From a bacterium ADurb.Bin243 (GTDB taxonomy: Bacteria > Muiribacteriota > UBA9980), in assembly GCA_002069765.1 (NCBI GenBank), contig MWBZ01000004.1, forward strand, positions 1 to 64,000: a stretch of DNA of 64,000 nucleotides, written 5' to 3'. The position numbers and the translations under genes were made by a program. Below the pieces are notes generated by a model that had not been told where the DNA came from, did not search any database, and was given only the letters and a program-made list of their open reading frames with translations. Shown here in pieces: positions 1-64,000 of the stretch (within the stretch, counting starts at the first letter, position 1; each line of letters starts with the position of its first letter).

Positions 1-151
1 TTTCAAGCAAAATCCCAATTTTCAGCTGAACTAATTTAATAGTCATATTTTTTATAGCAGTTTCACCGGTTTGCGTTTCGCAGTAACCTGCCGTAAAAGC
101 CGCAAGCATACACGTAGATACCAATACCAATAGACATTTGTTAAATTTCAT
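1..151 (-). CDS. N-terminal fragment of a secreted protein (runs off the left edge)
   Basis: An open frame starts at ATG 151-149 and continues without a stop to base 1, giving about 50 residues. The start is supported by an AAGGAG ribosome site (complement of 156-163). The first 24 residues (MKFNKCLLVLVSTCMLAAFT...) form a short basic n-region and hydrophobic core typical of a signal peptide, so the product is probably exported. The mature part visible here is too short to assign to a family. Function unknown. Confidence 0.6.
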   Translation of the reverse strand, partial: MKFNKCLLVLVSTCMLAAFTAGYCETQTGETAIKNMTIKLVQLKIGILLE

Positions 152-320
152 AAAATTCTCCTTGCTTTATTAAAATATCCGAAGTTAATTTTAAAACACT
201 ACTTAAGTTTTGCATGTTAAAATGTGCATAAAAACATTGTTTATATATAGTTATATGCCATTATAATATTTACTGTCCGAAAATATAAGTATATTGTAAT
301 ACGCTAATTATATAAAGCTT

Positions 321-2705
321 CTATTTCCAGGCGTCCGGCATGAATGGTTTGTACCAGTACCACATCGACGGCGTAAGGAAAAGCTCGAAAACCAGCGCCT
401 GCGTGACAGAGAAACACACGAGCGCGCCGAACTGGAACGATGGAATGAACTGCGAAGCCATCGGCGCGCTGAACCCGGCGGCCACGACTATCGACGAAAA
501 AGCTATGCCGCTGCCCTTTATAAGCAGCGTCTCAACTATAGCCTCTTCGTAATTCGCCGCACGGGCGAGAACCCGCCGCAACTCGTAAGTGTAATGAATG
601 GTGTCATCGACGGCCAGCCCCAGCGCCACCGAGGCGATCATGCCGGTCACGGTCGTAAGCGGCATGCCCGTCATGCCCATGTAGCCGTAAAGGACGAAAG
701 TGGGCAGAAGATTCGGAATAAGAGCCATCGCGGCCACGACCAATGACCTGAAATATATCACCAGCATTATGAAGATAAGGCCGGTGGTAATAAGCCAATC
801 GTGATACTCGTTATGGATAAGGATTTCCGATGAAGCGGCCCACAGGTATGCCCGGCCCGTAACATAAAACCTGACATTTCGCGGAAGATGTTCGGCCGCG
901 AGCTTTTCGATGGTCGAAAAGATTTCAGCCAGCCGCCTGGAAGAAGTGTCTTTAACCCGCAGCGACAGATTCGCTTTTAAAAAATCACGTGTTATGAACT
1001 TATCGACGATCTGCGCCCTGGTTTCCAGACTGTCCCCGCTGATTTCAGGCGGCATTTCATAACTTGCAACCTCGACGGTTTCACCGGCCTCGTTCACGGC
1101 GTACTCTACGATCTCGTACGTATCGGCGCCGGCAGGACTGTATTTGAAGAAGTCGAGATAGTCTTTCACTTCCTCCGCGCTGGGCGGAATGTGGTTCTTC
1201 TCCCTGGAAAACTCGCGGTCGTAATCCTGCACGAGCGTAACATAAGATACCGCCGAATCGACTTCCGCAATCTTGCGGATGTCAGCCGAAAGCCTGCTCA
1301 CGCTATTGCAAATTTCAGACGAAAGCAGGGTGTTTTCGAGCGTATTAGCGCCGCCGGCCGGATCGTATGCAAGCACTAGCTGCACCGGAACTATCCCGAA
1401 AAGGTTCTTTTCCACGAACTGGTTTTTGCGGATCACTTCATGGTCCGGGGGCAGAAAGCGTATAAGGCTGGTTTCCATTTCAAGGTTTGAAATCCCGTAC
1501 AACGCTATGGCAAAAATCATACCGTTCACGAGAAAAATGAGCTTGTGTTTTCGTATCGCGAATGTGGCAAGCCGCCTGAATATATGATGTCCGACCTGAA
1601 AGGTCGTGACGCGCTGGTTGAAAGGCTTGAACAGCAAAATCAGCGAAGGCACGAGAAAAAGCGAAACATATGTCGTGAATAGCACTCCTAAGCTGGCGTA
1701 AAGGCCAAATGAGCGGACGGCGCCCATACCGTTGCCGCCCAGGGACGCAAAGCCGATTATGGTCGAAAACTGGCACAGAAAGGTCGGCGCCGTAAGTTCC
1801 TTTACGGTCTGATAGACCAGCGAAGGATCGAAGCGTTCTTTTCCCTGTGAAAGTTCGCAATAGCGGCTGAATACATACATGCATGCCGACAGGCCGATTC
1901 CGAGCAGCAGCGGCGGAATCATCGAAACTATAAAATTCGTGCTGTTGCCATTGATGTTGAAAAATGCCTGAGTCCAGATAAGCGGCAGGATTATGCCGAT
2001 GAGCGGAATGACCACTCCCCAGAAACTGCGGTAAAGAATATAAAGTATGACCATGATAATGCCCATCGTGATAGGCGTGAAGATTTTTTGGTCGTGCGCG
2101 GTATAATCGTGAATGACGTTCGTAAGAGTAGGAATGCCCGTGACTTTTATCCGGCCCGCGAAGTATGGCGCTTTTTCGATAAGATTTATCAGAAGGCCGA
2201 TTTTGCGGGTATCCATATCGGTAACTTCGGAACTCAAGCGTAAAAGCAGGCTCGCGGTGTTCTTTTCAGGCGAAACAATTGTGCCTGTCATGCACTGGAA
2301 ACTCGATATTTTTTTTACATAATTGTTGAGCCGCGCTTCGCTTTTTAGCCATACTTCAAGCGATTCCCGATCACGCAGGTCGAACGTATTTCTCAGGATC
2401 GAGACCGGTGAAATTACTTCTTCGACCAAACCGGTGGCGTTCACTGCGTCCTCCAGTTCGTAAAGAGCGCGAACCATCTCCGCCGTAATTTTATCATAGG
2501 TAAAAGCGGCGATTAAAATACGGTCATTGCCAAAAGTTTTTAAATAATCGTAATAGTTGGCTAAATTCTCGTCATTAAGGACGTTTTCTTCCATGCGGTT
2601 GTCGATAGTGCCGCGCCGAACCCATGGAGCCAGCAGAATTGTCGCGGCCAGAGCGAAAAAAAGTATTAATTTGTAGTGTCTGAGAATCTTCTCGATGTAG
2701 TTCAT
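321..2705 (-). CDS. RND/MMPL-family exporter (two-half, about 12 TM)
   Basis: Inner-membrane transporter of the RND superfamily (hydrophobe/amphiphile efflux HAE3 or MMPL type), expected to use proton motive force to move lipids or hydrophobic compounds. About 794 residues in two homologous halves: TM1 near 15-32, a periplasmic loop to about 205, TM2-6 near 215-380, then TM7 near 395, a second loop to about 635 and TM8-12 to the end. The second half keeps the proton-relay-like motif GLAVDDTIH; the matching site in the first half reads GIGLSACMYV and lacks the acidic residue. ATG 2705 is preferred over an upstream TTG at 2714 because GGA lies 5 bases before it. It is a single-gene unit with its own promoter. 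Substrate cannot be told from sequence; a hopanoid or lipid exporter is one possibility. Confidence 0.85.
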   Translation of the reverse strand: MNYIEKILRHYKLILFFALAATILLAPWVRRGTIDNRMEENVLNDENLANYYDYLKTFGNDRILIAAFTYDKITAEMVRALYELEDAVNATGLVEEVISPVSILRNTFDLRDRESLEVWLKSEARLNNYVKKISSFQCMTGTIVSPEKNTASLLLRLSSEVTDMDTRKIGLLINLIEKAPYFAGRIKVTGIPTLTNVIHDYTAHDQKIFTPITMGIIMVILYILYRSFWGVVIPLIGIILPLIWTQAFFNINGNSTNFIVSMIPPLLLGIGLSACMYVFSRYCELSQGKERFDPSLVYQTVKELTAPTFLCQFSTIIGFASLGGNGMGAVRSFGLYASLGVLFTTYVSLFLVPSLILLFKPFNQRVTTFQVGHHIFRRLATFAIRKHKLIFLVNGMIFAIALYGISNLEMETSLIRFLPPDHEVIRKNQFVEKNLFGIVPVQLVLAYDPAGGANTLENTLLSSEICNSVSRLSADIRKIAEVDSAVSYVTLVQDYDREFSREKNHIPPSAEEVKDYLDFFKYSPAGADTYEIVEYAVNEAGETVEVASYEMPPEISGDSLETRAQIVDKFITRDFLKANLSLRVKDTSSRRLAEIFSTIEKLAAEHLPRNVRFYVTGRAYLWAASSEILIHNEYHDWLITTGLIFIMLVIYFRSLVVAAMALIPNLLPTFVLYGYMGMTGMPLTTVTGMIASVALGLAVDDTIHYTYELRRVLARAANYEEAIVETLLIKGSGIAFSSIVVAAGFSAPMASQFIPSFQFGALVCFSVTQALVFELFLTPSMWYWYKPFMPDAWK

Positions 2706-2763
2706 AAAATCCAAATTATGCTGGTATGTGCATTAATGAATAGAGATCTTTATTTTTAATTTG

Positions 2764-2792
2764 ATTATATCAAATATTTTTTAATAATTCAA
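2764..2792 (-). promoter_or_regulatory. Sigma-70-type promoter for the RND exporter
   Basis: On the minus strand TTGAAT (2792-2787) is separated by 17 bases from TATAAT (2769-2764), and the -10 is extended (TGaTATAAT). It sits about 60 bases upstream of the exporter start. Confidence 0.6.
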
Positions 2793-2846
2793 ACATTTAC
2801 CTTTTTAAAAATCATTATTTATAAGAGCTAATGAAAGGCCGCGCCG

Positions 2847-4052
2847 CTAAAAAAGCAAAGAAAGCGTAACGCCCACGCCCGAAGCGATCGAAGCGGCCGT
2901 TATCATGGCGTCGAATCCGCGGGTGGAGCCCGAAACCAGGTCGCCGGCGATAATTTCGCGCAGGGCATTAATAAGCGTAACGCCGGGCACGAGTATCATG
3001 ATGGAGCTTATAATAAGAATCTCGGTCACGCACGGGCAAAAAAATTTGACCGTAAAAACGGAAAGCAGGCATATAAACCCGGAAACGAGCATATTGACCA
3101 GCTGGGCGGGAAACTCGAAGCGGGAAAAGAGTTCGGCGGCGATCTGCGCAAGAAAACCTATCATAAAGCTCATGAAAAATTCCCCGGCGCCCCCCTTGAA
3201 AAGCACTGAAAAACAAGCCACTGCGGCGCCAGCCGAAAAATACTGTTCATATTTAGCGTAATAAACCCTGTTTTTTATTTCGTCGATTTTTTGAGTAAGA
3301 TCGGAGTAGTATATTTTCTGGACGTAGTATCTGGTCAGCGCATCCATAATTTCGGCGAGTTTTCCAAGATTGAGGCTGCGCTTCGAGACGCGGACTATTT
3401 CGGTAAGCGGATGGTTTTTGCGTTCGAGCAGCGTGGCGAAAATACCGGTGGGGATTACGAAACTCTGTATCTTCAAAAGGCCGTTCACGCGGCAGAAAGT
3501 ATCGATCGTCTCTTCTACTTTATGCGTTTCCGAACCGCTTTCGAGCATGAGCCGTCCGATGTCCACTGCGGCTAAAAAAGCGGTTTCGGCCGAAACGGGG
3601 CAGGGCCTTTTATTATTCTGCAGGCGGTTGATCACGGCCTTGTTAAGCGTTTCGAATATGAATACGAAAATGAAGATAGCCATGGCTATGCTGAAGCCGA
3701 TTGAAACCGTTTCCTTGAAAAGCGCGAAAGCGGCTTTATCGTTATGGGTGATAAACGAGAAAAACATTTTATAAATAGTCGCGCCGGGAACCAGCACGAA
3801 GATGCCGGGCACCAGAAAAACGTCGAGCGGAACGCGCCGGCGCAGCGAAATGATCTGCGCGAATACCGCCACGGCCGATGTGGCCCAGAAATTGGCGAAA
3901 ACGAGCGAGGAAGTATATTCAAATACTTTTATATACGTGAGCCACGCTATAAAACCGTTAAGTCCGGAAAGGAACAGAAACTTTCGCGGACAGCTGAAAA
4001 GCATCGAGAAAAAAAGTGTGGCGAAAAACGCTGCGGCTAGCTCATAATACAT
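2847..4052 (-). CDS. Threonine/serine exporter family protein, YjjB-YjjP order
   Basis: Membrane protein of the ThrE family, which exports threonine and serine or, as E. coli YjjP/YjjB, succinate. Residues about 1-145 match the DUF3815/YjjB half (five hydrophobic segments and a FVLVPG motif). Residues about 150-401 match the DUF1212/YjjP half, opening with DIGRLMLESGSETHKVEETI and PTGIFATLLE, followed by TMs and a second ILVPG. This is the reverse of the DUF1212-DUF3815 order of corynebacterial ThrE. Total length of 401 residues equals the sum of the two separate E. coli proteins. It lies 23 bases downstream of the Rieske gene on the same strand, so it is probably co-transcribed with it. No clear Shine-Dalgarno precedes the ATG. 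Confidence 0.82.
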   Translation of the reverse strand: MYYELAAAFFATLFFSMLFSCPRKFLFLSGLNGFIAWLTYIKVFEYTSSLVFANFWATSAVAVFAQIISLRRRVPLDVFLVPGIFVLVPGATIYKMFFSFITHNDKAAFALFKETVSIGFSIAMAIFIFVFIFETLNKAVINRLQNNKRPCPVSAETAFLAAVDIGRLMLESGSETHKVEETIDTFCRVNGLLKIQSFVIPTGIFATLLERKNHPLTEIVRVSKRSLNLGKLAEIMDALTRYYVQKIYYSDLTQKIDEIKNRVYYAKYEQYFSAGAAVACFSVLFKGGAGEFFMSFMIGFLAQIAAELFSRFEFPAQLVNMLVSGFICLLSVFTVKFFCPCVTEILIISSIMILVPGVTLINALREIIAGDLVSGSTRGFDAMITAASIASGVGVTLSLLF

Positions 4053-4075
4053 ATAACAGGGGGCCGGCTTTCTAA

Positions 4076-4399
4076 TTAGTATTTCGGAACTTTAACATAG
4101 ACGAAACCGTCTTCTATCCTGGTTTCGTACTTTTTAACGTAAATATTGGGGGCGAACGTGGAAATGCCGGTTTTCAAATCGAACTTCCACTGGTGATAAC
4201 GGCACACGAGGACGTTTTTGTCGGCGATAGCGCCTTCGTGAAGCGGCATGCCCATGTGCGGGCATTTATTGTCCACGGCGTAAACAGTGCCGTCAATCAA
4301 AAAAAGCGCCAGCTCGAGGCCGTTTTCAAGTCTGTGATAAACGCCTTCCCGCTCGATAAGCTGCGAAAGATTTATCGTTTTGATATATTCAAAATCCAT
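4076..4399 (-). CDS. Rieske [2Fe-2S] ferredoxin-like protein
   Basis: Small cytoplasmic electron-transfer protein of 107 residues, of the type serving nitrite reductases or ring-hydroxylating oxygenases. Cluster ligands are all present: Cys46 and His48 in CPHMG, Cys66 and His69 in CRYHQW, spaced as in Rieske domains. The frame extends 17 codons further upstream, but ATG 4399 has a GGAGG site 8 bases before it (complement of 4408-4412). No oxygenase or reductase partner is nearby; the only co-directional neighbour is the ThrE-type exporter, so the physiological partner is unknown. Confidence 0.88.
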   Translation of the reverse strand: MDFEYIKTINLSQLIEREGVYHRLENGLELALFLIDGTVYAVDNKCPHMGMPLHEGAIADKNVLVCRYHQWKFDLKTGISTFAPNIYVKKYETRIEDGFVYVKVPKY

Positions 4400-4421
4400 A
4401 ATCGATTCCTCCACGGTTTTT

Positions 4422-4450
4422 AATTTAACACAATTTAACTTAATTATCAA
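4422..4450 (-). promoter_or_regulatory. Probable promoter for Rieske-exporter pair
   Basis: Minus-strand TTGATA (4450-4445), 17-base spacer, TAAATT (4427-4422). Moderate match, placed about 25 bases upstream of the Rieske start, and divergent from the promoter at 4459. Confidence 0.4.
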
Positions 4451-4458
4451 TAAATTTC

Positions 4459-4487
4459 TTGACCTTTAATCAAAAATTTTATATATT
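4459..4487 (+). promoter_or_regulatory. Promoter for the CHASE2-GGDEF gene
   Basis: TTGACC (4459-4464), 17-base spacer, TATATT (4482-4487). A transcript would start near 4494, leaving a leader of about 24 bases before the GTG at 4518. Confidence 0.55.
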
Positions 4488-4517
4488 TATAAAGCTATAT
4501 AATTTTTAAATGAATGA

Positions 4518-6710
4518 GTGATTTATTTGAGTTTATTGAATAAAAAGACCGTCAATTCGATAATATTTATAATTTACGCGGCCGTTTTTGCACTAACGTT
4601 CCACTATTACAACAGGGGCGGGTTTGAAGGCGTCGAGGCGCGCATAATAGACGCTAATTTTAAAAGGCGCGGCGCCGTTGCAACCGATAAAAAAATACTG
4701 ATACTCGGCTTTACCGACGCGTGCATGGACTCGCTCGGCAAATGGCCGTGGAAAAGGGAAATACACGCCGAAGTAATTAAAAAGCTTTGCTCCGCGGGCG
4801 TGCGCGCGGTCGCGATCGACGTCTTATTTCAGGATAAAAGCGCCGTGCCGGGCGACGACGACGCTCTAATCAAAGTTTTATCCGAAAACAAAAATATAGT
4901 CCTTTCGGCGGTCATTTCGCCAAAAACGGTTTATCAGGACGGAAATATTATTAACACCAGGCACGTTATAATGCCGTTTTCAGAACTCGCGGAACAAGCC
5001 GGCGGAATAGGCTTTATCAGCGTCAACTACGACGCGCTGAATCCTGACGGCATTTTAAGAAGCGTTTCGCTAAGCGATATCGATGAGAATAAAAAAACGG
5101 TGAATTCTTTTTCGGCCGAAATAGCGCGTATTTCCGGCATGAGCAAAGTCGCGGCCGCCGCGGGTACCAGATATTACGTCAATTACCACGGCCCGGCTAA
5201 AACCTATGAATATTTGACATTTTCAAAGGTTTTTTCGGGCGGTCTGCCTCTTTCTTATTTCAAGGACAAAATCGTATTAATCGGGCCGCTGGCGACGGCG
5301 CTTGGCGATCTTCACCATACGCCGTTCGGAACAATGCCGGGCACCGAAGTGCAGGCAAATATTTTAAACTGCATAACGTCCGGAGCTTTTTTAAAACGCG
5401 CCTCGCCCCCGGCCGTAATGTTCACCTGCGCGCTTTTTCTATTTGCCTGCGCGCTTTCGCTGACGCTTCGCGGCCTTCTGGTTTCAAGCGCGGTATGCCT
5501 GTTTTCAGTAATTTTCCTGCTCGTTTCAAACCCTTTAATGTTCTCCGGCTTTAATTTCATATTCGATATCGTACCCGCATTAACCTCTTTGCTGTTAAGT
5601 TTTTTCATATCGGCACTTTTTTATTCTTACACAAAGTTAATGATATCCAATGCGCTTTTAAATAAAAAAGTCCGGGAGCTGAACGCGCTTTACAGCATTT
5701 CCAAGAACATTTCCGAACTGATAAACCTCGACAAGATTTTAAAAGACGTCCTGAATGAAGCCATCACGACGCTCGGCGCGGAAAGAGGCTCTTTAATGCT
5801 TATAGACGAAGACGAGCAAAAACTCGAAGTAAAAGTAGTCGCCGGCGTGGAGGGCCCTCTTGAACATAAGATACTCATTCCTATCGGCCAGGGAATTGCG
5901 GGCCAGGTTTTTTCAGAAGGCGTTCCGATAGTATCGAATTCCACCGATAGCGATCAGAGGTTTAAGACTTTCTCGGAATACGGCGAAAACGAAGTAAAGC
6001 GTGCCGGGGTTAAAAACTTGCTTTGTGTTCCGCTTCTTATAAGCGAAAAGAAAACGATCGGCGTCATAAATATCGTAAATAAAACCGATAAATCAACTTT
6101 CAGCCCTGACGACGTCAAACTGATGGAAACGATATCTCACCATGCCGCCACTTTGATAGAAAACTCTAAACTCTATAAATTAGCGACCGTAGACGGCATG
6201 ACCGGACTTTATGTGCATAGGTATTTTCAGGTTCGCTTTAAAGAAGAGTTCAGCCGCGCGCAGCGCTATAATAAAAACATTTCTGCTTTAATGACAGATA
6301 TCGATCACTTCAAAAAATTTAACGACACTTACGGCCATCAGTGCGGCGATATGGTACTATCGCACGTAGCCAGAATAGTTCGTGAAACAATCAGAAACAT
6401 AGATATCGCCGCGCGCTATGGCGGCGAAGAATTTGCAGTCGCCCTGCCCGAGACGGACGCAGAAGGCGCTTATAAGCTTGCCGAGCGCATCCGTAAAAAC
6501 GTCGAAGAAAGCTTTTGCGTCACGCCCAAAGGCGACTTAAAGGTCACTCTAAGCATAGGCGTAGCAAGCTTTTTAAACTCAAAAGCGCCCACCCAGCTTG
6601 CGCTTATCGCCTGCGCCGACAGCGCGCTTTATAAAGCCAAAGAAAGCGGTCGCAACCGCGTTATGGTGTTTACCGGCGAAGCTCAGCCGATAACCCATGA
6701 CGACGATTAG
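4518..6710 (+). CDS. CHASE2-GAF-GGDEF diguanylate cyclase
   Basis: Membrane-bound sensor that makes cyclic di-GMP from two GTP. Order of parts: TM near 10-28; extracytoplasmic CHASE2 domain to about 290; a cluster of three TMs near 295-375; short coiled coil; GAF domain near 395-540; GGDEF domain near 555-715. The active-site motif is intact as GGEEF (about residue 635), and an RNID inhibitory I-site lies five residues before it, so product inhibition is expected. GTG 4518 is the first start after an in-frame TGA; no strong ribosome site is visible, and TTG 4527 is an alternative. A PilZ protein at 51916-52527 is a potential receptor for the product. The CHASE2 ligand is unknown. Confidence 0.92.
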   Translation: MIYLSLLNKKTVNSIIFIIYAAVFALTFHYYNRGGFEGVEARIIDANFKRRGAVATDKKILILGFTDACMDSLGKWPWKREIHAEVIKKLCSAGVRAVAIDVLFQDKSAVPGDDDALIKVLSENKNIVLSAVISPKTVYQDGNIINTRHVIMPFSELAEQAGGIGFISVNYDALNPDGILRSVSLSDIDENKKTVNSFSAEIARISGMSKVAAAAGTRYYVNYHGPAKTYEYLTFSKVFSGGLPLSYFKDKIVLIGPLATALGDLHHTPFGTMPGTEVQANILNCITSGAFLKRASPPAVMFTCALFLFACALSLTLRGLLVSSAVCLFSVIFLLVSNPLMFSGFNFIFDIVPALTSLLLSFFISALFYSYTKLMISNALLNKKVRELNALYSISKNISELINLDKILKDVLNEAITTLGAERGSLMLIDEDEQKLEVKVVAGVEGPLEHKILIPIGQGIAGQVFSEGVPIVSNSTDSDQRFKTFSEYGENEVKRAGVKNLLCVPLLISEKKTIGVINIVNKTDKSTFSPDDVKLMETISHHAATLIENSKLYKLATVDGMTGLYVHRYFQVRFKEEFSRAQRYNKNISALMTDIDHFKKFNDTYGHQCGDMVLSHVARIVRETIRNIDIAARYGGEEFAVALPETDAEGAYKLAERIRKNVEESFCVTPKGDLKVTLSIGVASFLNSKAPTQLALIACADSALYKAKESGRNRVMVFTGEAQPITHDDD

Positions 6711-6753
6711 GCGATTATATTGCCTGATAAATTATTTTATTTTTCCATAATAC

Positions 6754-6782
6754 TTGACAAGCCGCTCTATCTAAAATATAAT
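6754..6782 (+). promoter_or_regulatory. Perfect consensus sigma-70 promoter
   Basis: TTGACA (6754-6759), exactly 17 bases, TATAAT (6777-6782). It lies about 90 bases upstream of the glycine-rich protein gene and predicts strong constitutive transcription. A small inverted repeat GTTATA/TATAAC (6840-6845, 6853-6858) sits in the leader just before the ribosome site. Confidence 0.85.
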
Positions 6783-6873
6783 TAAATTAGGAGTATTTTT
6801 TTCGTCAGGCATCAGGCTGAATTTGAAAACATTTGTAATGTTATATATTTTTTATAACGAAAGGAGAATTCAT

Positions 6874-8145
6874 ATGAAAACATTATTAAATCCGTTATTT
6901 TTAAAGGCTATGAATCTTTTTTTAATCCTGACTTTCATGTCGGCGATTATTTTTATAGACTCCAGGCCGGCTGAAGCGTTTTCTCTCGGCGGAATAGGCA
7001 AAGCTATTTCCGGCGCCGTAAGCGGAATCAGCAAAGCCGTTTCAGGCGCGGTAGGCGGCCTTACCAAAGCCGTTTCAGGCCTTTTAGGCGGCGGTGGCGG
7101 CGGTGGGCTTTTAGGCGGCCTTATGGATAAAGTATCAGGCATGCTCGGCCCCATAGCTTCTTCGGCCAGCAGTTTTCTTGGCAATATGGCCACTTCTCTA
7201 ACCAGCACGCTCGGCTCGGTAACGCAGGCTTTAAGCGGCATTATGGGCGGGCTCCAATCCAAAGCGGGCGGCATACTCAGCGGCATACAGGGCATGCTCG
7301 GCAACGTAGCCGGCAAAGCCGAAGGCATTATGGGCAAGCTCGGCGATTTCGCTAAAAACATGGCCGGCAACCTTCAAAACATCGGCGGCCAGGGTCTCGG
7401 CGGTATCATCAACGGCATAGCCGGAAAACTTCCCGGCGATCTCGGCAAAATAGCCGGCGATTTCGCTAACGTTATAAATCAAAACGGCGGCGGGCTCCAG
7501 GGCCTTCTCGGCGCGATCAGCGGCAAAGCCGGCGCCGGTGTCGATCAGATACTCGGCAACTTCAAAGGCATAGTCGGCAACTTCCAGAATATACTCGGCA
7601 AAGCCAACGTTGGAGATTTACAGGGCATGATAGGCGGCCTCGGCGATAAATTCCTCGGCGGCGCAAACGATTTCGTAAATAATATCAAGGGCGTCGTCGG
7701 CAATCTCAAAGGCGGTTTCGACAATATGCTCGGCGGCCTTAAAGACGGCCTGCCAAATATAGGCGGGGCCATTCAAGATATCGTCGGCAACGTAAAAAAT
7801 GTTTTCAACGGCCAGCTGGGTAATTTCCAGGGCATTATCGACAACATTAAAAACGTGGCCGCAAACGCGCAGGGATTGTTTAAAGGCGGCATAAAAGACC
7901 TTTCGGGCGACCTTAAAAAGCTGCTCGGCTCGGTTCAAAATATCGCCAATCCCGGCGACGTTAAAAATTTAGTCGCCCAGCTTTCGGGCCTGGCTGATAA
8001 TCTTAAAGCCTCAGTAATGAAAGACGTCGCAGGCGGCGTAGATGCGTTTAAAAAAGTCGCCGAAGACGCTCAGTCGCAGGTTGAAGACGCGGTCAAACAG
8101 GCCGGCGACGCGGCGGTAGATCTCGGAAAAACACTCGGCCGTTAG
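6874..8145 (+). CDS. Secreted glycine-rich heptad-repeat protein, unknown function
   Basis: 423-residue protein that I do not recognise. ATG 6874 follows AAAGGAG with ideal spacing; an upstream TTG extension of 17 codons is unlikely. Residues 1-38 look like a signal peptide ending near RPAEA. The mature part is almost entirely Gly, hydrophobic and Asn/Lys/Asp, with a roughly seven-residue period (units such as ILGNFKG IVGNFQN ILGKANV), a run of seven Gly near residue 78, and a more charged amphipathic-helix tail from about residue 370. No Cys is seen. The pattern suggests stacked amphipathic helices or a glycine-zipper sheet that assembles on a surface or membrane. A consensus promoter, strong ribosome site and strong terminator make it a monocistronic, probably abundant product. 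Structural, surface or membrane-active roles are all possible. Confidence 0.8.
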   Translation: MKTLLNPLFLKAMNLFLILTFMSAIIFIDSRPAEAFSLGGIGKAISGAVSGISKAVSGAVGGLTKAVSGLLGGGGGGGLLGGLMDKVSGMLGPIASSASSFLGNMATSLTSTLGSVTQALSGIMGGLQSKAGGILSGIQGMLGNVAGKAEGIMGKLGDFAKNMAGNLQNIGGQGLGGIINGIAGKLPGDLGKIAGDFANVINQNGGGLQGLLGAISGKAGAGVDQILGNFKGIVGNFQNILGKANVGDLQGMIGGLGDKFLGGANDFVNNIKGVVGNLKGGFDNMLGGLKDGLPNIGGAIQDIVGNVKNVFNGQLGNFQGIIDNIKNVAANAQGLFKGGIKDLSGDLKKLLGSVQNIANPGDVKNLVAQLSGLADNLKASVMKDVAGGVDAFKKVAEDAQSQVEDAVKQAGDAAVDLGKTLGR

Positions 8146-8174
8146 TTAATTTAATAAAAAAATATATAAATAAT

Positions 8175-8207
8175 AAAAATCGGAGGTTTTTTTAGCCTCC
8201 GATTTTT
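8175..8207. terminator. Bidirectional Rho-independent terminator
   Basis: A 12-base-pair stem (8175-8186 with 8196-8207, core ATCGGAGG/CCTCCGAT) with a 9-base loop is flanked by A-tract and T-tract, so it works in both directions. It closes the glycine-rich gene (+) and the five-gene signalling operon (-). Confidence 0.92.
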
Positions 8208-8235
8208 TTTATCATCAAAACTTTTGTGAAACTTT

Positions 8236-10200
8236 TTAATCTTTTTTTTCAGCGTCAACCCATTTGATTATGGTATCGACAAGTATGTTATTATTGTGCA
8301 TCGGTTTCGAAATATAATCATCCATGCCGGACGCCAGAAATTTAGAACGGTCATCGCTCATCGCATAAGCGCTCAGGGCTATTATGGGAACTCGAACGCC
8401 CCTGTTTTTTTCAATTTCCCGGATCTTTCGCGCGGCTTCGAAACCGTCCATATCGGGCATCTGCCCGTCCATAATTATAACGTCGAATTCGCCGCTCTCA
8501 TAAAAATTAACGGCTTCGACTCCGCTCGCCGCTATCTTTAATTCCCATCCCAACCCGGACAGCATCTTTTTTATAAGCACGACGCTCATCATATCGTCTT
8601 CGGCAAGAAGCACCTTTAATTTTCGTCCCGCGTTCCTTGAATTATTTTTATCATTAACATACTGCCGCTTTAAATCTTGCTGCCCGGATGCTATTTCAAA
8701 AGGCAGCAAAACCTTGAAGCAGCTGCCTTTTCCAACTTCGCTCGTAACCGAAATTTCGCCTTCCATCATTTCAACGATGCCTTTGACGATTGAAAGCCCG
8801 AGACCTGAACCGCCAAACCGCCTGGTATCGCTATTTTCAAGCTGATGAAACATTTGGAAAGTTTCATCGATGCGTTCCGCCGGAATTCCTATTCCCGTAT
8901 CCACGACCGAAATCGAAATAAGGACTTTATTTTCGTTTTTCTGAGCCTGATCCAGTATAACCGTAATTTTTCCGTCGGGCGTAAATTTAATGGCGTTTGA
9001 AAGCAGATTGAGCAGTATCTGTTTTACCCTGAGATGATCGCCTGACACTTTATAGTTAACTTCGGACGCAAACATGCTGTATATTTGCAATCCTTTTTTA
9101 TAGGCCTGCTTTTCGACTATTTTTATGCAATCGTTAATAGCGGCGTTCAGATCAAAAACGGTATTTTCAAACCTTAATTTTTTCGCTTCAATTTTCGAAA
9201 AATCAAGAATATCGTTAATAACCTCGAGCAGATGCTCGGAAGAAATTTTTATCATATCGTTGTATTCCGCCTGTTCGCCGTCGAGCGCGGTAGAAGCCAG
9301 AAGCCCTGAAAAACCCATAATTCCGTTCATTGGCGTGCGCAGCTCGTGACTTATATTCGCCACGAAACGGCTTTTAGCTTCATTTGCGGCCTCGGCCTCC
9401 TCTTTTGCCGCTATAAGCGCAGCCTCGGCCTTTTTGCGGTCCGTAACATCATTGACAATTGAAAAAAGAATGGCCTTTTCACCGAATTTTATCGCGCTGC
9501 AATTTACTTCCACATCCCGAATCTCGCCGGAAGCAAGACGATGGCGGAAATAATAATGGAAGGCCTTGTTGTCTATAACCGTATTCATTTTCTGCAAAAT
9601 CTCTTCCTGCGGAAGAATATTTATCTCGTTTATTTTCATCGATGTCAGCTGTTCATGACTCCAGCCATAAAACGAGCATGCAGCCGGATTAGCGTCCACG
9701 ATCTCAGAAGTTACAGGCTCTATCATAAGCATTACCGAGTGATTGTTATAAAATATCGACCGGTGGCGTTCCTCGCTTTCTTTAAGCTGCGAAATGGCTT
9801 TTTCTTTTTCCTTGAGCGCTTTCTTGCTTTCGATCGCTTCTTTAATGGCAAACGGCAGCCTCGATATATGACCTTTTATGAGGTAATCGGTGGCGCCGGC
9901 TTTCATGCAGGCTACCGCGGTATCTTCGTTGGTAGGGCCGGTTATCATTATAAAAGGCAGGAATGGATCGCATTCGGTCGATATTTTCAAAGCCTGCATT
10001 CCATCGAAATAAGGCATTGAATAATCGGATATTACTACGTCGGGTTTGAATTCTTCCAGCGCCGTCAAGAACGCTTCACGAGTGTCCACGATAAGATAAG
10101 AAACCTGAATACCCGCTTTTTTTATCTCGCGCAAAGCGATTTCAGCTTCAACCTGCATGTCTTCTACGTATAAAATTTTAATCGGTTTTTCAGTATCCAT
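8236..10200 (-). CDS. Hybrid sensor histidine kinase (REC-PAS-HisKA-HATPase-REC)
   Basis: Cytoplasmic hybrid kinase of 654 residues with no TM. Receiver 1 (about 5-125) has the acceptor in VVISDYSMP. A PAS domain follows (about 140-262), then a short coiled coil, HisKA with intact H-box NISHELRTPMNG, HATPase with DTGIGIP and GGSGLGLSI boxes, and receiver 2 (about 525-650) with acceptor in VIIMDGQMPDMDG. Signals can enter through receiver 1, modulate the kinase and leave through receiver 2. It is the last gene of the operon, 15 bases after the CheY-like regulator, with a GAGGA ribosome site. No DNA-binding output is present, so the target is probably protein-protein or a separate regulator. 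Confidence 0.93.
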   Translation of the reverse strand: MDTEKPIKILYVEDMQVEAEIALREIKKAGIQVSYLIVDTREAFLTALEEFKPDVVISDYSMPYFDGMQALKISTECDPFLPFIMITGPTNEDTAVACMKAGATDYLIKGHISRLPFAIKEAIESKKALKEKEKAISQLKESEERHRSIFYNNHSVMLMIEPVTSEIVDANPAACSFYGWSHEQLTSMKINEINILPQEEILQKMNTVIDNKAFHYYFRHRLASGEIRDVEVNCSAIKFGEKAILFSIVNDVTDRKKAEAALIAAKEEAEAANEAKSRFVANISHELRTPMNGIMGFSGLLASTALDGEQAEYNDMIKISSEHLLEVINDILDFSKIEAKKLRFENTVFDLNAAINDCIKIVEKQAYKKGLQIYSMFASEVNYKVSGDHLRVKQILLNLLSNAIKFTPDGKITVILDQAQKNENKVLISISVVDTGIGIPAERIDETFQMFHQLENSDTRRFGGSGLGLSIVKGIVEMMEGEISVTSEVGKGSCFKVLLPFEIASGQQDLKRQYVNDKNNSRNAGRKLKVLLAEDDMMSVVLIKKMLSGLGWELKIAASGVEAVNFYESGEFDVIIMDGQMPDMDGFEAARKIREIEKNRGVRVPIIALSAYAMSDDRSKFLASGMDDYISKPMHNNNILVDTIIKWVDAEKKD

Positions 10201-10215
10201 TTTTATCCTCTTCAG

Positions 10216-10668
10216 TTAAATCTGCCCGCCGGGAAACTGGTTTAAAAGCAGCCAGTACATGCCGAAATCTTTAATGGCTTCGACGAATTTTTCGAAATCG
10301 ACCGGTTTTACAAGATAGCTGTTTACGCCGAGCTGATAACTTTCGATCATATCTTTTTCTTCTTTTGAAGATGTCAGCACTACAACTGGAATGGCTTTAG
10401 TGGCAGGGTCGGACTTTATAATTTTTAATACTTCGAGGCCGCCTATTTTGGGCAATTTTAAATCGAGCAACACTATTTTAGGATATTTTTTCCCTTCGTT
10501 GCCGTTGAATTTGCCGCGCGCATAAATAAAATCCAGCGCTTCCTCGCCGTCGCATACGTGAACGACCTTGTTGGTCAGTTTACTTTTTTTTAGCGCCCTG
10601 AGAGCTATTTCCGCATCGTTAGGATTGTCTTCGACCAGAAGTATTTCCACTTCGCTTCCCTGTGTCAT
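10216..10668 (-). CDS. CheY-like single-domain response regulator (Rcp1 type)
   Basis: 150-residue receiver-only protein. It carries the acidic pocket LLVEDNPND, phosphoacceptor Asp in VLLDLKLPK, the Thr/Ser of VLTSS and the Lys of LVKPVD. The extended segment between beta-2 and alpha-2 (DFIYARGKF) is typical of Rcp1-like regulators that pair with PAS- or phytochrome-containing kinases. Its ATG lies 1 base after the TGA of the upstream Cache-PAS kinase, and its AGGAG site is inside that gene, so the two are coupled and likely cognate. Confidence 0.92.
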
Positions 10669-10669
10669 A

Positions 10670-13171
10670 TCAATTCTCCTTTACCGGTAACGTAAAATAA
10701 AAAGCCGCGCCTTCATTAATTTTTCCTTCGGCCCAAACGCGGCCGCCGTGGCGGTGTATTATTCTTTGCACTATCGCGAGGCCCACGCCGTTTCCTTCAA
10801 ATTCTTCGCTTTTATGCAACCTTTGAAAGACTCCAAAGAGTTTATTGACATAATCGGCGTTAAAACCGACGCCGGAATCTTTTACAAAAAATATGAGTTC
10901 TTCGCTTTGCCTGTAACCTCCGATTTCGATTTTTTTAACCGGAGATTTCGATGTGTATTTTACGGCGTTAGATATTAAATTATGCCAAACCTGCCTTATA
11001 AGATTAGGGTCGCCCTGCGCTTCGGGGATTTGTCCGCAGATAAATTCATATGACGCGTCCGGCAATTGCGAGAGGGCTTCCGTGTAAACAAGTTGCGCCA
11101 TTTTTTTCATGTCGATAATCGCCAGGCTCATTTCACTCCTGGTTATCCTTGAAAGCGAAAGCAAATCGGAAATGAGCTGATCCATTTTTTGAGTGTTATC
11201 GCGGACCACCTTTATAAGGCGGTTACCTTCAGCGTCGAGCTTATCGCCGTAATCTTCGGCCAGAAACCTTGAAAATCCATCGATCGCACGCAAAGGCGCC
11301 CGTAGATCGTGAGAAACCGAATAGGCGAAAGCCTCGAGTTCCTTATTTGAAGATTCGAGCTGAACGGTCCTTTCAGCCACTTTTTTTTCGAGGGAATCGT
11401 TGAGCTCGCGAATTTGTTTTTCTATAGCTTTACGTTCGGTAATATCCTGAAAAATAGTGGCGAATTTGCCAGGTTCAGGCGAATAGGCCAATATTTCAAA
11501 ATACTTGCCTATGGCTGCGCTGAAATTTTCAAAACGGACCGCTTCACCCGTAAGCGCCACTTTTCCATAAGTTTCGATCCAATAATCTTCGGTGGCCGGC
11601 ATTATCGTTTTAACCGTATTTCCGATAAGCTCGGAAGATCTTGCGCCGGTGAGGGTTTCGAAGGCGTCGTTTACCTCTATAAACCTGTAATCGCAAGGTT
11701 TTTTATTATCATCCAGAATTATTTCGTGCAGCGCGAAACCGGAAGTCATATTCTTAAAAAGAAGCCTGTATTGTTGCTCGTTTTTTAAAACCGCTTTTTC
11801 GATTTTTTTACGTTCCGTTATATCGTTGATCACGGCCAGAAACAGCGATTCATTCTCCCTTTCTATGAGCTGCAAATGAACTTCGACATCATAAAGGCTT
11901 CCGTCTTTTCTTTTATGGACCGTTTCGAAAACCAATACCTGTTTTTCTTTTTTTACCAGCGGCGCGATAGCCGCTTTAAAAGTTTCTTCGGTAAATTCAG
12001 GTTTTATATTGTAAGCGGTCAGACCATAAAGTTCATGCATACTGTATCCGAGATTGCGGCGTGCGCCGGTATTTAAGTATTTAAATTTAAGCGTTTCGGC
12101 GCTGAAAACGAATATCTCGTTAAGGCTTTTTTCGATTATATCCTGCAGCCATGCGTTTTCGCGTTCGCTTTCGAGCTGTTTCATATAGAAATCCGCGTCA
12201 CGACGGCTCCATAAGATGCTTACGCCAAGCGCTGCGACCAGAAGGATAATCCCCATGAAAAAGACCATTATAAAAAACCTTTCTCTTAAAGGACCGTAAA
12301 CTTCGTCTAAATCTATGCGCGTCACTAAAAACCATGGCGAATCCTTTATGGGCCTTGTTTCCGCGATGACCTTAACCCCGCGGTAATCTATGCCTTCGCT
12401 TACGCCGGTTTCACCCAGGACCGCCTTGACAGCTGGAGCTTCACGTTGCGTAAGAGGTATTTTCAGCTTAAGCGCGGTATTTTTTTGAAATTTAAGCTCG
12501 TTTAAAAAAACAGCGTAATCGCCTTCACGCCGGACTATTATGGTTTCAGCCGATTTAGTCGGCGAAGGCCATTTTTCAATAAAAGGATATAGCACGTTAT
12601 AAGGATCGACATTTAAAATCATCGCCCCCAGAATTTCTCCGGCGGGCCCTTCGTCGAAAAGAGGAAGTATAGCCCCCAGATAAGGTTTACCGTCATACTC
12701 ACTGATGTAAAGATCTATTATGCTTATCTCATGAGTGGCAATAGCTTCTGAAAACCGGCTTAAAACAGCGGATGAAAGAGGAAATTTGCCGCCGCTAGAT
12801 ATTTTTTCAACTCCGTTTTTATCGAAAAAGCAGACGCGTTCATATCCATAATATTCTTTAAATTTCTTTAAATATTCGAAAAACGTTTCATTAATTTTTG
12901 AGTTAAGCGGGTCGTGAAAATAATCTTTAATTTCAGATTTCAAAACCGGGTTATTGAACACCGCTTCCGCATCGCCCTTTCTTTCTTTGCGCCAGAGCGA
13001 TATCTGGCTTGCCTTCAATTCGGCTATCGCCGAAAGAGTTTTTTCGAGCTCTTTTCTAAAATGCTTTTCGTAGTTGGCGTAGTAAAAGTATCCGGCTACC
13101 ACAGTGATCGTTATTATCAACGCAAAAGCTATGATATAAAAAGCGTATGTTCCAATCCGGGCTTTGCTCAT
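10670..13171 (-). CDS. Membrane sensor histidine kinase (Cache-like, PAS-PAS-HisKA-HATPase)
   Basis: 833 residues. TM near 10-30, a periplasmic double-Cache-like sensor to about 290, second TM near 295-318, PAS near 345-460, second PAS near 465-580, coiled coil, HisKA with intact H-box [12 protein letters not shown], and HATPase with VKDSGVGF and GNGVGLAIV. It should autophosphorylate and pass phosphate to the adjacent CheY-like regulator. The start ATG overlaps the stop of the upstream secreted protein by the four bases ATGA, indicating coupled translation and perhaps a functional link between the secreted protein and this sensor. The ligand is unknown. Confidence 0.92.
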
Positions 13172-15576
13172 AATTCTTCCCCATCTTCCCTGTCAGCCTG
13201 GATAAAAGTAGGATCGCCGTGTTTGATATCCTGCGGAATGCTGTTTAAATCGCCCGCTTTTTCAATGGCGTCACGGAGCGCCCTGGCGACGGGGTCGTCA
13301 GGCGAACCGCCCATTTTAATATAGTTTTGATAGTTTTTATATGTTTTTTCTATCAGTTTTTTATACTCGTCTATTTTTTTAGGGTCGGCGGAATTTTTTA
13401 GCTGCTTTTTTAAATTTCTTATATCCTGCAGCTGTTTTTTAGCACGCTCTTCGGCCAGTTTTCTCAAATGCTTGAACTGCTCTTCAGTCAGGAATTCATG
13501 CTCCCAGTCGGTGTATATGAGATCGGCGATAGGCCTGAGGCCGGTAATATTTCCAAGGCCGTCCACAAGGCCGTTTTTTCCCACTTCGTAAATAACCATG
13601 CCGCCCACAAAAACGCCTATAGCGATAGGGCCGCCCCATGCGGCGCCCGCCGCGCCCGCTATATAAGACCCGGCAAAACCGCCGGCCCAGCCCACCGTGG
13701 CGCCTATCAATTCGCCTTTACCGATTTCCCATGTGGTTAAAATCATAACCTTGACCATATCGGGATCGCGGCCTTCTTTTATGGCCTTATGCATTTCGTC
13801 TTTGATAATCTTTGAAAAATCGCCGCCGCCCTGAAGCCCGCTCAGGATAACCATCGTGCCTTCTTTAATGTTATCGCCGAAATTTCCGGTTTTGGGTTTG
13901 GGCTCGACGCTGGGGCCGAAAGCGCCTTTAGGAGGCGGTTCGCCTTTGACGACCGGCTTCGGCTGCGCGCCGGGTTTAAAATCCGGTTCGGCTTTACCGC
14001 CAGGTCCGTCGGCGGAAGTTTTTGGCGGCGCTTCGGCGCCGTCAGGTTTTGATTTTACATCAGGCGAACCGGCGTCGCCGGTTTTAGATTTTCCGTCGCC
14101 GTCAGGCTTTTTACCGCCAGAACCGCTGTCGGGCGGCCTGTCCGGATCGCCGTCCGGCCTTGTGCCGCCGCCGTCAGGAGGTTTATCTCCACCTGGAGTT
14201 GTTTTTCCATCCGAAGAAGTTTTATCTCCTTCAGGCTTTGTTTTGCCGTCTTCAGGGTTAGTTTTATCTCCTTCAGGCTTTGTCTTGCCGTCCTCAGGTT
14301 TAGCTTCTTTTTTCTTTTTATCGATATCGTCGAGTTCTTCATCGACTTTTTCGATATGGTCTTTTAATTCCGGATTTTTTTTGGCGATACTTTCTTTACA
14401 AATTTTATTGGAAGTTTTTGCGGCTTCTATATCGGCCTGGATTTTTTTTGCTTTTTCAGCGTCGCCGCTTTTTTGGGCCTCGTCTAATTTTTTTTCGAGG
14501 TCGCTCATCTTTTCGCGGCCCTGCCTTGCTCCTTCGAAATGAGCTTCTTTAAGCTTTTCGTTCATCTCTCCGACGAATTTTTCCATATCTTTTTTTTGTT
14601 TCGAAGGCGGATCACGCGGATTAACTATTCCTGCTTCAACCGGAGTTTTATGATTTCTCAAATCATCGACTTTTTTCCAGAATTTTGAGCTTTCGGCCTG
14701 CCGGATCTTCTTTTCGATCTCTTTAACCGCTTCCGCGTCGCCTTTTTTTCGGGCTTCGTCAAGCTGTTCTTTGAGGTCTTTAACGTTATCTTTGATACCC
14801 GTTATCTCGGCGGCTTTTGAAAGGCTTTTGGCCGCCGTATGCAGGTCCGCCGCGCCGCCCGGGCCGGGATTTAACGCATGGCCGGCCTTATGGACATTAG
14901 ATAAAACCGCGCCTTCCGGATCGGCAACGCCGAACTTGCCTTCCGCTCCGGATTTGGGCCTGGATGTGGATTCGAGGCCGCCCGCCGTAGGAAAGGCGTC
15001 GGCGTCGTTTGCCATCGTTTTGACATATTCTTCGAACGCGGCTTTATCGTTTACATCCGGCGGCTGTACCCATACGGTGGTGTCGAGCTCTTTTATATAA
15101 ATTTTGTACTTGTGCGGCTGGGTGACGGTATAACCGCCGGCCTTATTTTTGATTTCCGCGAGTGCGGCCGGATCGCTGGTTTGAAGCGTGACATCGCAGT
15201 CGCTGTTGATAGTTTTAGGCGCGCTGCCGCTGTTGTCCACGTTGGAACCCGCGAGCAGCGAATTAAGCTTATCGTTACGGCGCGTGTTGGCGCCCTGGAA
15301 CTCTTTTCTTATGTCGTTTATTTCCCTGATCAGATCGTCGTAATCTGTTTTAGAAGAGCCTTTTCCTGCATTCTCTTTAGCTTTGTACCTTTCTATCGCT
15401 TCGTTTATAAGCCTGTCCTGCCGCTCGCGCGCGTTGGCGATATCGAAGTGCGCTTCGGCCTCTCTGGCTAAAGCCTGGCAAGGTAATTTAGAAGCCCCTG
15501 CGCTCAATAAAAAAAATAAAAAAGCGAAGGGAAAAACGTAATATAAAATTTTTAAAATTTTACTTTTATGGAGCAT
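13168..15576 (-). CDS. Large secreted coiled-coil/low-complexity protein, unknown function
   Basis: 802 residues; I do not recognise the family. A hydrophobic signal segment (about 10-32) precedes a charged coiled coil (38-95), a compact part near 115-210, long Lys/Glu-rich coiled coils (about 255-430) and a Pro/Gly/Asp/Lys-rich linker (about 430-585) containing tandem 14-residue units. Near residues 620-690 is a Gly/Ala-rich hydrophobic stretch (GWAGGFAGSYIAGAAGAAWG) that could insert in a membrane, followed by a basic coiled-coil tail. AAAGG precedes the ATG. It sits between two sensor kinase genes, 18 bases from the first and overlapping the second by ATGA. The hydrophobic module behind coiled coils loosely recalls pore-forming or secreted effector proteins, but nothing proves that. 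Confidence 0.75.
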   Translation of the reverse strand: MLHKSKILKILYYVFPFAFLFFLLSAGASKLPCQALAREAEAHFDIANARERQDRLINEAIERYKAKENAGKGSSKTDYDDLIREINDIRKEFQGANTRRNDKLNSLLAGSNVDNSGSAPKTINSDCDVTLQTSDPAALAEIKNKAGGYTVTQPHKYKIYIKELDTTVWVQPPDVNDKAAFEEYVKTMANDADAFPTAGGLESTSRPKSGAEGKFGVADPEGAVLSNVHKAGHALNPGPGGAADLHTAAKSLSKAAEITGIKDNVKDLKEQLDEARKKGDAEAVKEIEKKIRQAESSKFWKKVDDLRNHKTPVEAGIVNPRDPPSKQKKDMEKFVGEMNEKLKEAHFEGARQGREKMSDLEKKLDEAQKSGDAEKAKKIQADIEAAKTSNKICKESIAKKNPELKDHIEKVDEELDDIDKKKKEAKPEDGKTKPEGDKTNPEDGKTKPEGDKTSSDGKTTPGGDKPPDGGGTRPDGDPDRPPDSGSGGKKPDGDGKSKTGDAGSPDVKSKPDGAEAPPKTSADGPGGKAEPDFKPGAQPKPVVKGEPPPKGAFGPSVEPKPKTGNFGDNIKEGTMVILSGLQGGGDFSKIIKDEMHKAIKEGRDPDMVKVMILTTWEIGKGELIGATVGWAGGFAGSYIAGAAGAAWGGPIAIGVFVGGMVIYEVGKNGLVDGLGNITGLRPIADLIYTDWEHEFLTEEQFKHLRKLAEERAKKQLQDIRNLKKQLKNSADPKKIDEYKKLIEKTYKNYQNYIKMGGSPDDPVARALRDAIEKAGDLNSIPQDIKHGDPTFIQADREDGEEL
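14219..14302 (-). repeat. Two tandem 42-base units in the linker of the 802-residue protein
   Basis: Units beginning gttttatctccttcaggctt (plus strand) start at 14219 and 14261, encoding near-identical 14-residue KTKPEGDKT-type segments. The period is 42 bases, in frame, so copy number could vary without breaking the gene. Confidence 0.7.
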
Positions 15577-15594
15577 TTGAAGCCTTTCGCAAAA

Positions 15595-17808
15595 TCATGC
15601 CTGCCCGCCGGTTTTGGTTTGCGGCAGTACAATAGAAACTCTCGCTCCCGAACCGATATCGCTGTCTATAATTAATTCGCCATTATTCTTTTTAATGAAT
15701 TCATGGCTCAGGACGAGCCCTATGCCGCTTCCGCGCTCGCCTTCGGTGCCTTCGGTAGAAAAAGTAGTGTCAACATTAAAAAGCTTATCTATACGGTCGC
15801 GCTTTATGCCGATGCCTGAATCCGCGATCGTTATTTTTATGCTGCCGCGTTCGCTCAGTGGCTCCGCGCTGATTTTTATCCTGCCGCCGGGCATCGTGAA
15901 TTTAACCGCGTTCGACACGACATTTCTAAGCGCGGTTTTAAACATATTTTCATCGCAGTAAACTTTCAAAGATTCTTCTACGGAAGATTCCAGTGTAATT
16001 TGTTTCTGAGAAGCCCTTTCGCCAAAAAATTCGAGAGCTTCTTTTACTGCCTGATACACCGACATATTCGAAGCCGCGGGCTTCAAATCGCCGGTTGCGT
16101 TCGACGTCCATTCCAGAAGATTTATGAGCAGGGAGTAAGTGGAATCGGCGCAATTTTTAAGGCTATATAAAAAATCCGTTTTTTCAGGTTCTTTTAGAAG
16201 GTTGAAATTTTTGATCAGGTAATCGAGTATCGATTGAAATGTGCTCACGGACGAGCGTAAATCTGACGCTATTATCTTTAAAAATCTGTCTTTCGTGGAG
16301 CTGAGCTTATTGAATTCCTCTTCTCGCTTGATTTTTTCGCTGATATCGTTAAGTATGAAAAATACCGCCGGCATTCCTTCGTATTCTATTAAGCTCGCGG
16401 ACATGCTGAAAGTTATACTGCTGCCTTCGCAATCTTTAAAACAGACGATATGATCTTTTAAATAGCCGTAATTTTTGACGAGATCGAAAATTTCGTCGCG
16501 CGAAGAAGGCTTTTCATAAAAAAGTCCGCCCTGCTTGCCGATTATGAATTCTTTTTTTATGCGGAGCTTGTTTTCAAAAACGTTATTAACCAGCCTTACT
16601 TCGCGGGTTTCAAGAAGAGTTATCGCAATGGGCAGCGGGGTGTTTTCCACCAGATTGCGGTACCGTTCTTCGCTTCTGGCCAGGTTTTCCTCGCTCTGGC
16701 GCCTCTGGGCTATTTCGGCTTTGAGCTTCAAATTCAGCTTATAATAAAAAGAAGCGAGCCATGTTATAAAAAGAGCTATTAAAGAGATAAGTATAACCGG
16801 CCAGATATGATAAACGACCTTGACCTGCGTAAAATCTTCGTATAAGAAACCCTCGAGCGAATAATCTTCGTCTAGCAGCTTCTGGTTTTTATAGATCTGC
16901 GCTATCTGGCTCCATCTTTCAGGTTTAGAATAGCCGATCTGGATCACTTCGGGAATTATGAATTTTTTAGTCTGGTCGGCTTCGAACTTAAGATGCTCGA
17001 TGCTGTGGCGTTTGCTGTATTTGTTGAATATGACGTCTATCATTTCATCGGCGTTGTTGGAAGCGTAAATCCAGCCTTCTATAGAGGCGTGCCTGAATTT
17101 TTCGACGAGATCCGGGTCTTTTTCGACTAAATTTTTGCTGGTGAATAAAGTATCGCCGTAAAAATCTACGCCGGCGTCGATCGGTGAAAAAATATGATAT
17201 TCCACTCCGGCTTTTTGCAGCAGGAAAGGTTCGTCGGTAAGAAACGCGGTCAAAGCGTCCACCTCGCCTTTGATCAGCGGATCGGGCGAATATGCGTGAG
17301 GGTATAAAATGCATTTGGATAAAGATACGCCGTAGCTTTGAAGAAAAGTTATTATTTCAGCCGATTGCGGCTCGACCATAAGTTTTTTACCGATTAGGTC
17401 GGAAGGCCTGGAAGCTGATTTTTTTAAAGCCAGCAGGACTTTGGGGCAATGTTGAAAAATAGGCGCCACGGCCACTATGGGTTTTCCCTGAGCGTGATCG
17501 AGCATCAAAGAAGCGTTGCCGATTCCAAAATGCGCCCTGCCGTCTATTACGTCTTTAACCGGATCGTTGTGTTCATCGGGTTCCTCGAGTACGACGTCCA
17601 GGCCGGCCTTTTTGAACAAGCCTTTTTCGACGGCGGCGTAGTAGCCGGCAAATTGGAACTGATGTTTCCAGTGTAATTTCAATATGACCTTTTTCAAATT
17701 AGAGCCGTTCTGCGCGCCCGCGTTATCAGCTAAACCTGTCTGGAAAAGCTTGATAACGCCGATCAGGGTTAAAACAAATAAGAAAACATATATTTTTTTT
17801 ATTTTCAT
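15595..17808 (-). CDS. THI5/NMT1-domain sensor kinase-like protein lacking the phosphoacceptor His
   Basis: 737 residues. A signal/TM segment (5-25) is followed by a periplasmic THI5/NMT1-type substrate-binding domain (about 40-270; KLHWKHQFQFAGYY, AHFGIGNAS), TM near 335-357, PAS (about 375-490), a HisKA-like helix and a HATPase domain (about 610-735) with N, G1 (DSGIGI) and G2 (GSGIGLVLS) boxes intact. In the H-box the usual HDLR-x-P reads SDLRSS: Ser515 (codon 16264-16266) replaces His, and the Pro is also lost. ATP may still bind but normal autophosphorylation cannot occur at this site. GGGAG precedes the ATG. It is first in the five-gene operon and may act as a ligand-sensing pseudokinase regulating its neighbours. 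Confidence 0.88.
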   Translation of the reverse strand: MKIKKIYVFLFVLTLIGVIKLFQTGLADNAGAQNGSNLKKVILKLHWKHQFQFAGYYAAVEKGLFKKAGLDVVLEEPDEHNDPVKDVIDGRAHFGIGNASLMLDHAQGKPIVAVAPIFQHCPKVLLALKKSASRPSDLIGKKLMVEPQSAEIITFLQSYGVSLSKCILYPHAYSPDPLIKGEVDALTAFLTDEPFLLQKAGVEYHIFSPIDAGVDFYGDTLFTSKNLVEKDPDLVEKFRHASIEGWIYASNNADEMIDVIFNKYSKRHSIEHLKFEADQTKKFIIPEVIQIGYSKPERWSQIAQIYKNQKLLDEDYSLEGFLYEDFTQVKVVYHIWPVILISLIALFITWLASFYYKLNLKLKAEIAQRRQSEENLARSEERYRNLVENTPLPIAITLLETREVRLVNNVFENKLRIKKEFIIGKQGGLFYEKPSSRDEIFDLVKNYGYLKDHIVCFKDCEGSSITFSMSASLIEYEGMPAVFFILNDISEKIKREEEFNKLSSTKDRFLKIIASDLRSSVSTFQSILDYLIKNFNLLKEPEKTDFLYSLKNCADSTYSLLINLLEWTSNATGDLKPAASNMSVYQAVKEALEFFGERASQKQITLESSVEESLKVYCDENMFKTALRNVVSNAVKFTMPGGRIKISAEPLSERGSIKITIADSGIGIKRDRIDKLFNVDTTFSTEGTEGERGSGIGLVLSHEFIKKNNGELIIDSDIGSGARVSIVLPQTKTGGQA

Positions 17809-17904
17809 TGCAGCTCCCTGTGAAAAGTAGCTCTTTCATCGAAATAAAAGCTGATCATAACCGGCAATCCTGACTGTGTTAAATTATCAACTAACAGTGC
17901 AATT

Positions 17905-17933
17905 ATAATAACACTAATCGTTAAATAAGTCAA
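17905..17933 (-). promoter_or_regulatory. Promoter of the five-gene signalling operon
   Basis: Minus strand TTGACT (17933-17928), 17-base spacer, TATTAT (17910-17905), with a TATAAT three bases further on. About 95 bases upstream of the THI5-kinase gene; divergent from the promoter at 17965. Confidence 0.55.
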
Positions 17934-17964
17934 TATGGTTTATGTTGTTTATATTGCGGCGTGA

Positions 17965-17993
17965 TTGCATTTTTTTTAAAAATATGGTAAAAT
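17965..17993 (+). promoter_or_regulatory. Promoter of the secreted PD40-propeller gene
   Basis: TTGCAT (17965-17970), 17 bases, TAAAAT (17988-17993), about 50 bases before the ATG at 18044. The two divergent promoters share a 235-base intergenic region in which I see no further clear element. Confidence 0.5.
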
Positions 17994-18043
17994 TAAGCTT
18001 TGCTTAATAATCGAAAAAAATAAAAATATAAAGGGTGATTTTA

Positions 18044-21000
18044 ATGGTTAAAAAAACAAAATTTATTTTTGCAGCGGCCTTGTTATTTATTACATTGTCT
18101 TTTTTGAGCGCCTCTGCGCAAACGCTCACCCAGACGATAAATTTAAAACCCGGTTTTAACTTCGTCTGCTTCACTAACGTAATAGCTTTAACTCCCTCCC
18201 AGTTCAAGCAGCTCAACGCTTCTGCGATAGAAGACATTTATCTATACAGCGCCGCGGCCGGCAGCTTTTTAAGCCTGAGTGAAGGAAGCCTCACATCTCT
18301 CGCCGCCGGAAAAGGCTATATCGTCAAAAACGCTTCCGCAGCGAGCGCTACGATAACAGTAAACGGAACGGCGCTCGGCGCGCTTGGAAATATTACTCTG
18401 AAAACCGGGTTCAACCTGGTCGGATTTTCAAAAGCGCCGCAAAGCGCGGTCAGGTTTTCCCAGTTGATGAACTCTTACACCGCGGTCCGCGGCATTTACA
18501 AGTGGAACCCCGCCGCAGGAAGTTTCATACAGGTAGTAGTCAACGACGGACCAGTAGTTTTGCTCGACGGCACCGACCCCGAATTCAGAAGCGGAGAATC
18601 ATATTTTTTTAATATTTCTTCCGACACTTACATAAACTACGACGGAGCTTCCATAACCATGGACCAGAACGCCCCCGTCATAAGCGGAAGCGTTATTTTA
18701 AGCGGCGCGCTTCCGGCGGTAAGCTCCAGTTTAACGGCGGCGGAAATATCCGCAGGGGCCGAAGGCGCACAGCGCGCCATCTCATACGCAACCGACTTCG
18801 AGCTTTTAGCGATAGATCTTAACACTATGAACGAGATCCCGGCGCAAATTTCAATCAACGGCGCCGGTTATTCGGCTAAAATAACCGCTTCGGATTCGCA
18901 AAATTACAGCGCCATGATGGTTTTAAGGCATAAATCTTCCTCAAAAATAGTATTTTCAGCAATCGCCGGACAGCTTCCTTTAAAATCAGCCATGGGCAAT
19001 ATAGAAAAAATCTCGGTAAGCGGAATCGATATAAATTCTGAATCTTCCGCTATAGCGGCTTTAACTCGCGACAAAAAAATATCGCCGCCTCAGGTTTCGC
19101 TCAAAGACAACGTAAGCGATATCGCCGCAGAGGCCAAATCTTCGGTTTACTCCGTGGTAGGCGAAACTATCGCTGTGGAATTCAAAAAAGCGGTAACCAC
19201 TTTTCAGGCGATAGCCACCAATTCCGCAGTCAGCGCGGAATCCAGATCGGCGCTGTTCGCCAGGACCGATTTAACCGTAAAAGACGTTCTCGGCGCTTAC
19301 GCCGAATCGCTAAAAATTCCACAGGCGGCATCCATCATCCCGGCTACGCCTGGCGCCGCCGCCAGCGTCGTCATTAACCAGACCACGATAAACGAATCCA
19401 CTGCGGCCGCAGACATCGAAACCGCCGCGGGAAATATCAGCAAGGTAATCCAGCCGGCCGACATAAAAACCGTCATAGGCACGGAGCGCGCCGCGCTCGT
19501 CTTCCCGACGCATATCGCCATAAAGCATTCCGATATGGAAAACTCTCTGAGCTACAACGCTGTTATATGGCAGAGCGATTCGACGCCTTCTTACAATAAA
19601 GATTCAGCCGGAACTTACGTTTTCAGCGGTTCGATCGAAGGAACTTCGCTAAGGGCTTTTCAACGCGTAATCCTGAGCGCGGCCGCCGAAGCGCCTGTTT
19701 TCAGCCCCGGCTCCACGATCTTTTTAAAATCCTGCCAGGTAACCATAACCTCCGCCACTAAAGACGCCGTCATAAGATACACTCTGGATAACAGCGCTCC
19801 CACGGCTTCAAGCGCGCTTTACAGCGGGCCTATCGAACTCACTCAAAGCGCGGTAATAAGGGCCATAGCCACAAAAACGGGGCTTGCAAATTCGCCGGCT
19901 GTTTCGGCGAGTTATACCAGGGAAAATATAAGCGGCATGATTTCTTTTCTTTCATACCGCGATTCCGGCATAGGCGAAATTTACACCGTTAACGCCGACG
20001 GCAGCGCTTTAACGCGGCTGATTCAAACCGACAATCATAACGGCTCTCCTTCCCTGTCCCCCGACGGCTCGAAAATCGTTTATTCGGCGGCGCAGGTGAA
20101 TACCGCGACTTTATACGGCGGCGCTAAAATCAACGTCATGAACTCCGACGGAACCAATGTAAAACAGCTTTATTACATAGACAGCACCCGGGCCGTAGAT
20201 CCGTCTTACTCCGCCGACGGCTCCAGAATAGTTTTCGTGCGCCATGTCAATTCGAGCGAATCGCGCATCTGCGTTATGAACGCGGACGGAAGCGGCGCGG
20301 CCGATATCTACACCATGAACCCCACAGGCAATTCCAGCATAAGGGCGCCGAAATTTTCTCCGGACGCTTCTAAGATAATATTCACCTGCGAAGATTCATG
20401 GAGTTCTAAATACGAACTTTACATAATAGGTTCGGACGGAAGCGCGAAAACTCTCGTAGCCGATAAAGCGGTCAACGCCAGGTTCGCGCCCGACGGAAAA
20501 ATATTGTACTGCGAATACGGCGCCGCGGCCAACAGAGGAATCATAAGATGCGCCCAGGACGGCTCCGGTTCCGAAATACTCATCCCATACGCTAAAATAT
20601 GGGGCGCGGATTATTTCACCGCCGCCGCCTCGTGCGCTTTCGATATTTCGCCCGACGGCAAGCACATCGCTTTCGCTAAAAACAACGAAATTTATATAAT
20701 CAAGTCCGACGCAAGCGCGGAGGCGCGTCAGACCACTACGATAGCCAGCGCCGGGAGCATTTGCTGGAGAGCCGGACAATCGGGATTTAACGGCAGAACT
20801 CCCGCTGAAATAAAATTATGTTCGGACACCGGAAGCCTTTACGATCCGCCCGCTGAAATTTCCGGCTCGTTCGAAAAGGTTTTAATCAGCACCATATACC
20901 CGCTTATAAACATAAAAGTGATAGCGTTTTTTGATAATAATATACTCGTGAACAACACATATCAAAAAATGAGGCAATGGGTCGATCCCGTCTGGAGCGT

Positions 21001-21952
21001 AGTTTCGGGCGCGGGCAAAATCACCGGCGATCTTTATAAATACTTTACAGCCCCCTCCGGCGCCGGCGACACCATTATAAAAGCCTCCTACACCGAAGCC
21101 GGAAAAGAGGTGACGGCGCAATTCACGATGAGCGCCATAACGTTCAACGCGAGCGGAAAACTTTATTTCGCCTCGAACAAAGACGGTTACTACGAAATCT
21201 ACCGCTGCGATTACAACGGCAACGGCCTTGCAAAATTAACCAATCATAAAGCCTATACGCACAGCCCGGCGGTATCGCCTGACGGATCGAAAATAGCTTA
21301 CGTCACGGGAGCATCTTCTCTCAACTACGAAGACCGCGAAATATATGTCATGAACTCCGACGGCTCAGGCGCCATAAGGCTTACCAATAACGCCCTTACA
21401 AATTACAGCCCGTCGTTTTCGCCGGACGGCAAAACCGTCTGCTATGGCGAAGACGGCAAAATCAAAATCGCGGCGGCCGACGGAAGCGGCAGCGCGTCGA
21501 TAGTTACCGGGGCAACCGACGTGAGCGACACCGAACCGCTTTTCACATCTGACGGAACTAAAATAATATTTTCAAGCAGCCACAAAGAAGGCAGCTGGTA
21601 CGTGCAGGACGGAACGTTCATAATCGGAACGACGGGAGGCGAAAGAGTCAAGATCAGCCCGTCGTCGCTTGAAAACGCATGCTTAACGCCCGACGGCAAA
21701 ATCGCTTACGTGAAAACCGGCAAACTCTATACGATGAATACCGACGGTTCAGGCGTTACGGAATTATTGCCGTCCATCGAATCGGGCGCCGCGTCATTTT
21801 CGCCTGACGGCGGCTTCGTGATATACGAAAAGGCTAAAAACGGCGTTTCCGACATCTGGGCGCTGGCCTCGAACGGCACGGGCGAAAAAATCAGGATCAC
21901 CAACGGCAATATCGGCCAGCTGGTTACTGGAAAAGTGGCCTGGGGAAGGTAA
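18044..21952 (+). CDS. Large secreted protein with two PD40/TolB-type propellers
   Basis: 1302 residues from ATG 18044, which has AAGGG 8 bases before it (a GTG nine bases upstream is less likely). Signal peptide to about residue 26 (ending near SASAQ). Two copies of a small domain follow (NLKPGFNFVCF near 33, TLKTGFNLVGF near 115), then an unassigned region, a chitobiase/hexosaminidase C-terminal-like module near 555-630 (VIRYTLDNSAPTASSALYSG), a first set of PD40 blades (SPDGSKIVYSA type, about 640-930), an Ig-like stretch (about 945-1060) and a second PD40 set to the end. PD40 propellers usually bind proteins or peptidoglycan-associated partners. No catalytic motif is visible, so a binding or surface role is likely. 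Single-gene unit, convergent with tonB. Confidence 0.85.
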   Translation: MVKKTKFIFAAALLFITLSFLSASAQTLTQTINLKPGFNFVCFTNVIALTPSQFKQLNASAIEDIYLYSAAAGSFLSLSEGSLTSLAAGKGYIVKNASAASATITVNGTALGALGNITLKTGFNLVGFSKAPQSAVRFSQLMNSYTAVRGIYKWNPAAGSFIQVVVNDGPVVLLDGTDPEFRSGESYFFNISSDTYINYDGASITMDQNAPVISGSVILSGALPAVSSSLTAAEISAGAEGAQRAISYATDFELLAIDLNTMNEIPAQISINGAGYSAKITASDSQNYSAMMVLRHKSSSKIVFSAIAGQLPLKSAMGNIEKISVSGIDINSESSAIAALTRDKKISPPQVSLKDNVSDIAAEAKSSVYSVVGETIAVEFKKAVTTFQAIATNSAVSAESRSALFARTDLTVKDVLGAYAESLKIPQAASIIPATPGAAASVVINQTTINESTAAADIETAAGNISKVIQPADIKTVIGTERAALVFPTHIAIKHSDMENSLSYNAVIWQSDSTPSYNKDSAGTYVFSGSIEGTSLRAFQRVILSAAAEAPVFSPGSTIFLKSCQVTITSATKDAVIRYTLDNSAPTASSALYSGPIELTQSAVIRAIATKTGLANSPAVSASYTRENISGMISFLSYRDSGIGEIYTVNADGSALTRLIQTDNHNGSPSLSPDGSKIVYSAAQVNTATLYGGAKINVMNSDGTNVKQLYYIDSTRAVDPSYSADGSRIVFVRHVNSSESRICVMNADGSGAADIYTMNPTGNSSIRAPKFSPDASKIIFTCEDSWSSKYELYIIGSDGSAKTLVADKAVNARFAPDGKILYCEYGAAANRGIIRCAQDGSGSEILIPYAKIWGADYFTAAASCAFDISPDGKHIAFAKNNEIYIIKSDASAEARQTTTIASAGSICWRAGQSGFNGRTPAEIKLCSDTGSLYDPPAEISGSFEKVLISTIYPLINIKVIAFFDNNILVNNTYQKMRQWVDPVWSVVSGAGKITGDLYKYFTAPSGAGDTIIKASYTEAGKEVTAQFTMSAITFNASGKLYFASNKDGYYEIYRCDYNGNGLAKLTNHKAYTHSPAVSPDGSKIAYVTGASSLNYEDREIYVMNSDGSGAIRLTNNALTNYSPSFSPDGKTVCYGEDGKIKIAAADGSGSASIVTGATDVSDTEPLFTSDGTKIIFSSSHKEGSWYVQDGTFIIGTTGGERVKISPSSLENACLTPDGKIAYVKTGKLYTMNTDGSGVTELLPSIESGAASFSPDGGFVIYEKAKNGVSDIWALASNGTGEKIRITNGNIGQLVTGKVAWGR

Positions 21953-22006
21953 GATTTATAATTTATTCAAACAATAAAACTTCCAGATAAAATCGCATTT
22001 AATTTT

Positions 22007-22891
22007 TTAATCGTTAAGCCTGTAATTAAGCGGAAGAACGAATGTGATAAAAGATTTAGATGTGTCGCGCGGAAACGGAAGAAACGGAACGCTCTTTTTT
22101 ACGGCTTCCGCCGCCGACGCATCGATATCTTCGTTGTTCGAAGACGATACGATTTCAACGCCGTTGACGCTTCCCGACGAAGATATTTCGAAACGGACTT
22201 TGACGGTGCCTTCGATCCCCAGCCTGCGGCAGCTTTGCGGATATTTTATATTCGCCCTTATTTTATCGCCGACTATCGCCTTAAAAAGCTCTATGCTTTT
22301 AAGCTCAATCGCCGGGTCAATATCGCCTTGCGGCGAGCCGGCCAGACTGGAACCGCTATTTTCCGAGCCTGAAAGATTTCCAAAAACTTCAGTTTTAGAT
22401 TCGCCTTCAGACGGGCCATAACCGGCTGCTCCGGCGTTTGCGGCTCCGCTTTCATCTCCGCCGGCGCGCCGTTGCGCATTTAAAGGCGGAGTAGGATGCG
22501 CGACTTTTTTTATCGGCAATCCCTTTTTAACCGGAGCTTTTTCCACGCCCTTAGCCGCCGTTTTTTTTATGTCCGGATTTTTTGCGGCCGGTTTATCCGG
22601 CGGCGCAAGTCTCCGATTAACGAACCGCGCGCCCTGCGAAAACAGTTTTTTTATTTTATCGAATTCCGCGTCCGCGTTTATTTTTGATTCGTCGAAGGAA
22701 TTGCCGCGCCGGCCGGTCAGAGACACTTTAAAAGAAAAAGGCGGCCTTTTATTTGAAGATAATTCGAGCGCGTTTTGAAATGAAGCATTTTTGCCGGCGG
22801 CTAACGAAGCTATCGAAGATATAAGAATAATATGCGCCGCGAATGAATATAAGTATATTAAAATAATGTAATTTTTTTCGACTTTGACCAT
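22007..22891 (-). CDS. tonB: TonB-like energy transducer
   Basis: 294 residues: N-terminal TM anchor (about 8-30), a long periplasmic linker rich in Pro, Lys and Ala (VEKAPVKKGLPIKKV), and a C-terminal TonB domain (about 210-290) with YPQSCRRLGIEGTVKVRFEI and the conserved terminal strand. It would carry inner-membrane energy from ExbB/ExbD to outer-membrane receptors. It lies 34 bases after exbD in the same operon. No TonB-dependent receptor gene is in the window. No good Shine-Dalgarno precedes the ATG. Confidence 0.88.
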   Translation of the reverse strand: MVKVEKNYIILIYLYSFAAHIILISSIASLAAGKNASFQNALELSSNKRPPFSFKVSLTGRRGNSFDESKINADAEFDKIKKLFSQGARFVNRRLAPPDKPAAKNPDIKKTAAKGVEKAPVKKGLPIKKVAHPTPPLNAQRRAGGDESGAANAGAAGYGPSEGESKTEVFGNLSGSENSGSSLAGSPQGDIDPAIELKSIELFKAIVGDKIRANIKYPQSCRRLGIEGTVKVRFEISSSGSVNGVEIVSSSNNEDIDASAAEAVKKSVPFLPFPRDTSKSFITFVLPLNYRLND

Positions 22892-22925
22892 AAAAATTTC
22901 TTTTATTATACCCGCATTTTTTTTA

Positions 22926-23351
22926 TTATTTAAAGCTCCCGGCCGTTTCGGTCTTTAGAAACACGTCTTTTATGCCCGCCTTTTTTAAAACGTCCAGAAC
23001 GTTAATTACATGCTGATAACTCGCCGCCGCCCCTGCGGAAACGGTAAAGATTTCATCGGTAGCGCCCGAAGCCGCGGCCTCTATGCTTTTTCCTAGAAGC
23101 TCGACGGGCATGGTGCTTTCGTTAAGACCCACCTCCGAAGAATTTAAAACTATAATATCATAAACTTTTTTACCGTCGTTTTTAATTTCCGAGGCTTCTT
23201 TAGATTCGGGCAGGCTCAGCGTCAAAGCGTTTTTAGGTATGTAAGGCGCCGCCACCATGAAAATTATTAAAAGCACCAGAACTACGTCGGTAAAAGGAGT
23301 GATGTTGATATCGGCGATAAATTCTTCGCCGTGACGGCCGCGTCTGCTCAT
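22926..23351 (-). CDS. exbD: ExbD/TolR biopolymer transport protein
   Basis: 141 residues, a single N-terminal TM with the essential Asp in INITPFTDVVLVLLIIFM, then a periplasmic ExbD domain. Partner of the ExbB channel in proton-driven energisation of TonB. Its start overlaps the exbB stop by four bases (ATGA), so translation is coupled and stoichiometry fixed. TolR is the alternative name; the downstream TonB favours ExbD. Confidence 0.9.
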   Translation of the reverse strand: MSRRGRHGEEFIADINITPFTDVVLVLLIIFMVAAPYIPKNALTLSLPESKEASEIKNDGKKVYDIIVLNSSEVGLNESTMPVELLGKSIEAAASGATDEIFTVSAGAAASYQHVINVLDVLKKAGIKDVFLKTETAGSFK

Positions 23352-23947
23352 TTCACACCGCTTTCGCGCAATTCGTTATTGAGCCTTTCTATAAAACAGT
23401 CTTTATGGGTCTGTATCAGTTTTAGCCTTGAAGTGAGGTGATTGTAAAAAAACGAAGCCATTATGGCAAGGAGCAATCCCGCCGCTGTGGCTACGAGCGC
23501 TTCGGATATGCCTCTGGACACGAAAGCGAAATTCGAAGAGCCGCTTCTGGCTATCGCGGCGAAGGCCTCTATAACGCCCATAACGGTCCCGAAAAGGCCT
23601 ATATAAGGCGCAAGGACGGCGATAGAACCGAGTTTCGAGATTGAAACCTTTATCTTTTCGGCCGTGAGATCCGCTTCGATGTCGTAATTGAATATGAGGC
23701 CGGCGGGACTTTTAGTGAGAGGAACGTTTTTTTCGCTTATCAGTTCGGCGAAAAGATCCTTCACGCAGCGCGCGCCTTCGCCGCGCCTAAAAACGGCCTC
23801 CGCGATAGTATTTAAAGCTTCGCCGTTCTTTTTGCCGAACATTATAATCGTATATAATTTTTCAAGATAAAACGAAAGCGAAAAAAATGAAAGGACCGAT
23901 ATCACGACAATCGTAAAACTTATATCTGTATAGCTCAAATTTAACAT
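23348..23947 (-). CDS. exbB: ExbB/TolQ/MotA-type proton channel
   Basis: 199 residues with three TMs: near 10-30, and two in the conserved C-terminal module (LAPYIGLFGTVMGVIEAFA; ALVATAAGLLLAIMASFFYN). This is the proton-conducting pentamer of the ExbB-ExbD-TonB system. First gene of the exbB-exbD-tonB operon, 21 bases after the protease stop on the same strand, so it may also be read through from that gene. Confidence 0.9.
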   Translation of the reverse strand: MLNLSYTDISFTIVVISVLSFFSLSFYLEKLYTIIMFGKKNGEALNTIAEAVFRRGEGARCVKDLFAELISEKNVPLTKSPAGLIFNYDIEADLTAEKIKVSISKLGSIAVLAPYIGLFGTVMGVIEAFAAIARSGSSNFAFVSRGISEALVATAAGLLLAIMASFFYNHLTSRLKLIQTHKDCFIERLNNELRESGVK

Positions 23948-23968
23948 TTAATAACGACGCTCCTCCGG

Positions 23969-26059
23969 TTATATTCCGGCCATTAAAAATATTCCGAGAC
24001 CGGTTAAAAATATGGCGAATATTATCTTGTACCAGTATATGTAGCAGTTGTTGACTCCGTCGTAAGCCTGCATTTTATAAATTTCAAAATACGGCACCGG
24101 CGCGCGCCTGTACCAGCCGGTAACGACTACTTCGGTTCCGATATACGCCGTATTTTTAATTCCGAATAAAAAATTAAAAATATTGAGCGGCTGCTCATAA
24201 TTTAGAAAAATATACCCCGTGTTATCCTGCATCACGAGGTCTTCCGAGTAAATGAGCCCCGGCACGCCCTTGCCTATTATACGGCCCCTGATAGTCGCCG
24301 GCACCGGCCTTACCGCCGAGACTTTAATGTATTTTAAAAGCGAAACGACGCTGTGGTCAGGAAAATCGGCGGCCGGATAACTGTAAAGCACCTGCAATAA
24401 ATATGCGGCGCCCAGAAGCGCAGGAGCGAGGCCGAAATGAACATAGCCGGTTCCGGCGGCTATCGAAGCTCCGGCAAGAGCGAAAAGGGGCATATACTGC
24501 ACGGCAAAATCCACGAAGAAATCGTCCCAATAACTTTCCGGCCGGGTCCTGTTGAAAACTATATAAGGCGTCTGATCGAAACTCAGCGCATGCTTCGCGA
24601 GCGCGTCTATACGGCGGGCGGGCAGCGGGTGAGTAGAGTGAAGCTCGTAATAAAGCGCCCATGGATTCCACAGGTCCCATTGCATCGCCGCCGATATATT
24701 TTCTTTCGATATTTCCTCGTTATCCGGAGAGAGCGAACCGCTGTCTATATTTCTTACGCTGGTGGCGACCAGGGCTTTGGCGCTGGTCGAATCGAATATC
24801 CCCAGCGCGCCGAGCGCTTTGTGCCGCGGCTCTCTCGCTTCCCCTTCGTATGCGGCGTATTCGGCTTCTTTGGAAGACTCCGCCGAAAGCCCGTAAGCAA
24901 TCTTGATAAGAGCGCTGGCAAGGGCGTTGGGGTTGCGCGTGGCGTCGGCGGAATATCTGTCGGCCCAGTATTCGCGGGTGCGCGAAAGGAATAAAACCGC
25001 GTATTCGGCCGCCACGTACATAATATAAGCGATTATGCCTATCATCGGAAACGGATTTTTGCCGTTCCTGCCGCGGGATTTCATCTTCATCAGAGTTTTC
25101 GATATGTAATACAATAAAATCGGTACGACCGATGCGGCGGTCATGACCAGGATGTCCCAGTGAACGGCGTGACCGATTTCATGGGCCACTACGGCGTTCA
25201 ATTCTTCGGAATCCAACTTTTCCATGAGCCCGCGGGTAATAACTATTCTTGCGTTTCCGGGATAATGCCCGTAAGTGAAGGCGTTCGGCGTTCCGTCGTC
25301 GATAATGCCGAAACGCGGAAACGCCATATTCTCTTTACGGCATATTTCATCCACGAAATTTCTGAGCGAATGAGGAAGCCCGCCCGGTTCGACGAATGTG
25401 AGGCTCTGAAACCAGCTCATAAAAATATCCAGAAAGAAAGGGCTTATCAAAAAATTTAAAATTATCATCGCGATCATCGTAAAAACGGCGGCCCCGGCCG
25501 TCAGCACATCCGCTTCGGCCAGGACTATCATAATCACGCCGAGCATGGCGTATAAAACTACAAGAGTTCCCAGCGAGCGTATCAAAAGATTCGGCAGTTT
25601 CGGCAGAGGAATTTTAGCTTTTGAAAACGAGCCGCCCGAACTTCCCTGAATTTTTTCGCCGGTTATTTCTTCGAGAGCCGACGACGCTTTATATGAACGC
25701 GAAAAAAGCTTTGACGCGTCCAATCCGCGCATTTCATGTTCGGCGAGCTGCATGGCCGTAAGTTCCTGAGCGTCGAGCCAGACGCCGCAGCACGAAGGGC
25801 ACTGCTCTATCAAAAGCTCGTCTTTTATAAAGCCGCCCTCGTTCATGGAAACTTTACAGCGCGGGCATAGACACGAAGACGCGACCGGATTCTTAAGCCC
25901 CGCCTGCAAAAGCTTTGAAAACGCCATCGGCGATTTCGAAAAATAATTCAACTCGCCTTTATCGAACCATATTCCCTGGCAGGCCGGGCAATAATCGACC
26001 ACCACGCCCCTGGGCGTATATGTATCTACGAGCGAGCAGCTGCATTTCGGGCAATCCAT
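23969..26059 (-). CDS. M48 (HtpX-like) membrane metalloprotease with two N-terminal zinc ribbons
   Basis: 696 residues. Two zf-TFIIB-type zinc ribbons come first: CPKC...CPAC (about 2-35) and CPRC...CPSC (about 60-95), each followed by a conserved GIWFD/GVWLD turn. Then a TM region (about 160-215), the M48 peptidase domain with zinc motif AHEIGHAVHWD (about residue 292) and the third-ligand region ADRYSAD, further TMs, and a C-terminal beta-rich cytosolic or periplasmic part with a final TM. It probably degrades damaged membrane proteins, as HtpX does. ATG 26059 is preferred because GGAGG lies 5 bases upstream; a frame extension of 12 codons exists. It precedes exbB by 21 bases. Confidence 0.87.
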   Translation of the reverse strand: MDCPKCSCSLVDTYTPRGVVVDYCPACQGIWFDKGELNYFSKSPMAFSKLLQAGLKNPVASSCLCPRCKVSMNEGGFIKDELLIEQCPSCCGVWLDAQELTAMQLAEHEMRGLDASKLFSRSYKASSALEEITGEKIQGSSGGSFSKAKIPLPKLPNLLIRSLGTLVVLYAMLGVIMIVLAEADVLTAGAAVFTMIAMIILNFLISPFFLDIFMSWFQSLTFVEPGGLPHSLRNFVDEICRKENMAFPRFGIIDDGTPNAFTYGHYPGNARIVITRGLMEKLDSEELNAVVAHEIGHAVHWDILVMTAASVVPILLYYISKTLMKMKSRGRNGKNPFPMIGIIAYIMYVAAEYAVLFLSRTREYWADRYSADATRNPNALASALIKIAYGLSAESSKEAEYAAYEGEAREPRHKALGALGIFDSTSAKALVATSVRNIDSGSLSPDNEEISKENISAAMQWDLWNPWALYYELHSTHPLPARRIDALAKHALSFDQTPYIVFNRTRPESYWDDFFVDFAVQYMPLFALAGASIAAGTGYVHFGLAPALLGAAYLLQVLYSYPAADFPDHSVVSLLKYIKVSAVRPVPATIRGRIIGKGVPGLIYSEDLVMQDNTGYIFLNYEQPLNIFNFLFGIKNTAYIGTEVVVTGWYRRAPVPYFEIYKMQAYDGVNNCYIYWYKIIFAIFLTGLGIFLMAGI

Positions 26060-26120
26060 AGGAACCTCCATGTATAAATGTGATTGTTTCAGCAATTTAA
26101 TAAAGAGTTTTTATGATTAA

Positions 26121-26129
26121 ATTATATCA
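26121..26129 (-). promoter_or_regulatory. Extended -10 promoter element for the M48 protease gene
   Basis: Minus-strand TGaTATAAT at 26129-26121, with only a poor -35 (TTTAAT) 17 bases before. About 60 bases upstream of the start. The same extended -10 occurs before the RND and PilZ genes. Confidence 0.45.
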
Positions 26130-26181
26130 GAAATTTTTAGAAAATTAAAGGAAAAAAAGCGGAAAAAGCTTCCGGCGGCGT

Positions 26182-27303
26182 CTAAGCTCCGGACAGCAAC
26201 AGCGTCAAAATTTCTATTCCCTTTTCGATGACGCTTTCGGGCGGAAAAAATTCGGGATTGTGGAGCCCGGCAGGCTTTACGCCCGGCGCTCCCGTTCCGA
26301 GCCAGAACATAAAAGACGGATAGCGTTTGGAAATGAAACCGAAGTCTTCTCCGGTAAGCTTATGGCCGCAGTTTATAAAATTGAATTTTCGGTCCAGAAG
26401 CGCGCGGGCGCGCGAAAAAAGCTCTGAATCTACAGACACTTCGGGATAATAAGAGCCGGTTTTCAAGTTAAAATCCACTTTCAAGCTGTCTTTAACGCCG
26501 CGAAGAACGGCGGATAATTTTTCATAAAATTCGTCCGAAACCGAAGTGCTTAAAGCGCGTATACTGCCTTTTATTACGGCGCGCGCGGGAAGTATGTTTC
26601 TCACTTCGCCAGCGTTAAGCATGCCGACGCCGAATATAAGCCTGCCGCCATATTTAAGCGCCTCCGCACCGGCCGCGTCTAGAAAAAGGCGGGCGGCTTT
26701 AAGGGCGTCGATGCCGCGTTCGGGAAACGCTATATGCGAGGCTTTTCCGATAAATTCTATATCGGCTTCCCTTGCTGAGGCGAAAAGAACTCCGTCGGTG
26801 CTGGCGAGCGAGCCTTCTTCGAATTCGTCGTTGACGTGGAGGGCGTAAGCCGAAGATATATTATATTTATCTAATATTCCTGATTTTATGACGAGCTCCG
26901 CGCCGCCTCCGCTTTCTTCGGCGGGCTGAAATAGAAACAAAAAATTTTTTTTGATTTTACGCTCCGCGGCGCGGCGGATGAACCCGTATAAAACGGCGCA
27001 ATGAACGTCGTGGCCGCAGGAATGCATAAAACCGTTCACGGATTTATATTCGCAGCCCGTAGCTTCGTCCATTTTCAGCGCGTCGATATCGGCCCTTACG
27101 AGAACGAAAGGCTCTTCCGGCCCCGCCGCGCGGTATTCTATAAGAAGCCCGGTTTGAAGCGGCTTGAGTATCCGGACATATTCAAGGCCGGAATAAATTT
27201 TCGAAATATTTTCTTCGATAAGAGCTGTGGTGGCGAATTCTTTAAAAGACGGCTCGGGGTTGGCGTGAAGAGCGCGCCTTAATTCTACCGCGGAAAGGCT
27301 CAT
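26182..27303 (-). CDS. N-acetyldiaminopimelate deacetylase (M20 family)
   Basis: 373-residue M20 amidohydrolase, the same size as B. subtilis YkuR. Expected reaction: removal of acetyl from N-acetyl-LL-diaminopimelate in lysine and peptidoglycan precursor synthesis. Metal-site motifs visible: GFMHSCGHDVH, PAEESGGGAEL and TGEDFGF. Related M20 enzymes hydrolyse N-acyl amino acids or IAA conjugates, but the neighbours dapH, lysC and lysA fix the pathway. Its ATG overlaps the lysA stop by ATGA. Last gene of the operon. Confidence 0.85.
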   Translation of the reverse strand: MSLSAVELRRALHANPEPSFKEFATTALIEENISKIYSGLEYVRILKPLQTGLLIEYRAAGPEEPFVLVRADIDALKMDEATGCEYKSVNGFMHSCGHDVHCAVLYGFIRRAAERKIKKNFLFLFQPAEESGGGAELVIKSGILDKYNISSAYALHVNDEFEEGSLASTDGVLFASAREADIEFIGKASHIAFPERGIDALKAARLFLDAAGAEALKYGGRLIFGVGMLNAGEVRNILPARAVIKGSIRALSTSVSDEFYEKLSAVLRGVKDSLKVDFNLKTGSYYPEVSVDSELFSRARALLDRKFNFINCGHKLTGEDFGFISKRYPSFMFWLGTGAPGVKPAGLHNPEFFPPESVIEKGIEILTLLLSGA

Positions 27304-28499
27304 ATTCTTACCGCCGCCAGAAAATCGTCTATAGTCTCGGCTTTTCTTACGAGTTTAATTTCATAATCGGAATTTATCAATACTTCAGCCGGCTTTAAAG
27401 TTGAATTGTAATTGCTTGACATTGAAAATCCGTATGCGCCTGCGTTTTTAAACACCATAAGCGCGCCGGGTTTAGGCAGGCATCCTTCGTGGCTTCTGTA
27501 GAGCACGTCGCCTGTTTCGCAGAGGGGGCCTACGATATCGTAGTTTACCTCGCACCTGTCGTTAATTTTGCCCACTATCTCGAATTCGTGGATCGCGCCG
27601 TAAAGCGCCGGCCTTATCAGATGGTTCATGCCGCCGTCGGTGATCACGAAGTTTTTATATCCGTTATTTTTAACGCTCACGGCGCGCGTGACGTAAAACC
27701 CGGATTGGGCCACTATAAAGCGTCCCAGTTCGCATGTAATATTGAATTTTTTAAGAAGCGGGGTGACCGCCCGCCTGTATTCGGCGAGATCGAGCTTTTC
27801 GCCGGTATAGTCTATGCCCCAGCCGCCGCCGATATTTATATTTTTAATTTTTCTCTTCGAGGCGATGCTGCATATCTGCGAAAGCGCTTCGTAATAAGGC
27901 GAAACCTCGGTTATTTGAGAGCCGATATGTATGTGAAAACCGGATATTTTAATTTTATTTTTGGCGGCGGCCGTGAAAAAATCGTCCAGAAGCTTTAACG
28001 GAACGCCGAATTTGTGTTTTTTAAGCCCGGTCGAAATGAATGGATGCGTCATGGCGTCCACTTCGGAATTAAGCCTGACGTAAAATTCGGGAACGTGCTT
28101 CGACCCCGCGAGCGTGCTTTTCCATGTTTCGAGCTCTTCGATGGAATCTATATTAACTTTTCCGACGCGGTTTTTCAGAAACAGCTTCATATCGCCGGCC
28201 GATTTGCCGCAGCCGTTCCAGACGATTTTTTCGGGAGGGGTGCCGGCCATGAGCGCGGATGCGAGCTCGCCTGGAGTAATGACGTCCATGCCGAAACCGT
28301 TTTCGCGTATTATTTTAAGCAGGTGGGGGTTATAATTGGCTTTCACGGCGAAAGTCGGGCTGAAATCCAGGCCTTTAAAAACCATGTAAACTTCGCGTAT
28401 TTTTTCTTCGATTACGTCGGAAAGATAAGCGTAAAGAGGCGTACCGTATTTTTCGGCCGCAGCGGATATGGTTTTTTTAAATTTTTCGTTCAATAGCAT
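27300..28499 (-). CDS. lysA: Diaminopimelate decarboxylase
   Basis: 399-residue fold-III PLP enzyme converting meso-diaminopimelate to L-lysine. PLP lysine is in FAVKANYNPHLL (about residue 49); the phosphate-binding glycine loop reads NIGGGWGID; the active-site Cys/Glu are in GPLCETGDVL. The usual EPGR motif is CELGR here, a Pro to Leu change. AGAGG precedes the ATG. It lies 15 bases after lysC and overlaps the deacetylase gene. Confidence 0.95.
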   Translation of the reverse strand: MLLNEKFKKTISAAAEKYGTPLYAYLSDVIEEKIREVYMVFKGLDFSPTFAVKANYNPHLLKIIRENGFGMDVITPGELASALMAGTPPEKIVWNGCGKSAGDMKLFLKNRVGKVNIDSIEELETWKSTLAGSKHVPEFYVRLNSEVDAMTHPFISTGLKKHKFGVPLKLLDDFFTAAAKNKIKISGFHIHIGSQITEVSPYYEALSQICSIASKRKIKNINIGGGWGIDYTGEKLDLAEYRRAVTPLLKKFNITCELGRFIVAQSGFYVTRAVSVKNNGYKNFVITDGGMNHLIRPALYGAIHEFEIVGKINDRCEVNYDIVGPLCETGDVLYRSHEGCLPKPGALMVFKNAGAYGFSMSSNYNSTLKPAEVLINSDYEIKLVRKAETIDDFLAAVRI

Positions 28500-28514
28500 A
28501 ACGCACCTCTGCGG

Positions 28515-29705
28515 TTAAAGTTTAAACTCCGCCACAAGCGATTTGATCGCTTTTTCCTTATACTTGTCTTCCAGAAGGCATGATATCTTAATTTCCGACG
28601 TGGTGACCAGCCTTATGGGCGTATCGCCGAGCGCGCCGAAAAACCTCGTTGCGACGCCGTAAGATGATTTCATGCCCACGCCCACTACCGATATTTTAGC
28701 ATAGCCGGAGTGGTAATTGACGTTCCAGCCTTTAAGATGCTTGAGCATTTTTTTAAGCGAAGCGTCGATATGTTTTTTCTTCTCTTCGATTATAGTAAAA
28801 GAAATATTGAGCGTATCGCCCGTATTTATTATCGAGATCATGTCCACATTGAGATGCTCGCGGGCGGCGTCTTCGAATATGGTTTTAACCAGGGAGTAAT
28901 CGAGCTCTAAATTTGTTATGGTGACCTGCGTCTGGTTTTCCATGACGCTTAAACCCGTTACTACAGGCTGGTCTATGGTATTTTCAACCACGTAACTTCC
29001 CTCCGAATCAGAAAAAGTCGATGCGCAATAAATGTTGATGCGGTGCTTTTTGGCGATTTCCACGCACCTGGAATGGAGCACCTTCGCCCCTGTGCTGGCG
29101 AGTTCCAGCATTTCGTCGTAAGTGATAAATTTAATTTTTTTAGCGGCCGGATGTATTTTGGGATCAGCCGTATATATTCCGTCCACGTCGCTGTATATTT
29201 CGCAGTCGGCTTTGAGTGCGGCGGAAAGGGCCACGGCCGAGGTGTCGGACCCGCCGCGGCCGAGCGTCGTCAATTCTCCGTCGTCGGTTACGCCCTGAAA
29301 GCCGGTAACGACGAGAACGTCGTTAGCTTCGAGTAATTTTAAAATTTTATCTTTTTTAAAATTCTTTATGCGCGCTTCGTTGAATTCTCTGGTGGTGGTT
29401 ATTCCGGCCTGATAGGCGTTAAGCGATACGCTTCCGATGCCGGAGCCGCGAAGCGCCATAGATAAAAGCGCCGCAGTCACCTGCTCGCCCGTGGTAAGAA
29501 GCATGTCCAGCTCGCGCGGATCTGGCTCGGCGCTTATTTCTTTCGCGAGCTTTACCAGGCCGTCGGTGGTTTTGCCCATGGCCGAAACCACCACGACTAT
29601 TTTGTTTCCGCCGTCGAGCCTGTTCGATATTTTTACGGCTATGGCCTTTATTTTTTGAGTGTCGGCGACCGAACTGCCGCCGTATTTTTGAACTATAATT
29701 TTCAT
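28515..29705 (-). CDS. lysC: Aspartate kinase (monofunctional)
   Basis: 396 residues. Phosphorylates L-aspartate, the first step towards diaminopimelate, lysine, threonine and methionine. The kinase domain starts with VQKYGGSSVAD and holds TTGEQVTAALLS and TLGRGGSDTSA. Two ACT domains form the C-terminal 130 residues and should give feedback control. AAGGAAG precedes the ATG. Second gene of the lysine operon. Confidence 0.95.
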   Translation of the reverse strand: MKIIVQKYGGSSVADTQKIKAIAVKISNRLDGGNKIVVVVSAMGKTTDGLVKLAKEISAEPDPRELDMLLTTGEQVTAALLSMALRGSGIGSVSLNAYQAGITTTREFNEARIKNFKKDKILKLLEANDVLVVTGFQGVTDDGELTTLGRGGSDTSAVALSAALKADCEIYSDVDGIYTADPKIHPAAKKIKFITYDEMLELASTGAKVLHSRCVEIAKKHRINIYCASTFSDSEGSYVVENTIDQPVVTGLSVMENQTQVTITNLELDYSLVKTIFEDAAREHLNVDMISIINTGDTLNISFTIIEEKKKHIDASLKKMLKHLKGWNVNYHSGYAKISVVGVGMKSSYGVATRFFGALGDTPIRLVTTSEIKISCLLEDKYKEKAIKSLVAEFKL

Positions 29706-29734
29706 TTACCGTCTTCCTTTTCGTGCCAAAGGAT

Positions 29735-30433
29735 TTATAATTTTCTTAATTCGTCTATAAGCTGGGTTTTTTCGCGGGTCTTGTCGTCGACCTTCTTTAT
29801 GACTTTTCCGGGAACGCCGACTACTACCGAATACGGTTCGACGTTGGATAAAACTACCGATCCGGCGGCTATTATCGAACCTTTCCCTATTTTGACGCCT
29901 TCGAGTATCACGGCGTTAGCGCCGAGAAGGACGTCGTCTTCTATTACGACGGGATCGGCGCTCGGCGGCTCTATAACCCCTGCCACTACCGCTCCGGCTC
30001 CTATGTGACAGTTTTTGCCTATAACGGCGCGACCGCCTATGACCGTGTTCATGTCTATCATGGTCTTTTCGCCGATTACGGCGCCTATATTTATGACCGC
30101 GCCCATCATTATAACCGCGTTATTTCCGATTTCGACGTGCTCGCGTATGACGGCTCCCGGCTCTATTCTGGCGTTAAATTTTGAAAGATCCGCCATGGGA
30201 ATGGCGGAATTGCGCCTGTCCATTTCGACGCGGAATCCGGTAATTTTATGCTTATTTTTTTCATAGAATTTCTGGTACTCTTCGTACTCGCAGAATATAA
30301 CGCCGTTGCCGTCGCCGCCGTAATATTCGAGCCCCGAAAAATCGACATTTAAAAAATCGCCTTTTATATATACTTTTACTGGAGTTTTACGTTTGGAACC
30401 GGCTATATAGTTTATAATTTCATAAGAATCCAA
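29735..30433 (-). CDS. dapH: Tetrahydrodipicolinate N-acetyltransferase
   Basis: 232 residues, a left-handed beta-helix acyltransferase with hexapeptide repeats ([20 protein letters not shown] region). It matches DapH rather than DapD in length and in its N-terminal domain ([20 protein letters not shown]). It transfers acetyl from acetyl-CoA to tetrahydrodipicolinate, committing to the acetylase branch. The start is TTG 30433, supported by GGAGG six bases before it; no ATG fits. First gene of the operon dapH-lysC-lysA-deacetylase. dapA, dapB and the aminotransferase are not in the window. Confidence 0.93.
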
Positions 30434-30469
30434 TTTTTACCTCCGAGCGTTTAATTTAACATTTTTTGT

Positions 30470-30499
30470 ATTATATAATAGTTATGGATATTTTGTCAA
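30470..30499 (-). promoter_or_regulatory. Promoter of the lysine operon
   Basis: Minus strand TTGACA (30499-30494), 18-base spacer, TATAAT (30475-30470). It predicts a leader of about 30 bases, too short for a lysine riboswitch, so control is probably enzymatic (ACT domains) or by a repressor. Confidence 0.7.
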
Positions 30500-30552
30500 T
30501 TTATATAAAAGCTTATTGACTTTATTTTTTTTATATGTTAGCTTTACGCTCC

Positions 30553-31254
30553 ATGGATATAATATATTCAGCTTTCATCAAATGTTTCGGCTTGATTATC
30601 GGCATGGACCCTTATTTAATCGAAGTCACCAAATTGACGCTCTTAATATCGGCGCTTTCCACGCTGACTTCGTTCATAATAGGCGTTCCGGCGGGGCTGG
30701 TTATCGCGCAATCGGATTTCGCCTTCAAGCGCCTTGCGATTTCGGTCATCAACGCGGGAATGGGCCTTCCGCCGGTAGTGGTAGGCCTTGTGGTGGCGCT
30801 TCTTTTCGGGCGCTCGGGAGTTTTCGGAGATTTAGACCTGCTCTACACCAGGACCGCCGTTTTCATAAGCCAGCTTATAATAGCGCTTCCCATGGCGTGC
30901 GGCCTTACTATTGCCGCATGCGGCGAAGTGCCGCGCGCTTTGAAACTCCAGCTCGATTCGTTCGGCGCGGGAGTTTATCAAAAGTCCTTCTACCTCGCCA
31001 GGGAGATAAAAAAATCGCTTATAGTTATAACTATGGCGGCTTTTGGAAGCGTAATATCCGAAGTCGGCGCGGTCATAATGGTCGGGGGCAATATCCTCAA
31101 CGAAACGAGGGTACTCACCACCGCCATAGTCTCAGAAGTACGAGTGGGAAACTACGATACGGCGCTGGGATTCGCTTTCATTCTTCTGGCGCTCACCTTC
31201 GCCGTAAATTACGCGGTAACCGTTATAACGCCGGGCAAAAAAAGCGGCTTTTGA
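30553..31254 (+). CDS. tupB: Tungstate/molybdate-type ABC transporter permease (TupB-like)
   Basis: Inner-membrane permease, 233 residues from ATG 30553 (ATG 30535 is an alternative; neither has a good ribosome site, but TupB homologues begin at the equivalent of MDIIYSAFIK). About five to six TMs. The ABC-contact loop is in the EVPRALKLQLDSFGAG region, and GMGLPPVVVGLVVALLFGR is typical of TupB. It imports oxyanion with the ATPase 37 bases downstream. No periplasmic binding protein gene is adjacent. Confidence 0.78.
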   Translation: MDIIYSAFIKCFGLIIGMDPYLIEVTKLTLLISALSTLTSFIIGVPAGLVIAQSDFAFKRLAISVINAGMGLPPVVVGLVVALLFGRSGVFGDLDLLYTRTAVFISQLIIALPMACGLTIAACGEVPRALKLQLDSFGAGVYQKSFYLAREIKKSLIVITMAAFGSVISEVGAVIMVGGNILNETRVLTTAIVSEVRVGNYDTALGFAFILLALTFAVNYAVTVITPGKKSGF

Positions 31255-31291
31255 GCGGCCGTTTTTTATCCGGCGTAAAATATTATAAATT

Positions 31292-32428
31292 ATGAATATA
31301 GTTGAAATTAAAGATTTATCGTTTAAATATGCCGCGGACAAAAATCGCGCGGGTTTCGCGCTGAGCGTCCCGGCTCTGGCTCTCGCGAGCGGTTCTTCGC
31401 TCGCCCTTTTCGGCGCCAGCGGTGCAGGAAAATCTACGCTGCTCGCAATTTGCGCTTCGCTTCAAAAGGGGTTCGCGGGTTCGGTAAAACTTTTCGGAAC
31501 TCCGCTTAACAATTACAAACGCGGCACCGACGCGGAAGCGGTTTCACGGATGGCCATCCTGTTCCAGGACGCGCCGCTTTTCAACTGCGGCGTTTACGAA
31601 AATATCTCGATCGGGCTTCAAATCAGAAAAACTCCACGGGCCGAAATAAAAAAACGCGTCGATGAAATGATCGAAAAGCTTAACATCTCCGGCATCGCGT
31701 ACGCCGACGCGCGTGAAATTTCCGGCGGGCAGGCCAAGCGCGTCTGCCTCGCCCGGCTGCTCGTTTTAAAGCCGGAGCTTTTATTTCTGGACGAACCTTT
31801 TTATTCGCTGGACGCGATCAACCGTTCGCAGATAATGCACGAGCTCAAGCGTTTGAGCGCCGAAGCCGGCATAGCGCTCATGCTGGTAACCCACGATAAA
31901 AACGAGGCGCTGGCTTTATGCGAGAACCTGGCGGTAATGGACGCAGGCTCCATAATCAGATACGGCGATATAAAATCCTGCTTCAATAACCCGATGTCGG
32001 AAACCGAAGCCAGGCTGCTCGGAAGGAATATGGTATTTTACGGGCGGGTGGCCGGGTGCCGCGACGAAGTGGCCGAAATAGAATGCGGAAACGAAACGCA
32101 ATCCATGAAATTCCAGGCCGCGGCCGATTACAAAAAAGGCGACAAAGTTTGCGTAATGATAAGCCCTCAGGACTTATCGGTAAGCCCCGCGGAAGATGAG
32201 ACCGGCGCTAAAAGCCCCGCGTCGTCGGCGCTAAACTGCTTCGAAGGAAAAATAGTTTCCGCCGCGCATTATGAATTCGGAATGCTTTTAAATATTATAA
32301 CGGCCTCCGGCGCGGTTTTTCAAGCGTACATCACCAGCCGGTCTTACGATTCCCTCCGGCTCGGCCCAGAAAAAAAAGTGAAAATTTTTATAAAAGCGAC
32401 CGCCGTCAAATCTTTTTTAATGCCCTGA
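31292..32428 (+). CDS. tupC: ABC transporter ATPase with C-terminal TOBE-like domain (TupC-like)
   Basis: 378 residues. Nucleotide-binding domain 1-235: Walker A FGASGAGKST, Q-loop ILFQDAP, signature SGGQAKR, Walker B LLFLDEPFYSLD, and switch His in LVTHDKNEA. Residues about 245-378 form a TOBE/Mop-like regulatory half that may bind the oxyanion and inhibit transport, as in ModC. It pairs with the permease upstream. Its stop overlaps the stop of the convergent hydrolase gene by 12 bases. Confidence 0.8.
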   Translation: MNIVEIKDLSFKYAADKNRAGFALSVPALALASGSSLALFGASGAGKSTLLAICASLQKGFAGSVKLFGTPLNNYKRGTDAEAVSRMAILFQDAPLFNCGVYENISIGLQIRKTPRAEIKKRVDEMIEKLNISGIAYADAREISGGQAKRVCLARLLVLKPELLFLDEPFYSLDAINRSQIMHELKRLSAEAGIALMLVTHDKNEALALCENLAVMDAGSIIRYGDIKSCFNNPMSETEARLLGRNMVFYGRVAGCRDEVAEIECGNETQSMKFQAAADYKKGDKVCVMISPQDLSVSPAEDETGAKSPASSALNCFEGKIVSAAHYEFGMLLNIITASGAVFQAYITSRSYDSLRLGPEKKVKIFIKATAVKSFLMP

Positions 32429-33265
32429 ATTCCGGTAAATTTCGAACCTTTCGAGCCAGTCCGAAACCAGCGAACCGAATAAAGCGGGCCGCTCGATCTG
32501 AAGATAATGGCCGGCGCGTTCTATCACCGAATATGAAGCGCGCGTGAAATTTTTTAAGACGCCGAAAGCGTCTTCATAACCCGTTACCGAATCGTTCGCG
32601 CCGCACACTATCATAGACGGCTTGTCGAACGGCTCCGCAAAAGCGTCAGCGTCGAAACTTAAGCCATACGACGATTCCCATACCTTATCCAGGACGGCTA
32701 TATCCGAACAGTTCATCGCGTCTATGACCTCGGATTTAAAACGACGCCATACCGAGCAGGTTTGAACCACGATATCCGAGGCGAACTGGTTTTTATCGAA
32801 AAATTCCATTTTATCCATAAGCCCTGCGTCGCATTCGAAGACTTTATGCTCCGCCGTTTTTCTTTTTCGCGGATCGGCGAATATCACGGGGCATATAAGG
32901 CATACCCCGAGAATCCTGCGGGGCATTTTATTTACGAGCGCGCGGGCCATGTACCCGCCGTATGATTCGCCGGTCAATAGAAACTTTTCCCCGCCGGGAA
33001 GAGTTTTATCGATAAAAGCCGTCACGGCTTCCAGCATTTCGTCGGAAGAGCAAAAGCCGGATGGCGCGGCGGTGCGCCCCATGCCGGGAAGGTCGAAATA
33101 AATCCGCTTATATCCGGCGAAACCGTTGAACACGGGCTCGAAGCAACCCTTCATCACGCGGTGGTCCAGGCGGAACCCGTGAATATTAACGACGGGCAAA
33201 CCCTCGCCGGCTATGTCGTAAAAGAATTGAAAATCACGGGCGGAAGTTTTTATTTCTATATACAT
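32417..33265 (-). CDS. Alpha/beta hydrolase
   Basis: 282-residue soluble hydrolase. Oxyanion region VNIHGFRLDH; nucleophile Ser in the elbow TGESYGGYMA (about residue 110); acid in MIVCGANDSVTG; His in ERAGHYLQIERP near the C terminus, so the triad is complete. Substrate unknown; esterase, peptidase or lactonase activity is possible. GGAGG lies 7 bases before the ATG. Same strand as the HEAT-repeat gene, 66 bases apart. Confidence 0.85.
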   Translation of the reverse strand: MYIEIKTSARDFQFFYDIAGEGLPVVNIHGFRLDHRVMKGCFEPVFNGFAGYKRIYFDLPGMGRTAAPSGFCSSDEMLEAVTAFIDKTLPGGEKFLLTGESYGGYMARALVNKMPRRILGVCLICPVIFADPRKRKTAEHKVFECDAGLMDKMEFFDKNQFASDIVVQTCSVWRRFKSEVIDAMNCSDIAVLDKVWESSYGLSFDADAFAEPFDKPSMIVCGANDSVTGYEDAFGVLKNFTRASYSVIERAGHYLQIERPALFGSLVSDWLERFEIYRNSGH

Positions 33266-33331
33266 CCTTACCCCTCCGTTAAAGGCTTTTCGCTGATAAC
33301 TTCCCGCGCATAAAACGAAAAAGATCCGAAA

Positions 33332-34528
33332 TTATTGCGTTATGCGGTAGCCCCATTTGTGGCGCAGCGCATAAAAAGCGGTATCGCGCACTTCGTCGTC
33401 CCAGTCTTTAAGGGCGCGCTCGAGGTCGTCGAGCACAGTCCTGCTCCTGATATTGGCGAGGCCTTTGGCGGCTCGCCTTCTATATTCGGGCAGGTTCTGC
33501 TCCCACAAAAACCAGACCAGCTCTCCTTCGCCTTCGTAGCTGTCAAAAAAAGTCAGCGCATAAGCCGAGTTGAGCCTTACCACGTTGGCCGAATCGAGAA
33601 GGGCAATTTTAAGCGGCGCGATGGCGCGCCTGTCTGCGAGACCTATAAAAGCCAGCGCGGCCGCGGCGCGAGTTTCACCGTCGATATCGCCGGAGACTAC
33701 CTTTTTAAAAAACTCGAAAGATCCCGCATGCTTGTACTGCGCTACGGCCATTACTGCCTCTTTTCTGACGGCGGGCGAAATGTCGTTCAAGCCGCGGTCT
33801 ATGAGCGGGTTTAAAGCTTCGAACGGCCTTAAGACGCCGAAATAACGGCATGTGACCGAACGCACCTCTATATTGGCGTCGGTTATCGTTCTGAGCATGG
33901 GCTTCAGCACATAGTCCATATCGCCGAATTCGCCCATGGCTACTACCGCGTGAAGCCTCTGCAGCTCGTCTTCGGCTATAACCGACATGGAAAGTATCTC
34001 GAAAAAATTAACGAATGCGCGGCGGTGGGATTTTATCAGCGGATGCAGCGAGTCGATAATATTGTATTTTTGCTCGCGGGCGGCTTTTTTGAAAGCCTCG
34101 CGCAGAGTCATTACCGTGTTTTCCTCTTCCGAAAACGAGGCCAGCGCGAATAAAAGAGTTTCGAGCACTTCCGGTTTCGGCTCGATTGCGATGCGTTCTA
34201 TGAGCGCGGGAACGCTTATCCTGTCGCCGGTATGCCCGAGCCGGAGAACGGCTTCGGCCGCGAGCTTTCTTACCGCGTCGGAATCGTCGTTTAAAACTTT
34301 TAATATCCTGGGAACGGCGGCCTCGGCTTCGTTATCTATAAAAACCTTTAACGCTGCCAGCTTTTCGTTTTCCCACTTGCTGCCTATATAAAAATATGCG
34401 TCGGCGAGCTCGCTGTTAGAAGAATATGCGCGCGCATATTCAGTGAAAAAAACGCCGTTAAAAAACGTTAAAATTAACGCGCATAAAAATAATAAAATTA
34501 AATTTTTGGGCAATGTTTCGCTTTTCAT
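33332..34528 (-). CDS. HEAT-repeat protein with signal/anchor sequence
   Basis: 398 residues from ATG 34528, chosen for the GAGGAAG site before it (the frame extends 7 codons more). A hydrophobic segment (about 9-28) is followed by FTEYARAYSSN, suggesting export. The rest is a row of about ten HEAT/PBS-lyase-type helical repeats (for example DDSDAVRKLAAEAVLRLGHT, ANIEVRSVTCRYFGVL, DDEVRDTAFYAL). Such solenoids bind other proteins; no enzyme motif is seen. Function unknown. Confidence 0.8.
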   Translation of the reverse strand: MKSETLPKNLILLFLCALILTFFNGVFFTEYARAYSSNSELADAYFYIGSKWENEKLAALKVFIDNEAEAAVPRILKVLNDDSDAVRKLAAEAVLRLGHTGDRISVPALIERIAIEPKPEVLETLLFALASFSEEENTVMTLREAFKKAAREQKYNIIDSLHPLIKSHRRAFVNFFEILSMSVIAEDELQRLHAVVAMGEFGDMDYVLKPMLRTITDANIEVRSVTCRYFGVLRPFEALNPLIDRGLNDISPAVRKEAVMAVAQYKHAGSFEFFKKVVSGDIDGETRAAAALAFIGLADRRAIAPLKIALLDSANVVRLNSAYALTFFDSYEGEGELVWFLWEQNLPEYRRRAAKGLANIRSRTVLDDLERALKDWDDEVRDTAFYALRHKWGYRITQ

Positions 34529-34595
34529 TTTAAACTTCCTCAAAAACATCGGCCTGCCTTAGTAGCGCCAATGATAATCGTTGCCGAAAAAAATC

Positions 34596-34637
34596 TTAAG
34601 GGGAAGAGAGGAACCGGGTTCCTTCGCTTCCCCTTAA
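34596..34637 (-). terminator. Rho-independent terminator after the aldolase gene
   Basis: An 11-base-pair outer stem (34596-34606 with 34627-34637, core AAGGGGAAG/CTTCCCCTT) plus an inner GGAACC/GGTTCC; on the minus strand it is followed by AAGA and seven Ts. Confidence 0.85.
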
Positions 34638-34687
34638 TTAAAAAGCCCTGAGGCTTCTGCCTTTAAACAGCGTTTAAGACGGGATCG

Positions 34688-35617
34688 TTAAGCTTTATTT
34701 TCGCAGCCCAATACTTTGATTTTGCGAATGATAACCTGTTTGATAGCTTCGCGGGCGGGGCCGAGATATTTTCTGGGATCGAATTCGCCGGGATTTTCAG
34801 CGAAAACTTTTCTGATGGCGCCGGTGCACGCGAGGCGGATATCGGTGTCGATATTCACTTTGCAAACATTCGACTGGCTGGCTGCGCGGGTTATCATAGA
34901 TTCGGGCACGCCTTTGGAATCTTTGATCTGGGCGCCGTATTTATTGCAGATATCGACGAGGTCCTGCGGAACAGACGAAGCGCCGTGGAGCACGAGCGGA
35001 GTGTTTGGAATCTTTTTCTGGATTTCGGCCAGCCTTTCGAAATCGAGCTGGGCTTCGCCTTTAAATTTATAAGCGCCGTGCGAAGTGCCTATAGCTACCG
35101 CGAGCGAATCGCAGCCGGTGCGTTCTACGAATTCGGCCGCCTGGTCGGGATTGGTGAATACGGCGTCTTTGGCCGAAACCGATATATTATCTTCGATGCC
35201 TGCGAGTTTTCCGAGTTCGGCCTCTACGACGACGCCTTTAGAGTGGGCATAATCGACGACCTGCTTGGTGAGCTTTATATTGTCTTCGAACGAGTGTTTG
35301 GACCCGTCGATCATAACCGACGTAAATCCTCCGTCGATGCACTTTTTGCATATTTCAAAGTCTTCGCCGTGATCGAGGTGCAGCACTATGGGAATGTTAA
35401 CCAGTTCAGTGGCGGCCTGGACGAGGTGGCTCAAAAATTCGTGGCGCGCGTATTTGCGGGCGCCTTCGGAAAACTGGAGTATCAGAGGGGCGTTCATTTC
35501 CTTGCCGCCGTCGATAATTCCCTGGATGATTTCCATATTGTTGACGTTGAAGGCGCCTATGGCGTAACCTTCTTTCATAGCTTTTTTAAATAAATCTTTA
35601 GTCGATACTAATGGCAT
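34688..35617 (-). CDS. fba: Class II fructose-bisphosphate aldolase
   Basis: 309 residues. Cleaves fructose 1,6-bisphosphate to dihydroxyacetone phosphate and glyceraldehyde 3-phosphate, zinc-dependent. Motifs: VLHLDHGEDFE (catalytic Asp and zinc His), VVEAELGKLAG, AVAIGTSHGAYKF (zinc His), LVLHGASSVP (zinc His) and CKVNIDTDIRLA (phosphate binding). GGGAGG precedes the ATG. It has its own promoter and terminator, hence a monocistronic housekeeping glycolytic gene. Tagatose-bisphosphate aldolase is a less likely alternative. Confidence 0.93.
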   Translation of the reverse strand: MPLVSTKDLFKKAMKEGYAIGAFNVNNMEIIQGIIDGGKEMNAPLILQFSEGARKYARHEFLSHLVQAATELVNIPIVLHLDHGEDFEICKKCIDGGFTSVMIDGSKHSFEDNIKLTKQVVDYAHSKGVVVEAELGKLAGIEDNISVSAKDAVFTNPDQAAEFVERTGCDSLAVAIGTSHGAYKFKGEAQLDFERLAEIQKKIPNTPLVLHGASSVPQDLVDICNKYGAQIKDSKGVPESMITRAASQSNVCKVNIDTDIRLACTGAIRKVFAENPGEFDPRKYLGPAREAIKQVIIRKIKVLGCENKA

Positions 35618-35667
35618 TAAAAAACCTCCCGTTTAAATTTAACGTTATTTGCAATAGCATGAATTAT

Positions 35668-35696
35668 ATATTATCAAATGCCTGCCCATAAGTCAA
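35668..35696 (-). promoter_or_regulatory. Promoter of the aldolase gene
   Basis: Minus strand TTGACT (35696-35691), 17-base spacer, TAATAT (35673-35668), with TATAAT just beyond. It lies between the malQ stop and the aldolase start. Confidence 0.6.
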
Positions 35697-35702
35697 TACA
35701 AA

Positions 35703-37202
35703 TTAAAGCCTGCCGTATATTTTACACAGCCTGTTCAGCCGCTTCGCGTGCGAAGCTTTAAGGTCCTGCGGCCTGTAGCGGTAGCCCCAGTTGCCCGAAG
35801 CTTTTCCAGGCGTATTCATGCGGGCGCGGTTATCGAGCCCGAGAATGTCCTGCAGCGGAACGATAGCATATACCGCGACGGACGCGACGGCAAGCCTGAT
35901 AAAATCGTCGTGTATGCCGGCGGCCCGGCCGGCGCTGTATTCGAGCGCGTTTTTCTTTATTTGGTCAGGCAGCCCTTTAAACCATCCGGCGGTGGTTTCG
36001 TTATCGTGAGTGCCTGTATAAACTACGCAATTTTTAGTGAAATTATGAGGAAGGTAGGCGTTGTTGGTATCGGCCGAAAAAGCGAACTGCAGTATTTTCA
36101 TTCCCGGAAAGTTAAAATCGTCGCGCAGCTTTTCTACCGGCGGAGTTATGACGCCCAGGTCTTCGGCTATTATAGGAAGCTCGCCCATCGAGCGCTTTAG
36201 AGTTTCAAACATTTCGCGGCCCCTGGTTTTAACCCATTTGCCGTTTACGGCGGTCTTCGAGCCGGCCGGCACTTCCCAGCAGCCTTCGAAACCGCGGAAA
36301 TGGTCGATTCTTATTATATCTACGGTCCTCAGCACTTCTTTAACGCGCAATATCCACCAGTCGAAGCCTCGTTTTTCGAGCTCGTCCCAGCGGTAGAGGG
36401 GATTGCCCCACAGCTGCCCCGTTTCGCTGAAATAATCCGGCGGCACTCCGGCCACCACGGTGGGCTTTCCGTCCGCATCCAGATGGAACACCGAAGGATT
36501 GCTCCATACGTCGGAACTGTCGTATGCGACAAATATGGGAATATCGCCGATAACCGATATATTCCTGTCGTTGGCGTATTTTTTAACGGCGAGCCATTGC
36601 TTCGTAAAAAGGTACTGCAAAAATCTGTGGAATTCGAAACTTTCGGCGAGCTCCTGCCGGGCCTTAGCTATGGCGGCTTTTTCTCTGCAAGCGAGAGGCT
36701 TCGGCCAGTCGCTCCATACCGCTCCGCCGTGCTTTTCTTTAAGCGCCATAAAAAGCGCGAAATCGTCGAGCCATACTTTTGAATCCGGGCAGTTTTTGAA
36801 TTTTTCGTAGTCTTTAACGATTGCGCTCGCGGCGGGCAGTTTTGAAAAATTAGCGAACGCTTTTTTATAAAGCGAGTATTTATAGATGATTACCGGGCCA
36901 AAATCGACGCAATCACCGTTAAAATCGGGGACCGATTTAAGGTCTGATTTTTCGAGCAGGCCTTCTTTTAAAAGAAGGTCCGGGCTTATCAAAAGAGGAT
37001 TGCCCGCTATGGCCGAAAAGCATGCGTAAGGCGAATCGCCGTATCCGGTCGGGCCGAGCGGCATAATCTGCCATAATTTAGCGCCCGATTTATGAAGAAA
37101 ATCTATGAATTTGTAAATATTGCCTCCGAGATCGCCGATGCCGTAAGGGCCAGGAACGGAAGTCGGATGCATAAGCACGCCGAATGATCTTTTAAAACTC
37201 AT
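35703..37202 (-). CDS. malQ: 4-alpha-glucanotransferase (GH77)
   Basis: 499 residues. Transfers alpha-1,4-glucan segments in glycogen, starch or maltodextrin metabolism. GH77 signature residues: nucleophile Asp in IIRIDHFRGF, acid/base Glu in PIIAEDLGV, stabilising Asp in GTHDNETT, plus IGDIPIFVAYDSSDVW. ATG 37202 is preferred (GGCGGTG a few bases before it, and homologues start there); the frame extends 11 codons upstream. No glycogen phosphorylase or branching gene is adjacent. Confidence 0.95.
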   Translation of the reverse strand: MSFKRSFGVLMHPTSVPGPYGIGDLGGNIYKFIDFLHKSGAKLWQIMPLGPTGYGDSPYACFSAIAGNPLLISPDLLLKEGLLEKSDLKSVPDFNGDCVDFGPVIIYKYSLYKKAFANFSKLPAASAIVKDYEKFKNCPDSKVWLDDFALFMALKEKHGGAVWSDWPKPLACREKAAIAKARQELAESFEFHRFLQYLFTKQWLAVKKYANDRNISVIGDIPIFVAYDSSDVWSNPSVFHLDADGKPTVVAGVPPDYFSETGQLWGNPLYRWDELEKRGFDWWILRVKEVLRTVDIIRIDHFRGFEGCWEVPAGSKTAVNGKWVKTRGREMFETLKRSMGELPIIAEDLGVITPPVEKLRDDFNFPGMKILQFAFSADTNNAYLPHNFTKNCVVYTGTHDNETTAGWFKGLPDQIKKNALEYSAGRAAGIHDDFIRLAVASVAVYAIVPLQDILGLDNRARMNTPGKASGNWGYRYRPQDLKASHAKRLNRLCKIYGRL

Positions 37203-37277
37203 GTTAACACCGCCATTATTTTTTCTATTTTTCACGCTTGCGCGATGATTCGTTAAAAATTACATTTCGACTTCTTT

Positions 37278-37297
37278 ATATCATAAAACTATGATAT
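37278..37297. repeat. Inverted repeat upstream of malQ (candidate operator)
   Basis: A perfect 8-base inverted repeat ATATCATA/TATGATAT with AAAC between. It lies 76-95 bases upstream of the malQ start, in the region where its promoter should be, and could be a repressor site. Confidence 0.4.
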
Positions 37298-37310
37298 TGT
37301 AAATATGCCC

Positions 37311-37339
37311 GCGCAAAAACAGCGTCATATTTTTTGCGC
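37311..37339. repeat. Inverted repeat just after pdxA
   Basis: GCGCAAAAA (37311-37319) and TTTTTGCGC (37331-37339) form a 9-base-pair stem with an 11-base loop, 9 bases after the pdxA stop. No T-run follows outside the stem, so it may be a weak terminator or transcript-end stabiliser. Confidence 0.4.
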
Positions 37340-37347
37340 AGCCCTCG

Positions 37348-38349
37348 TTAAATTTCGAACGGCTTCATGCGCATCGCGAATTTTATCGCGTTCGCCATCG
37401 AAAGGCATGACGCCTCGTTTCTCCCGGCTATTGCGTATGCCGTGCCGTGGTCGGGCGACGTGCGGATGAAAGGCATTCCGATAGTCACGTTGACGCCGCT
37501 TTCGAAGTGGAGCAGTTTAAAAGGGACCAGGCCCTGATCGTGATAATAAGACAATATCAAAGTTTTTTCACGGCTTTTAAAGGCTGCGTAAAACGCCGTG
37601 TCGGCCGGAACCGGGCCTGAAATTTCAATCCCGCGTCCGCATTCCAGTTTATCGAGCGCTGTCGCGGCGAGAGCGATTCCGGGAACGATGATATCTTTTT
37701 CCTCGCTCCCGAAAAGGCCGTTTTCTGAAGCGTGAGGGTTGAGGCCCGGAACGATTATATTTATTTTACGGCTTCCGGGATAAGCCGAGCGCATGAACCT
37801 TGCCCCTGCGACCGCGGCCGACGCTATGCCTTCGGCGCTAATAGCTTTCAGAGCGCATTTTAACGGAACATGCCTGGTCATTAAAAGAAGGTTGAAATAT
37901 TTTCCGCAAAACGCCATTTCTACGCGGCGCGCGCCGCACAACGATTTTAAAATTTCCGTATGCCCGGCGAATTCGAAACCGGCCATGTGAAGCGCCTCTT
38001 TTGATATGGGCGCGGTGGCTAGAGCTTTGAGCTTGCCGGCCGATGCGAGCGCGGCCGCCGCCTTGATATATTCAAAAGAAGCGAGCCCCGACTGCGCCGA
38101 AGGCCGGCCGGTTTTTATTTTTCCGTCCCCTTCGCTTTCCACGTGTAAAACGTCCAGCCCGTCGATGAAACCGCGGTCAATAAAGCCGGCGCATGCCCGG
38201 GCCAATAATTTCCGATTGCCTATTATCAAAAAATTAGAATAGTCAAATCGACCTGATTCTACAAGCATTTTGACCGCTTTCAACGTTACTTCCGGCCCGA
38301 TGCCCGCCGGATCTCCGATGGTTACCGCTATTTTTTTATTCATTTTCAT
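37348..38349 (-). CDS. pdxA: 4-hydroxythreonine-4-phosphate dehydrogenase (PdxA)
   Basis: 333 residues. NAD-dependent oxidation in the DXP-dependent pyridoxal phosphate pathway. Motifs: VTIGDPAGIGPEV at the N terminus, metal His residues in FAGHTEIL and SYYHDQGLVPFK, and IRTSPDHGTAYAIAG near the C terminus. AAGG lies before the ATG. A PdxA2/four-carbon acid sugar role is an alternative known for the family. 65 bases after lpxK. Confidence 0.92.
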   Translation of the reverse strand: MKMNKKIAVTIGDPAGIGPEVTLKAVKMLVESGRFDYSNFLIIGNRKLLARACAGFIDRGFIDGLDVLHVESEGDGKIKTGRPSAQSGLASFEYIKAAAALASAGKLKALATAPISKEALHMAGFEFAGHTEILKSLCGARRVEMAFCGKYFNLLLMTRHVPLKCALKAISAEGIASAAVAGARFMRSAYPGSRKINIIVPGLNPHASENGLFGSEEKDIIVPGIALAATALDKLECGRGIEISGPVPADTAFYAAFKSREKTLILSYYHDQGLVPFKLLHFESGVNVTIGMPFIRTSPDHGTAYAIAGRNEASCLSMANAIKFAMRMKPFEI

Positions 38350-38414
38350 TTTCGAGCCTTTCCGGCTTTTTACCGGCGTATCGACGCCTGTTTAAAAACC
38401 TCATCAACGGCTAT

Positions 38415-39677
38415 TTATTTCAAACTTTTTCCGGCGGAAAAAGTTTCGTATTTTTTTTTGATTTCATTAACCAGCCCGCTTTCGTTTTCGATCCATGCGT
38501 CCGATAAAATCGCGTAAAGCGGCATTTCCTCGAAAATATCGCGCCTCAATTTCACGGCGTCTTTAAAAGTGGTAATAATAAAATCGGCCCCGAGCGAAGC
38601 GGCTTTTCTTAATATTTCACGCTGCATGGCTTCCCGGTAACCTGCATGGTCTATGAACCCCTCGCTGAAATAACTGAATCCGCCGGCTTTAGCGAGCGCG
38701 CCGGCCGCGGCGGAAACGCTTTTATTGTCGGCCACGGCGGATATTAAATAAGCGCGGCGGCTTTTGAGTTCTTTTGCCGAAACGGCTTTTTCTTCTTTTA
38801 TAGAATACAGGCCTTTAATCTCTATTCCGCTTTCGTAAAAATTTCCCGTAAATGAATATTTCCGGCAAATCGATTTTATCATTTCGACCTTCTTTTCTCG
38901 CAAGCGTTTTTCCGGCGGGCACTTGGATATGATAACGACGTCAGCTTCTTCGAGTCTCGCAAGCCTGTCACGCATAGCCCCCGCAGGAAAGGTAAGCCCG
39001 TTCGAAAAAGGGTCGCCGTAATCCAGCACGACGATATCGATATTTTTTTTCAGGCGGTAATATTGAAAAGCGTCGTCGAGAAAGCAAATCCCTTTAAATC
39101 CTTTGTCTTCAAGATGTTTTACGCAATCTACCCGCTGCTTCGCCGTCAAAACGGCGCAGCCTTTTTCGCCCGTTATTTTATTTTCGCCGAACGAAACTAT
39201 GCATCCGGATCTTTTAATTATCGCGGCGTTTTTTTCCGATCTGGCTAACGGGTCTTTCGGACCGATAAGCGCGAGCGCTTCCATAAAGGCCTCATCGGAA
39301 GATTCTTCGATCGTTTTTAAAAGCCTCTCTCCGTCCGATATTACATTAAGCCCTCTGACCGGCCCCAGATATCCCCTGTTTATAATCGCCGTTTCATGCC
39401 CGTCGTTAGCGAAAGCCCCTGCCAGCTTAATTACGATAGGCGATTTTCCGGTGCCTCCGATTTTTATATTGCCGACGCTCACGCAAAATATCGACGGCCC
39501 GAAAGGCGGCAGTATTTTAAAGGTGTAAAGGGCCCATTTAAGATAGTTAAGCGAATAGTAGATAAAGCCGGCCGCAACCATTAACGGCCACAGAATGGAT
39601 TCCAGCAGGGAAAGTTTCAACCCGGCGCGAATTTTAGAATGGATTTTAAAAATTATGCGTGCTATAATTTCTTTCAT
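38415..39677 (-). CDS. lpxK: Tetraacyldisaccharide 4'-kinase
   Basis: 420 residues from ATG 39677. Phosphorylates the lipid A disaccharide at position 4', at the inner face of the inner membrane. Anchor TM near 25-50; P-loop GNIKIGGTGKSP near residue 80; later motifs DDAFQYYRLKKNIDIVVLD and GAMRDRLARLEEADVVIISK are typical. It is longer than common LpxK (about 330-350), with extra residues at the N terminus. It is direct evidence for a diderm with lipid A. Follows csaB closely. Confidence 0.92.
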   Translation of the reverse strand: MKEIIARIIFKIHSKIRAGLKLSLLESILWPLMVAAGFIYYSLNYLKWALYTFKILPPFGPSIFCVSVGNIKIGGTGKSPIVIKLAGAFANDGHETAIINRGYLGPVRGLNVISDGERLLKTIEESSDEAFMEALALIGPKDPLARSEKNAAIIKRSGCIVSFGENKITGEKGCAVLTAKQRVDCVKHLEDKGFKGICFLDDAFQYYRLKKNIDIVVLDYGDPFSNGLTFPAGAMRDRLARLEEADVVIISKCPPEKRLREKKVEMIKSICRKYSFTGNFYESGIEIKGLYSIKEEKAVSAKELKSRRAYLISAVADNKSVSAAAGALAKAGGFSYFSEGFIDHAGYREAMQREILRKAASLGADFIITTFKDAVKLRRDIFEEMPLYAILSDAWIENESGLVNEIKKKYETFSAGKSLK

Positions 39678-39736
39678 AAAAATATTTCCGATTATAAAAA
39701 TATTTCGAAAAAGCCCGGCTGTATTACATAACCAAT

Positions 39737-40909
39737 TCAGGCAAGACATTTTTCATAAAAATCGCCGAAAAGAATGCCCGCTTTTTTTTCATCGCCGGCG
39801 GCGAATTTTTCAACGGTTTCCGCCAGCCTGGCCCTGTTTTCAACTATATATCGTATTTTGCATATAAGCTCGGAAGCCAGGTCGTCAGGGCCGGATGAAA
39901 AATCGGTCTTTGAAACGCAAAGCTCTGAAATGCCGGCGCTTTCGTATAGCTTTGAAACTTTTTCGTCGTAAGCGATTCCGATGCACGGCACGCCCGCCAT
40001 CATCGAAACGGCCGTAAAGTGAAATCTCATGCCCAAATTCAGTTCGTTTTCAGCGAGCGAGCGGGCGAGTTCGAAAACGTCGGGAGCGTATTCAACCATG
40101 CTGATTTTATCGCCGGCATTGCCTTTCAAAGATTTTACGACTGCGGCGTTCAAATCGCAGTCGGTCTTTTTCTGCATGGAATACAGTTTTATTTTAAAAC
40201 CGGTCTTTTCGATAATTTTCAAAAGCGCGCCGGCTATGTCGTCGGCCGAAGAACCTTTCCACGGCCTCAGCGAAAATCCTATAAACCGTTCGCCGCCTGA
40301 ATGCCGGCCGTTTTCTTCAACGGCCTTACGCACGGCCGTATTGAGGGCGAAAGCTGGGTCCGTATAAATCCCTTTTCCGCATCCGTTCTGAAAAGAGCCG
40401 TCAGGCAGAAATTTAGCGGATTTCTCATCGCGGACGCTTATATAATCTATAAGCCTTGAAGACGCGAAATTCATCATTTTTTTAAAAAAGCCTTTTTTTA
40501 TTCCCGTAAATCCCTGATAAAGCAGGTAATTTTTATCTCCCGCGGCTTTTGCGCAAAGTAAAAAAGAGTAATAGCATAGAAACGACAATACGCCGTAATC
40601 CTGAAATATGCCTCCGCCCGGCATTATAAATGCGCATGACGAGTAAAAAGCCCTGACGTTATTAAAGCACAAAGGATTTTTACTTCTTTTTATGACGCGG
40701 ATATTCAAATTAGGATATCTGGCCGCATAATGCGCCGGCGCGCCGCCGCATTCGCCGGAAGCGACGATAACGTCGAAAGGGGCGCCCCGGGAATCGAGCA
40801 TAGTTAAAAAGGCCGTCAATATAAGCTCATCGCCAATATTTCCGGCCCCGAAATATCCAAAAAGGAATATAGTTTTGGTTTTCGCCGCAGGATTTAATTC
40901 AAGGTTCAT
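39737..40909 (-). CDS. csaB: Polysaccharide pyruvyl transferase (CsaB-like)
   Basis: 390 residues. The family adds ketal pyruvate to cell-wall or surface polysaccharide, often for S-layer anchoring. Typical N terminus IFLFGYFGAGNIGDELIL, then MPGGGIFQDYG, IGFSLRPWKG and the C-terminal LNLGMRFHFTAVSMMAGVPC stretch. It sits between lpxK and motB, consistent with envelope polysaccharide work. The acceptor polymer is unknown. Confidence 0.82.
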   Translation of the reverse strand: MNLELNPAAKTKTIFLFGYFGAGNIGDELILTAFLTMLDSRGAPFDVIVASGECGGAPAHYAARYPNLNIRVIKRSKNPLCFNNVRAFYSSCAFIMPGGGIFQDYGVLSFLCYYSFLLCAKAAGDKNYLLYQGFTGIKKGFFKKMMNFASSRLIDYISVRDEKSAKFLPDGSFQNGCGKGIYTDPAFALNTAVRKAVEENGRHSGGERFIGFSLRPWKGSSADDIAGALLKIIEKTGFKIKLYSMQKKTDCDLNAAVVKSLKGNAGDKISMVEYAPDVFELARSLAENELNLGMRFHFTAVSMMAGVPCIGIAYDEKVSKLYESAGISELCVSKTDFSSGPDDLASELICKIRYIVENRARLAETVEKFAAGDEKKAGILFGDFYEKCLA

Positions 40910-40952
40910 AATTTATTCAAACCGTCAATGCGAATATAAAGGCGCTTACCGA

Positions 40953-42431
40953 TTACCTGCCATTAATTTTCACTTCGGAAGTGGCCGAAGATATTTTGCC
41001 GGCCGCGCCGGAAACCGTCGCAGTTTCAGCCGTTGAAGGCCCTGCCGGGCTCTGGAGCGTAACTTCGCCCGTCGGTGAAGCGGGATTAAGGCGCATATTT
41101 TTCAAAGCTTTTTCTTTTTCGAGCTTTTCTTTATAATACGTTTCCGATTTTTTACTTAAATCTCCCGATACGTCGAGCGGTTTAAGAGGGTCGTATATTA
41201 AAATTTCTATGCGGCGGTTTTTCTTGCGTCCTTCAGGTGTGGAGTTGTCGGCGATGGGCCGGAACCTTCCGAACCCTGCAGCCGATATCGTTTCGGGCGC
41301 GAGCGAGAGCTCTTCGGTAAGGTGGCGGACTACGGCCACCGCTCTGGCGCATGAAAGTTCCCAGTTCGAAGGGTATAAAAAAGAGTGGACGTTAATATTA
41401 TCGGTATGGCCTTCCACCCGGAAATTAAACCCGAAAGCGCTCAAATATTTAAGCACCGCGCATAATTTTTCGATAACTTTTATCGATTGCGGCAGAATTT
41501 CGATGGAGCCCAGTTCGAACATTATATCGCCCGACAGCACCATTTCGATGCCGCGCTGGGTGACTTTGATTTCAAGGCTTGCGTTTTTCAGCTCTTCGCT
41601 GAATATGCTGGTAAGTTTTCCCGCGATGCTTTCCAGATAAGGATCTTTGACTTTATAACGGAAATTGTTTTCCTCGTCTTCGCCGCCGGCTCCGCCGTCT
41701 TCATCGCCCATGTCGCCGCCGCTTTCACCCTTGGTTTCTCCGCCTTTATCGCCGCTGAGCTCTCCGGCTTTTTCGCCGCCTTTATCGCCGGTTTTGTCGC
41801 CGGCGGTCGTGCCGCCGAGATCGCCGCTCTTATCGCCGGGCGCCCTGCCGCCCTTGTCGCCTTCTTTTTTTCCGCCGGCTCCGGCTGGAACGAGATCTAC
41901 TTCGCCGGTTATGCCCCTTTTTTTATTTTTACCCATTTTAAGGATAATATCTCTTTCGGTGTCCGCCCCGCGTCCTTTGGCGCCGCGGTCGCTTTTTCCG
42001 CCGAGAAGTTTCATATCCAGCTCTTTGAGCTTGGCTACTAGCTCGTCGTCGGTGCCGTGAAAAACGGACTCGCCGGTTTTATCCACGGTGGTTATGTTAA
42101 CGATATTGCCGACGGTGGGCCTCTTGCCTTTGTCTTCTATGTAAGAAACCTTTTTATTCGTTCCTTTTTTAAAAACGCCGGTAGACTGCACCATGGGGTT
42201 GGGAAATTTTTTGCCTCCGCTTTCAAGGCCTGGCTGGCCTTCCGAAGAAGGCGCCGCTCCGAAAGCTTTAGACATTTCTTCCATGATCTTAGCTGCTTTT
42301 TCCTTTTCCATAAGGGTCAAAGCGTACATAATAATGAAAAAAGCCAGAAGAAGCGTTATCATATCGGCGTATGGCAAAAGCCAACGCTCAAAATTCGCTT
42401 CACCTTCCGGCTCTTTTTTCCTTTTAGACAT
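40953..42431 (-). CDS. motB: MotB-like stator protein with long GDK-rich linker
   Basis: 492 residues, much longer than typical MotB (about 260-310). N-terminal TM carries the proton-binding Asp in LLPYADMITLLLAFFIIMYA. A C-terminal OmpA-like peptidoglycan-binding domain (about 305-420) has FRVEGHTDN and NWELSCARAVAVVRHL. Between them are about 250 residues including a repetitive Gly/Asp/Lys/Glu stretch near 190-265 (GDKSGDLGG, GDKTGDKGG). ATG has CGGAG 8 bases before it. Partner of MotA immediately upstream. No other flagellar gene is in the window, so flagellar or gliding-type use is undecided. Confidence 0.87.
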   Translation of the reverse strand: MSKRKKEPEGEANFERWLLPYADMITLLLAFFIIMYALTLMEKEKAAKIMEEMSKAFGAAPSSEGQPGLESGGKKFPNPMVQSTGVFKKGTNKKVSYIEDKGKRPTVGNIVNITTVDKTGESVFHGTDDELVAKLKELDMKLLGGKSDRGAKGRGADTERDIILKMGKNKKRGITGEVDLVPAGAGGKKEGDKGGRAPGDKSGDLGGTTAGDKTGDKGGEKAGELSGDKGGETKGESGGDMGDEDGGAGGEDEENNFRYKVKDPYLESIAGKLTSIFSEELKNASLEIKVTQRGIEMVLSGDIMFELGSIEILPQSIKVIEKLCAVLKYLSAFGFNFRVEGHTDNINVHSFLYPSNWELSCARAVAVVRHLTEELSLAPETISAAGFGRFRPIADNSTPEGRKKNRRIEILIYDPLKPLDVSGDLSKKSETYYKEKLEKEKALKNMRLNPASPTGEVTLQSPAGPSTAETATVSGAAGKISSATSEVKINGR

Positions 42432-42478
42432 TTGTCTGGCTCCGCTTTTAAGTTATCTTAATCCAACGTTAGGCCGGC

Positions 42479-43252
42479 TTATTTGCCGAGCGCTTCTATT
42501 TCGTTAGGGAAGAAAGTCCTTAGTTTTTCCTTTATTATCGCAGTGTTGTCTCCGCCCTGAATGGCGAGCACGCCCTCCATTATGCATAAAAGAAGGTTCT
42601 GCTCTTCTTTGACGCGCTCTTTCAGCTTTAACGATATAGGAAGCCATACCAGGTTGGCCGTGGAAACCCCGAAGAACGTCGCGATAAATGCGACCGCGAC
42701 GGCTTTTCCAAGCGCGCCGGCGCCCTGGGTGTTTCCGAGGCCTTCGAGCATGTGAACCAGGCCCATAACCGTCCCTATGATGCCCAGAGTGGGCGCGAAA
42801 CCGCCCGCTATGGCAAATATTTCAGAACCGACCTTTTCTTCTTCGGCTTTCTGGTCGATCTCGGCTTCGAGTATCTTTTGTATGAGCTGGGGATCTATGC
42901 CGTCGACTACGAGCTGAAGGCCTTTTCTGAAAAATAAATTTTCGACGTTGTCCTTTTCGTCTTCGAGCGAAAGCAAGCCTTCACGGCGGGCTTTTTCAGC
43001 GAGCCTGAAAAGGGTCTGCAAAATCAGCGAAGGGTCTTCGTGCTTGTATAAAATGGCTTTTTTCAGGAATTTTGGCGCCTGACGGAATCTCTCTATGGGA
43101 AATGCCGTCATGGTCGCGCAAAACGTTCCGCTGAGGATAAGGAAGATAGCGCCTATGTTTATAAGCGATCCTATATGGCCGCCTTCCGCGTAAAGCGATA
43201 TGATTATAGTCAACCCGGCTCCGAGAACGCCGAATACAGTCGTTATATCCAC
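42479..43252 (-). CDS. motA: MotA-like stator proton channel
   Basis: 257 residues, four TMs, with the MotA/ExbB core IAGGFAPTLGIIGTVMGLVH and the following GKAVAVAFIATFFGVSTANL. Forms the stator ring with MotB and converts ion flow to torque. The start is GTG 43252, supported by AGAGG 8 bases before it; the nearby ATG is out of frame. First of the motA-motB pair. Confidence 0.9.
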   Translation of the reverse strand: MDITTVFGVLGAGLTIIISLYAEGGHIGSLINIGAIFLILSGTFCATMTAFPIERFRQAPKFLKKAILYKHEDPSLILQTLFRLAEKARREGLLSLEDEKDNVENLFFRKGLQLVVDGIDPQLIQKILEAEIDQKAEEEKVGSEIFAIAGGFAPTLGIIGTVMGLVHMLEGLGNTQGAGALGKAVAVAFIATFFGVSTANLVWLPISLKLKERVKEEQNLLLCIMEGVLAIQGGDNTAIIKEKLRTFFPNEIEALGK

Positions 43253-43295
43253 AGCATCAACCTCTTAAAAAATTTATAGGTAAAGTTTACCGGTA

Positions 43296-44624
43296 TTATT
43301 TGTTTTCGGTTTTTAATAAAACCAGGGCGTTCGCGACTTTGCGAAGGTTTTTATCGGAAGGCGTGTTGAGGACGTCGCCTTTGTAAACCAGCGTGGAAGA
43401 GCCGCCGCCGTCGAGCGCTATAGCGTCGGTGCAGCCGCAATCGATCATTATCTGAGCGATTTCATCGAAATCCACTCCGCGGTAGCTGGAAGAGCGGCCG
43501 TCGGCGACAGCCATAACAAGTTCGTTAGCGGCGGTGATTCCGATAGCGGTCCTGGGAGCGTCGCCCATAAGATAACGGCCGACTTCCTCGCGGCTCTGAT
43601 CGAAAGTTATTTTACCGTCGGTCACGAGCAGCATGCCCGAGCCGAAAGCGTCGCGCACCTGGTCCCAGGGCGTCATAAGGCTCTGGGTGAATAATATTTT
43701 AGTTCCGACGGCGGTGTTTTTAAACCTGTGGAGATGCTCTTCTGAAACGACGAGCAGGCCGCCTTCCGCAGGTATCCTGGATTCGTTTTTAATAAGTTCG
43801 GTGACGACTCCCGCGGCGTCGAAAACATATCCCATGCCGCCTTTAGGAACCGTGACTTTTTTAGCGTAATCAGCCGTGTAAATAACTATTTCGCCGAAGC
43901 CGCATTTTTTATTGATGCCGTCTATCATCGAAAAGAAATCGTTTTCCGGCCTGATTCTTCTTCTGAATTTAGGCTTTCCGATCATGACTTTATTGTCGCG
44001 CGTAATTCCGAAAGTGGTTCTGGCCTTTACTATAAGCGGCGCCTGGATGGCGCGCCCGTCGATCATAAGATAGCCTACCGCAGCGTAAGTTTTCGCGTCA
44101 AAGAAAGAGCCGTTTACTCCGGCCACAGCGTCGTAATTTTTGCAAATTTGAACGACGTTAGCCTTGCTTCCAAGTTTGTTCTCTTCGGCAAGAACTATCT
44201 TTGGCACTACTTTTCCCTGGTTGAGGTCCACCCTGATAACATGTACAGGAACGTCGCCTGAAGATTTAGCGAACGTCTTTTCCTCTACGGCGATGCCGTA
44301 TTCGTCGAAAGCCGAAACCGAAGAGGAAGCGGGCTGAATCTCTTTAGCCTGCGCAGCCGAAGGCTTTCTGATTTCTTTTTTCACGGTTTCTTTCTTTACG
44401 GCTTTTTTAGGTTTAGCCTGTTTTTTCGAAGCTTCTTTAGCCATAATTTCGGTGTCTATGACTGCGTCGCTTTGCTGTTTCACGGTTTCCGCCGAGGTTT
44501 CTTCAGCCGGTTTGGCCTTGATTTTAAACATTTTCGCCTCGGAAAATTCCGGGCAGGATAAAACTAGCGAAGATAACAATACCGCAGACACTAAAGATTT
44601 TTTAGATAAAGTAGATAAAAACAC
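43296..44624 (-). CDS. Secreted phosphodiester glycosidase-domain protein (NAGPA-like)
   Basis: 442 residues. Starts at GTG 44624 with AGGAGG before it. Signal peptide (about 10-30), then a Lys/Ala-rich linker (about 35-95), then a phosphodiester-glycosidase (NAGPA/DUF2233) domain with AGVNGSFFDAKT, MIDGRAIQAP, APRTAIGITA, MAVADGRSSSYRG and the C-terminal CTDAIALDGGGSSTLVY. Homologues hydrolyse GlcNAc-phosphodiesters, or in bacteria act on capsule or wall-linked sugars. It lies 43 bases upstream of motA. Confidence 0.88.
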   Translation of the reverse strand: MFLSTLSKKSLVSAVLLSSLVLSCPEFSEAKMFKIKAKPAEETSAETVKQQSDAVIDTEIMAKEASKKQAKPKKAVKKETVKKEIRKPSAAQAKEIQPASSSVSAFDEYGIAVEEKTFAKSSGDVPVHVIRVDLNQGKVVPKIVLAEENKLGSKANVVQICKNYDAVAGVNGSFFDAKTYAAVGYLMIDGRAIQAPLIVKARTTFGITRDNKVMIGKPKFRRRIRPENDFFSMIDGINKKCGFGEIVIYTADYAKKVTVPKGGMGYVFDAAGVVTELIKNESRIPAEGGLLVVSEEHLHRFKNTAVGTKILFTQSLMTPWDQVRDAFGSGMLLVTDGKITFDQSREEVGRYLMGDAPRTAIGITAANELVMAVADGRSSSYRGVDFDEIAQIMIDCGCTDAIALDGGGSSTLVYKGDVLNTPSDKNLRKVANALVLLKTENK

Positions 44625-44742
44625 TTAAAAGTCCTCCTGATTAATTTATAATGATATAAATGAAAAGTTTATATATTAAAATAGATATCGCCGTCGATGG
44701 ACAGTTTTAACGCTCCCCGCCGAAGCCGAAGCGCCGGCGAAA

Positions 44743-46146
44743 TTATTCGCCCTCGGTAAATCCGTATTGCTTGCTGAATTTTCTCAGCTTAAGTATGGCG
44801 CGTTCCTCGATCTGGCGCACGCGTTCGCGCGTCATCTGAAGATAGTGGCCTATTTCCTCGAGAGTGCGCGGGATGCCGTCGTCGAGGCCGAATCTCTTTT
44901 TAATTACGATCTGTTCTTTTTCGTTGAGCTCGTTTAAAACGCGGGCGATCTGGTTGCGCAGCATCTGCACGAATACCTGCTCTTCGGGACTCTTGGAATC
45001 TTTGTCTTCTATAAACGTTCCCATGGTGGATTCGTCGTCGCCGACGCTCATATCCAGCGAAAGCGGATCGAGCATGAGCTCTTTAATTTCGAGTATCTTA
45101 TGCGGTTCGCAATCCATCTCGACGGCCAGTTCTTCGGCCTTCGGCTCGCGCCCGAGCTTGCTAAAAAGCTTTCTGGAAATTTTCTTGAACTTGTTAATGA
45201 GCTCGACTATATGCACCGGCATCCTTATAAGCCTTGACTGATCGGCTATAGCGCGGGTTATCGCCTGCTTGATCCACCATGTGGCGTATGTGGAAAACTT
45301 GAACCCGAGCTTATATTCAAATTTTTCTATCGATTTGATCAGCCCGATATTTCCTTCTTGAATAAGATCTAAAAATAAAATGCCTCTGTTGGTATATTTT
45401 TTGGCTATCGATACCACGAGCCTCAGGTTAGCCTGTATGAGCTTCGAACGGGCGTCCATATCGCCGTCTTCTATCAGCACGGCCAGCTTTTGTTCCTGGT
45501 CCTGCTTTAAAAGGCTCAACGGCGCTATATCTTTTAAATACAGCTTAACCATATCGTCAAAATCGAGGCGCAAATCAGAACCGGATTCGGCGGCGTTCTC
45601 GTTGATAACTTCGATGCCGGCCTGCTTGACTTTTCTTAAAACGCGTTTAAAAACTTTTATGTCTACGAGCGTTTCCGGAAAAAAATCCTTGATGTACCTG
45701 TAGCTTATAACGCCCTTTTCTTTAGCCAGCTCGATAAATTCATCGAATCTGTCTATCGTCTTCGCGGAGGATTTAGGCGCTTTTTTTAAGGCCCCGGCCT
45801 TAGCGGGTTTAACGCCGGAAGCGCCGCGCCGCTCGGGAGACTTTTTTGAAAAAGATTCAGAAACGCTTACAGCCGAAGGCCGTTTTTTTGAAACGGCGGC
45901 GGATTTAACCGCGGCCGGCTTCACCGCCGAACGTATTTTTCCGTCTTTGACGCTTTTAGTTGCGGCCGTTTTAGTTTTTAAAGATTTCTTTAAGGCCGCG
46001 CCTTTTTTAACGGCTTTATCGTCAGGCCTGCCGCTTTTAACATCAGCGCTTCTGGCGGAAGAAGTTTTTGCGCTCTTAGCGGACGGCTTAAAAGTCGTTT
46101 TGTCGGACTTCGGTTCTGATTTTTTATCTAATTTATTTTTTTTCAT
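44743..46146 (-). CDS. rpoD: Primary RNA polymerase sigma factor with basic N-terminal tail
   Basis: 467 residues from ATG 46146 (TTG 46164 also possible; neither has a clear ribosome site). Residues 1-125 are Lys/Ser/Ala-rich and strongly basic. A region 1.1-like segment follows ([20 protein letters not shown]), then regions 1.2-2 ([37 protein letters not shown]), region 3 and region 4 with RFGLDDG and the helix-turn-helix [17 protein letters not shown]. It recognises the TTGACA/TATAAT-type promoters found across this window. Downstream of accA by 82 bases. Confidence 0.93.
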
Positions 46147-46228
46147 ATTCGTTTTAATCGGCAAAAATTTTATTACATTAATATGTTATTTTCATCACGC
46201 CATAAAAAAGAGCGGGACCGTTTCGCCA

Positions 46229-47194
46229 TTAACTTTCGAAAGAACAGAAAACGCCCATTTCCCTGAATTTTTTATAACGCCCTTTTACAAGCTCGTTTTT
46301 GTCTTTTTTGCACAACTCGTCCAGATTGCTTATAAGCGCCGCTTTAACGTTTTCGATGGTGCTTTTCGGGTCTCGATGGGCGCCGCCGGAAGGCTCGTTG
46401 ATTATCTGGTCTATAATTTTAAATTTATAAAGATCGTCGGCCGTGAGTTTAAGCGCCGCCGCCGCCAGAGGGGCTTTTCCGGCATCGCGGAACAGGATGG
46501 ACGCGCAGCCTTCCGGCGAAATTACCGAATAGATCGAATATTTAAGCATTAAAATCCTGTCGGCCACCGACAGGGCCAGGGCGCCTCCCGAGCCGCCTTC
46601 GCCCAGGACCACCGCCAGGACCGGAACTGCAAGCTGCGACATATCGCGGAGGTTCTCGGCTATCGCCAGCGCCTGGCCGCGCTCTTCGGCCTCGATTCCG
46701 GGGTATGCGCCGGGCGTGTCGATAAAGGTAATTATGGGCCTGTTGAACTTTTCAGCGAACTTCATAACGCGCATGGCCTTACGGTAGCCTTCGGGATGAG
46801 GCATTCCGAAATTGCGAAGCACTTTTTCCTCGGTGGTGCGGCCTTTATCCTGGGCGACTACGACTACCGGCCGGCCTTCGAGATAAGCCATTCCGGAAAT
46901 TATCGCATGGTCGTCCATAATATGGCGGTCGCCGCACAGGGCCGTAAATCCGGTAAAAACAGAATTAATATAATCGGAGGCGAGCGGCCTGTCTTTGTGG
47001 CGCGCTATCAATGTCTTCTGCCAGGCGTCGAGCTCGTCGAGGAGCTGGAGCTTTTTGCGTTCGAGAATTTCAACGACTTCGTTAAGCTTTATTCCTTCGT
47101 CGGAGCTGATCTGCTTGAATTTATTTATCTGTGAATCTATTTCATTCAGCTTTTCTTCCAGATTGATCAGGTTGGTCTGTATATTTTCCGCCAT
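46229..47194 (-). CDS. accA: Acetyl-CoA carboxylase carboxyltransferase subunit alpha
   Basis: 321 residues, the usual size. With AccD it transfers carboxyl from carboxybiotin to acetyl-CoA to make malonyl-CoA. Characteristic segments: FNRPIITFIDTPGAYPG, EERGQALAIAENL and GEGGSGGALALSVADRIL. The start is two bases after the accD stop, so the two subunits are coupled. AccB and AccC are not in the window. Confidence 0.96.
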   Translation of the reverse strand: MAENIQTNLINLEEKLNEIDSQINKFKQISSDEGIKLNEVVEILERKKLQLLDELDAWQKTLIARHKDRPLASDYINSVFTGFTALCGDRHIMDDHAIISGMAYLEGRPVVVVAQDKGRTTEEKVLRNFGMPHPEGYRKAMRVMKFAEKFNRPIITFIDTPGAYPGIEAEERGQALAIAENLRDMSQLAVPVLAVVLGEGGSGGALALSVADRILMLKYSIYSVISPEGCASILFRDAGKAPLAAAALKLTADDLYKFKIIDQIINEPSGGAHRDPKSTIENVKAALISNLDELCKKDKNELVKGRYKKFREMGVFCSFES

Positions 47195-47196
47195 GG

Positions 47197-48048
47197 CTAT
47201 TCATCCGTCCTTTGATTAGAATTAATAAAATCGAGAATGAACATGAGCTTGTCGTGCATCTCCGCTCTGGGAACTACCATATCGATTATGCCGTGCTTCA
47301 GTAAAAATTCGGAGCGCTGAAAGCCTTCGGGCAGTTTCTGCCTTATAGTCTGTTCTATAACGCGGGGGCCCGCAAAGCAAATTAAAGCGTTCGGCTCGGC
47401 TATTATAATATCGCCGAGCATCGAATAGCTGGCCGTAACGCCGCCCGTTGTAGGATCGACTAAAACAGATATGAACATAAGCCCCGCTTTGGCATGAACG
47501 GCAAGGGCGGCTGAGGTCTTCGCCATCTGCATCAGCGAGAAAATGCCTTCCTGCATGCGCGCGCCGCCCGACGTAGAAACTATGATCAGCGGCAAACGAT
47601 TTTGCGTGGCGTATTCCGTTATCAAAGTTATCTTTTCGCCCAGAGCCGATCCCATGGATCCGCCCATAAAATAAAAATCCATAACGCCGAGGGCGGCTTT
47701 GTTTTTTCCGATCATGGCCGAACCCGTTATGCAGGCGTCGTTCATCTTTGATTTATCACGGGATTTTTTATACCTTTCGCAATATTTTTCGGTATCGACG
47801 AATTCGAGAGGGTCCAGAGAACCGACGTCCGAAAATAATTCAACGAACGAACCGGGTTCGACTATCGAATTAATTCTGTCTCTCGCCGATATTTTAAAGT
47901 GATAGCCGCATTGAGCGCAAACCCAGAGGTTCTTTTCGAGGTCTTTTTTATAAATAACCCGCTGACAACCGGGGCATTTTTCCCATAATCCCTGAGGCAC
48001 TTTCGATTTTTCTCTGTCGGGAACTAAAAGCTTGGAAAACCAGCCCAT
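47197..48048 (-). CDS. accD: Acetyl-CoA carboxylase carboxyltransferase subunit beta
   Basis: 283 residues. An N-terminal four-Cys zinc ribbon (CPGC...CAQC, about 24-47) is followed by the crotonase-like domain with GGSMGSALGEK, STSGGARMQEGIFS and TTGGVTASYSMLGD. GGAGG precedes the ATG. Directly upstream of accA. Confidence 0.96.
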   Translation of the reverse strand: MGWFSKLLVPDREKSKVPQGLWEKCPGCQRVIYKKDLEKNLWVCAQCGYHFKISARDRINSIVEPGSFVELFSDVGSLDPLEFVDTEKYCERYKKSRDKSKMNDACITGSAMIGKNKAALGVMDFYFMGGSMGSALGEKITLITEYATQNRLPLIIVSTSGGARMQEGIFSLMQMAKTSAALAVHAKAGLMFISVLVDPTTGGVTASYSMLGDIIIAEPNALICFAGPRVIEQTIRQKLPEGFQRSEFLLKHGIIDMVVPRAEMHDKLMFILDFINSNQRTDE

Positions 48049-48080
48049 ATGTATTATTTCCTCCCTTAATGTCGTCTCTG

Positions 48081-49391
48081 CTACTTAGATGGTATCTTGA
48101 CTTTATAATGTTCTGAGAAATCGACTTTATTGATCATTATATGGTATAAATTCATTTTACAATTCGCGAAAACCGGAAGCTGGGAATAAGGCGGAGGCGG
48201 TATTTTCATAGAAGTGAAAAAATCGGGCGAGATGGCGAAATAAAGTTTGCTGACCGGAACAGCTGTGGAAAACTCCGCGGTGCCTTTGAGCTCTCCGTCT
48301 ATAAAACAGTCTATGCTCGACGCCGTTTTAAAAATAAACTTTACGGTATGCATGGCGGCCTTCTCCCAGCCTCCGCCGGCTATCTTTCTTGCCGGAGTTC
48401 CTGAAGGCGAGTCGTACAATTCCCAATCCACCTCGGAAAATTTAACGCCGAAGCCTATTTTGCCCATTGTCGCATCTTCGCCTCCGGCCTGCAGAGGGTC
48501 TTTAAAAAAATATACGAGCCCGTTGGCGCACGGAGTATAATTTTCTCCGGAAGCGGTTTCTAAAAGCCTGTTTTCATAAGTGTTTCTAACGGGCTCGTCC
48601 AGGATTTCCTGCGTATATTTGAACATAAACTCAAAAGTCACCTTTTTATCGGGTAGCGGCAGAGTTGTGACAGCTTCTTTGCTCGTAAGAAGCAACGCAT
48701 CGGAAGACGATTTGTTAGTGGCGTCTTTTGCCGATAAGACCACGTAACCCGGCGTGCCTTTGATCTGGGCCGTGCCGGAAGTTTCGGTGCGGTAAAAAGT
48801 GGGCGCAATATTGCCTTCGTAAAATTTGTCATACCCTGGATTTAAATAAGGCTCCCTTGCGATTTTACCGGTGTCCGGGTTCCTGGCGCATATGTAATAA
48901 AGATCGGCATAATAAGCCTCGCCCCAGGGGCACATAGGTATTTTTTCGAGAAAATAGCGTTTGATGTCCACTTCGCCCGTTTTATAGGATGGCTTATCGG
49001 CATATTCGCTCGCAAAAATTTCGTTAATATCGGCGTTGAGCGGATAAGTTTTAATTATTTTATCGGTTGAATCGAGCACGGCTGTCGCGCGGAAAGTTTT
49101 TTCCACGAGATCGCTTAACTTGGCAGGCCTTGCGTTCAAAATGAAATAATCGCCTTCGCCGGTGTTATCCCTGATAACATTATATTCATCAGCCATAAAA
49201 CTGCCGACGGCTTTTTTTATTTCCATAAGATCGGCCTTCACTTTGGTGTTTGCCGCATCGGTCCTCATGTTCGAATAGTAAAACGCGGCGAAACTCGTAA
49301 GCACGCCCAGAATAACAAGCGCCACGAGCAGTTCGATCAACGACATGGCCTTGCATCCGTACTCTTTGACCAAGATTTTTTTTATTTTCAT
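48081..49391 (-). CDS. Type IV pilin-like (prepilin N-terminal motif) protein with lectin-like C-terminal part
   Basis: 436 residues. A short leader and class III signal GCKAMSLIELLVALVILGVL, with the conserved Glu at +5 of the mature chain; the residue before the cleavage site is Ala (A|MSLIE) instead of the usual Gly. A long helix and an unassigned middle follow, then from about residue 235 a beta-rich region resembling LamG/concanavalin folds (IDCFIDGELKGTAEF). The size far exceeds a major pilin, suggesting a minor pseudopilin or surface tip protein. AGGAG precedes the ATG. No pilus assembly genes are nearby. Confidence 0.78.
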   Translation of the reverse strand: MKIKKILVKEYGCKAMSLIELLVALVILGVLTSFAAFYYSNMRTDAANTKVKADLMEIKKAVGSFMADEYNVIRDNTGEGDYFILNARPAKLSDLVEKTFRATAVLDSTDKIIKTYPLNADINEIFASEYADKPSYKTGEVDIKRYFLEKIPMCPWGEAYYADLYYICARNPDTGKIAREPYLNPGYDKFYEGNIAPTFYRTETSGTAQIKGTPGYVVLSAKDATNKSSSDALLLTSKEAVTTLPLPDKKVTFEFMFKYTQEILDEPVRNTYENRLLETASGENYTPCANGLVYFFKDPLQAGGEDATMGKIGFGVKFSEVDWELYDSPSGTPARKIAGGGWEKAAMHTVKFIFKTASSIDCFIDGELKGTAEFSTAVPVSKLYFAISPDFFTSMKIPPPPYSQLPVFANCKMNLYHIMINKVDFSEHYKVKIPSK

Positions 49392-49427
49392 GCCGCTCTC
49401 CTTTTAATTTAAAGCGTTTACGAAAAG

Positions 49428-50549
49428 TTAAATAACCAGCATCGCGTCGCCGTAACTGTAAAACATAAAATCGTTGTTTATGGCGAAATCGTAAGCGCTT
49501 TTCATTTTATCGTTTCCCATAAACGCGGATACCATCATCAGCAATGTGGATTTCGGCAAATGAAAGTTGGTTATCATGGCGTCCGCGTTCTTGAACTTAT
49601 AGCCGTCGTATATGAAAAGATCCGTCTCCGCGCAATAGGAGTTAGCGGCCGGATCATAAACCACCCTGTCGATGCTTTCGATAGTCCTGACGGAAGTAGT
49701 GCCGCAGCAGAAAAGTTTCTTGCCGTTTTTATTTTTAATGAACCCGGTTATTCTGGAATACGAATCTTTTTCGATTTTAATTAATTCCTTATGCATGACG
49801 TGATCGCGGATATCGTTTTTTTCAACGAGTTTGAACGTGCCGAGCCCGACATGCAAAGTTATCTTTTCGATAGCTACGCCTTTTTCGCAAAGGCGCGAAA
49901 GAAGGTCCGGCGTAAAGTGGAATCCGGCCGTAGGCGCCGCCACCGATCCGCTTTCGCGGGCGTAAACGGTCTGGTACCCTTCGCAGTCGATCTGATCGTC
50001 TTTAAAAACGCCGCCTTCTTCTACCGGAGCGGGCTTGTTTTTTATTATATAAGGCGGAAGCGGAACGTGCCCGCACATATCTACGATATCGAAAAGGTCG
50101 AGATGGGCGAATTCCTTTTTTTCGAACTCGAAGAGCCATGCGCCGTCGGTTTCGCCGCGCCCGATCGCCACCGCGTCGAGAAGGCCTCCGTCTATATGCA
50201 CCCTCACGCCGGGTTTAATGCGTCTGGAAGGCTTTACCAGAGCGCTGAAAACATTGTCCCCCGAACGCCTCAAAAGCAAAAGCTCTATGCGCGCCCCGCT
50301 TTCATGCTTGGTGCCGTAAAGCCTGGCCTTGAAGACTCTGGTTTCGTTTAATATAAGCATATCGCCGTTATTGAAATAATCAACGATATCGCCGAATTTT
50401 TTCGAAGCCATTTCGCCGCTGGACCTGTCGAATACCAGAAGCCTGGCTTCGTCTCGCTTCAAATAAGGCCTGACGGCTATTTTTGAATCGTCGAGCGCGA
50501 AATCGTAAGAAGTTATATCGAATTTGTGATTGGTGTTTTCGTTTGTCAT
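49428..50549 (-). CDS. queA: S-adenosylmethionine:tRNA ribosyltransferase-isomerase
   Basis: 373 residues, slightly longer than common QueA (about 340-356). Adds the cyclopentene ring of epoxyqueuosine to preQ1-modified tRNA, using SAM. Motifs: MLILNETRVFKARL, AAPTAGFHFT, ITLHVGLGTF and NFHLPKSTLLMMVSAF. No tgt or other queuosine gene adjoins. In a co-directional run between yvcK and the pilin-like gene. Confidence 0.95.
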   Translation of the reverse strand: MTNENTNHKFDITSYDFALDDSKIAVRPYLKRDEARLLVFDRSSGEMASKKFGDIVDYFNNGDMLILNETRVFKARLYGTKHESGARIELLLLRRSGDNVFSALVKPSRRIKPGVRVHIDGGLLDAVAIGRGETDGAWLFEFEKKEFAHLDLFDIVDMCGHVPLPPYIIKNKPAPVEEGGVFKDDQIDCEGYQTVYARESGSVAAPTAGFHFTPDLLSRLCEKGVAIEKITLHVGLGTFKLVEKNDIRDHVMHKELIKIEKDSYSRITGFIKNKNGKKLFCCGTTSVRTIESIDRVVYDPAANSYCAETDLFIYDGYKFKNADAMITNFHLPKSTLLMMVSAFMGNDKMKSAYDFAINNDFMFYSYGDAMLVI

Positions 50550-50614
50550 TTTTAAATTTCTTCTTTTTCCGGCATACGCTTTTTATTTTTTATCCGCTGC
50601 CATAAAAACGTTTT

Positions 50615-51865
50615 CTAGGCCGGCATTTTATGTTTTACGATATCGAGAATGCATTTCGCCAGCTTGTCCGGGTCGTGCCTTAAAAAATCGCTCGCCGCCG
50701 AAAGGTCGGACCTTACTATTTTTACGCCGAGGGCCGCTATTTTTTCGATATCTATTTTAACGGGCTCGGCCCTGCTGGCCCTGTATTTAGCCAGCAGCAC
50801 ATCCGAAGCGTTAGTCACGTCCGACACCACTATATAATCTATGGAGCGCTCGCCCAGTATGGAAGTAATAACTTTTAAATGATCGTAAGCGCTGTAATTA
50901 TCGGTTTCGCCCGGCTGAGTCATAACATTGCATATATATATTTTTAGCGCGGCCGATTTAATTATCGCGTCTTTTATTCCGCCTATGAGCAGGTTCGGCA
51001 TCAGGCTCGTATATAGCGAACCGGGGCCTATTATAATAACCTTCGCTTTTTCGATTTCCGAAACCGCTTCGGGCAGGGCCTCTGCGCCTTCGGGTTCGAT
51101 GGCTATGCTTCGTATCTTCTTATTAAGCGCGTTATAGGCTATCTGCGACTCGCCGATAACGACGCTGCCGTCTTCGTAAACCGCTTTAAGGTTGAGCGCC
51201 ACGTCGGTGGACGGAAGCACTTTTCCGGAGACGGCGAGTATCTTTGAAGACTCCTTGACGGCCTTTACGAAATCCCCGGTTACATGCGTCAGCGCGGCTA
51301 TAAAAAGGTTTCCGAAAGAGTGCCCGCCGAGTTCGGTGTTGTCTTTAAAGCGGTACTGAAAAAGCTTTGTCAGCAAAGGCTCTTCGGTGGAAAGCGCTAT
51401 AAGGCAGTTGCGGATATCTCCGGGAGGCAGTATATTCATTTCGCCGCGGAGCCGGCCCGAAGAGCCGCCATCGTCGGCCACCGTAACTATGGCCGCCAGA
51501 TTTTTGGAATCGCCGCTATATTCGCGCACGCCGCGAAGCATGGTGGAAAGGCCGGTTCCGCCGCCGATCATGACTATAGGCGGCATGACCGCCGGGCGCC
51601 TGCGCGCTTTCACGTCGTGAAAATAATCGTCGATATGGCCGCTTTGAGCGATTTTTATAATTTTTTCAACGAACAGTATGATCTTTATTAGCGAAACCGT
51701 TCCTACCAGAGAAAAAAACGCCGCCAGAGCCATGTAATAAAAACGGTCAATTTCAGCCTCGCGGCAAAGCCTTCCGCAGCACACGCCGAGCGTGAAAACG
51801 CTTATTCCGAGAGCCAATATCCATCGTTTTATCCCGAGGCCGCCTATCAGCCATTTTGAAATCAT
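50615..51865 (-). CDS. yvcK: YvcK/CofD-like protein (gluconeogenesis factor)
   Basis: 416 residues. Two hydrophobic segments at the N terminus (about 10-30 and 40-65), then the YvcK domain: VMIGGGTGLSTMLRGV, TVADDGGSSGRLRGE, PPGDIRNCLIALS and GPGSLYTSLMPNLL. In B. subtilis YvcK binds UDP-GlcNAc and links carbon source to cell-wall synthesis and PBP1 placement. The membrane extension is seen in some lineages. Gene is 50 bases after the PilZ gene. Confidence 0.9.
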   Translation of the reverse strand: MISKWLIGGLGIKRWILALGISVFTLGVCCGRLCREAEIDRFYYMALAAFFSLVGTVSLIKIILFVEKIIKIAQSGHIDDYFHDVKARRRPAVMPPIVMIGGGTGLSTMLRGVREYSGDSKNLAAIVTVADDGGSSGRLRGEMNILPPGDIRNCLIALSTEEPLLTKLFQYRFKDNTELGGHSFGNLFIAALTHVTGDFVKAVKESSKILAVSGKVLPSTDVALNLKAVYEDGSVVIGESQIAYNALNKKIRSIAIEPEGAEALPEAVSEIEKAKVIIIGPGSLYTSLMPNLLIGGIKDAIIKSAALKIYICNVMTQPGETDNYSAYDHLKVITSILGERSIDYIVVSDVTNASDVLLAKYRASRAEPVKIDIEKIAALGVKIVRSDLSAASDFLRHDPDKLAKCILDIVKHKMPA

Positions 51866-51915
51866 ATTAAGTATCCAGACCGTCTTTTAATTTACGCGCC
51901 GGCTTCGCGGCCGCA

Positions 51916-52527
51916 TTAAGCTTTAAGGTTAAGCCCGGGAGCGGATTTCGTTTTTTTCTGTTCATCGAAAACGAAATTGATTATAGCTTCCCTGTCGGTT
52001 TCGTTTATTTCAAGAAAAATTACGCCCACCTTGAAGACCATTTCGTTTTCGAACATTTCCCTTACGATGCGAGACAGCTTTCCTTTTACCGCGATAACCC
52101 TCGATCCGTCTATGTTCAATTCTATGTCGAAAATAGAGTTCAAATGCGGCATGGCGTCGTAAAAAGCGAACAGCATGCCGCCGCCCGAAATATTTATTAT
52201 TCTCGTCCTATAGCATTTTTCAGGTTCGCCCACTTCCCTGACGGTAGCCTTCAGCTTGCCGCTGGAATCCACTTCGGCCGAGTTTTTCTCTATGGCGTCC
52301 ATCGCCGAAAGCCTGAAGTATTGTCTTCTGGAATGCTCTTCCGTCTTTCCGGCCTCGCTGAGAGTAAGCGTTATGGCGCCGTCCATCTTTTTTTCGAGTA
52401 TCTTGAAAGTAATGGCGCAAACTTCGTTCGAGCCGATAAAATTGACCGAAACGAAATCCCCCACTATTAAAGGTATAGCTTCGCCGCGGCTGTTTTTAGG
52501 CTCCGCCTCGAAAGTAAGTTTAATCAT
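51916..52527 (-). CDS. PilZ-domain (c-di-GMP receptor) protein
   Basis: 203 residues. An N-terminal YcgR-N-like beta region (about 1-75) is followed by a PilZ domain (about 78-195). The c-di-GMP ligand motifs are present: RRQYFR and INISGGGM. It likely senses the nucleotide made by cyclases such as the GGDEF protein in this window and controls motility or surface export. GGAAG precedes the ATG; a promoter sits just upstream, making it the first gene of the run to yvcK-queA. Confidence 0.87.
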   Translation of the reverse strand: MIKLTFEAEPKNSRGEAIPLIVGDFVSVNFIGSNEVCAITFKILEKKMDGAITLTLSEAGKTEEHSRRQYFRLSAMDAIEKNSAEVDSSGKLKATVREVGEPEKCYRTRIINISGGGMLFAFYDAMPHLNSIFDIELNIDGSRVIAVKGKLSRIVREMFENEMVFKVGVIFLEINETDREAIINFVFDEQKKTKSAPGLNLKA

Positions 52528-52556
52528 AAGCTTCCAAACTCTAAATAGTGAATAAA

Positions 52557-52586
52557 ATTATATCATATAACCTATCGATTTGTCAA
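52557..52586 (-). promoter_or_regulatory. Strong promoter of the PilZ-yvcK-queA run
   Basis: Minus strand TTGACA (52586-52581), 18-base spacer, TATAAT (52562-52557) with extended TGa. About 30 bases before the PilZ start. Confidence 0.75.
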
Positions 52587-52644
52587 AATAAAGTTAATCG
52601 CGATTCTTTAATATCGTTTTTTACGCCCGCCTGAATTAAAAATA

Positions 52645-52669
52645 CCGCCCGGTCAAAAAGTCCGGACGG
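52645..52669 (-). terminator. Terminator after the giant TPR gene
   Basis: Stem 52645-52652 with 52662-52669 (CCGCCCGG/CCGGACGG, one G-U pair), followed on the minus strand by TATTTTT. 40-65 bases after the stop. Confidence 0.65.
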
Positions 52670-52709
52670 CGTTTCATTTAATCCTGCGGGCATGCCCGTT
52701 ATATATGAG

Positions 52710-55700
52710 CTATTTAGGCTGCTTCGCCGTTATCCTTTCGATAGATTCGATAATTTCGCGGCGGCGCGGCGTGTTCGGGAAACGTTCCAGCGCCTTATTG
52801 TACGCCTCTTTGGCGCGGTCCAGATCATACTTCGCGTTTTCGTATATCCAGCCGATCTCGATCTGGGCGTCGGGAGCGTTTTCGTGGTCGAAGTAACGGT
52901 TAACCATATTTTCGAAATCCTGAATGGCGGCGTCGTAATCTTTCATGTAGCGCTCGTTGACAAGGCCTTTCTCGTACTGCGCTTTTTTCGCGTAAAGCGA
53001 GTCCTGATAGCGGTCGATAAGCTCCTGAAAAACTTCCAGTGCGTATATATATTCCTGTTTTTGAATATAAAGAGTTCCCAGGGTGTAACGGACGTATTCG
53101 GTTTTATCGTACTGCGGGGACTCCTGGACGATCTGGCGGTAAAAGCGGATCGCTTCGTCAAGATTGTTTGCCATGCGGTACATTTCCGCCAGCTTGAGGG
53201 CGACGTCGTAATATCGCGGATATTTCGGGAAGTTTTCTATAACGCGCTTGAGCGCTTCGGCCGCGCGGTCGAGTTTTTTAGTCTGCTCGCACACTTTAGA
53301 AAGCTCTATCAGGTAGCCGGGCAGCTTGGCGTCTTTTTCGGGCAGCGAATTGATTAAAGCTTCCAGCTTTTCGATCTTGATTTCGGGGTCTTTTTCCGCC
53401 GCTATTTCTATTTCAGCCGAAGATAGTGAAATTTCGCCAGTTTCGAGCGCCACTTCGAAAGTGCCCTTCTTCTGGTCGGCCTTTTTCTTTTCCTCCATCA
53501 TCTCGTCCTCGTCGAGGACCTGCTCGTGTATGCTCACGAACTTATCGGGAGAGGCCAATATTTGCGCGACGCGGTCTTCGCCCGTTTTGGCCCAGCGGGA
53601 TATAGGAAAGTAAAACTTTACTTTTCTGTACGCGTCCACCGCTTCGTCGCGTTTTTTGAGAAGCTCGTAGCATTCGCCGATCTTGAACTGGAGATATGCC
53701 AGGAAATCTACGTCTTCGGGCTGATTTTTAACTATGAACTCGCGGTATAACTCTATGGCTTTTTTGGGCTTGTTTATTTTGGTTTCAAATATGGCCCCGA
53801 GCGCGGTTATTCCTTTTATAAGAACGTCGTCTGGAACTTTCATTTGTATCATTTTACGGTAATATACCGAAGCCTTTTCGAATTCTTCGGCGTCGCGCTC
53901 GTAAAGCCTGGCCGCATAATAGAGGTAATGATAATTCGAGGGGTCGTCGGGCGAAGTTTCGACTATCTGAAGTAAATCCGCCACTTTCTTTTCGACTTCT
54001 ATGCGCCTGAATTCTTTTTCGGTTTCGCTTGTCAGCTTGAGTTCCGGCACTACTTCCTTTAAAGTTTTTATGGTTTCCGCTTTTTCCGCGATCTGCTTTT
54101 CTTCGTAGGCCGATTGCAGCAATATCATCGCATCGCCGTATTTTTTATCGCTTTTATGGGTATTTTTAAATTTTTCGAGAAGCTTGACGCCCTTTTTGGG
54201 CTGCTTGAGTTCTTTTATCAGAAGGGATGCCGCGCGGTACATAATTTCGCCCTCGTTTTCATATCCCGGAAACCGTTCGAGAATATCGTTCAATTCTTCA
54301 TAAGCCAGAGCATAGTCGAAGGTTTTTTCCTCGCATATCCTTACTGCCTCCAGCTTGTACTTGATTTCATCGGTATCGCCCGAAACGTAAGACGAACATT
54401 TGTTCAGATATCCAACGGCGTTGGCGTAATCCTTGAACTTTTCCTCGTAAATTTTAGCGTTTTCGTGCATCAATTCCAGCGATTTCTCGTCGCCGATATT
54501 TTCGCTTATGTACTTGTCGTTTTCAGCTATTTTCCTGTAATTTTCAACTTTCAATATCAGTTCGTCGGCCGCGTTAAAAAACTGCGGAAACTTATCCTGC
54601 ATCGTCCTTATCAAAAACAACGCCCTTTCATACTGCTTGAATTCTTTGGCGAGCAATGCGCTATGGCGTTCGTACGCGGAAAAAACCAGCTTCGGATACT
54701 GCGAATATTTCGCGGTCAATTCCCTGTAAGTTTCCGCGGCTTTCTCGTAATCGCCGGATTCTTCGTATGAATTTGCCAGCATAAACATAACGATAGGCAG
54801 TTTGGGCGAGCCCGGATTGGATTCTATATAACTTAAATATTTATTGGTTTTTGAAGATTTTACAGGCGGAAGCGCCATTTCACGCCTTAAATTATACGTT
54901 TCCTCGTCGATATCGGATTTTGGCTTTACGATAGAAACGCCGCCTTTTTTAAACCAGCTCGGAGCGCTGATTCCGATATCGCTCAAATCTACGGATTTTT
55001 GAAACCATGAATATTCGAGAGGTTTCGAAGGCTTACGAAACCACGAAACGTCTTCGGCATAAGCCGTAACGCGCCCCGACGGAATTTCCAGCCCGCCGTC
55101 TATAAGTTCCGCACCGGAATAATCAGATTTTTCAGCGCCGGCAGATTCGCCCGGAGTTCCGAACATCTTTTTTGAATAGTCGTAAAGTCCGTTCAGAAGA
55201 CCTTCTTCGCCATTATTCCCTACCGGAGACTTTTTTACGGCTTCGGCTTCTGTAGTGCCGCCCTTTTCAGAGCTTTCGAGGGACGTTTCGGAAGTGGAGC
55301 CGGACTGCCCGGCGGCTTTATCGCTTTCTTCCCCCGCGGCTTTGCTTTTTTCCTTTTCTTTCGCGGCGCTGGTTTCTATCGCCCTTAGATAGTTCTGAAG
55401 AACGTTGAGGTCGATGTTAAGAAGGTTGGCTATCTTCGCGTCGAGTTTTTCGGCCCTGGCTTCGCTTTCGTATTTTGACATTATCATGCTGTAGCAGCGG
55501 AAAGCGTCTTCGTAATATTTAAGATTGACCGCGTATATGAGGCCGGCTTCGAACAGCGCCATCATCTGGGTCCTGGAATGAAGGTCTTTCATGTTTATTA
55601 CCTGTTCGTAGCAATCCACTGCCGCCTTATAATCTTTTTCATGGGCCGCCAGCGTTTTTGCCAGAAGGAAAAGTATTTCCGAAAGAGTATTTTCATCTTC

Positions 55701-58040
55701 GGTTTTTTTTGCCATTTCGCGGAGCGTTTTTATGCCTTTTTCGGCTTCGCGCATGCCCTCGATCTCTATTTCGACGGCTTTTTTCTCGTACAGCAGAACC
55801 TCTTCCGTATTAGACGCCGTTTTTTTCAATTCGTCAATGGTAGAAAGGGCGTCTTTATAATTTTTTATGAATATTTCCTTTTCGAGCTTCTCTTCGAGCA
55901 CGGCCTTGAGGTCGCCTTCCTTCTTTTCTTTAGCCAGTATGACTTTTTTGCTTATTTCGCTCAGGTTTTCTTTATAATGGACCCCGAGCACCCTGTCCAG
56001 AGCGTCTTCGAAATACATGGAACCCGGATATTTTTTGACGATCTGTTCGCAAAGCTCGGCGGCTTTAGAGGCTTCTTTCGGGTTTTTTTCATATTCTTCC
56101 GCCAGCTTGAAAAGCACCTCGTCCTCGCGCATCGGAACTTTTTTCAGGAGCATCTGATAAATTTTGACCGCCTCTCCGGCCTTTTTAAGAACCGGCTGGG
56201 AATAAAGAGCGGCCAGATCGATTCCCGCCTGGTAAATCCATAGCTGGTCGCGGCCTTCGTCTATAAGCTTTTTATAATAGCGGGCCGCTTCGTTATATTC
56301 TATAAGTGCGGTTTCATAAATCTGGGCTATCTGATAAACGGCTTTATCGGCGCGCGGCGAATCGGGAAATTCGGTCAGAAAACGCTTATAAGCGTTAACC
56401 GCCATTTCGTAGTCTTTCAGGTCTTCTTCGTAAATGCGCGCGATCGTGTACATGGCGAATTCGGCCTCGGGGCCTTTTCTGGATTTTTCGATTATCTGTT
56501 CGTATGTTTGAATGGATTTTTTAAACTCGCTGCTTTCATATAACTTTTTTTCCTTGGCGAAAAGCGCGGAATAGCTTTTGTCAAATACTCCGGGCATCTT
56601 CCTGTTTGCAAGATCTTCAAAATCTTTATCGCGGCGGGTTTCTTTTATGGTTTTTTTAACGTCCGCCGCTATAAGCTCGCACGCCCGGGTGTCGTTGAAA
56701 TAATTTATGAACATAAGAGCGGCCCGAAACGCGCACTCTTCGGAATAAAAATCGTCGGCTGCGGTTTTATAGCCGAGAAGATATGCGGAAATTGCGTTAT
56801 TGATCGGGTGCTGTTTCGAATCGTTTTTAATTTCGGAAAGATAATTTTCCAGGCGGGCTTCTTTTTTATAAATATACTTGTGCGCCGAGTTGTCGCGGCT
56901 TAAAAATTTCTGAGTTTCAGGGAGATGCTCGTAATAATATCCCGCATAATAAGCCGCCATAACCGATGAAGAGTCGGAAACCGATTCGTAAAGGATTTTT
57001 TTATAATAGTCCAGCGCTTCGGGAGCCGCCACCTGGGGCGAGTGGAACTGGGCCAGAAGGCCGTAAATAAGGGCCGCGCGGCGCTTGATTTTCTTCATTT
57101 CATCCTCGTCGGCGTAATCGGATTTTTCTTCCATAAGCCTAGCCAGCATGGTTTTAGCCGTTTCTATGTCGGAAAGGTCGTAGGCGAAAATAAGCGACAT
57201 GTTCATAAGCGCGTCGAACTTATAAAGGCCGTCGGGATATTCCTTTAAAACGCGGCGGTAGTAAAGCGTCGCCAGATGCGCGTCCAGAAGATGAAATCCT
57301 TTGAAATATCCGACGAGATATTCAACGGTTTCATTTTTGCTGAATTCATAGCGCGAAGCGGCCATTTTATACGCGTCGATTATTTTTTCTAGAGTGGTAA
57401 GGGTCTGATTGTAAATTTCGGCGATTTTAAATAGTATCTGCTCGCGTTTTCCTTCTGATATGCGCCATTTATAGTAATCCTGATAATTTTCAACGGCCCT
57501 GTCGCGCTCGCCCATAGCCAGGTAGCATTCGGAAATGCGCTCTTTGGAAAGGTTGGCGTATTTCGCTTTAGGATAAAGTTTTATAAGTTTGTTATATGCC
57601 TCTACGGCGTCTTTATAATCTTCGGCCAGCTCTTTTACCAACCCTATAACGAAAAGCGAATAAGAAGGACCGGCTTTTTTTTTGTCTTTGCGGTAGCCCG
57701 ATATTATTTTTTTGAAGCGTTCGCGCTTTTCGCCCGCCAGCGATGATGTATAAAACTTTTTAACGCTGGCTTTTATATCGACCTCGGCGGTCGAGCGGGA
57801 AGTTCCGGCGGCCTTTTTTAACGCTTTTTCGGCCGGCTTATCTTTTGAAACGGCGCGCTCTCCGGCATTAGCCGTTTCTTTTTTTACCGCCGGCGCAGCC
57901 TGGCAGTAAGACGATGAAAATACGGCCGCGAAAATTGAAACGGCGAACAAAAAGCAGGCGGCTGAAAAACATTTTAGCGGCAATCTAAAAATTCCACGCT
58001 TTTGCGGAGGGGTTTTTAAAGCATATATATTCATAGACAT
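52710..58040 (-). CDS. Giant secreted/periplasmic TPR-repeat protein
   Basis: About 1776 residues from ATG 58040; an upstream GTG at 58052 is also possible (AAGGAAG is 11 bases before the ATG). A signal/anchor segment (about 25-48, ending near SSYCQAAPA) precedes a Lys-rich stretch, then long arrays of TPR units of the YfgC/BamD/YbgF type (for example LIKLYPKAKYANLSKERISE, YKRFLTEFPDSPRADKAVYQ). A linker near 885-1010 is Ser/Glu/Gly-rich and carries three SWF-x-K motifs. A second TPR array fills about 1060-1776. Such scaffolds hold envelope or secretion complexes together; the specific partner is unknown. It follows the HerA-TPR gene by 48 bases, probably the same operon. Confidence 0.85.
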   Translation of the reverse strand: MSMNIYALKTPPQKRGIFRLPLKCFSAACFLFAVSIFAAVFSSSYCQAAPAVKKETANAGERAVSKDKPAEKALKKAAGTSRSTAEVDIKASVKKFYTSSLAGEKRERFKKIISGYRKDKKKAGPSYSLFVIGLVKELAEDYKDAVEAYNKLIKLYPKAKYANLSKERISECYLAMGERDRAVENYQDYYKWRISEGKREQILFKIAEIYNQTLTTLEKIIDAYKMAASRYEFSKNETVEYLVGYFKGFHLLDAHLATLYYRRVLKEYPDGLYKFDALMNMSLIFAYDLSDIETAKTMLARLMEEKSDYADEDEMKKIKRRAALIYGLLAQFHSPQVAAPEALDYYKKILYESVSDSSSVMAAYYAGYYYEHLPETQKFLSRDNSAHKYIYKKEARLENYLSEIKNDSKQHPINNAISAYLLGYKTAADDFYSEECAFRAALMFINYFNDTRACELIAADVKKTIKETRRDKDFEDLANRKMPGVFDKSYSALFAKEKKLYESSEFKKSIQTYEQIIEKSRKGPEAEFAMYTIARIYEEDLKDYEMAVNAYKRFLTEFPDSPRADKAVYQIAQIYETALIEYNEAARYYKKLIDEGRDQLWIYQAGIDLAALYSQPVLKKAGEAVKIYQMLLKKVPMREDEVLFKLAEEYEKNPKEASKAAELCEQIVKKYPGSMYFEDALDRVLGVHYKENLSEISKKVILAKEKKEGDLKAVLEEKLEKEIFIKNYKDALSTIDELKKTASNTEEVLLYEKKAVEIEIEGMREAEKGIKTLREMAKKTEDENTLSEILFLLAKTLAAHEKDYKAAVDCYEQVINMKDLHSRTQMMALFEAGLIYAVNLKYYEDAFRCYSMIMSKYESEARAEKLDAKIANLLNIDLNVLQNYLRAIETSAAKEKEKSKAAGEESDKAAGQSGSTSETSLESSEKGGTTEAEAVKKSPVGNNGEEGLLNGLYDYSKKMFGTPGESAGAEKSDYSGAELIDGGLEIPSGRVTAYAEDVSWFRKPSKPLEYSWFQKSVDLSDIGISAPSWFKKGGVSIVKPKSDIDEETYNLRREMALPPVKSSKTNKYLSYIESNPGSPKLPIVMFMLANSYEESGDYEKAAETYRELTAKYSQYPKLVFSAYERHSALLAKEFKQYERALFLIRTMQDKFPQFFNAADELILKVENYRKIAENDKYISENIGDEKSLELMHENAKIYEEKFKDYANAVGYLNKCSSYVSGDTDEIKYKLEAVRICEEKTFDYALAYEELNDILERFPGYENEGEIMYRAASLLIKELKQPKKGVKLLEKFKNTHKSDKKYGDAMILLQSAYEEKQIAEKAETIKTLKEVVPELKLTSETEKEFRRIEVEKKVADLLQIVETSPDDPSNYHYLYYAARLYERDAEEFEKASVYYRKMIQMKVPDDVLIKGITALGAIFETKINKPKKAIELYREFIVKNQPEDVDFLAYLQFKIGECYELLKKRDEAVDAYRKVKFYFPISRWAKTGEDRVAQILASPDKFVSIHEQVLDEDEMMEEKKKADQKKGTFEVALETGEISLSSAEIEIAAEKDPEIKIEKLEALINSLPEKDAKLPGYLIELSKVCEQTKKLDRAAEALKRVIENFPKYPRYYDVALKLAEMYRMANNLDEAIRFYRQIVQESPQYDKTEYVRYTLGTLYIQKQEYIYALEVFQELIDRYQDSLYAKKAQYEKGLVNERYMKDYDAAIQDFENMVNRYFDHENAPDAQIEIGWIYENAKYDLDRAKEAYNKALERFPNTPRRREIIESIERITAKQPK

Positions 58041-58088
58041 CAACGTACGCACTTCCTTACGATAATTAGTAGAGGCGCCGAAGCGGAT

Positions 58089-61052
58089 TTAATTAGACTT
58101 TGACTGGCGCGCCATATTTTCGCAATCTTCGGCTTTTACGAAATCGCCCATTTCCTTGTATGTAAACGCTCTGGAAAGCCAGAGCCGCGGGTCTTCGGCC
58201 GAAACTTTTTCGGCCTTGTAATATTCTTCTATAGCTTCTTCGTATTTTCTTTCCAGCGTGTATGTTTCGCCTTTTACCAGATAGCCCTCCAGCGAGCGCG
58301 GGCGGGCTTTTATAAAAAGGTCCGCGCATTCATGGGCCTTTGCGATATTATTGGTTTTTCTATGCCATTCGGCCTTTTTGAGATTGATTTCGGGATCCGA
58401 AAGAACGCTCAGATAAAGGCGGCTGAAAGCTTCGAGCGCCAGAGCGTACTGATTGAGCTTTTCGTAGCAAAGCCCCAGGTCGTAGTAAAATTTTTCTTCG
58501 GCCTGGCAATCGATGGCTTTAAGCAAAACGTCGCGCTGCTTTTCGTATTCTTTGCCGCTCTCGTAGGTTTTAGAAAGCATATACAGCGCCTCGAGCGAAC
58601 GCGGGTTATATTCGACCGCTTTGATAAACGAAGCGAGGGCCTCTTCTTTTTTGCCTATCGAGTTATATATAAGCCCCTTGACGGCTAGAAGCTTATCGGC
58701 GCCCGGCCGTCCTTCCGCGGGAGAAGAAACCAGCTTCAGGGCGTCTTCGGTTTTTCCGGCGTCCATGAGCATCCTGGCTTTATATGCATAAATACTAGCA
58801 TTTTCCGGATCGACTTTTTTAAGCCTTTCCAGCGTTTCGGAGAGCTTTTCAAAATTTTTAATCTGATAGTAAAGTTCGGCGAGCGAAGCCATGGCCTGCT
58901 CGTCGGAAGGATTGGCCGCTATAACAGTTTCAAGGCTCGCCACGGCGCGTTCGTATTCTTTGAAGCGCATAAAGATCAGCGATGCGAGATAGTCGCATTC
59001 GTAAGAAGAAATCGAGCTCTGCTTCGCGATAGCTTTCGCTTCTTCGAGCAGCTCCAGGCTGTGGGCGTTCTGGCCGAGATAATAATTGATCCTGGCTTCC
59101 ATAAACTTGTATGAATATTTCAAATCTGCATTTTTTAAATGGCTCAGTGCCTTTTTTATTGAATTGTCGGCGGCCAGATAATCTTGAAGCGCTATGTAGA
59201 TCGAAGCCATCAGACGGTAGCCGTTATCGGCCGCCGGCCTTAAAACCACGTATTTTTGGACATTCTGAAGTGCCTCCGGGTTTTTTGACGCGCCGTGATA
59301 GACATCGGCGATGCCGAAATAAGAATCGGCGTATTCCGGGTCGATCTTTACCGACCGCTGGTAAAACTCGAGGGCTTTATCTTTATTGCCGGCCGACCTG
59401 GCTACTTCGCCCATAAAATAAAACGCCCTGGCGTGGCTGTAATCGCCCTGGCCCGTTTTAACGGCGCGGTCGAAAAACGCCACGGCTTCCTTGTGAGAGC
59501 CGAGCGCGAAATAGCATTCGCCGGTAAGGCCCAGCGCCTTTTGCGATTCCGGGTCTTTTAAAAGTACGTTGTGAAAATAAGGTATCGCGGCAGAATATTC
59601 TTTTTTTGCGAGCAGGTTCGCGCCCACCATTATATCGTCCGCGAACAGAAGATTCTTTTTCAATTTTACCAGATCGCCGTAAGTAAGAACTTTATGGAAC
59701 GTCAAAAGCCACCGCTCTTTAAACGCCACTATAGAGCCTTCTTTGGTTTTTGCGATGAAATCCCCTCCGGCCGCCGTTTTAACGAAAGATTCGTAACTTT
59801 CCAGAAAATAAGCCGTAGCCGAGATTCCCTGAATGACCTTGTCGCGGTCCGCTTTAGTCAAAAGCTTTCCGATAAACCATGTGTTGCAGTTGGTAAGGCC
59901 GCGGTAGTCGATATCGCCGGGATTTTGAGTGGCCAGAATGCAGCCCAGCCCGAACGCCCTTCCCTGGCGCAAAAGCAGGTTGATCGAGCTTTTGCTTTCG
60001 TTCTGAATGGGATCGTCCGGAAAAAACGATAGCTTCCCTCCGCCGATTTCGTCTATGTAAAATACCGCGCGAGGCTCCCGCGAATCACCGAGCTTTTTCA
60101 TGTAATTAAAAAGCGTGACCGCGATATTCGACAGCACGAGGTTTCGGTCGTCGAAATTATCGAGCATGGAAAGGTTGAATATATAAAGGTTCGTTTTATC
60201 GCCGGGATTTTTTTCAGCGCTTACAAGGGAGTTCATAATGGAATCTATCGATTCCCCGTCGTACCAGAGCGAATCCGCGCCCACCAGAAGAGTGTTGAGC
60301 CTTCTGATAAGAACCATTTTACGTTCGTCGGAAATAAATTCGCGCACTTTCAGCATTCCGATGCGTTCAAAAGGCACGTCGTATATGGCCTTTATCAAGC
60401 TGACGACGCCGGATTTGCCTTCGAGGTCGGCCCCCGTTTTATATAAATGCAGTATGGCGCTTTCGATAAGAGTTTTTTCCTCGTTCATGGCGCCGGCCGA
60501 AAGTTCGCCGAAAAGCCTTTTGAAAATAACCGAGGCCTGGTTAGATATGTGATTGAGCACCGTTTCAGGTTCGCTTCTCATCAGCTCTTCGAAATTAGCG
60601 GGGGGCGAAGTCAGAAATGAAATTGAAAACTGATCGTAAACGCGGCTTTTAGGCGTAAATATTTTAATATTGGTGCGGTTTCTAAAGTCCTGGATATCTT
60701 TTACGTCAAGCCCGCTTCCGTTGAGCATGAACTTGAATTCGGACAGGTTTTTTTTGATTTTCTCTTTCTGGTCTTCTTCAGAATGGCCTTCCACGAAATC
60801 GCTCACTTCGTTTTCGGAAAGATCGTAAAGCGGCACTTTTAGAGAGCTCAAATCGCCCTTCAGGTCTATTACGACGGCGGGAATCTGGTTTCTGAGAGCC
60901 TCTTCTATAAGGCATTTGCCCAACACTGTTTTTCCGGACCCGGTGGAACCGCAAATAAAAATATGGGTAGTCAGATCGAGCTTATTCAAATAATATTTTT
61001 CAGAAGTAGGTTTGCCGGACTTGATTACCCGGCCTAAAAATAAATCAGACAT
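58089..61052 (-). CDS. HerA/DUF87-type ATPase fused to a long TPR array
   Basis: 987 residues, cytoplasmic. Residues 1-460 form a HerA/FtsK-superfamily ATPase: Walker A GSTGSGKT (35-42), VVIDLKGDLSSL, Walker B AVFYIDEIGG (about 343), and LGCILATQNPGDIDYRGL with NTWFIGKLLTKADRDKVI. From about 470 to the end are about fourteen TPR units (for example YSHARAFYFMGEVARSAGNK, KALEFYQRSVKIDPEYADSY). HerA-like ATPases pump DNA or drive conjugation-like translocation; TPRs recruit partners. No NurA nuclease or conjugation gene is adjacent. AGGCGGA precedes the ATG. Confidence 0.88.
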   Translation of the reverse strand: MSDLFLGRVIKSGKPTSEKYYLNKLDLTTHIFICGSTGSGKTVLGKCLIEEALRNQIPAVVIDLKGDLSSLKVPLYDLSENEVSDFVEGHSEEDQKEKIKKNLSEFKFMLNGSGLDVKDIQDFRNRTNIKIFTPKSRVYDQFSISFLTSPPANFEELMRSEPETVLNHISNQASVIFKRLFGELSAGAMNEEKTLIESAILHLYKTGADLEGKSGVVSLIKAIYDVPFERIGMLKVREFISDERKMVLIRRLNTLLVGADSLWYDGESIDSIMNSLVSAEKNPGDKTNLYIFNLSMLDNFDDRNLVLSNIAVTLFNYMKKLGDSREPRAVFYIDEIGGGKLSFFPDDPIQNESKSSINLLLRQGRAFGLGCILATQNPGDIDYRGLTNCNTWFIGKLLTKADRDKVIQGISATAYFLESYESFVKTAAGGDFIAKTKEGSIVAFKERWLLTFHKVLTYGDLVKLKKNLLFADDIMVGANLLAKKEYSAAIPYFHNVLLKDPESQKALGLTGECYFALGSHKEAVAFFDRAVKTGQGDYSHARAFYFMGEVARSAGNKDKALEFYQRSVKIDPEYADSYFGIADVYHGASKNPEALQNVQKYVVLRPAADNGYRLMASIYIALQDYLAADNSIKKALSHLKNADLKYSYKFMEARINYYLGQNAHSLELLEEAKAIAKQSSISSYECDYLASLIFMRFKEYERAVASLETVIAANPSDEQAMASLAELYYQIKNFEKLSETLERLKKVDPENASIYAYKARMLMDAGKTEDALKLVSSPAEGRPGADKLLAVKGLIYNSIGKKEEALASFIKAVEYNPRSLEALYMLSKTYESGKEYEKQRDVLLKAIDCQAEEKFYYDLGLCYEKLNQYALALEAFSRLYLSVLSDPEINLKKAEWHRKTNNIAKAHECADLFIKARPRSLEGYLVKGETYTLERKYEEAIEEYYKAEKVSAEDPRLWLSRAFTYKEMGDFVKAEDCENMARQSKSN

Positions 61053-61127
61053 AATATCCGCCTTTTAAAAATTTGTGAACGGCAAAGGTTCCGGCGCAGG
61101 CAGGCTGCGCGGTGCAGCAAGCGTAAA

Positions 61128-61595
61128 TTATTTTTTTTCGATTTTATAAGTCTCGCGATTTATGCCCGAAAATTCTTCCACAAGCGAAACGCCGTATGCT
61201 ATAACATATTTTTTGAATATTCCCAGCACCGCATAATTGACCTTCACTTTATCTCCGGGACAGGGATAATAATCGTAAGGATAGAACCTCGTTCTGGGCG
61301 ATAAAATAAGCTCGATAGACGTAGAGTCGCCGCAATCAACAACCATAATAGTTTCGTGAGGGTTAACGGGAGCCGAAACGCTCTCTACGACGCCCGTTAC
61401 CTGGCGCTTAACATCTTTCGGCGCGGCTTCGGGCTTCGCCGTTTCCTGTGAAGCCGCGGGAGCTTTTTCGGGCGCGGCCGCATTTTCCGCCGCGGCGGCC
61501 GGAACCGCGAAAACCGTTAAAACCAAAGCCAGAAATATCAATAAAACCTTTTCGATAGAAGCTCTTTTAAATATCTTTTTCACCGAAATCTTCAT
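61128..61595 (-). CDS. Small secreted protein of unknown function
   Basis: 155 residues. A signal peptide (about 14-36, ending near AAAAE) is followed by an Ala/Pro/Glu/Lys-rich linker (38-64) and a compact beta-rich domain (about 65-150; VTGVVESVSAPVNPHETIMV, GDKVKVNYAVLG) that resembles a small OB-like barrel. GGAAGG is very close to the ATG, so the start is slightly uncertain. Not recognised as a named family. It lies 75 bases upstream of the HerA-TPR gene and may be in its operon. Confidence 0.65.
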   Translation of the reverse strand: MKISVKKIFKRASIEKVLLIFLALVLTVFAVPAAAAENAAAPEKAPAASQETAKPEAAPKDVKRQVTGVVESVSAPVNPHETIMVVDCGDSTSIELILSPRTRFYPYDYYPCPGDKVKVNYAVLGIFKKYVIAYGVSLVEEFSGINRETYKIEKK

Positions 61596-61666
61596 TCCTT
61601 CCGTTTTTCTGATAAGCCGCCGCGCCGCAGGCGCGCTTTTTTATAACCGGCAATCATAATGCTATA

Positions 61667-62833
61667 TTATAAATCAACTGATTTTAAATTACAAGATTTA
61701 TAATAATAATTCAAGATTTTTTTATAATCTCCCCCCTGTTTTTGAATAATCGAAGAGCCGCGAATGCATAACCCGGCGGAATGGCCCATGCCGCGGCCGT
61801 TTAAGACGAACGCACGGAGCCCGTCGTCGTACGCCGCTTCAAAAAAGGGACTTTTAAGCCGCGAAAGGCGGCTTTTTTCAATTTTTGAAATAAACGAATC
61901 AAAGCTGTATTTAAACTTCTTATTTACTATTATAAAATAAGGCGAATGTTGAGCCTGGAGGCTATAAACGGCAAAGCCGAAAAGGCGGCCCAGTTCGTCC
62001 GCCGGATAAATATTGCGCCATTTTTTAGCTTCCGCTCCGCAGAGGCAGGGCTTATTCTCGAAGTAGCCGTCGCCCGATACATAGTGATAAATCTCGGACG
62101 CCCTGGTAACGGATCCCCCGCAGCAGGCGGAATAAAAAACCTCGACCGGAGCCGCGCCGGCGAATAAAGCCATACCGGAAACGTCTTTCACGGCGGAAAG
62201 CGCTTTCAGATAACTTTTGACGGAAAATAGCCCCCGGTAGCTGGCGCAATGCGTTCTGGCGCAGATAAGAAAAGCTTTTTCGCCGGGATGCCTGCAGCCG
62301 GCTCCGCCAGAAAATCTTTTATCGATTTCTTTAAATACGAGCGTGCGGACAAGCACCGCAAGCGCGCGCATAACGTCGGGATTTTGCGTTTCGAGCTCGG
62401 AAATCAAAACCGAGGCGATATATTCTCTAACGGTGAGATAATTTATAAGGCTATAGCCCGATTCGTCTTCGACCGCGGCGAGAAAACCGGGAAACATTAA
62501 AACAGGGCTTTTGCGACTCCCGCCGAGGCGCGCTTTCGAGCAAAAGAAGTCTTTTCCAAAAAACCGCTGAACGCCGCCGCTTGAAATTATTTCTATGTCC
62601 GAAGCGTATTTTTTCCGGTCGATAAGAACGGCTATAGTCGAATCGTCAAAGAGCCCGGACCGCACGAAATATTCCGGCAGCCGCCCGCGCGTAATTTCTT
62701 CGGAAAACGCCGGCGCGATACCTGGAAACGACGAAGAAAAGATAAAAGCGCCGGCGATAATCAATAAAAACTGAAAAAACGCCGGCGCGGCAAAAAAATC
62801 GCGGTCATTAAATGAAAAATTCATTCCACTCAT
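61667..62833 (-). CDS. SpoIID/LytB-domain protein
   Basis: 388 residues. A hydrophobic segment near 20-42 (signal anchor) precedes a SpoIID/LytB domain: VRTLVFKEI, ICARTHCASYRG, VFYSACCGGSVTRASEIY, and the C-terminal signature GRGMGHSAGLCIRGSSIIQK. SpoIID is a lytic transglycosylase acting on denuded glycan strands; in non-sporulating bacteria the family modifies septal or cell-wall peptidoglycan. The start is uncertain (no clear ribosome site before ATG 62833 or 62824). Co-directional with the small membrane protein. Confidence 0.85.
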   Translation of the reverse strand: MSGMNFSFNDRDFFAAPAFFQFLLIIAGAFIFSSSFPGIAPAFSEEITRGRLPEYFVRSGLFDDSTIAVLIDRKKYASDIEIISSGGVQRFFGKDFFCSKARLGGSRKSPVLMFPGFLAAVEDESGYSLINYLTVREYIASVLISELETQNPDVMRALAVLVRTLVFKEIDKRFSGGAGCRHPGEKAFLICARTHCASYRGLFSVKSYLKALSAVKDVSGMALFAGAAPVEVFYSACCGGSVTRASEIYHYVSGDGYFENKPCLCGAEAKKWRNIYPADELGRLFGFAVYSLQAQHSPYFIIVNKKFKYSFDSFISKIEKSRLSRLKSPFFEAAYDDGLRAFVLNGRGMGHSAGLCIRGSSIIQKQGGDYKKILNYYYKSCNLKSVDL

Positions 62834-62866
62834 AATAAGCGTTGTTTTAAAAGCTATAACGCGCTT

Positions 62867-63319
62867 TCAGACGGCTGCGTCGATGGTCTTTATGATTGCG
62901 TATAAAGAATCGCGGTATCTGGCCGCCAGCGACGCTTTATCTATAAGTATTTTTTTATGATAAAAATAACACAGCGCGACTACTATTATATAAAAGCTGA
63001 GGGCGCCGTATATAAAGCTCGAATAGCTGAAATAAGACGCGCCGACGCTGTAGCAGGCGGCCATGAGTATTATTATGAGAAGGTACATAACGCTTTTCGA
63101 AAAAATCATCTGAAAGTCGCGCAGGCTCGATTCCAGTATTTCGTTTTTTTTCATCTGTTCAGCCATGCTGGCGCGGATAATCAAAAACTGCTCCAGAGGG
63201 CGGGAGAAATCCCCCACCCTCATATCGTCGATAATCTGAAGGTCGGCGCGCGGCTTTTCTATTTCGGCCATTATAAGGTTTTTCAGCGACCTCGCGAAAC
63301 CGGTATTGTCTGGCTTCAT
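62867..63319 (-). CDS. Small membrane protein, unknown
   Basis: 150 residues. A polar N-terminal part (about 1-75, charged helix with RADLQIIDDMRVGDFSRPLE), two adjacent TMs (about 73-115) and a short C-terminal tail. No recognised family. Its ATG is 3 bases after the leuS stop, so it is likely translated from the leuS transcript. Confidence 0.6.
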   Translation of the reverse strand: MKPDNTGFARSLKNLIMAEIEKPRADLQIIDDMRVGDFSRPLEQFLIIRASMAEQMKKNEILESSLRDFQMIFSKSVMYLLIIILMAACYSVGASYFSYSSFIYGALSFYIIVVALCYFYHKKILIDKASLAARYRDSLYAIIKTIDAAV

Positions 63320-63322
63320 AGT

Positions 63323-64000
63323 TTATTTCACCACGTAATTAACGATTTTGTCCTTTACGAATACGAATTTGACTACCTGCTTGCCTTCGAGGTTTTTGGC
63401 TATAAATTCGTTGGCGGCGATAAGCTTTTTTACGCTTTCTTCGTCCGCGCCTTTAGGTGCGTTTATGGTGCCGCGAAGCTTTCCGTTTATCTGCACGGGA
63501 ATGCTCACTTCGTCGAGAGCGGCCAGCGCTTCGTCGAAAGACGGCCATTTGCCGCTGAGAAATATCGATTTATCGTTGCCCATAAGGCTCCACAGCTCTT
63601 CGCATACGTGAGGCGCCATGGGTGAAAGCATTACGCACATCGCGGAAATAGTTTCGGCAGAGCATCTGTCGAAATTAGACAGATAGTTTAAAAACTCCAT
63701 GCAGGCGCTTATAAAAGTATTGAACTGAAAAGCGTTGATCCTCTCGCTCGCCGTTTTAACGAACCTGTGGCGGGCGCGCAGCAGCTCTGAAGGCTCCTGA
63801 TAATTTTTATTGCCGGCGTTGTTCACCGCTATTTTATAAAAGCGTTTCAAAAATTTGCTGACGCCGACTATGCCGTCGTCTTTCCATTCGCACATTATAT
63901 CGGGCGGGCCTATGAAAAGCTCGAACATCCTGAGGCAGTCGGAACCGTATTTTTCCACTATCTCGTCGGGATTCACGACGTTTCCTCGGCTTTTGCTCAT
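63323..64000 (-). CDS. leuS: Leucyl-tRNA synthetase, C-terminal part (runs off the right edge)
   Basis: About 225 residues to the window edge. It opens with the class I signature loop MSKSRGNVVNPDE (KMSKS loop), then the anticodon-binding domain (FNTFISACMEFLN region) and the C-terminal domain (QINGKLRGTINAP, KQVVKFVFVKDKIVNYVVK) characteristic of LeuS. Attaches leucine to tRNA-Leu. The 5' two-thirds lies outside the window, so the true start is not visible. Confidence 0.93.
   Translation of the reverse strand: MSKSRGNVVNPDEIVEKYGSDCLRMFELFIGPPDIMCEWKDDGIVGVSKFLKRFYKIAVNNAGNKNYQEPSELLRARHRFVKTASERINAFQFNTFISACMEFLNYLSNFDRCSAETISAMCVMLSPMAPHVCEELWSLMGNDKSIFLSGKWPSFDEALAALDEVSIPVQINGKLRGTINAPKGADEESVKKLIAANEFIAKNLEGKQVVKFVFVKDKIVNYVVK

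Follow-up and report, generated by a model that had tools for sequence, protein, structure and literature searches.

The window, that is, the whole stretch of 64,000 nucleotides that was analysed, comes from contig C4 of a Candidatus Wallbacteria-like MAG of 5.0 Mb, its closest named relatives being Candidatus Wallbacteria GWC2_49_35 and UBP16 UBA6123. No Rfam match and no tRNA were found in it. Both ORFs described in the original prediction are present, one encoding a 987-aa protein in which an ATPase domain is joined to TPRs (hereafter ATPase-TPR) and the other a giant TPR protein of 1776 aa, and their features are collected in Table 1. The coding part of the ATPase-TPR ORF, without the stop codon, spans 58092-61052 on the minus strand. 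The first in-frame start of the giant TPR gene is a GTG at 58052, a possible alternative giving 1780 aa. Because the ATG at 58040, which gives 1776 aa, is closely preceded by a Shine-Dalgarno-like AAGGAAG, it appears to be the better start.

Table 1. Features of the ATPase-TPR locus (positions in the window).
Feature	Position	Strand	Basis
Giant exported TPR protein, 1776 aa	52710..58040	minus	Pfam, start-site reading, phylum-wide alignment
C-terminal 210-aa block defining the giant TPR family	52713..53342	minus	Alignment, ten rows, six families
ATPase-TPR gene	58089..61052, including stop	minus	ATG start, 987 aa; orthologues in 6 other genomes
TPR tail, residues 471-987, ~14 repeats	58092..59642	minus	Pfam TPR models, AF2 helices, orthologue TPR tails
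HerA/FtsK-type ATPase domain, residues 1-462	59667..61052	minus	AF2 model and PDB fold matches
Walker B strand, ending in D334-E335	60048..60068	minus	D334 and E335 invariant in 55 relatives
Walker A GSTGSGKT, residues 35-42	60927..60950	minus	Alignment of 55 relatives
Small exported protein, 155 aa, upstream of the ATPase gene	61128..61595	minus	Genus only, fast-evolving

Pfam search of the 987-aa protein gave DUF87 (37.7 bits, cut-off 23.2) and HerA_C (29.3 bits, cut-off 22), as well as TPR models reaching 118 bits within residues 480-987; weak matches to TrwB/VirD4-type models were also observed. The full-length AlphaFold2 (AF2) model (mean pLDDT 84.8) consists of a RecA/HerA-type domain followed by about 14 pairs of helices at residues 471-985. 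Pfam, the intact motifs and the model thus agree on a HerA/DUF87 domain joined to about fourteen TPRs, as had been proposed. Since TPR matches swamped the full-length fold search, the ATPase domain was modelled alone (pLDDT 89.1, pTM 0.87), and its best PDB folds were HerA of Thermococcus (9x1m, 1.5e-14) and of Sulfolobus (4d2i, 3.9e-13), with further matches to antiphage HerA proteins and to the DndH C-domain (7es4, 1.5e-12). The TM-scores against HerA were only ~0.5-0.6, so the likeness is to be read as a family resemblance. The architecture, the motifs and the HerA-type fold are directly supported by these data. In an alignment of 55 relatives, G35, G38, G40 and K41 of Walker A were invariant and T42 was found in at least 90%; D334, E335, R365 and Q376 were also invariant, with R365 and T375-Q376 as a whole invariant or nearly so. 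In the AF2 model, only a beta-hairpin (residues 4-22, strands 4-11 and 14-22) precedes the P-loop, which starts at residue 35, and a long helical insertion (~80-285) follows the P-loop region. No signal peptide and no membrane segment were found in the protein (maximum hydropathy 1.09), which by its sequence features looks cytosolic. The pI of the TPR tails, 4.7-6.1, is acidic, which suggests that protein, not DNA, is their probable binding target.

Comparison with HerA of the HerA-NurA system (archaea and some bacteria; PDB 4d2i, 9x1m and 7wrx) showed a common RecA-type core with Walker A and B, the conserved Q and R positions and DUF87. Unlike HerA, however, ATPase-TPR has the beta-hairpin in place of the N-terminal HAS-barrel, carries the large helical insertion and the 14-TPR tail, and scores far below the NCBIfam HerA cut-offs (28.8 bits against 800 for HerA_antiphage, with archaeal HerA models absent among the matches). 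The absence of NurA, also claimed earlier, holds in that PF09376 was found in none of the 10 phylum genomes tested, while 7 of the 14 control genomes were positive. FtsK belongs to the same ATPase superfamily but is anchored in the membrane and contains a gamma domain, and ATPase-TPR has neither (no FtsK_gamma match). The T4SS coupling proteins (TrwB/VirD4) are defined by a membrane anchor and accompanying T4SS genes; of these features, only the membrane segment was looked for, and none was seen in ATPase-TPR. Identity with CedD/CedB of DNA import was rejected, as the NCBIfam matches span the P-loop only. Neither Pfam nor NCBIfam holds a curated name for the architecture, and the literature searched gave no paper describing HerA and TPRs within one protein. 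The components are of known kinds, and their combination is unnamed. Another DUF87/HerA-type ATPase is encoded in the same genome (L134:4717-8238, G000:C49); it is 1174 aa long, and its N-terminal 500 aa are uncharacterised.

The fusion is present in 7 of the 40 phylum genomes examined, which are all seven genomes of families f1 (four genomes, the genus), f4 (two, one of them Wallbacteria) and f6 (one, Muiribacteriota), and is absent from f2, f3, f5, f7 and f8. Its description as an uncommon architecture is borne out, and it belongs to no named family. The gene is single copy in the carriers, and all seven proteins have the TPR tail according to Pfam, from which the TPR calls were taken; a home-made HMM for TPRs proved overly strict and missed even the Muiribacteriota and f4 orthologues. 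The seven ATPase domains form one clade (support 100/99) that follows family descent, and a PglZ-associated ATPase clade lies with it in a well-supported 20-row group of the ATPase tree. The seven fusions are of common ancestry and, on the evidence of the tree, vertically inherited, the fusion being an evolutionary unit. Within the genus, dN/dS lay at ~0.05-0.08 in the ATPase half of the protein and at ~0.05-0.11 in its TPR half, with ~0.05-0.10 in the giant TPR protein. SpoIID and the small exported upstream protein had higher ratios, all values being approximate as several dS were saturated. This purifying selection indicates that ATPase-TPR and the giant TPR gene are real genes.

The same ATPase elsewhere bears other C-termini, and for this reason the tail appears to be the part that varies and sets the lineages apart. 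The nearest relatives end in a short tail, an Mrr nuclease, a coiled coil or zinc/cysteine-rich clusters, the last being how the C-termini of the Bathyarchaeota and Undinarchaeota relatives were read. HerA-like proteins of 800-950 aa from Chloroflexota, Planctomycetota and Clostridia belong to the same ATPase family (a relative at E <= 1e-40 was found in 69 of the 392 Planctomycetota genomes); their C-termini, where read, resemble a charged coiled coil, and no TPR was detected by the home-made model, which is too strict for divergent TPRs. A plasmid search gave matches to the TPRs only, and one viral relative is a stand-alone protein of 488 aa. In Phycisphaeraceae (L054:6638-9598), one protein combines the ATPase with a TPR-like stretch, as in ATPase-TPR, but it ends in an Mrr_cat nuclease domain and lies on a separate branch of the tree; it is likely a one-protein restriction system. 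The ATPases of PglZ/methyltransferase operons (BREX-related or type I RM-like; mad8) are 36-38% identical to ATPase-TPR over the whole ATPase domain; unlike it, they are ~655-670 aa long with a short non-TPR tail, have defence neighbours and spread horizontally, with Paenibacillus, Halopseudomonas, Ectothiorhodospira and others, from many phyla, as hosts. Their operon across phyla (L089:3-8980, L045, L046, L048, L050 and L070) contains PglZ, an HsdM-type methyltransferase and the HerA-like ATPase, with a specificity-type gene in some, and resembles BREX-related/MADS defence.

As to the neighbour, the original prediction of a giant exported TPR protein is consistent with its sequence. Pfam TPR_6 gave 152.7 bits, and the N-terminus has a hydrophobic stretch and, after it, an AXA-like site, with no later membrane segment, which makes "exported" a reasonable reading. 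Members of its family are mostly 1500-2000 aa long, have a hydrophobic N-terminus in those checked, and share the C-terminal 210-aa block. A profile of this block matched 38 of the 40 genomes at E <= 1e-15 and 34 of the 40 at ~6e-66 or better, the matches of the genomes that supplied the ten profile rows being so by construction. Matches were weaker in f4, and two further giant TPR proteins from this genome, taken as controls, scored below the f3, f5 and f6 relatives. ATPase-TPR is lacking from 29 of the 34 genomes with a strong match. Models of YbgF/CpoB and BamD were above the cut-off on the giant protein, but with scores summed over several repeats, and both identities were rejected because these models have ~120-260 positions against 1776 aa with a C-terminal block of its own.

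We then consider whether the two genes form a unit, since their products had been proposed to translocate DNA or protein together, one as the motor and the other as a trans-envelope scaffold. Throughout the genus (four genomes) the genes are on the same strand, 36-48 nt apart, and no minus-strand terminator-like site was found between them. However, leuS, SpoIID, the small exported gene, PilZ, YvcK and queA are also retained in the genus wherever the contigs reach, and synteny at such a distance is of little weight. In the other three carriers (G006, G008 and G010) ATPase-TPR is flanked by other genes, and a contig of its own holds the giant TPR gene, apart from that of the ATPase, so that the adjacency expected to be conserved is confined to four genomes of one genus, and no conserved link to the giant protein is seen. 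Moreover, ATPase-TPR looks cytosolic whereas the giant protein is probably exported, so direct contact would need a membrane partner, and none was found between the two. With the giant TPR family also occurring without the ATPase, the scaffold reading did not hold up and we regard it as very improbable; to judge from these comparisons, the two genes do not form a unit. A perfect TTGACA-18-TATAAT with an extended TG is located at 52557-52586 on the minus strand, immediately 5' of the PilZ gene (51916-52527), and suggests that a new transcript begins after the giant TPR gene.

A different pair of motor and giant TPR genes served as a positive control. The true FtsK of the genome is encoded on contig C17, and after it come two giant TPR genes whose products, of 1722 and 1312 aa, look cytosolic (L133:4714-16573, G000:C17). 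A TPR gene is located directly 3' of ftsK in 27 genomes (21 of the 21 f5 genomes examined, 4 of the 4 of f1, that of f6 and one of f4), the other 26 loci being L173-L177 and L203-L229; the order was counted for at least the first TPR protein, as some contigs end early and a frameshift breaks one f5 copy in two. The order was not found in f2, f3, f7 and f8. The first TPR protein is ~1565-1720 aa where complete, usually with the second giant gene after it, and an N-terminal four-cysteine motif, C-P-(F/L)...C-x4-C-x-F...C, is invariant in 27 of 27; the protein may be a scaffold that binds metal and is tied to FtsK. By gene order, ftsK and the giant Cys-motif TPR gene constitute the conserved motor-giant-TPR pair in the phylum. 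A true link of this kind thus outlasts family divergence here, and that of ATPase-TPR with its giant neighbour does not.

Two further functions have to be weighed for ATPase-TPR itself. It could be an anti-invader HerA/FtsK "capture" translocase (cf. BREX-related systems, DndH and DUF4297/Sir2-HerA) with the TPRs as sensor or effector dock. HerA translocases are indeed used in BREX-related capture systems (PMC12839542), PADLOC mad8 was the best defence model for the protein (2e-18), close relatives outside the phylum, spread over many phyla, are encoded beside PglZ, HsdM-type methyltransferase and specificity genes, and the Phycisphaeraceae relative ends in a nuclease. Nevertheless, no nuclease, PglZ, methyltransferase, specificity or sensor gene was recognised near ATPase-TPR when the neighbourhoods of the seven carriers were read by eye, and a defence island at the locus was rejected on this ground. 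The PglZ profile matched only G001 and G003 among the carriers, on contigs other than that of ATPase-TPR, and the flanking proteins scanned in the window had no Sir2 or nuclease effector domain of Pfam, the neighbours in other genomes being read by eye. The single-copy, vertical and strongly constrained gene with housekeeping flanks also differs from the horizontally spreading PglZ clade, and we consider a role in defence unlikely.

Some members of the FtsK/HerA superfamily, such as T4SS coupling proteins and EssC, act on protein. ATPase-TPR might similarly move or remodel protein, for example pilus or secretion components, instead of DNA, with the TPRs binding the substrate. TPRs usually bind protein, the weak TrwB/VirD4-type matches point in the same direction, and in f4 (L024:4330-6516, L025:5984-8174) the gene is preceded by a pseudopilin-like cluster and by one for an exported protein. 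On the other hand, no secretion partner is conserved across f1, f4 and f6, and the best folds are DNA translocases, which leaves this reading rather doubtful.

The explanation that we favour, while giving it only an even chance of being right as a whole, is that ATPase-TPR, encoded on the chromosome and inherited vertically, is a cytosolic member of the HerA/FtsK ATPase superfamily, probably a hexameric double-stranded DNA translocase without HAS-barrel and NurA, whose TPR superhelix is a dock for a partner, and that the giant TPR protein is a member of a phylum-wide envelope family, unrelated to ATPase-TPR and its neighbour by chance in the genus. The protein would probably assemble as a hexameric ring, which, from its fold and family, may move double-stranded DNA. 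The HAS-barrel, by which HerA docks NurA-type partners, would have been lost or never been there, and the C-terminal TPR superhelices, six per ring in a hexamer, may dock a protein partner instead, presumably encoded elsewhere and not next door. The flanks of the ATPase-TPR genes are leuS, SpoIID, PilZ, YvcK, queA or pseudopilin genes, and this housekeeping neighbourhood, together with vertical descent and strong constraint, favours a role in chromosome processing or repair over one in defence. A wider and quite tentative idea, which we think improbable, is that the phylum builds its DNA motors around TPR scaffolds, with a HerA-type motor carrying a 14-TPR tail in Wallbacteria/Muiribacteria and FtsK tied to giant cytosolic four-Cys TPR proteins in four families, the TPRs replacing nuclease or septal partners in targeting.

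These results indicate that it can be misleading to rely on gene adjacency where a genome is rich in TPRs, the link that survives between families being that of FtsK with giant TPR proteins. HerA-type motors are known mostly through a docked nuclease or effector, and a nuclease-free, vertically inherited motor of this type with a built-in TPR dock would be a test case for roles outside repair and defence.
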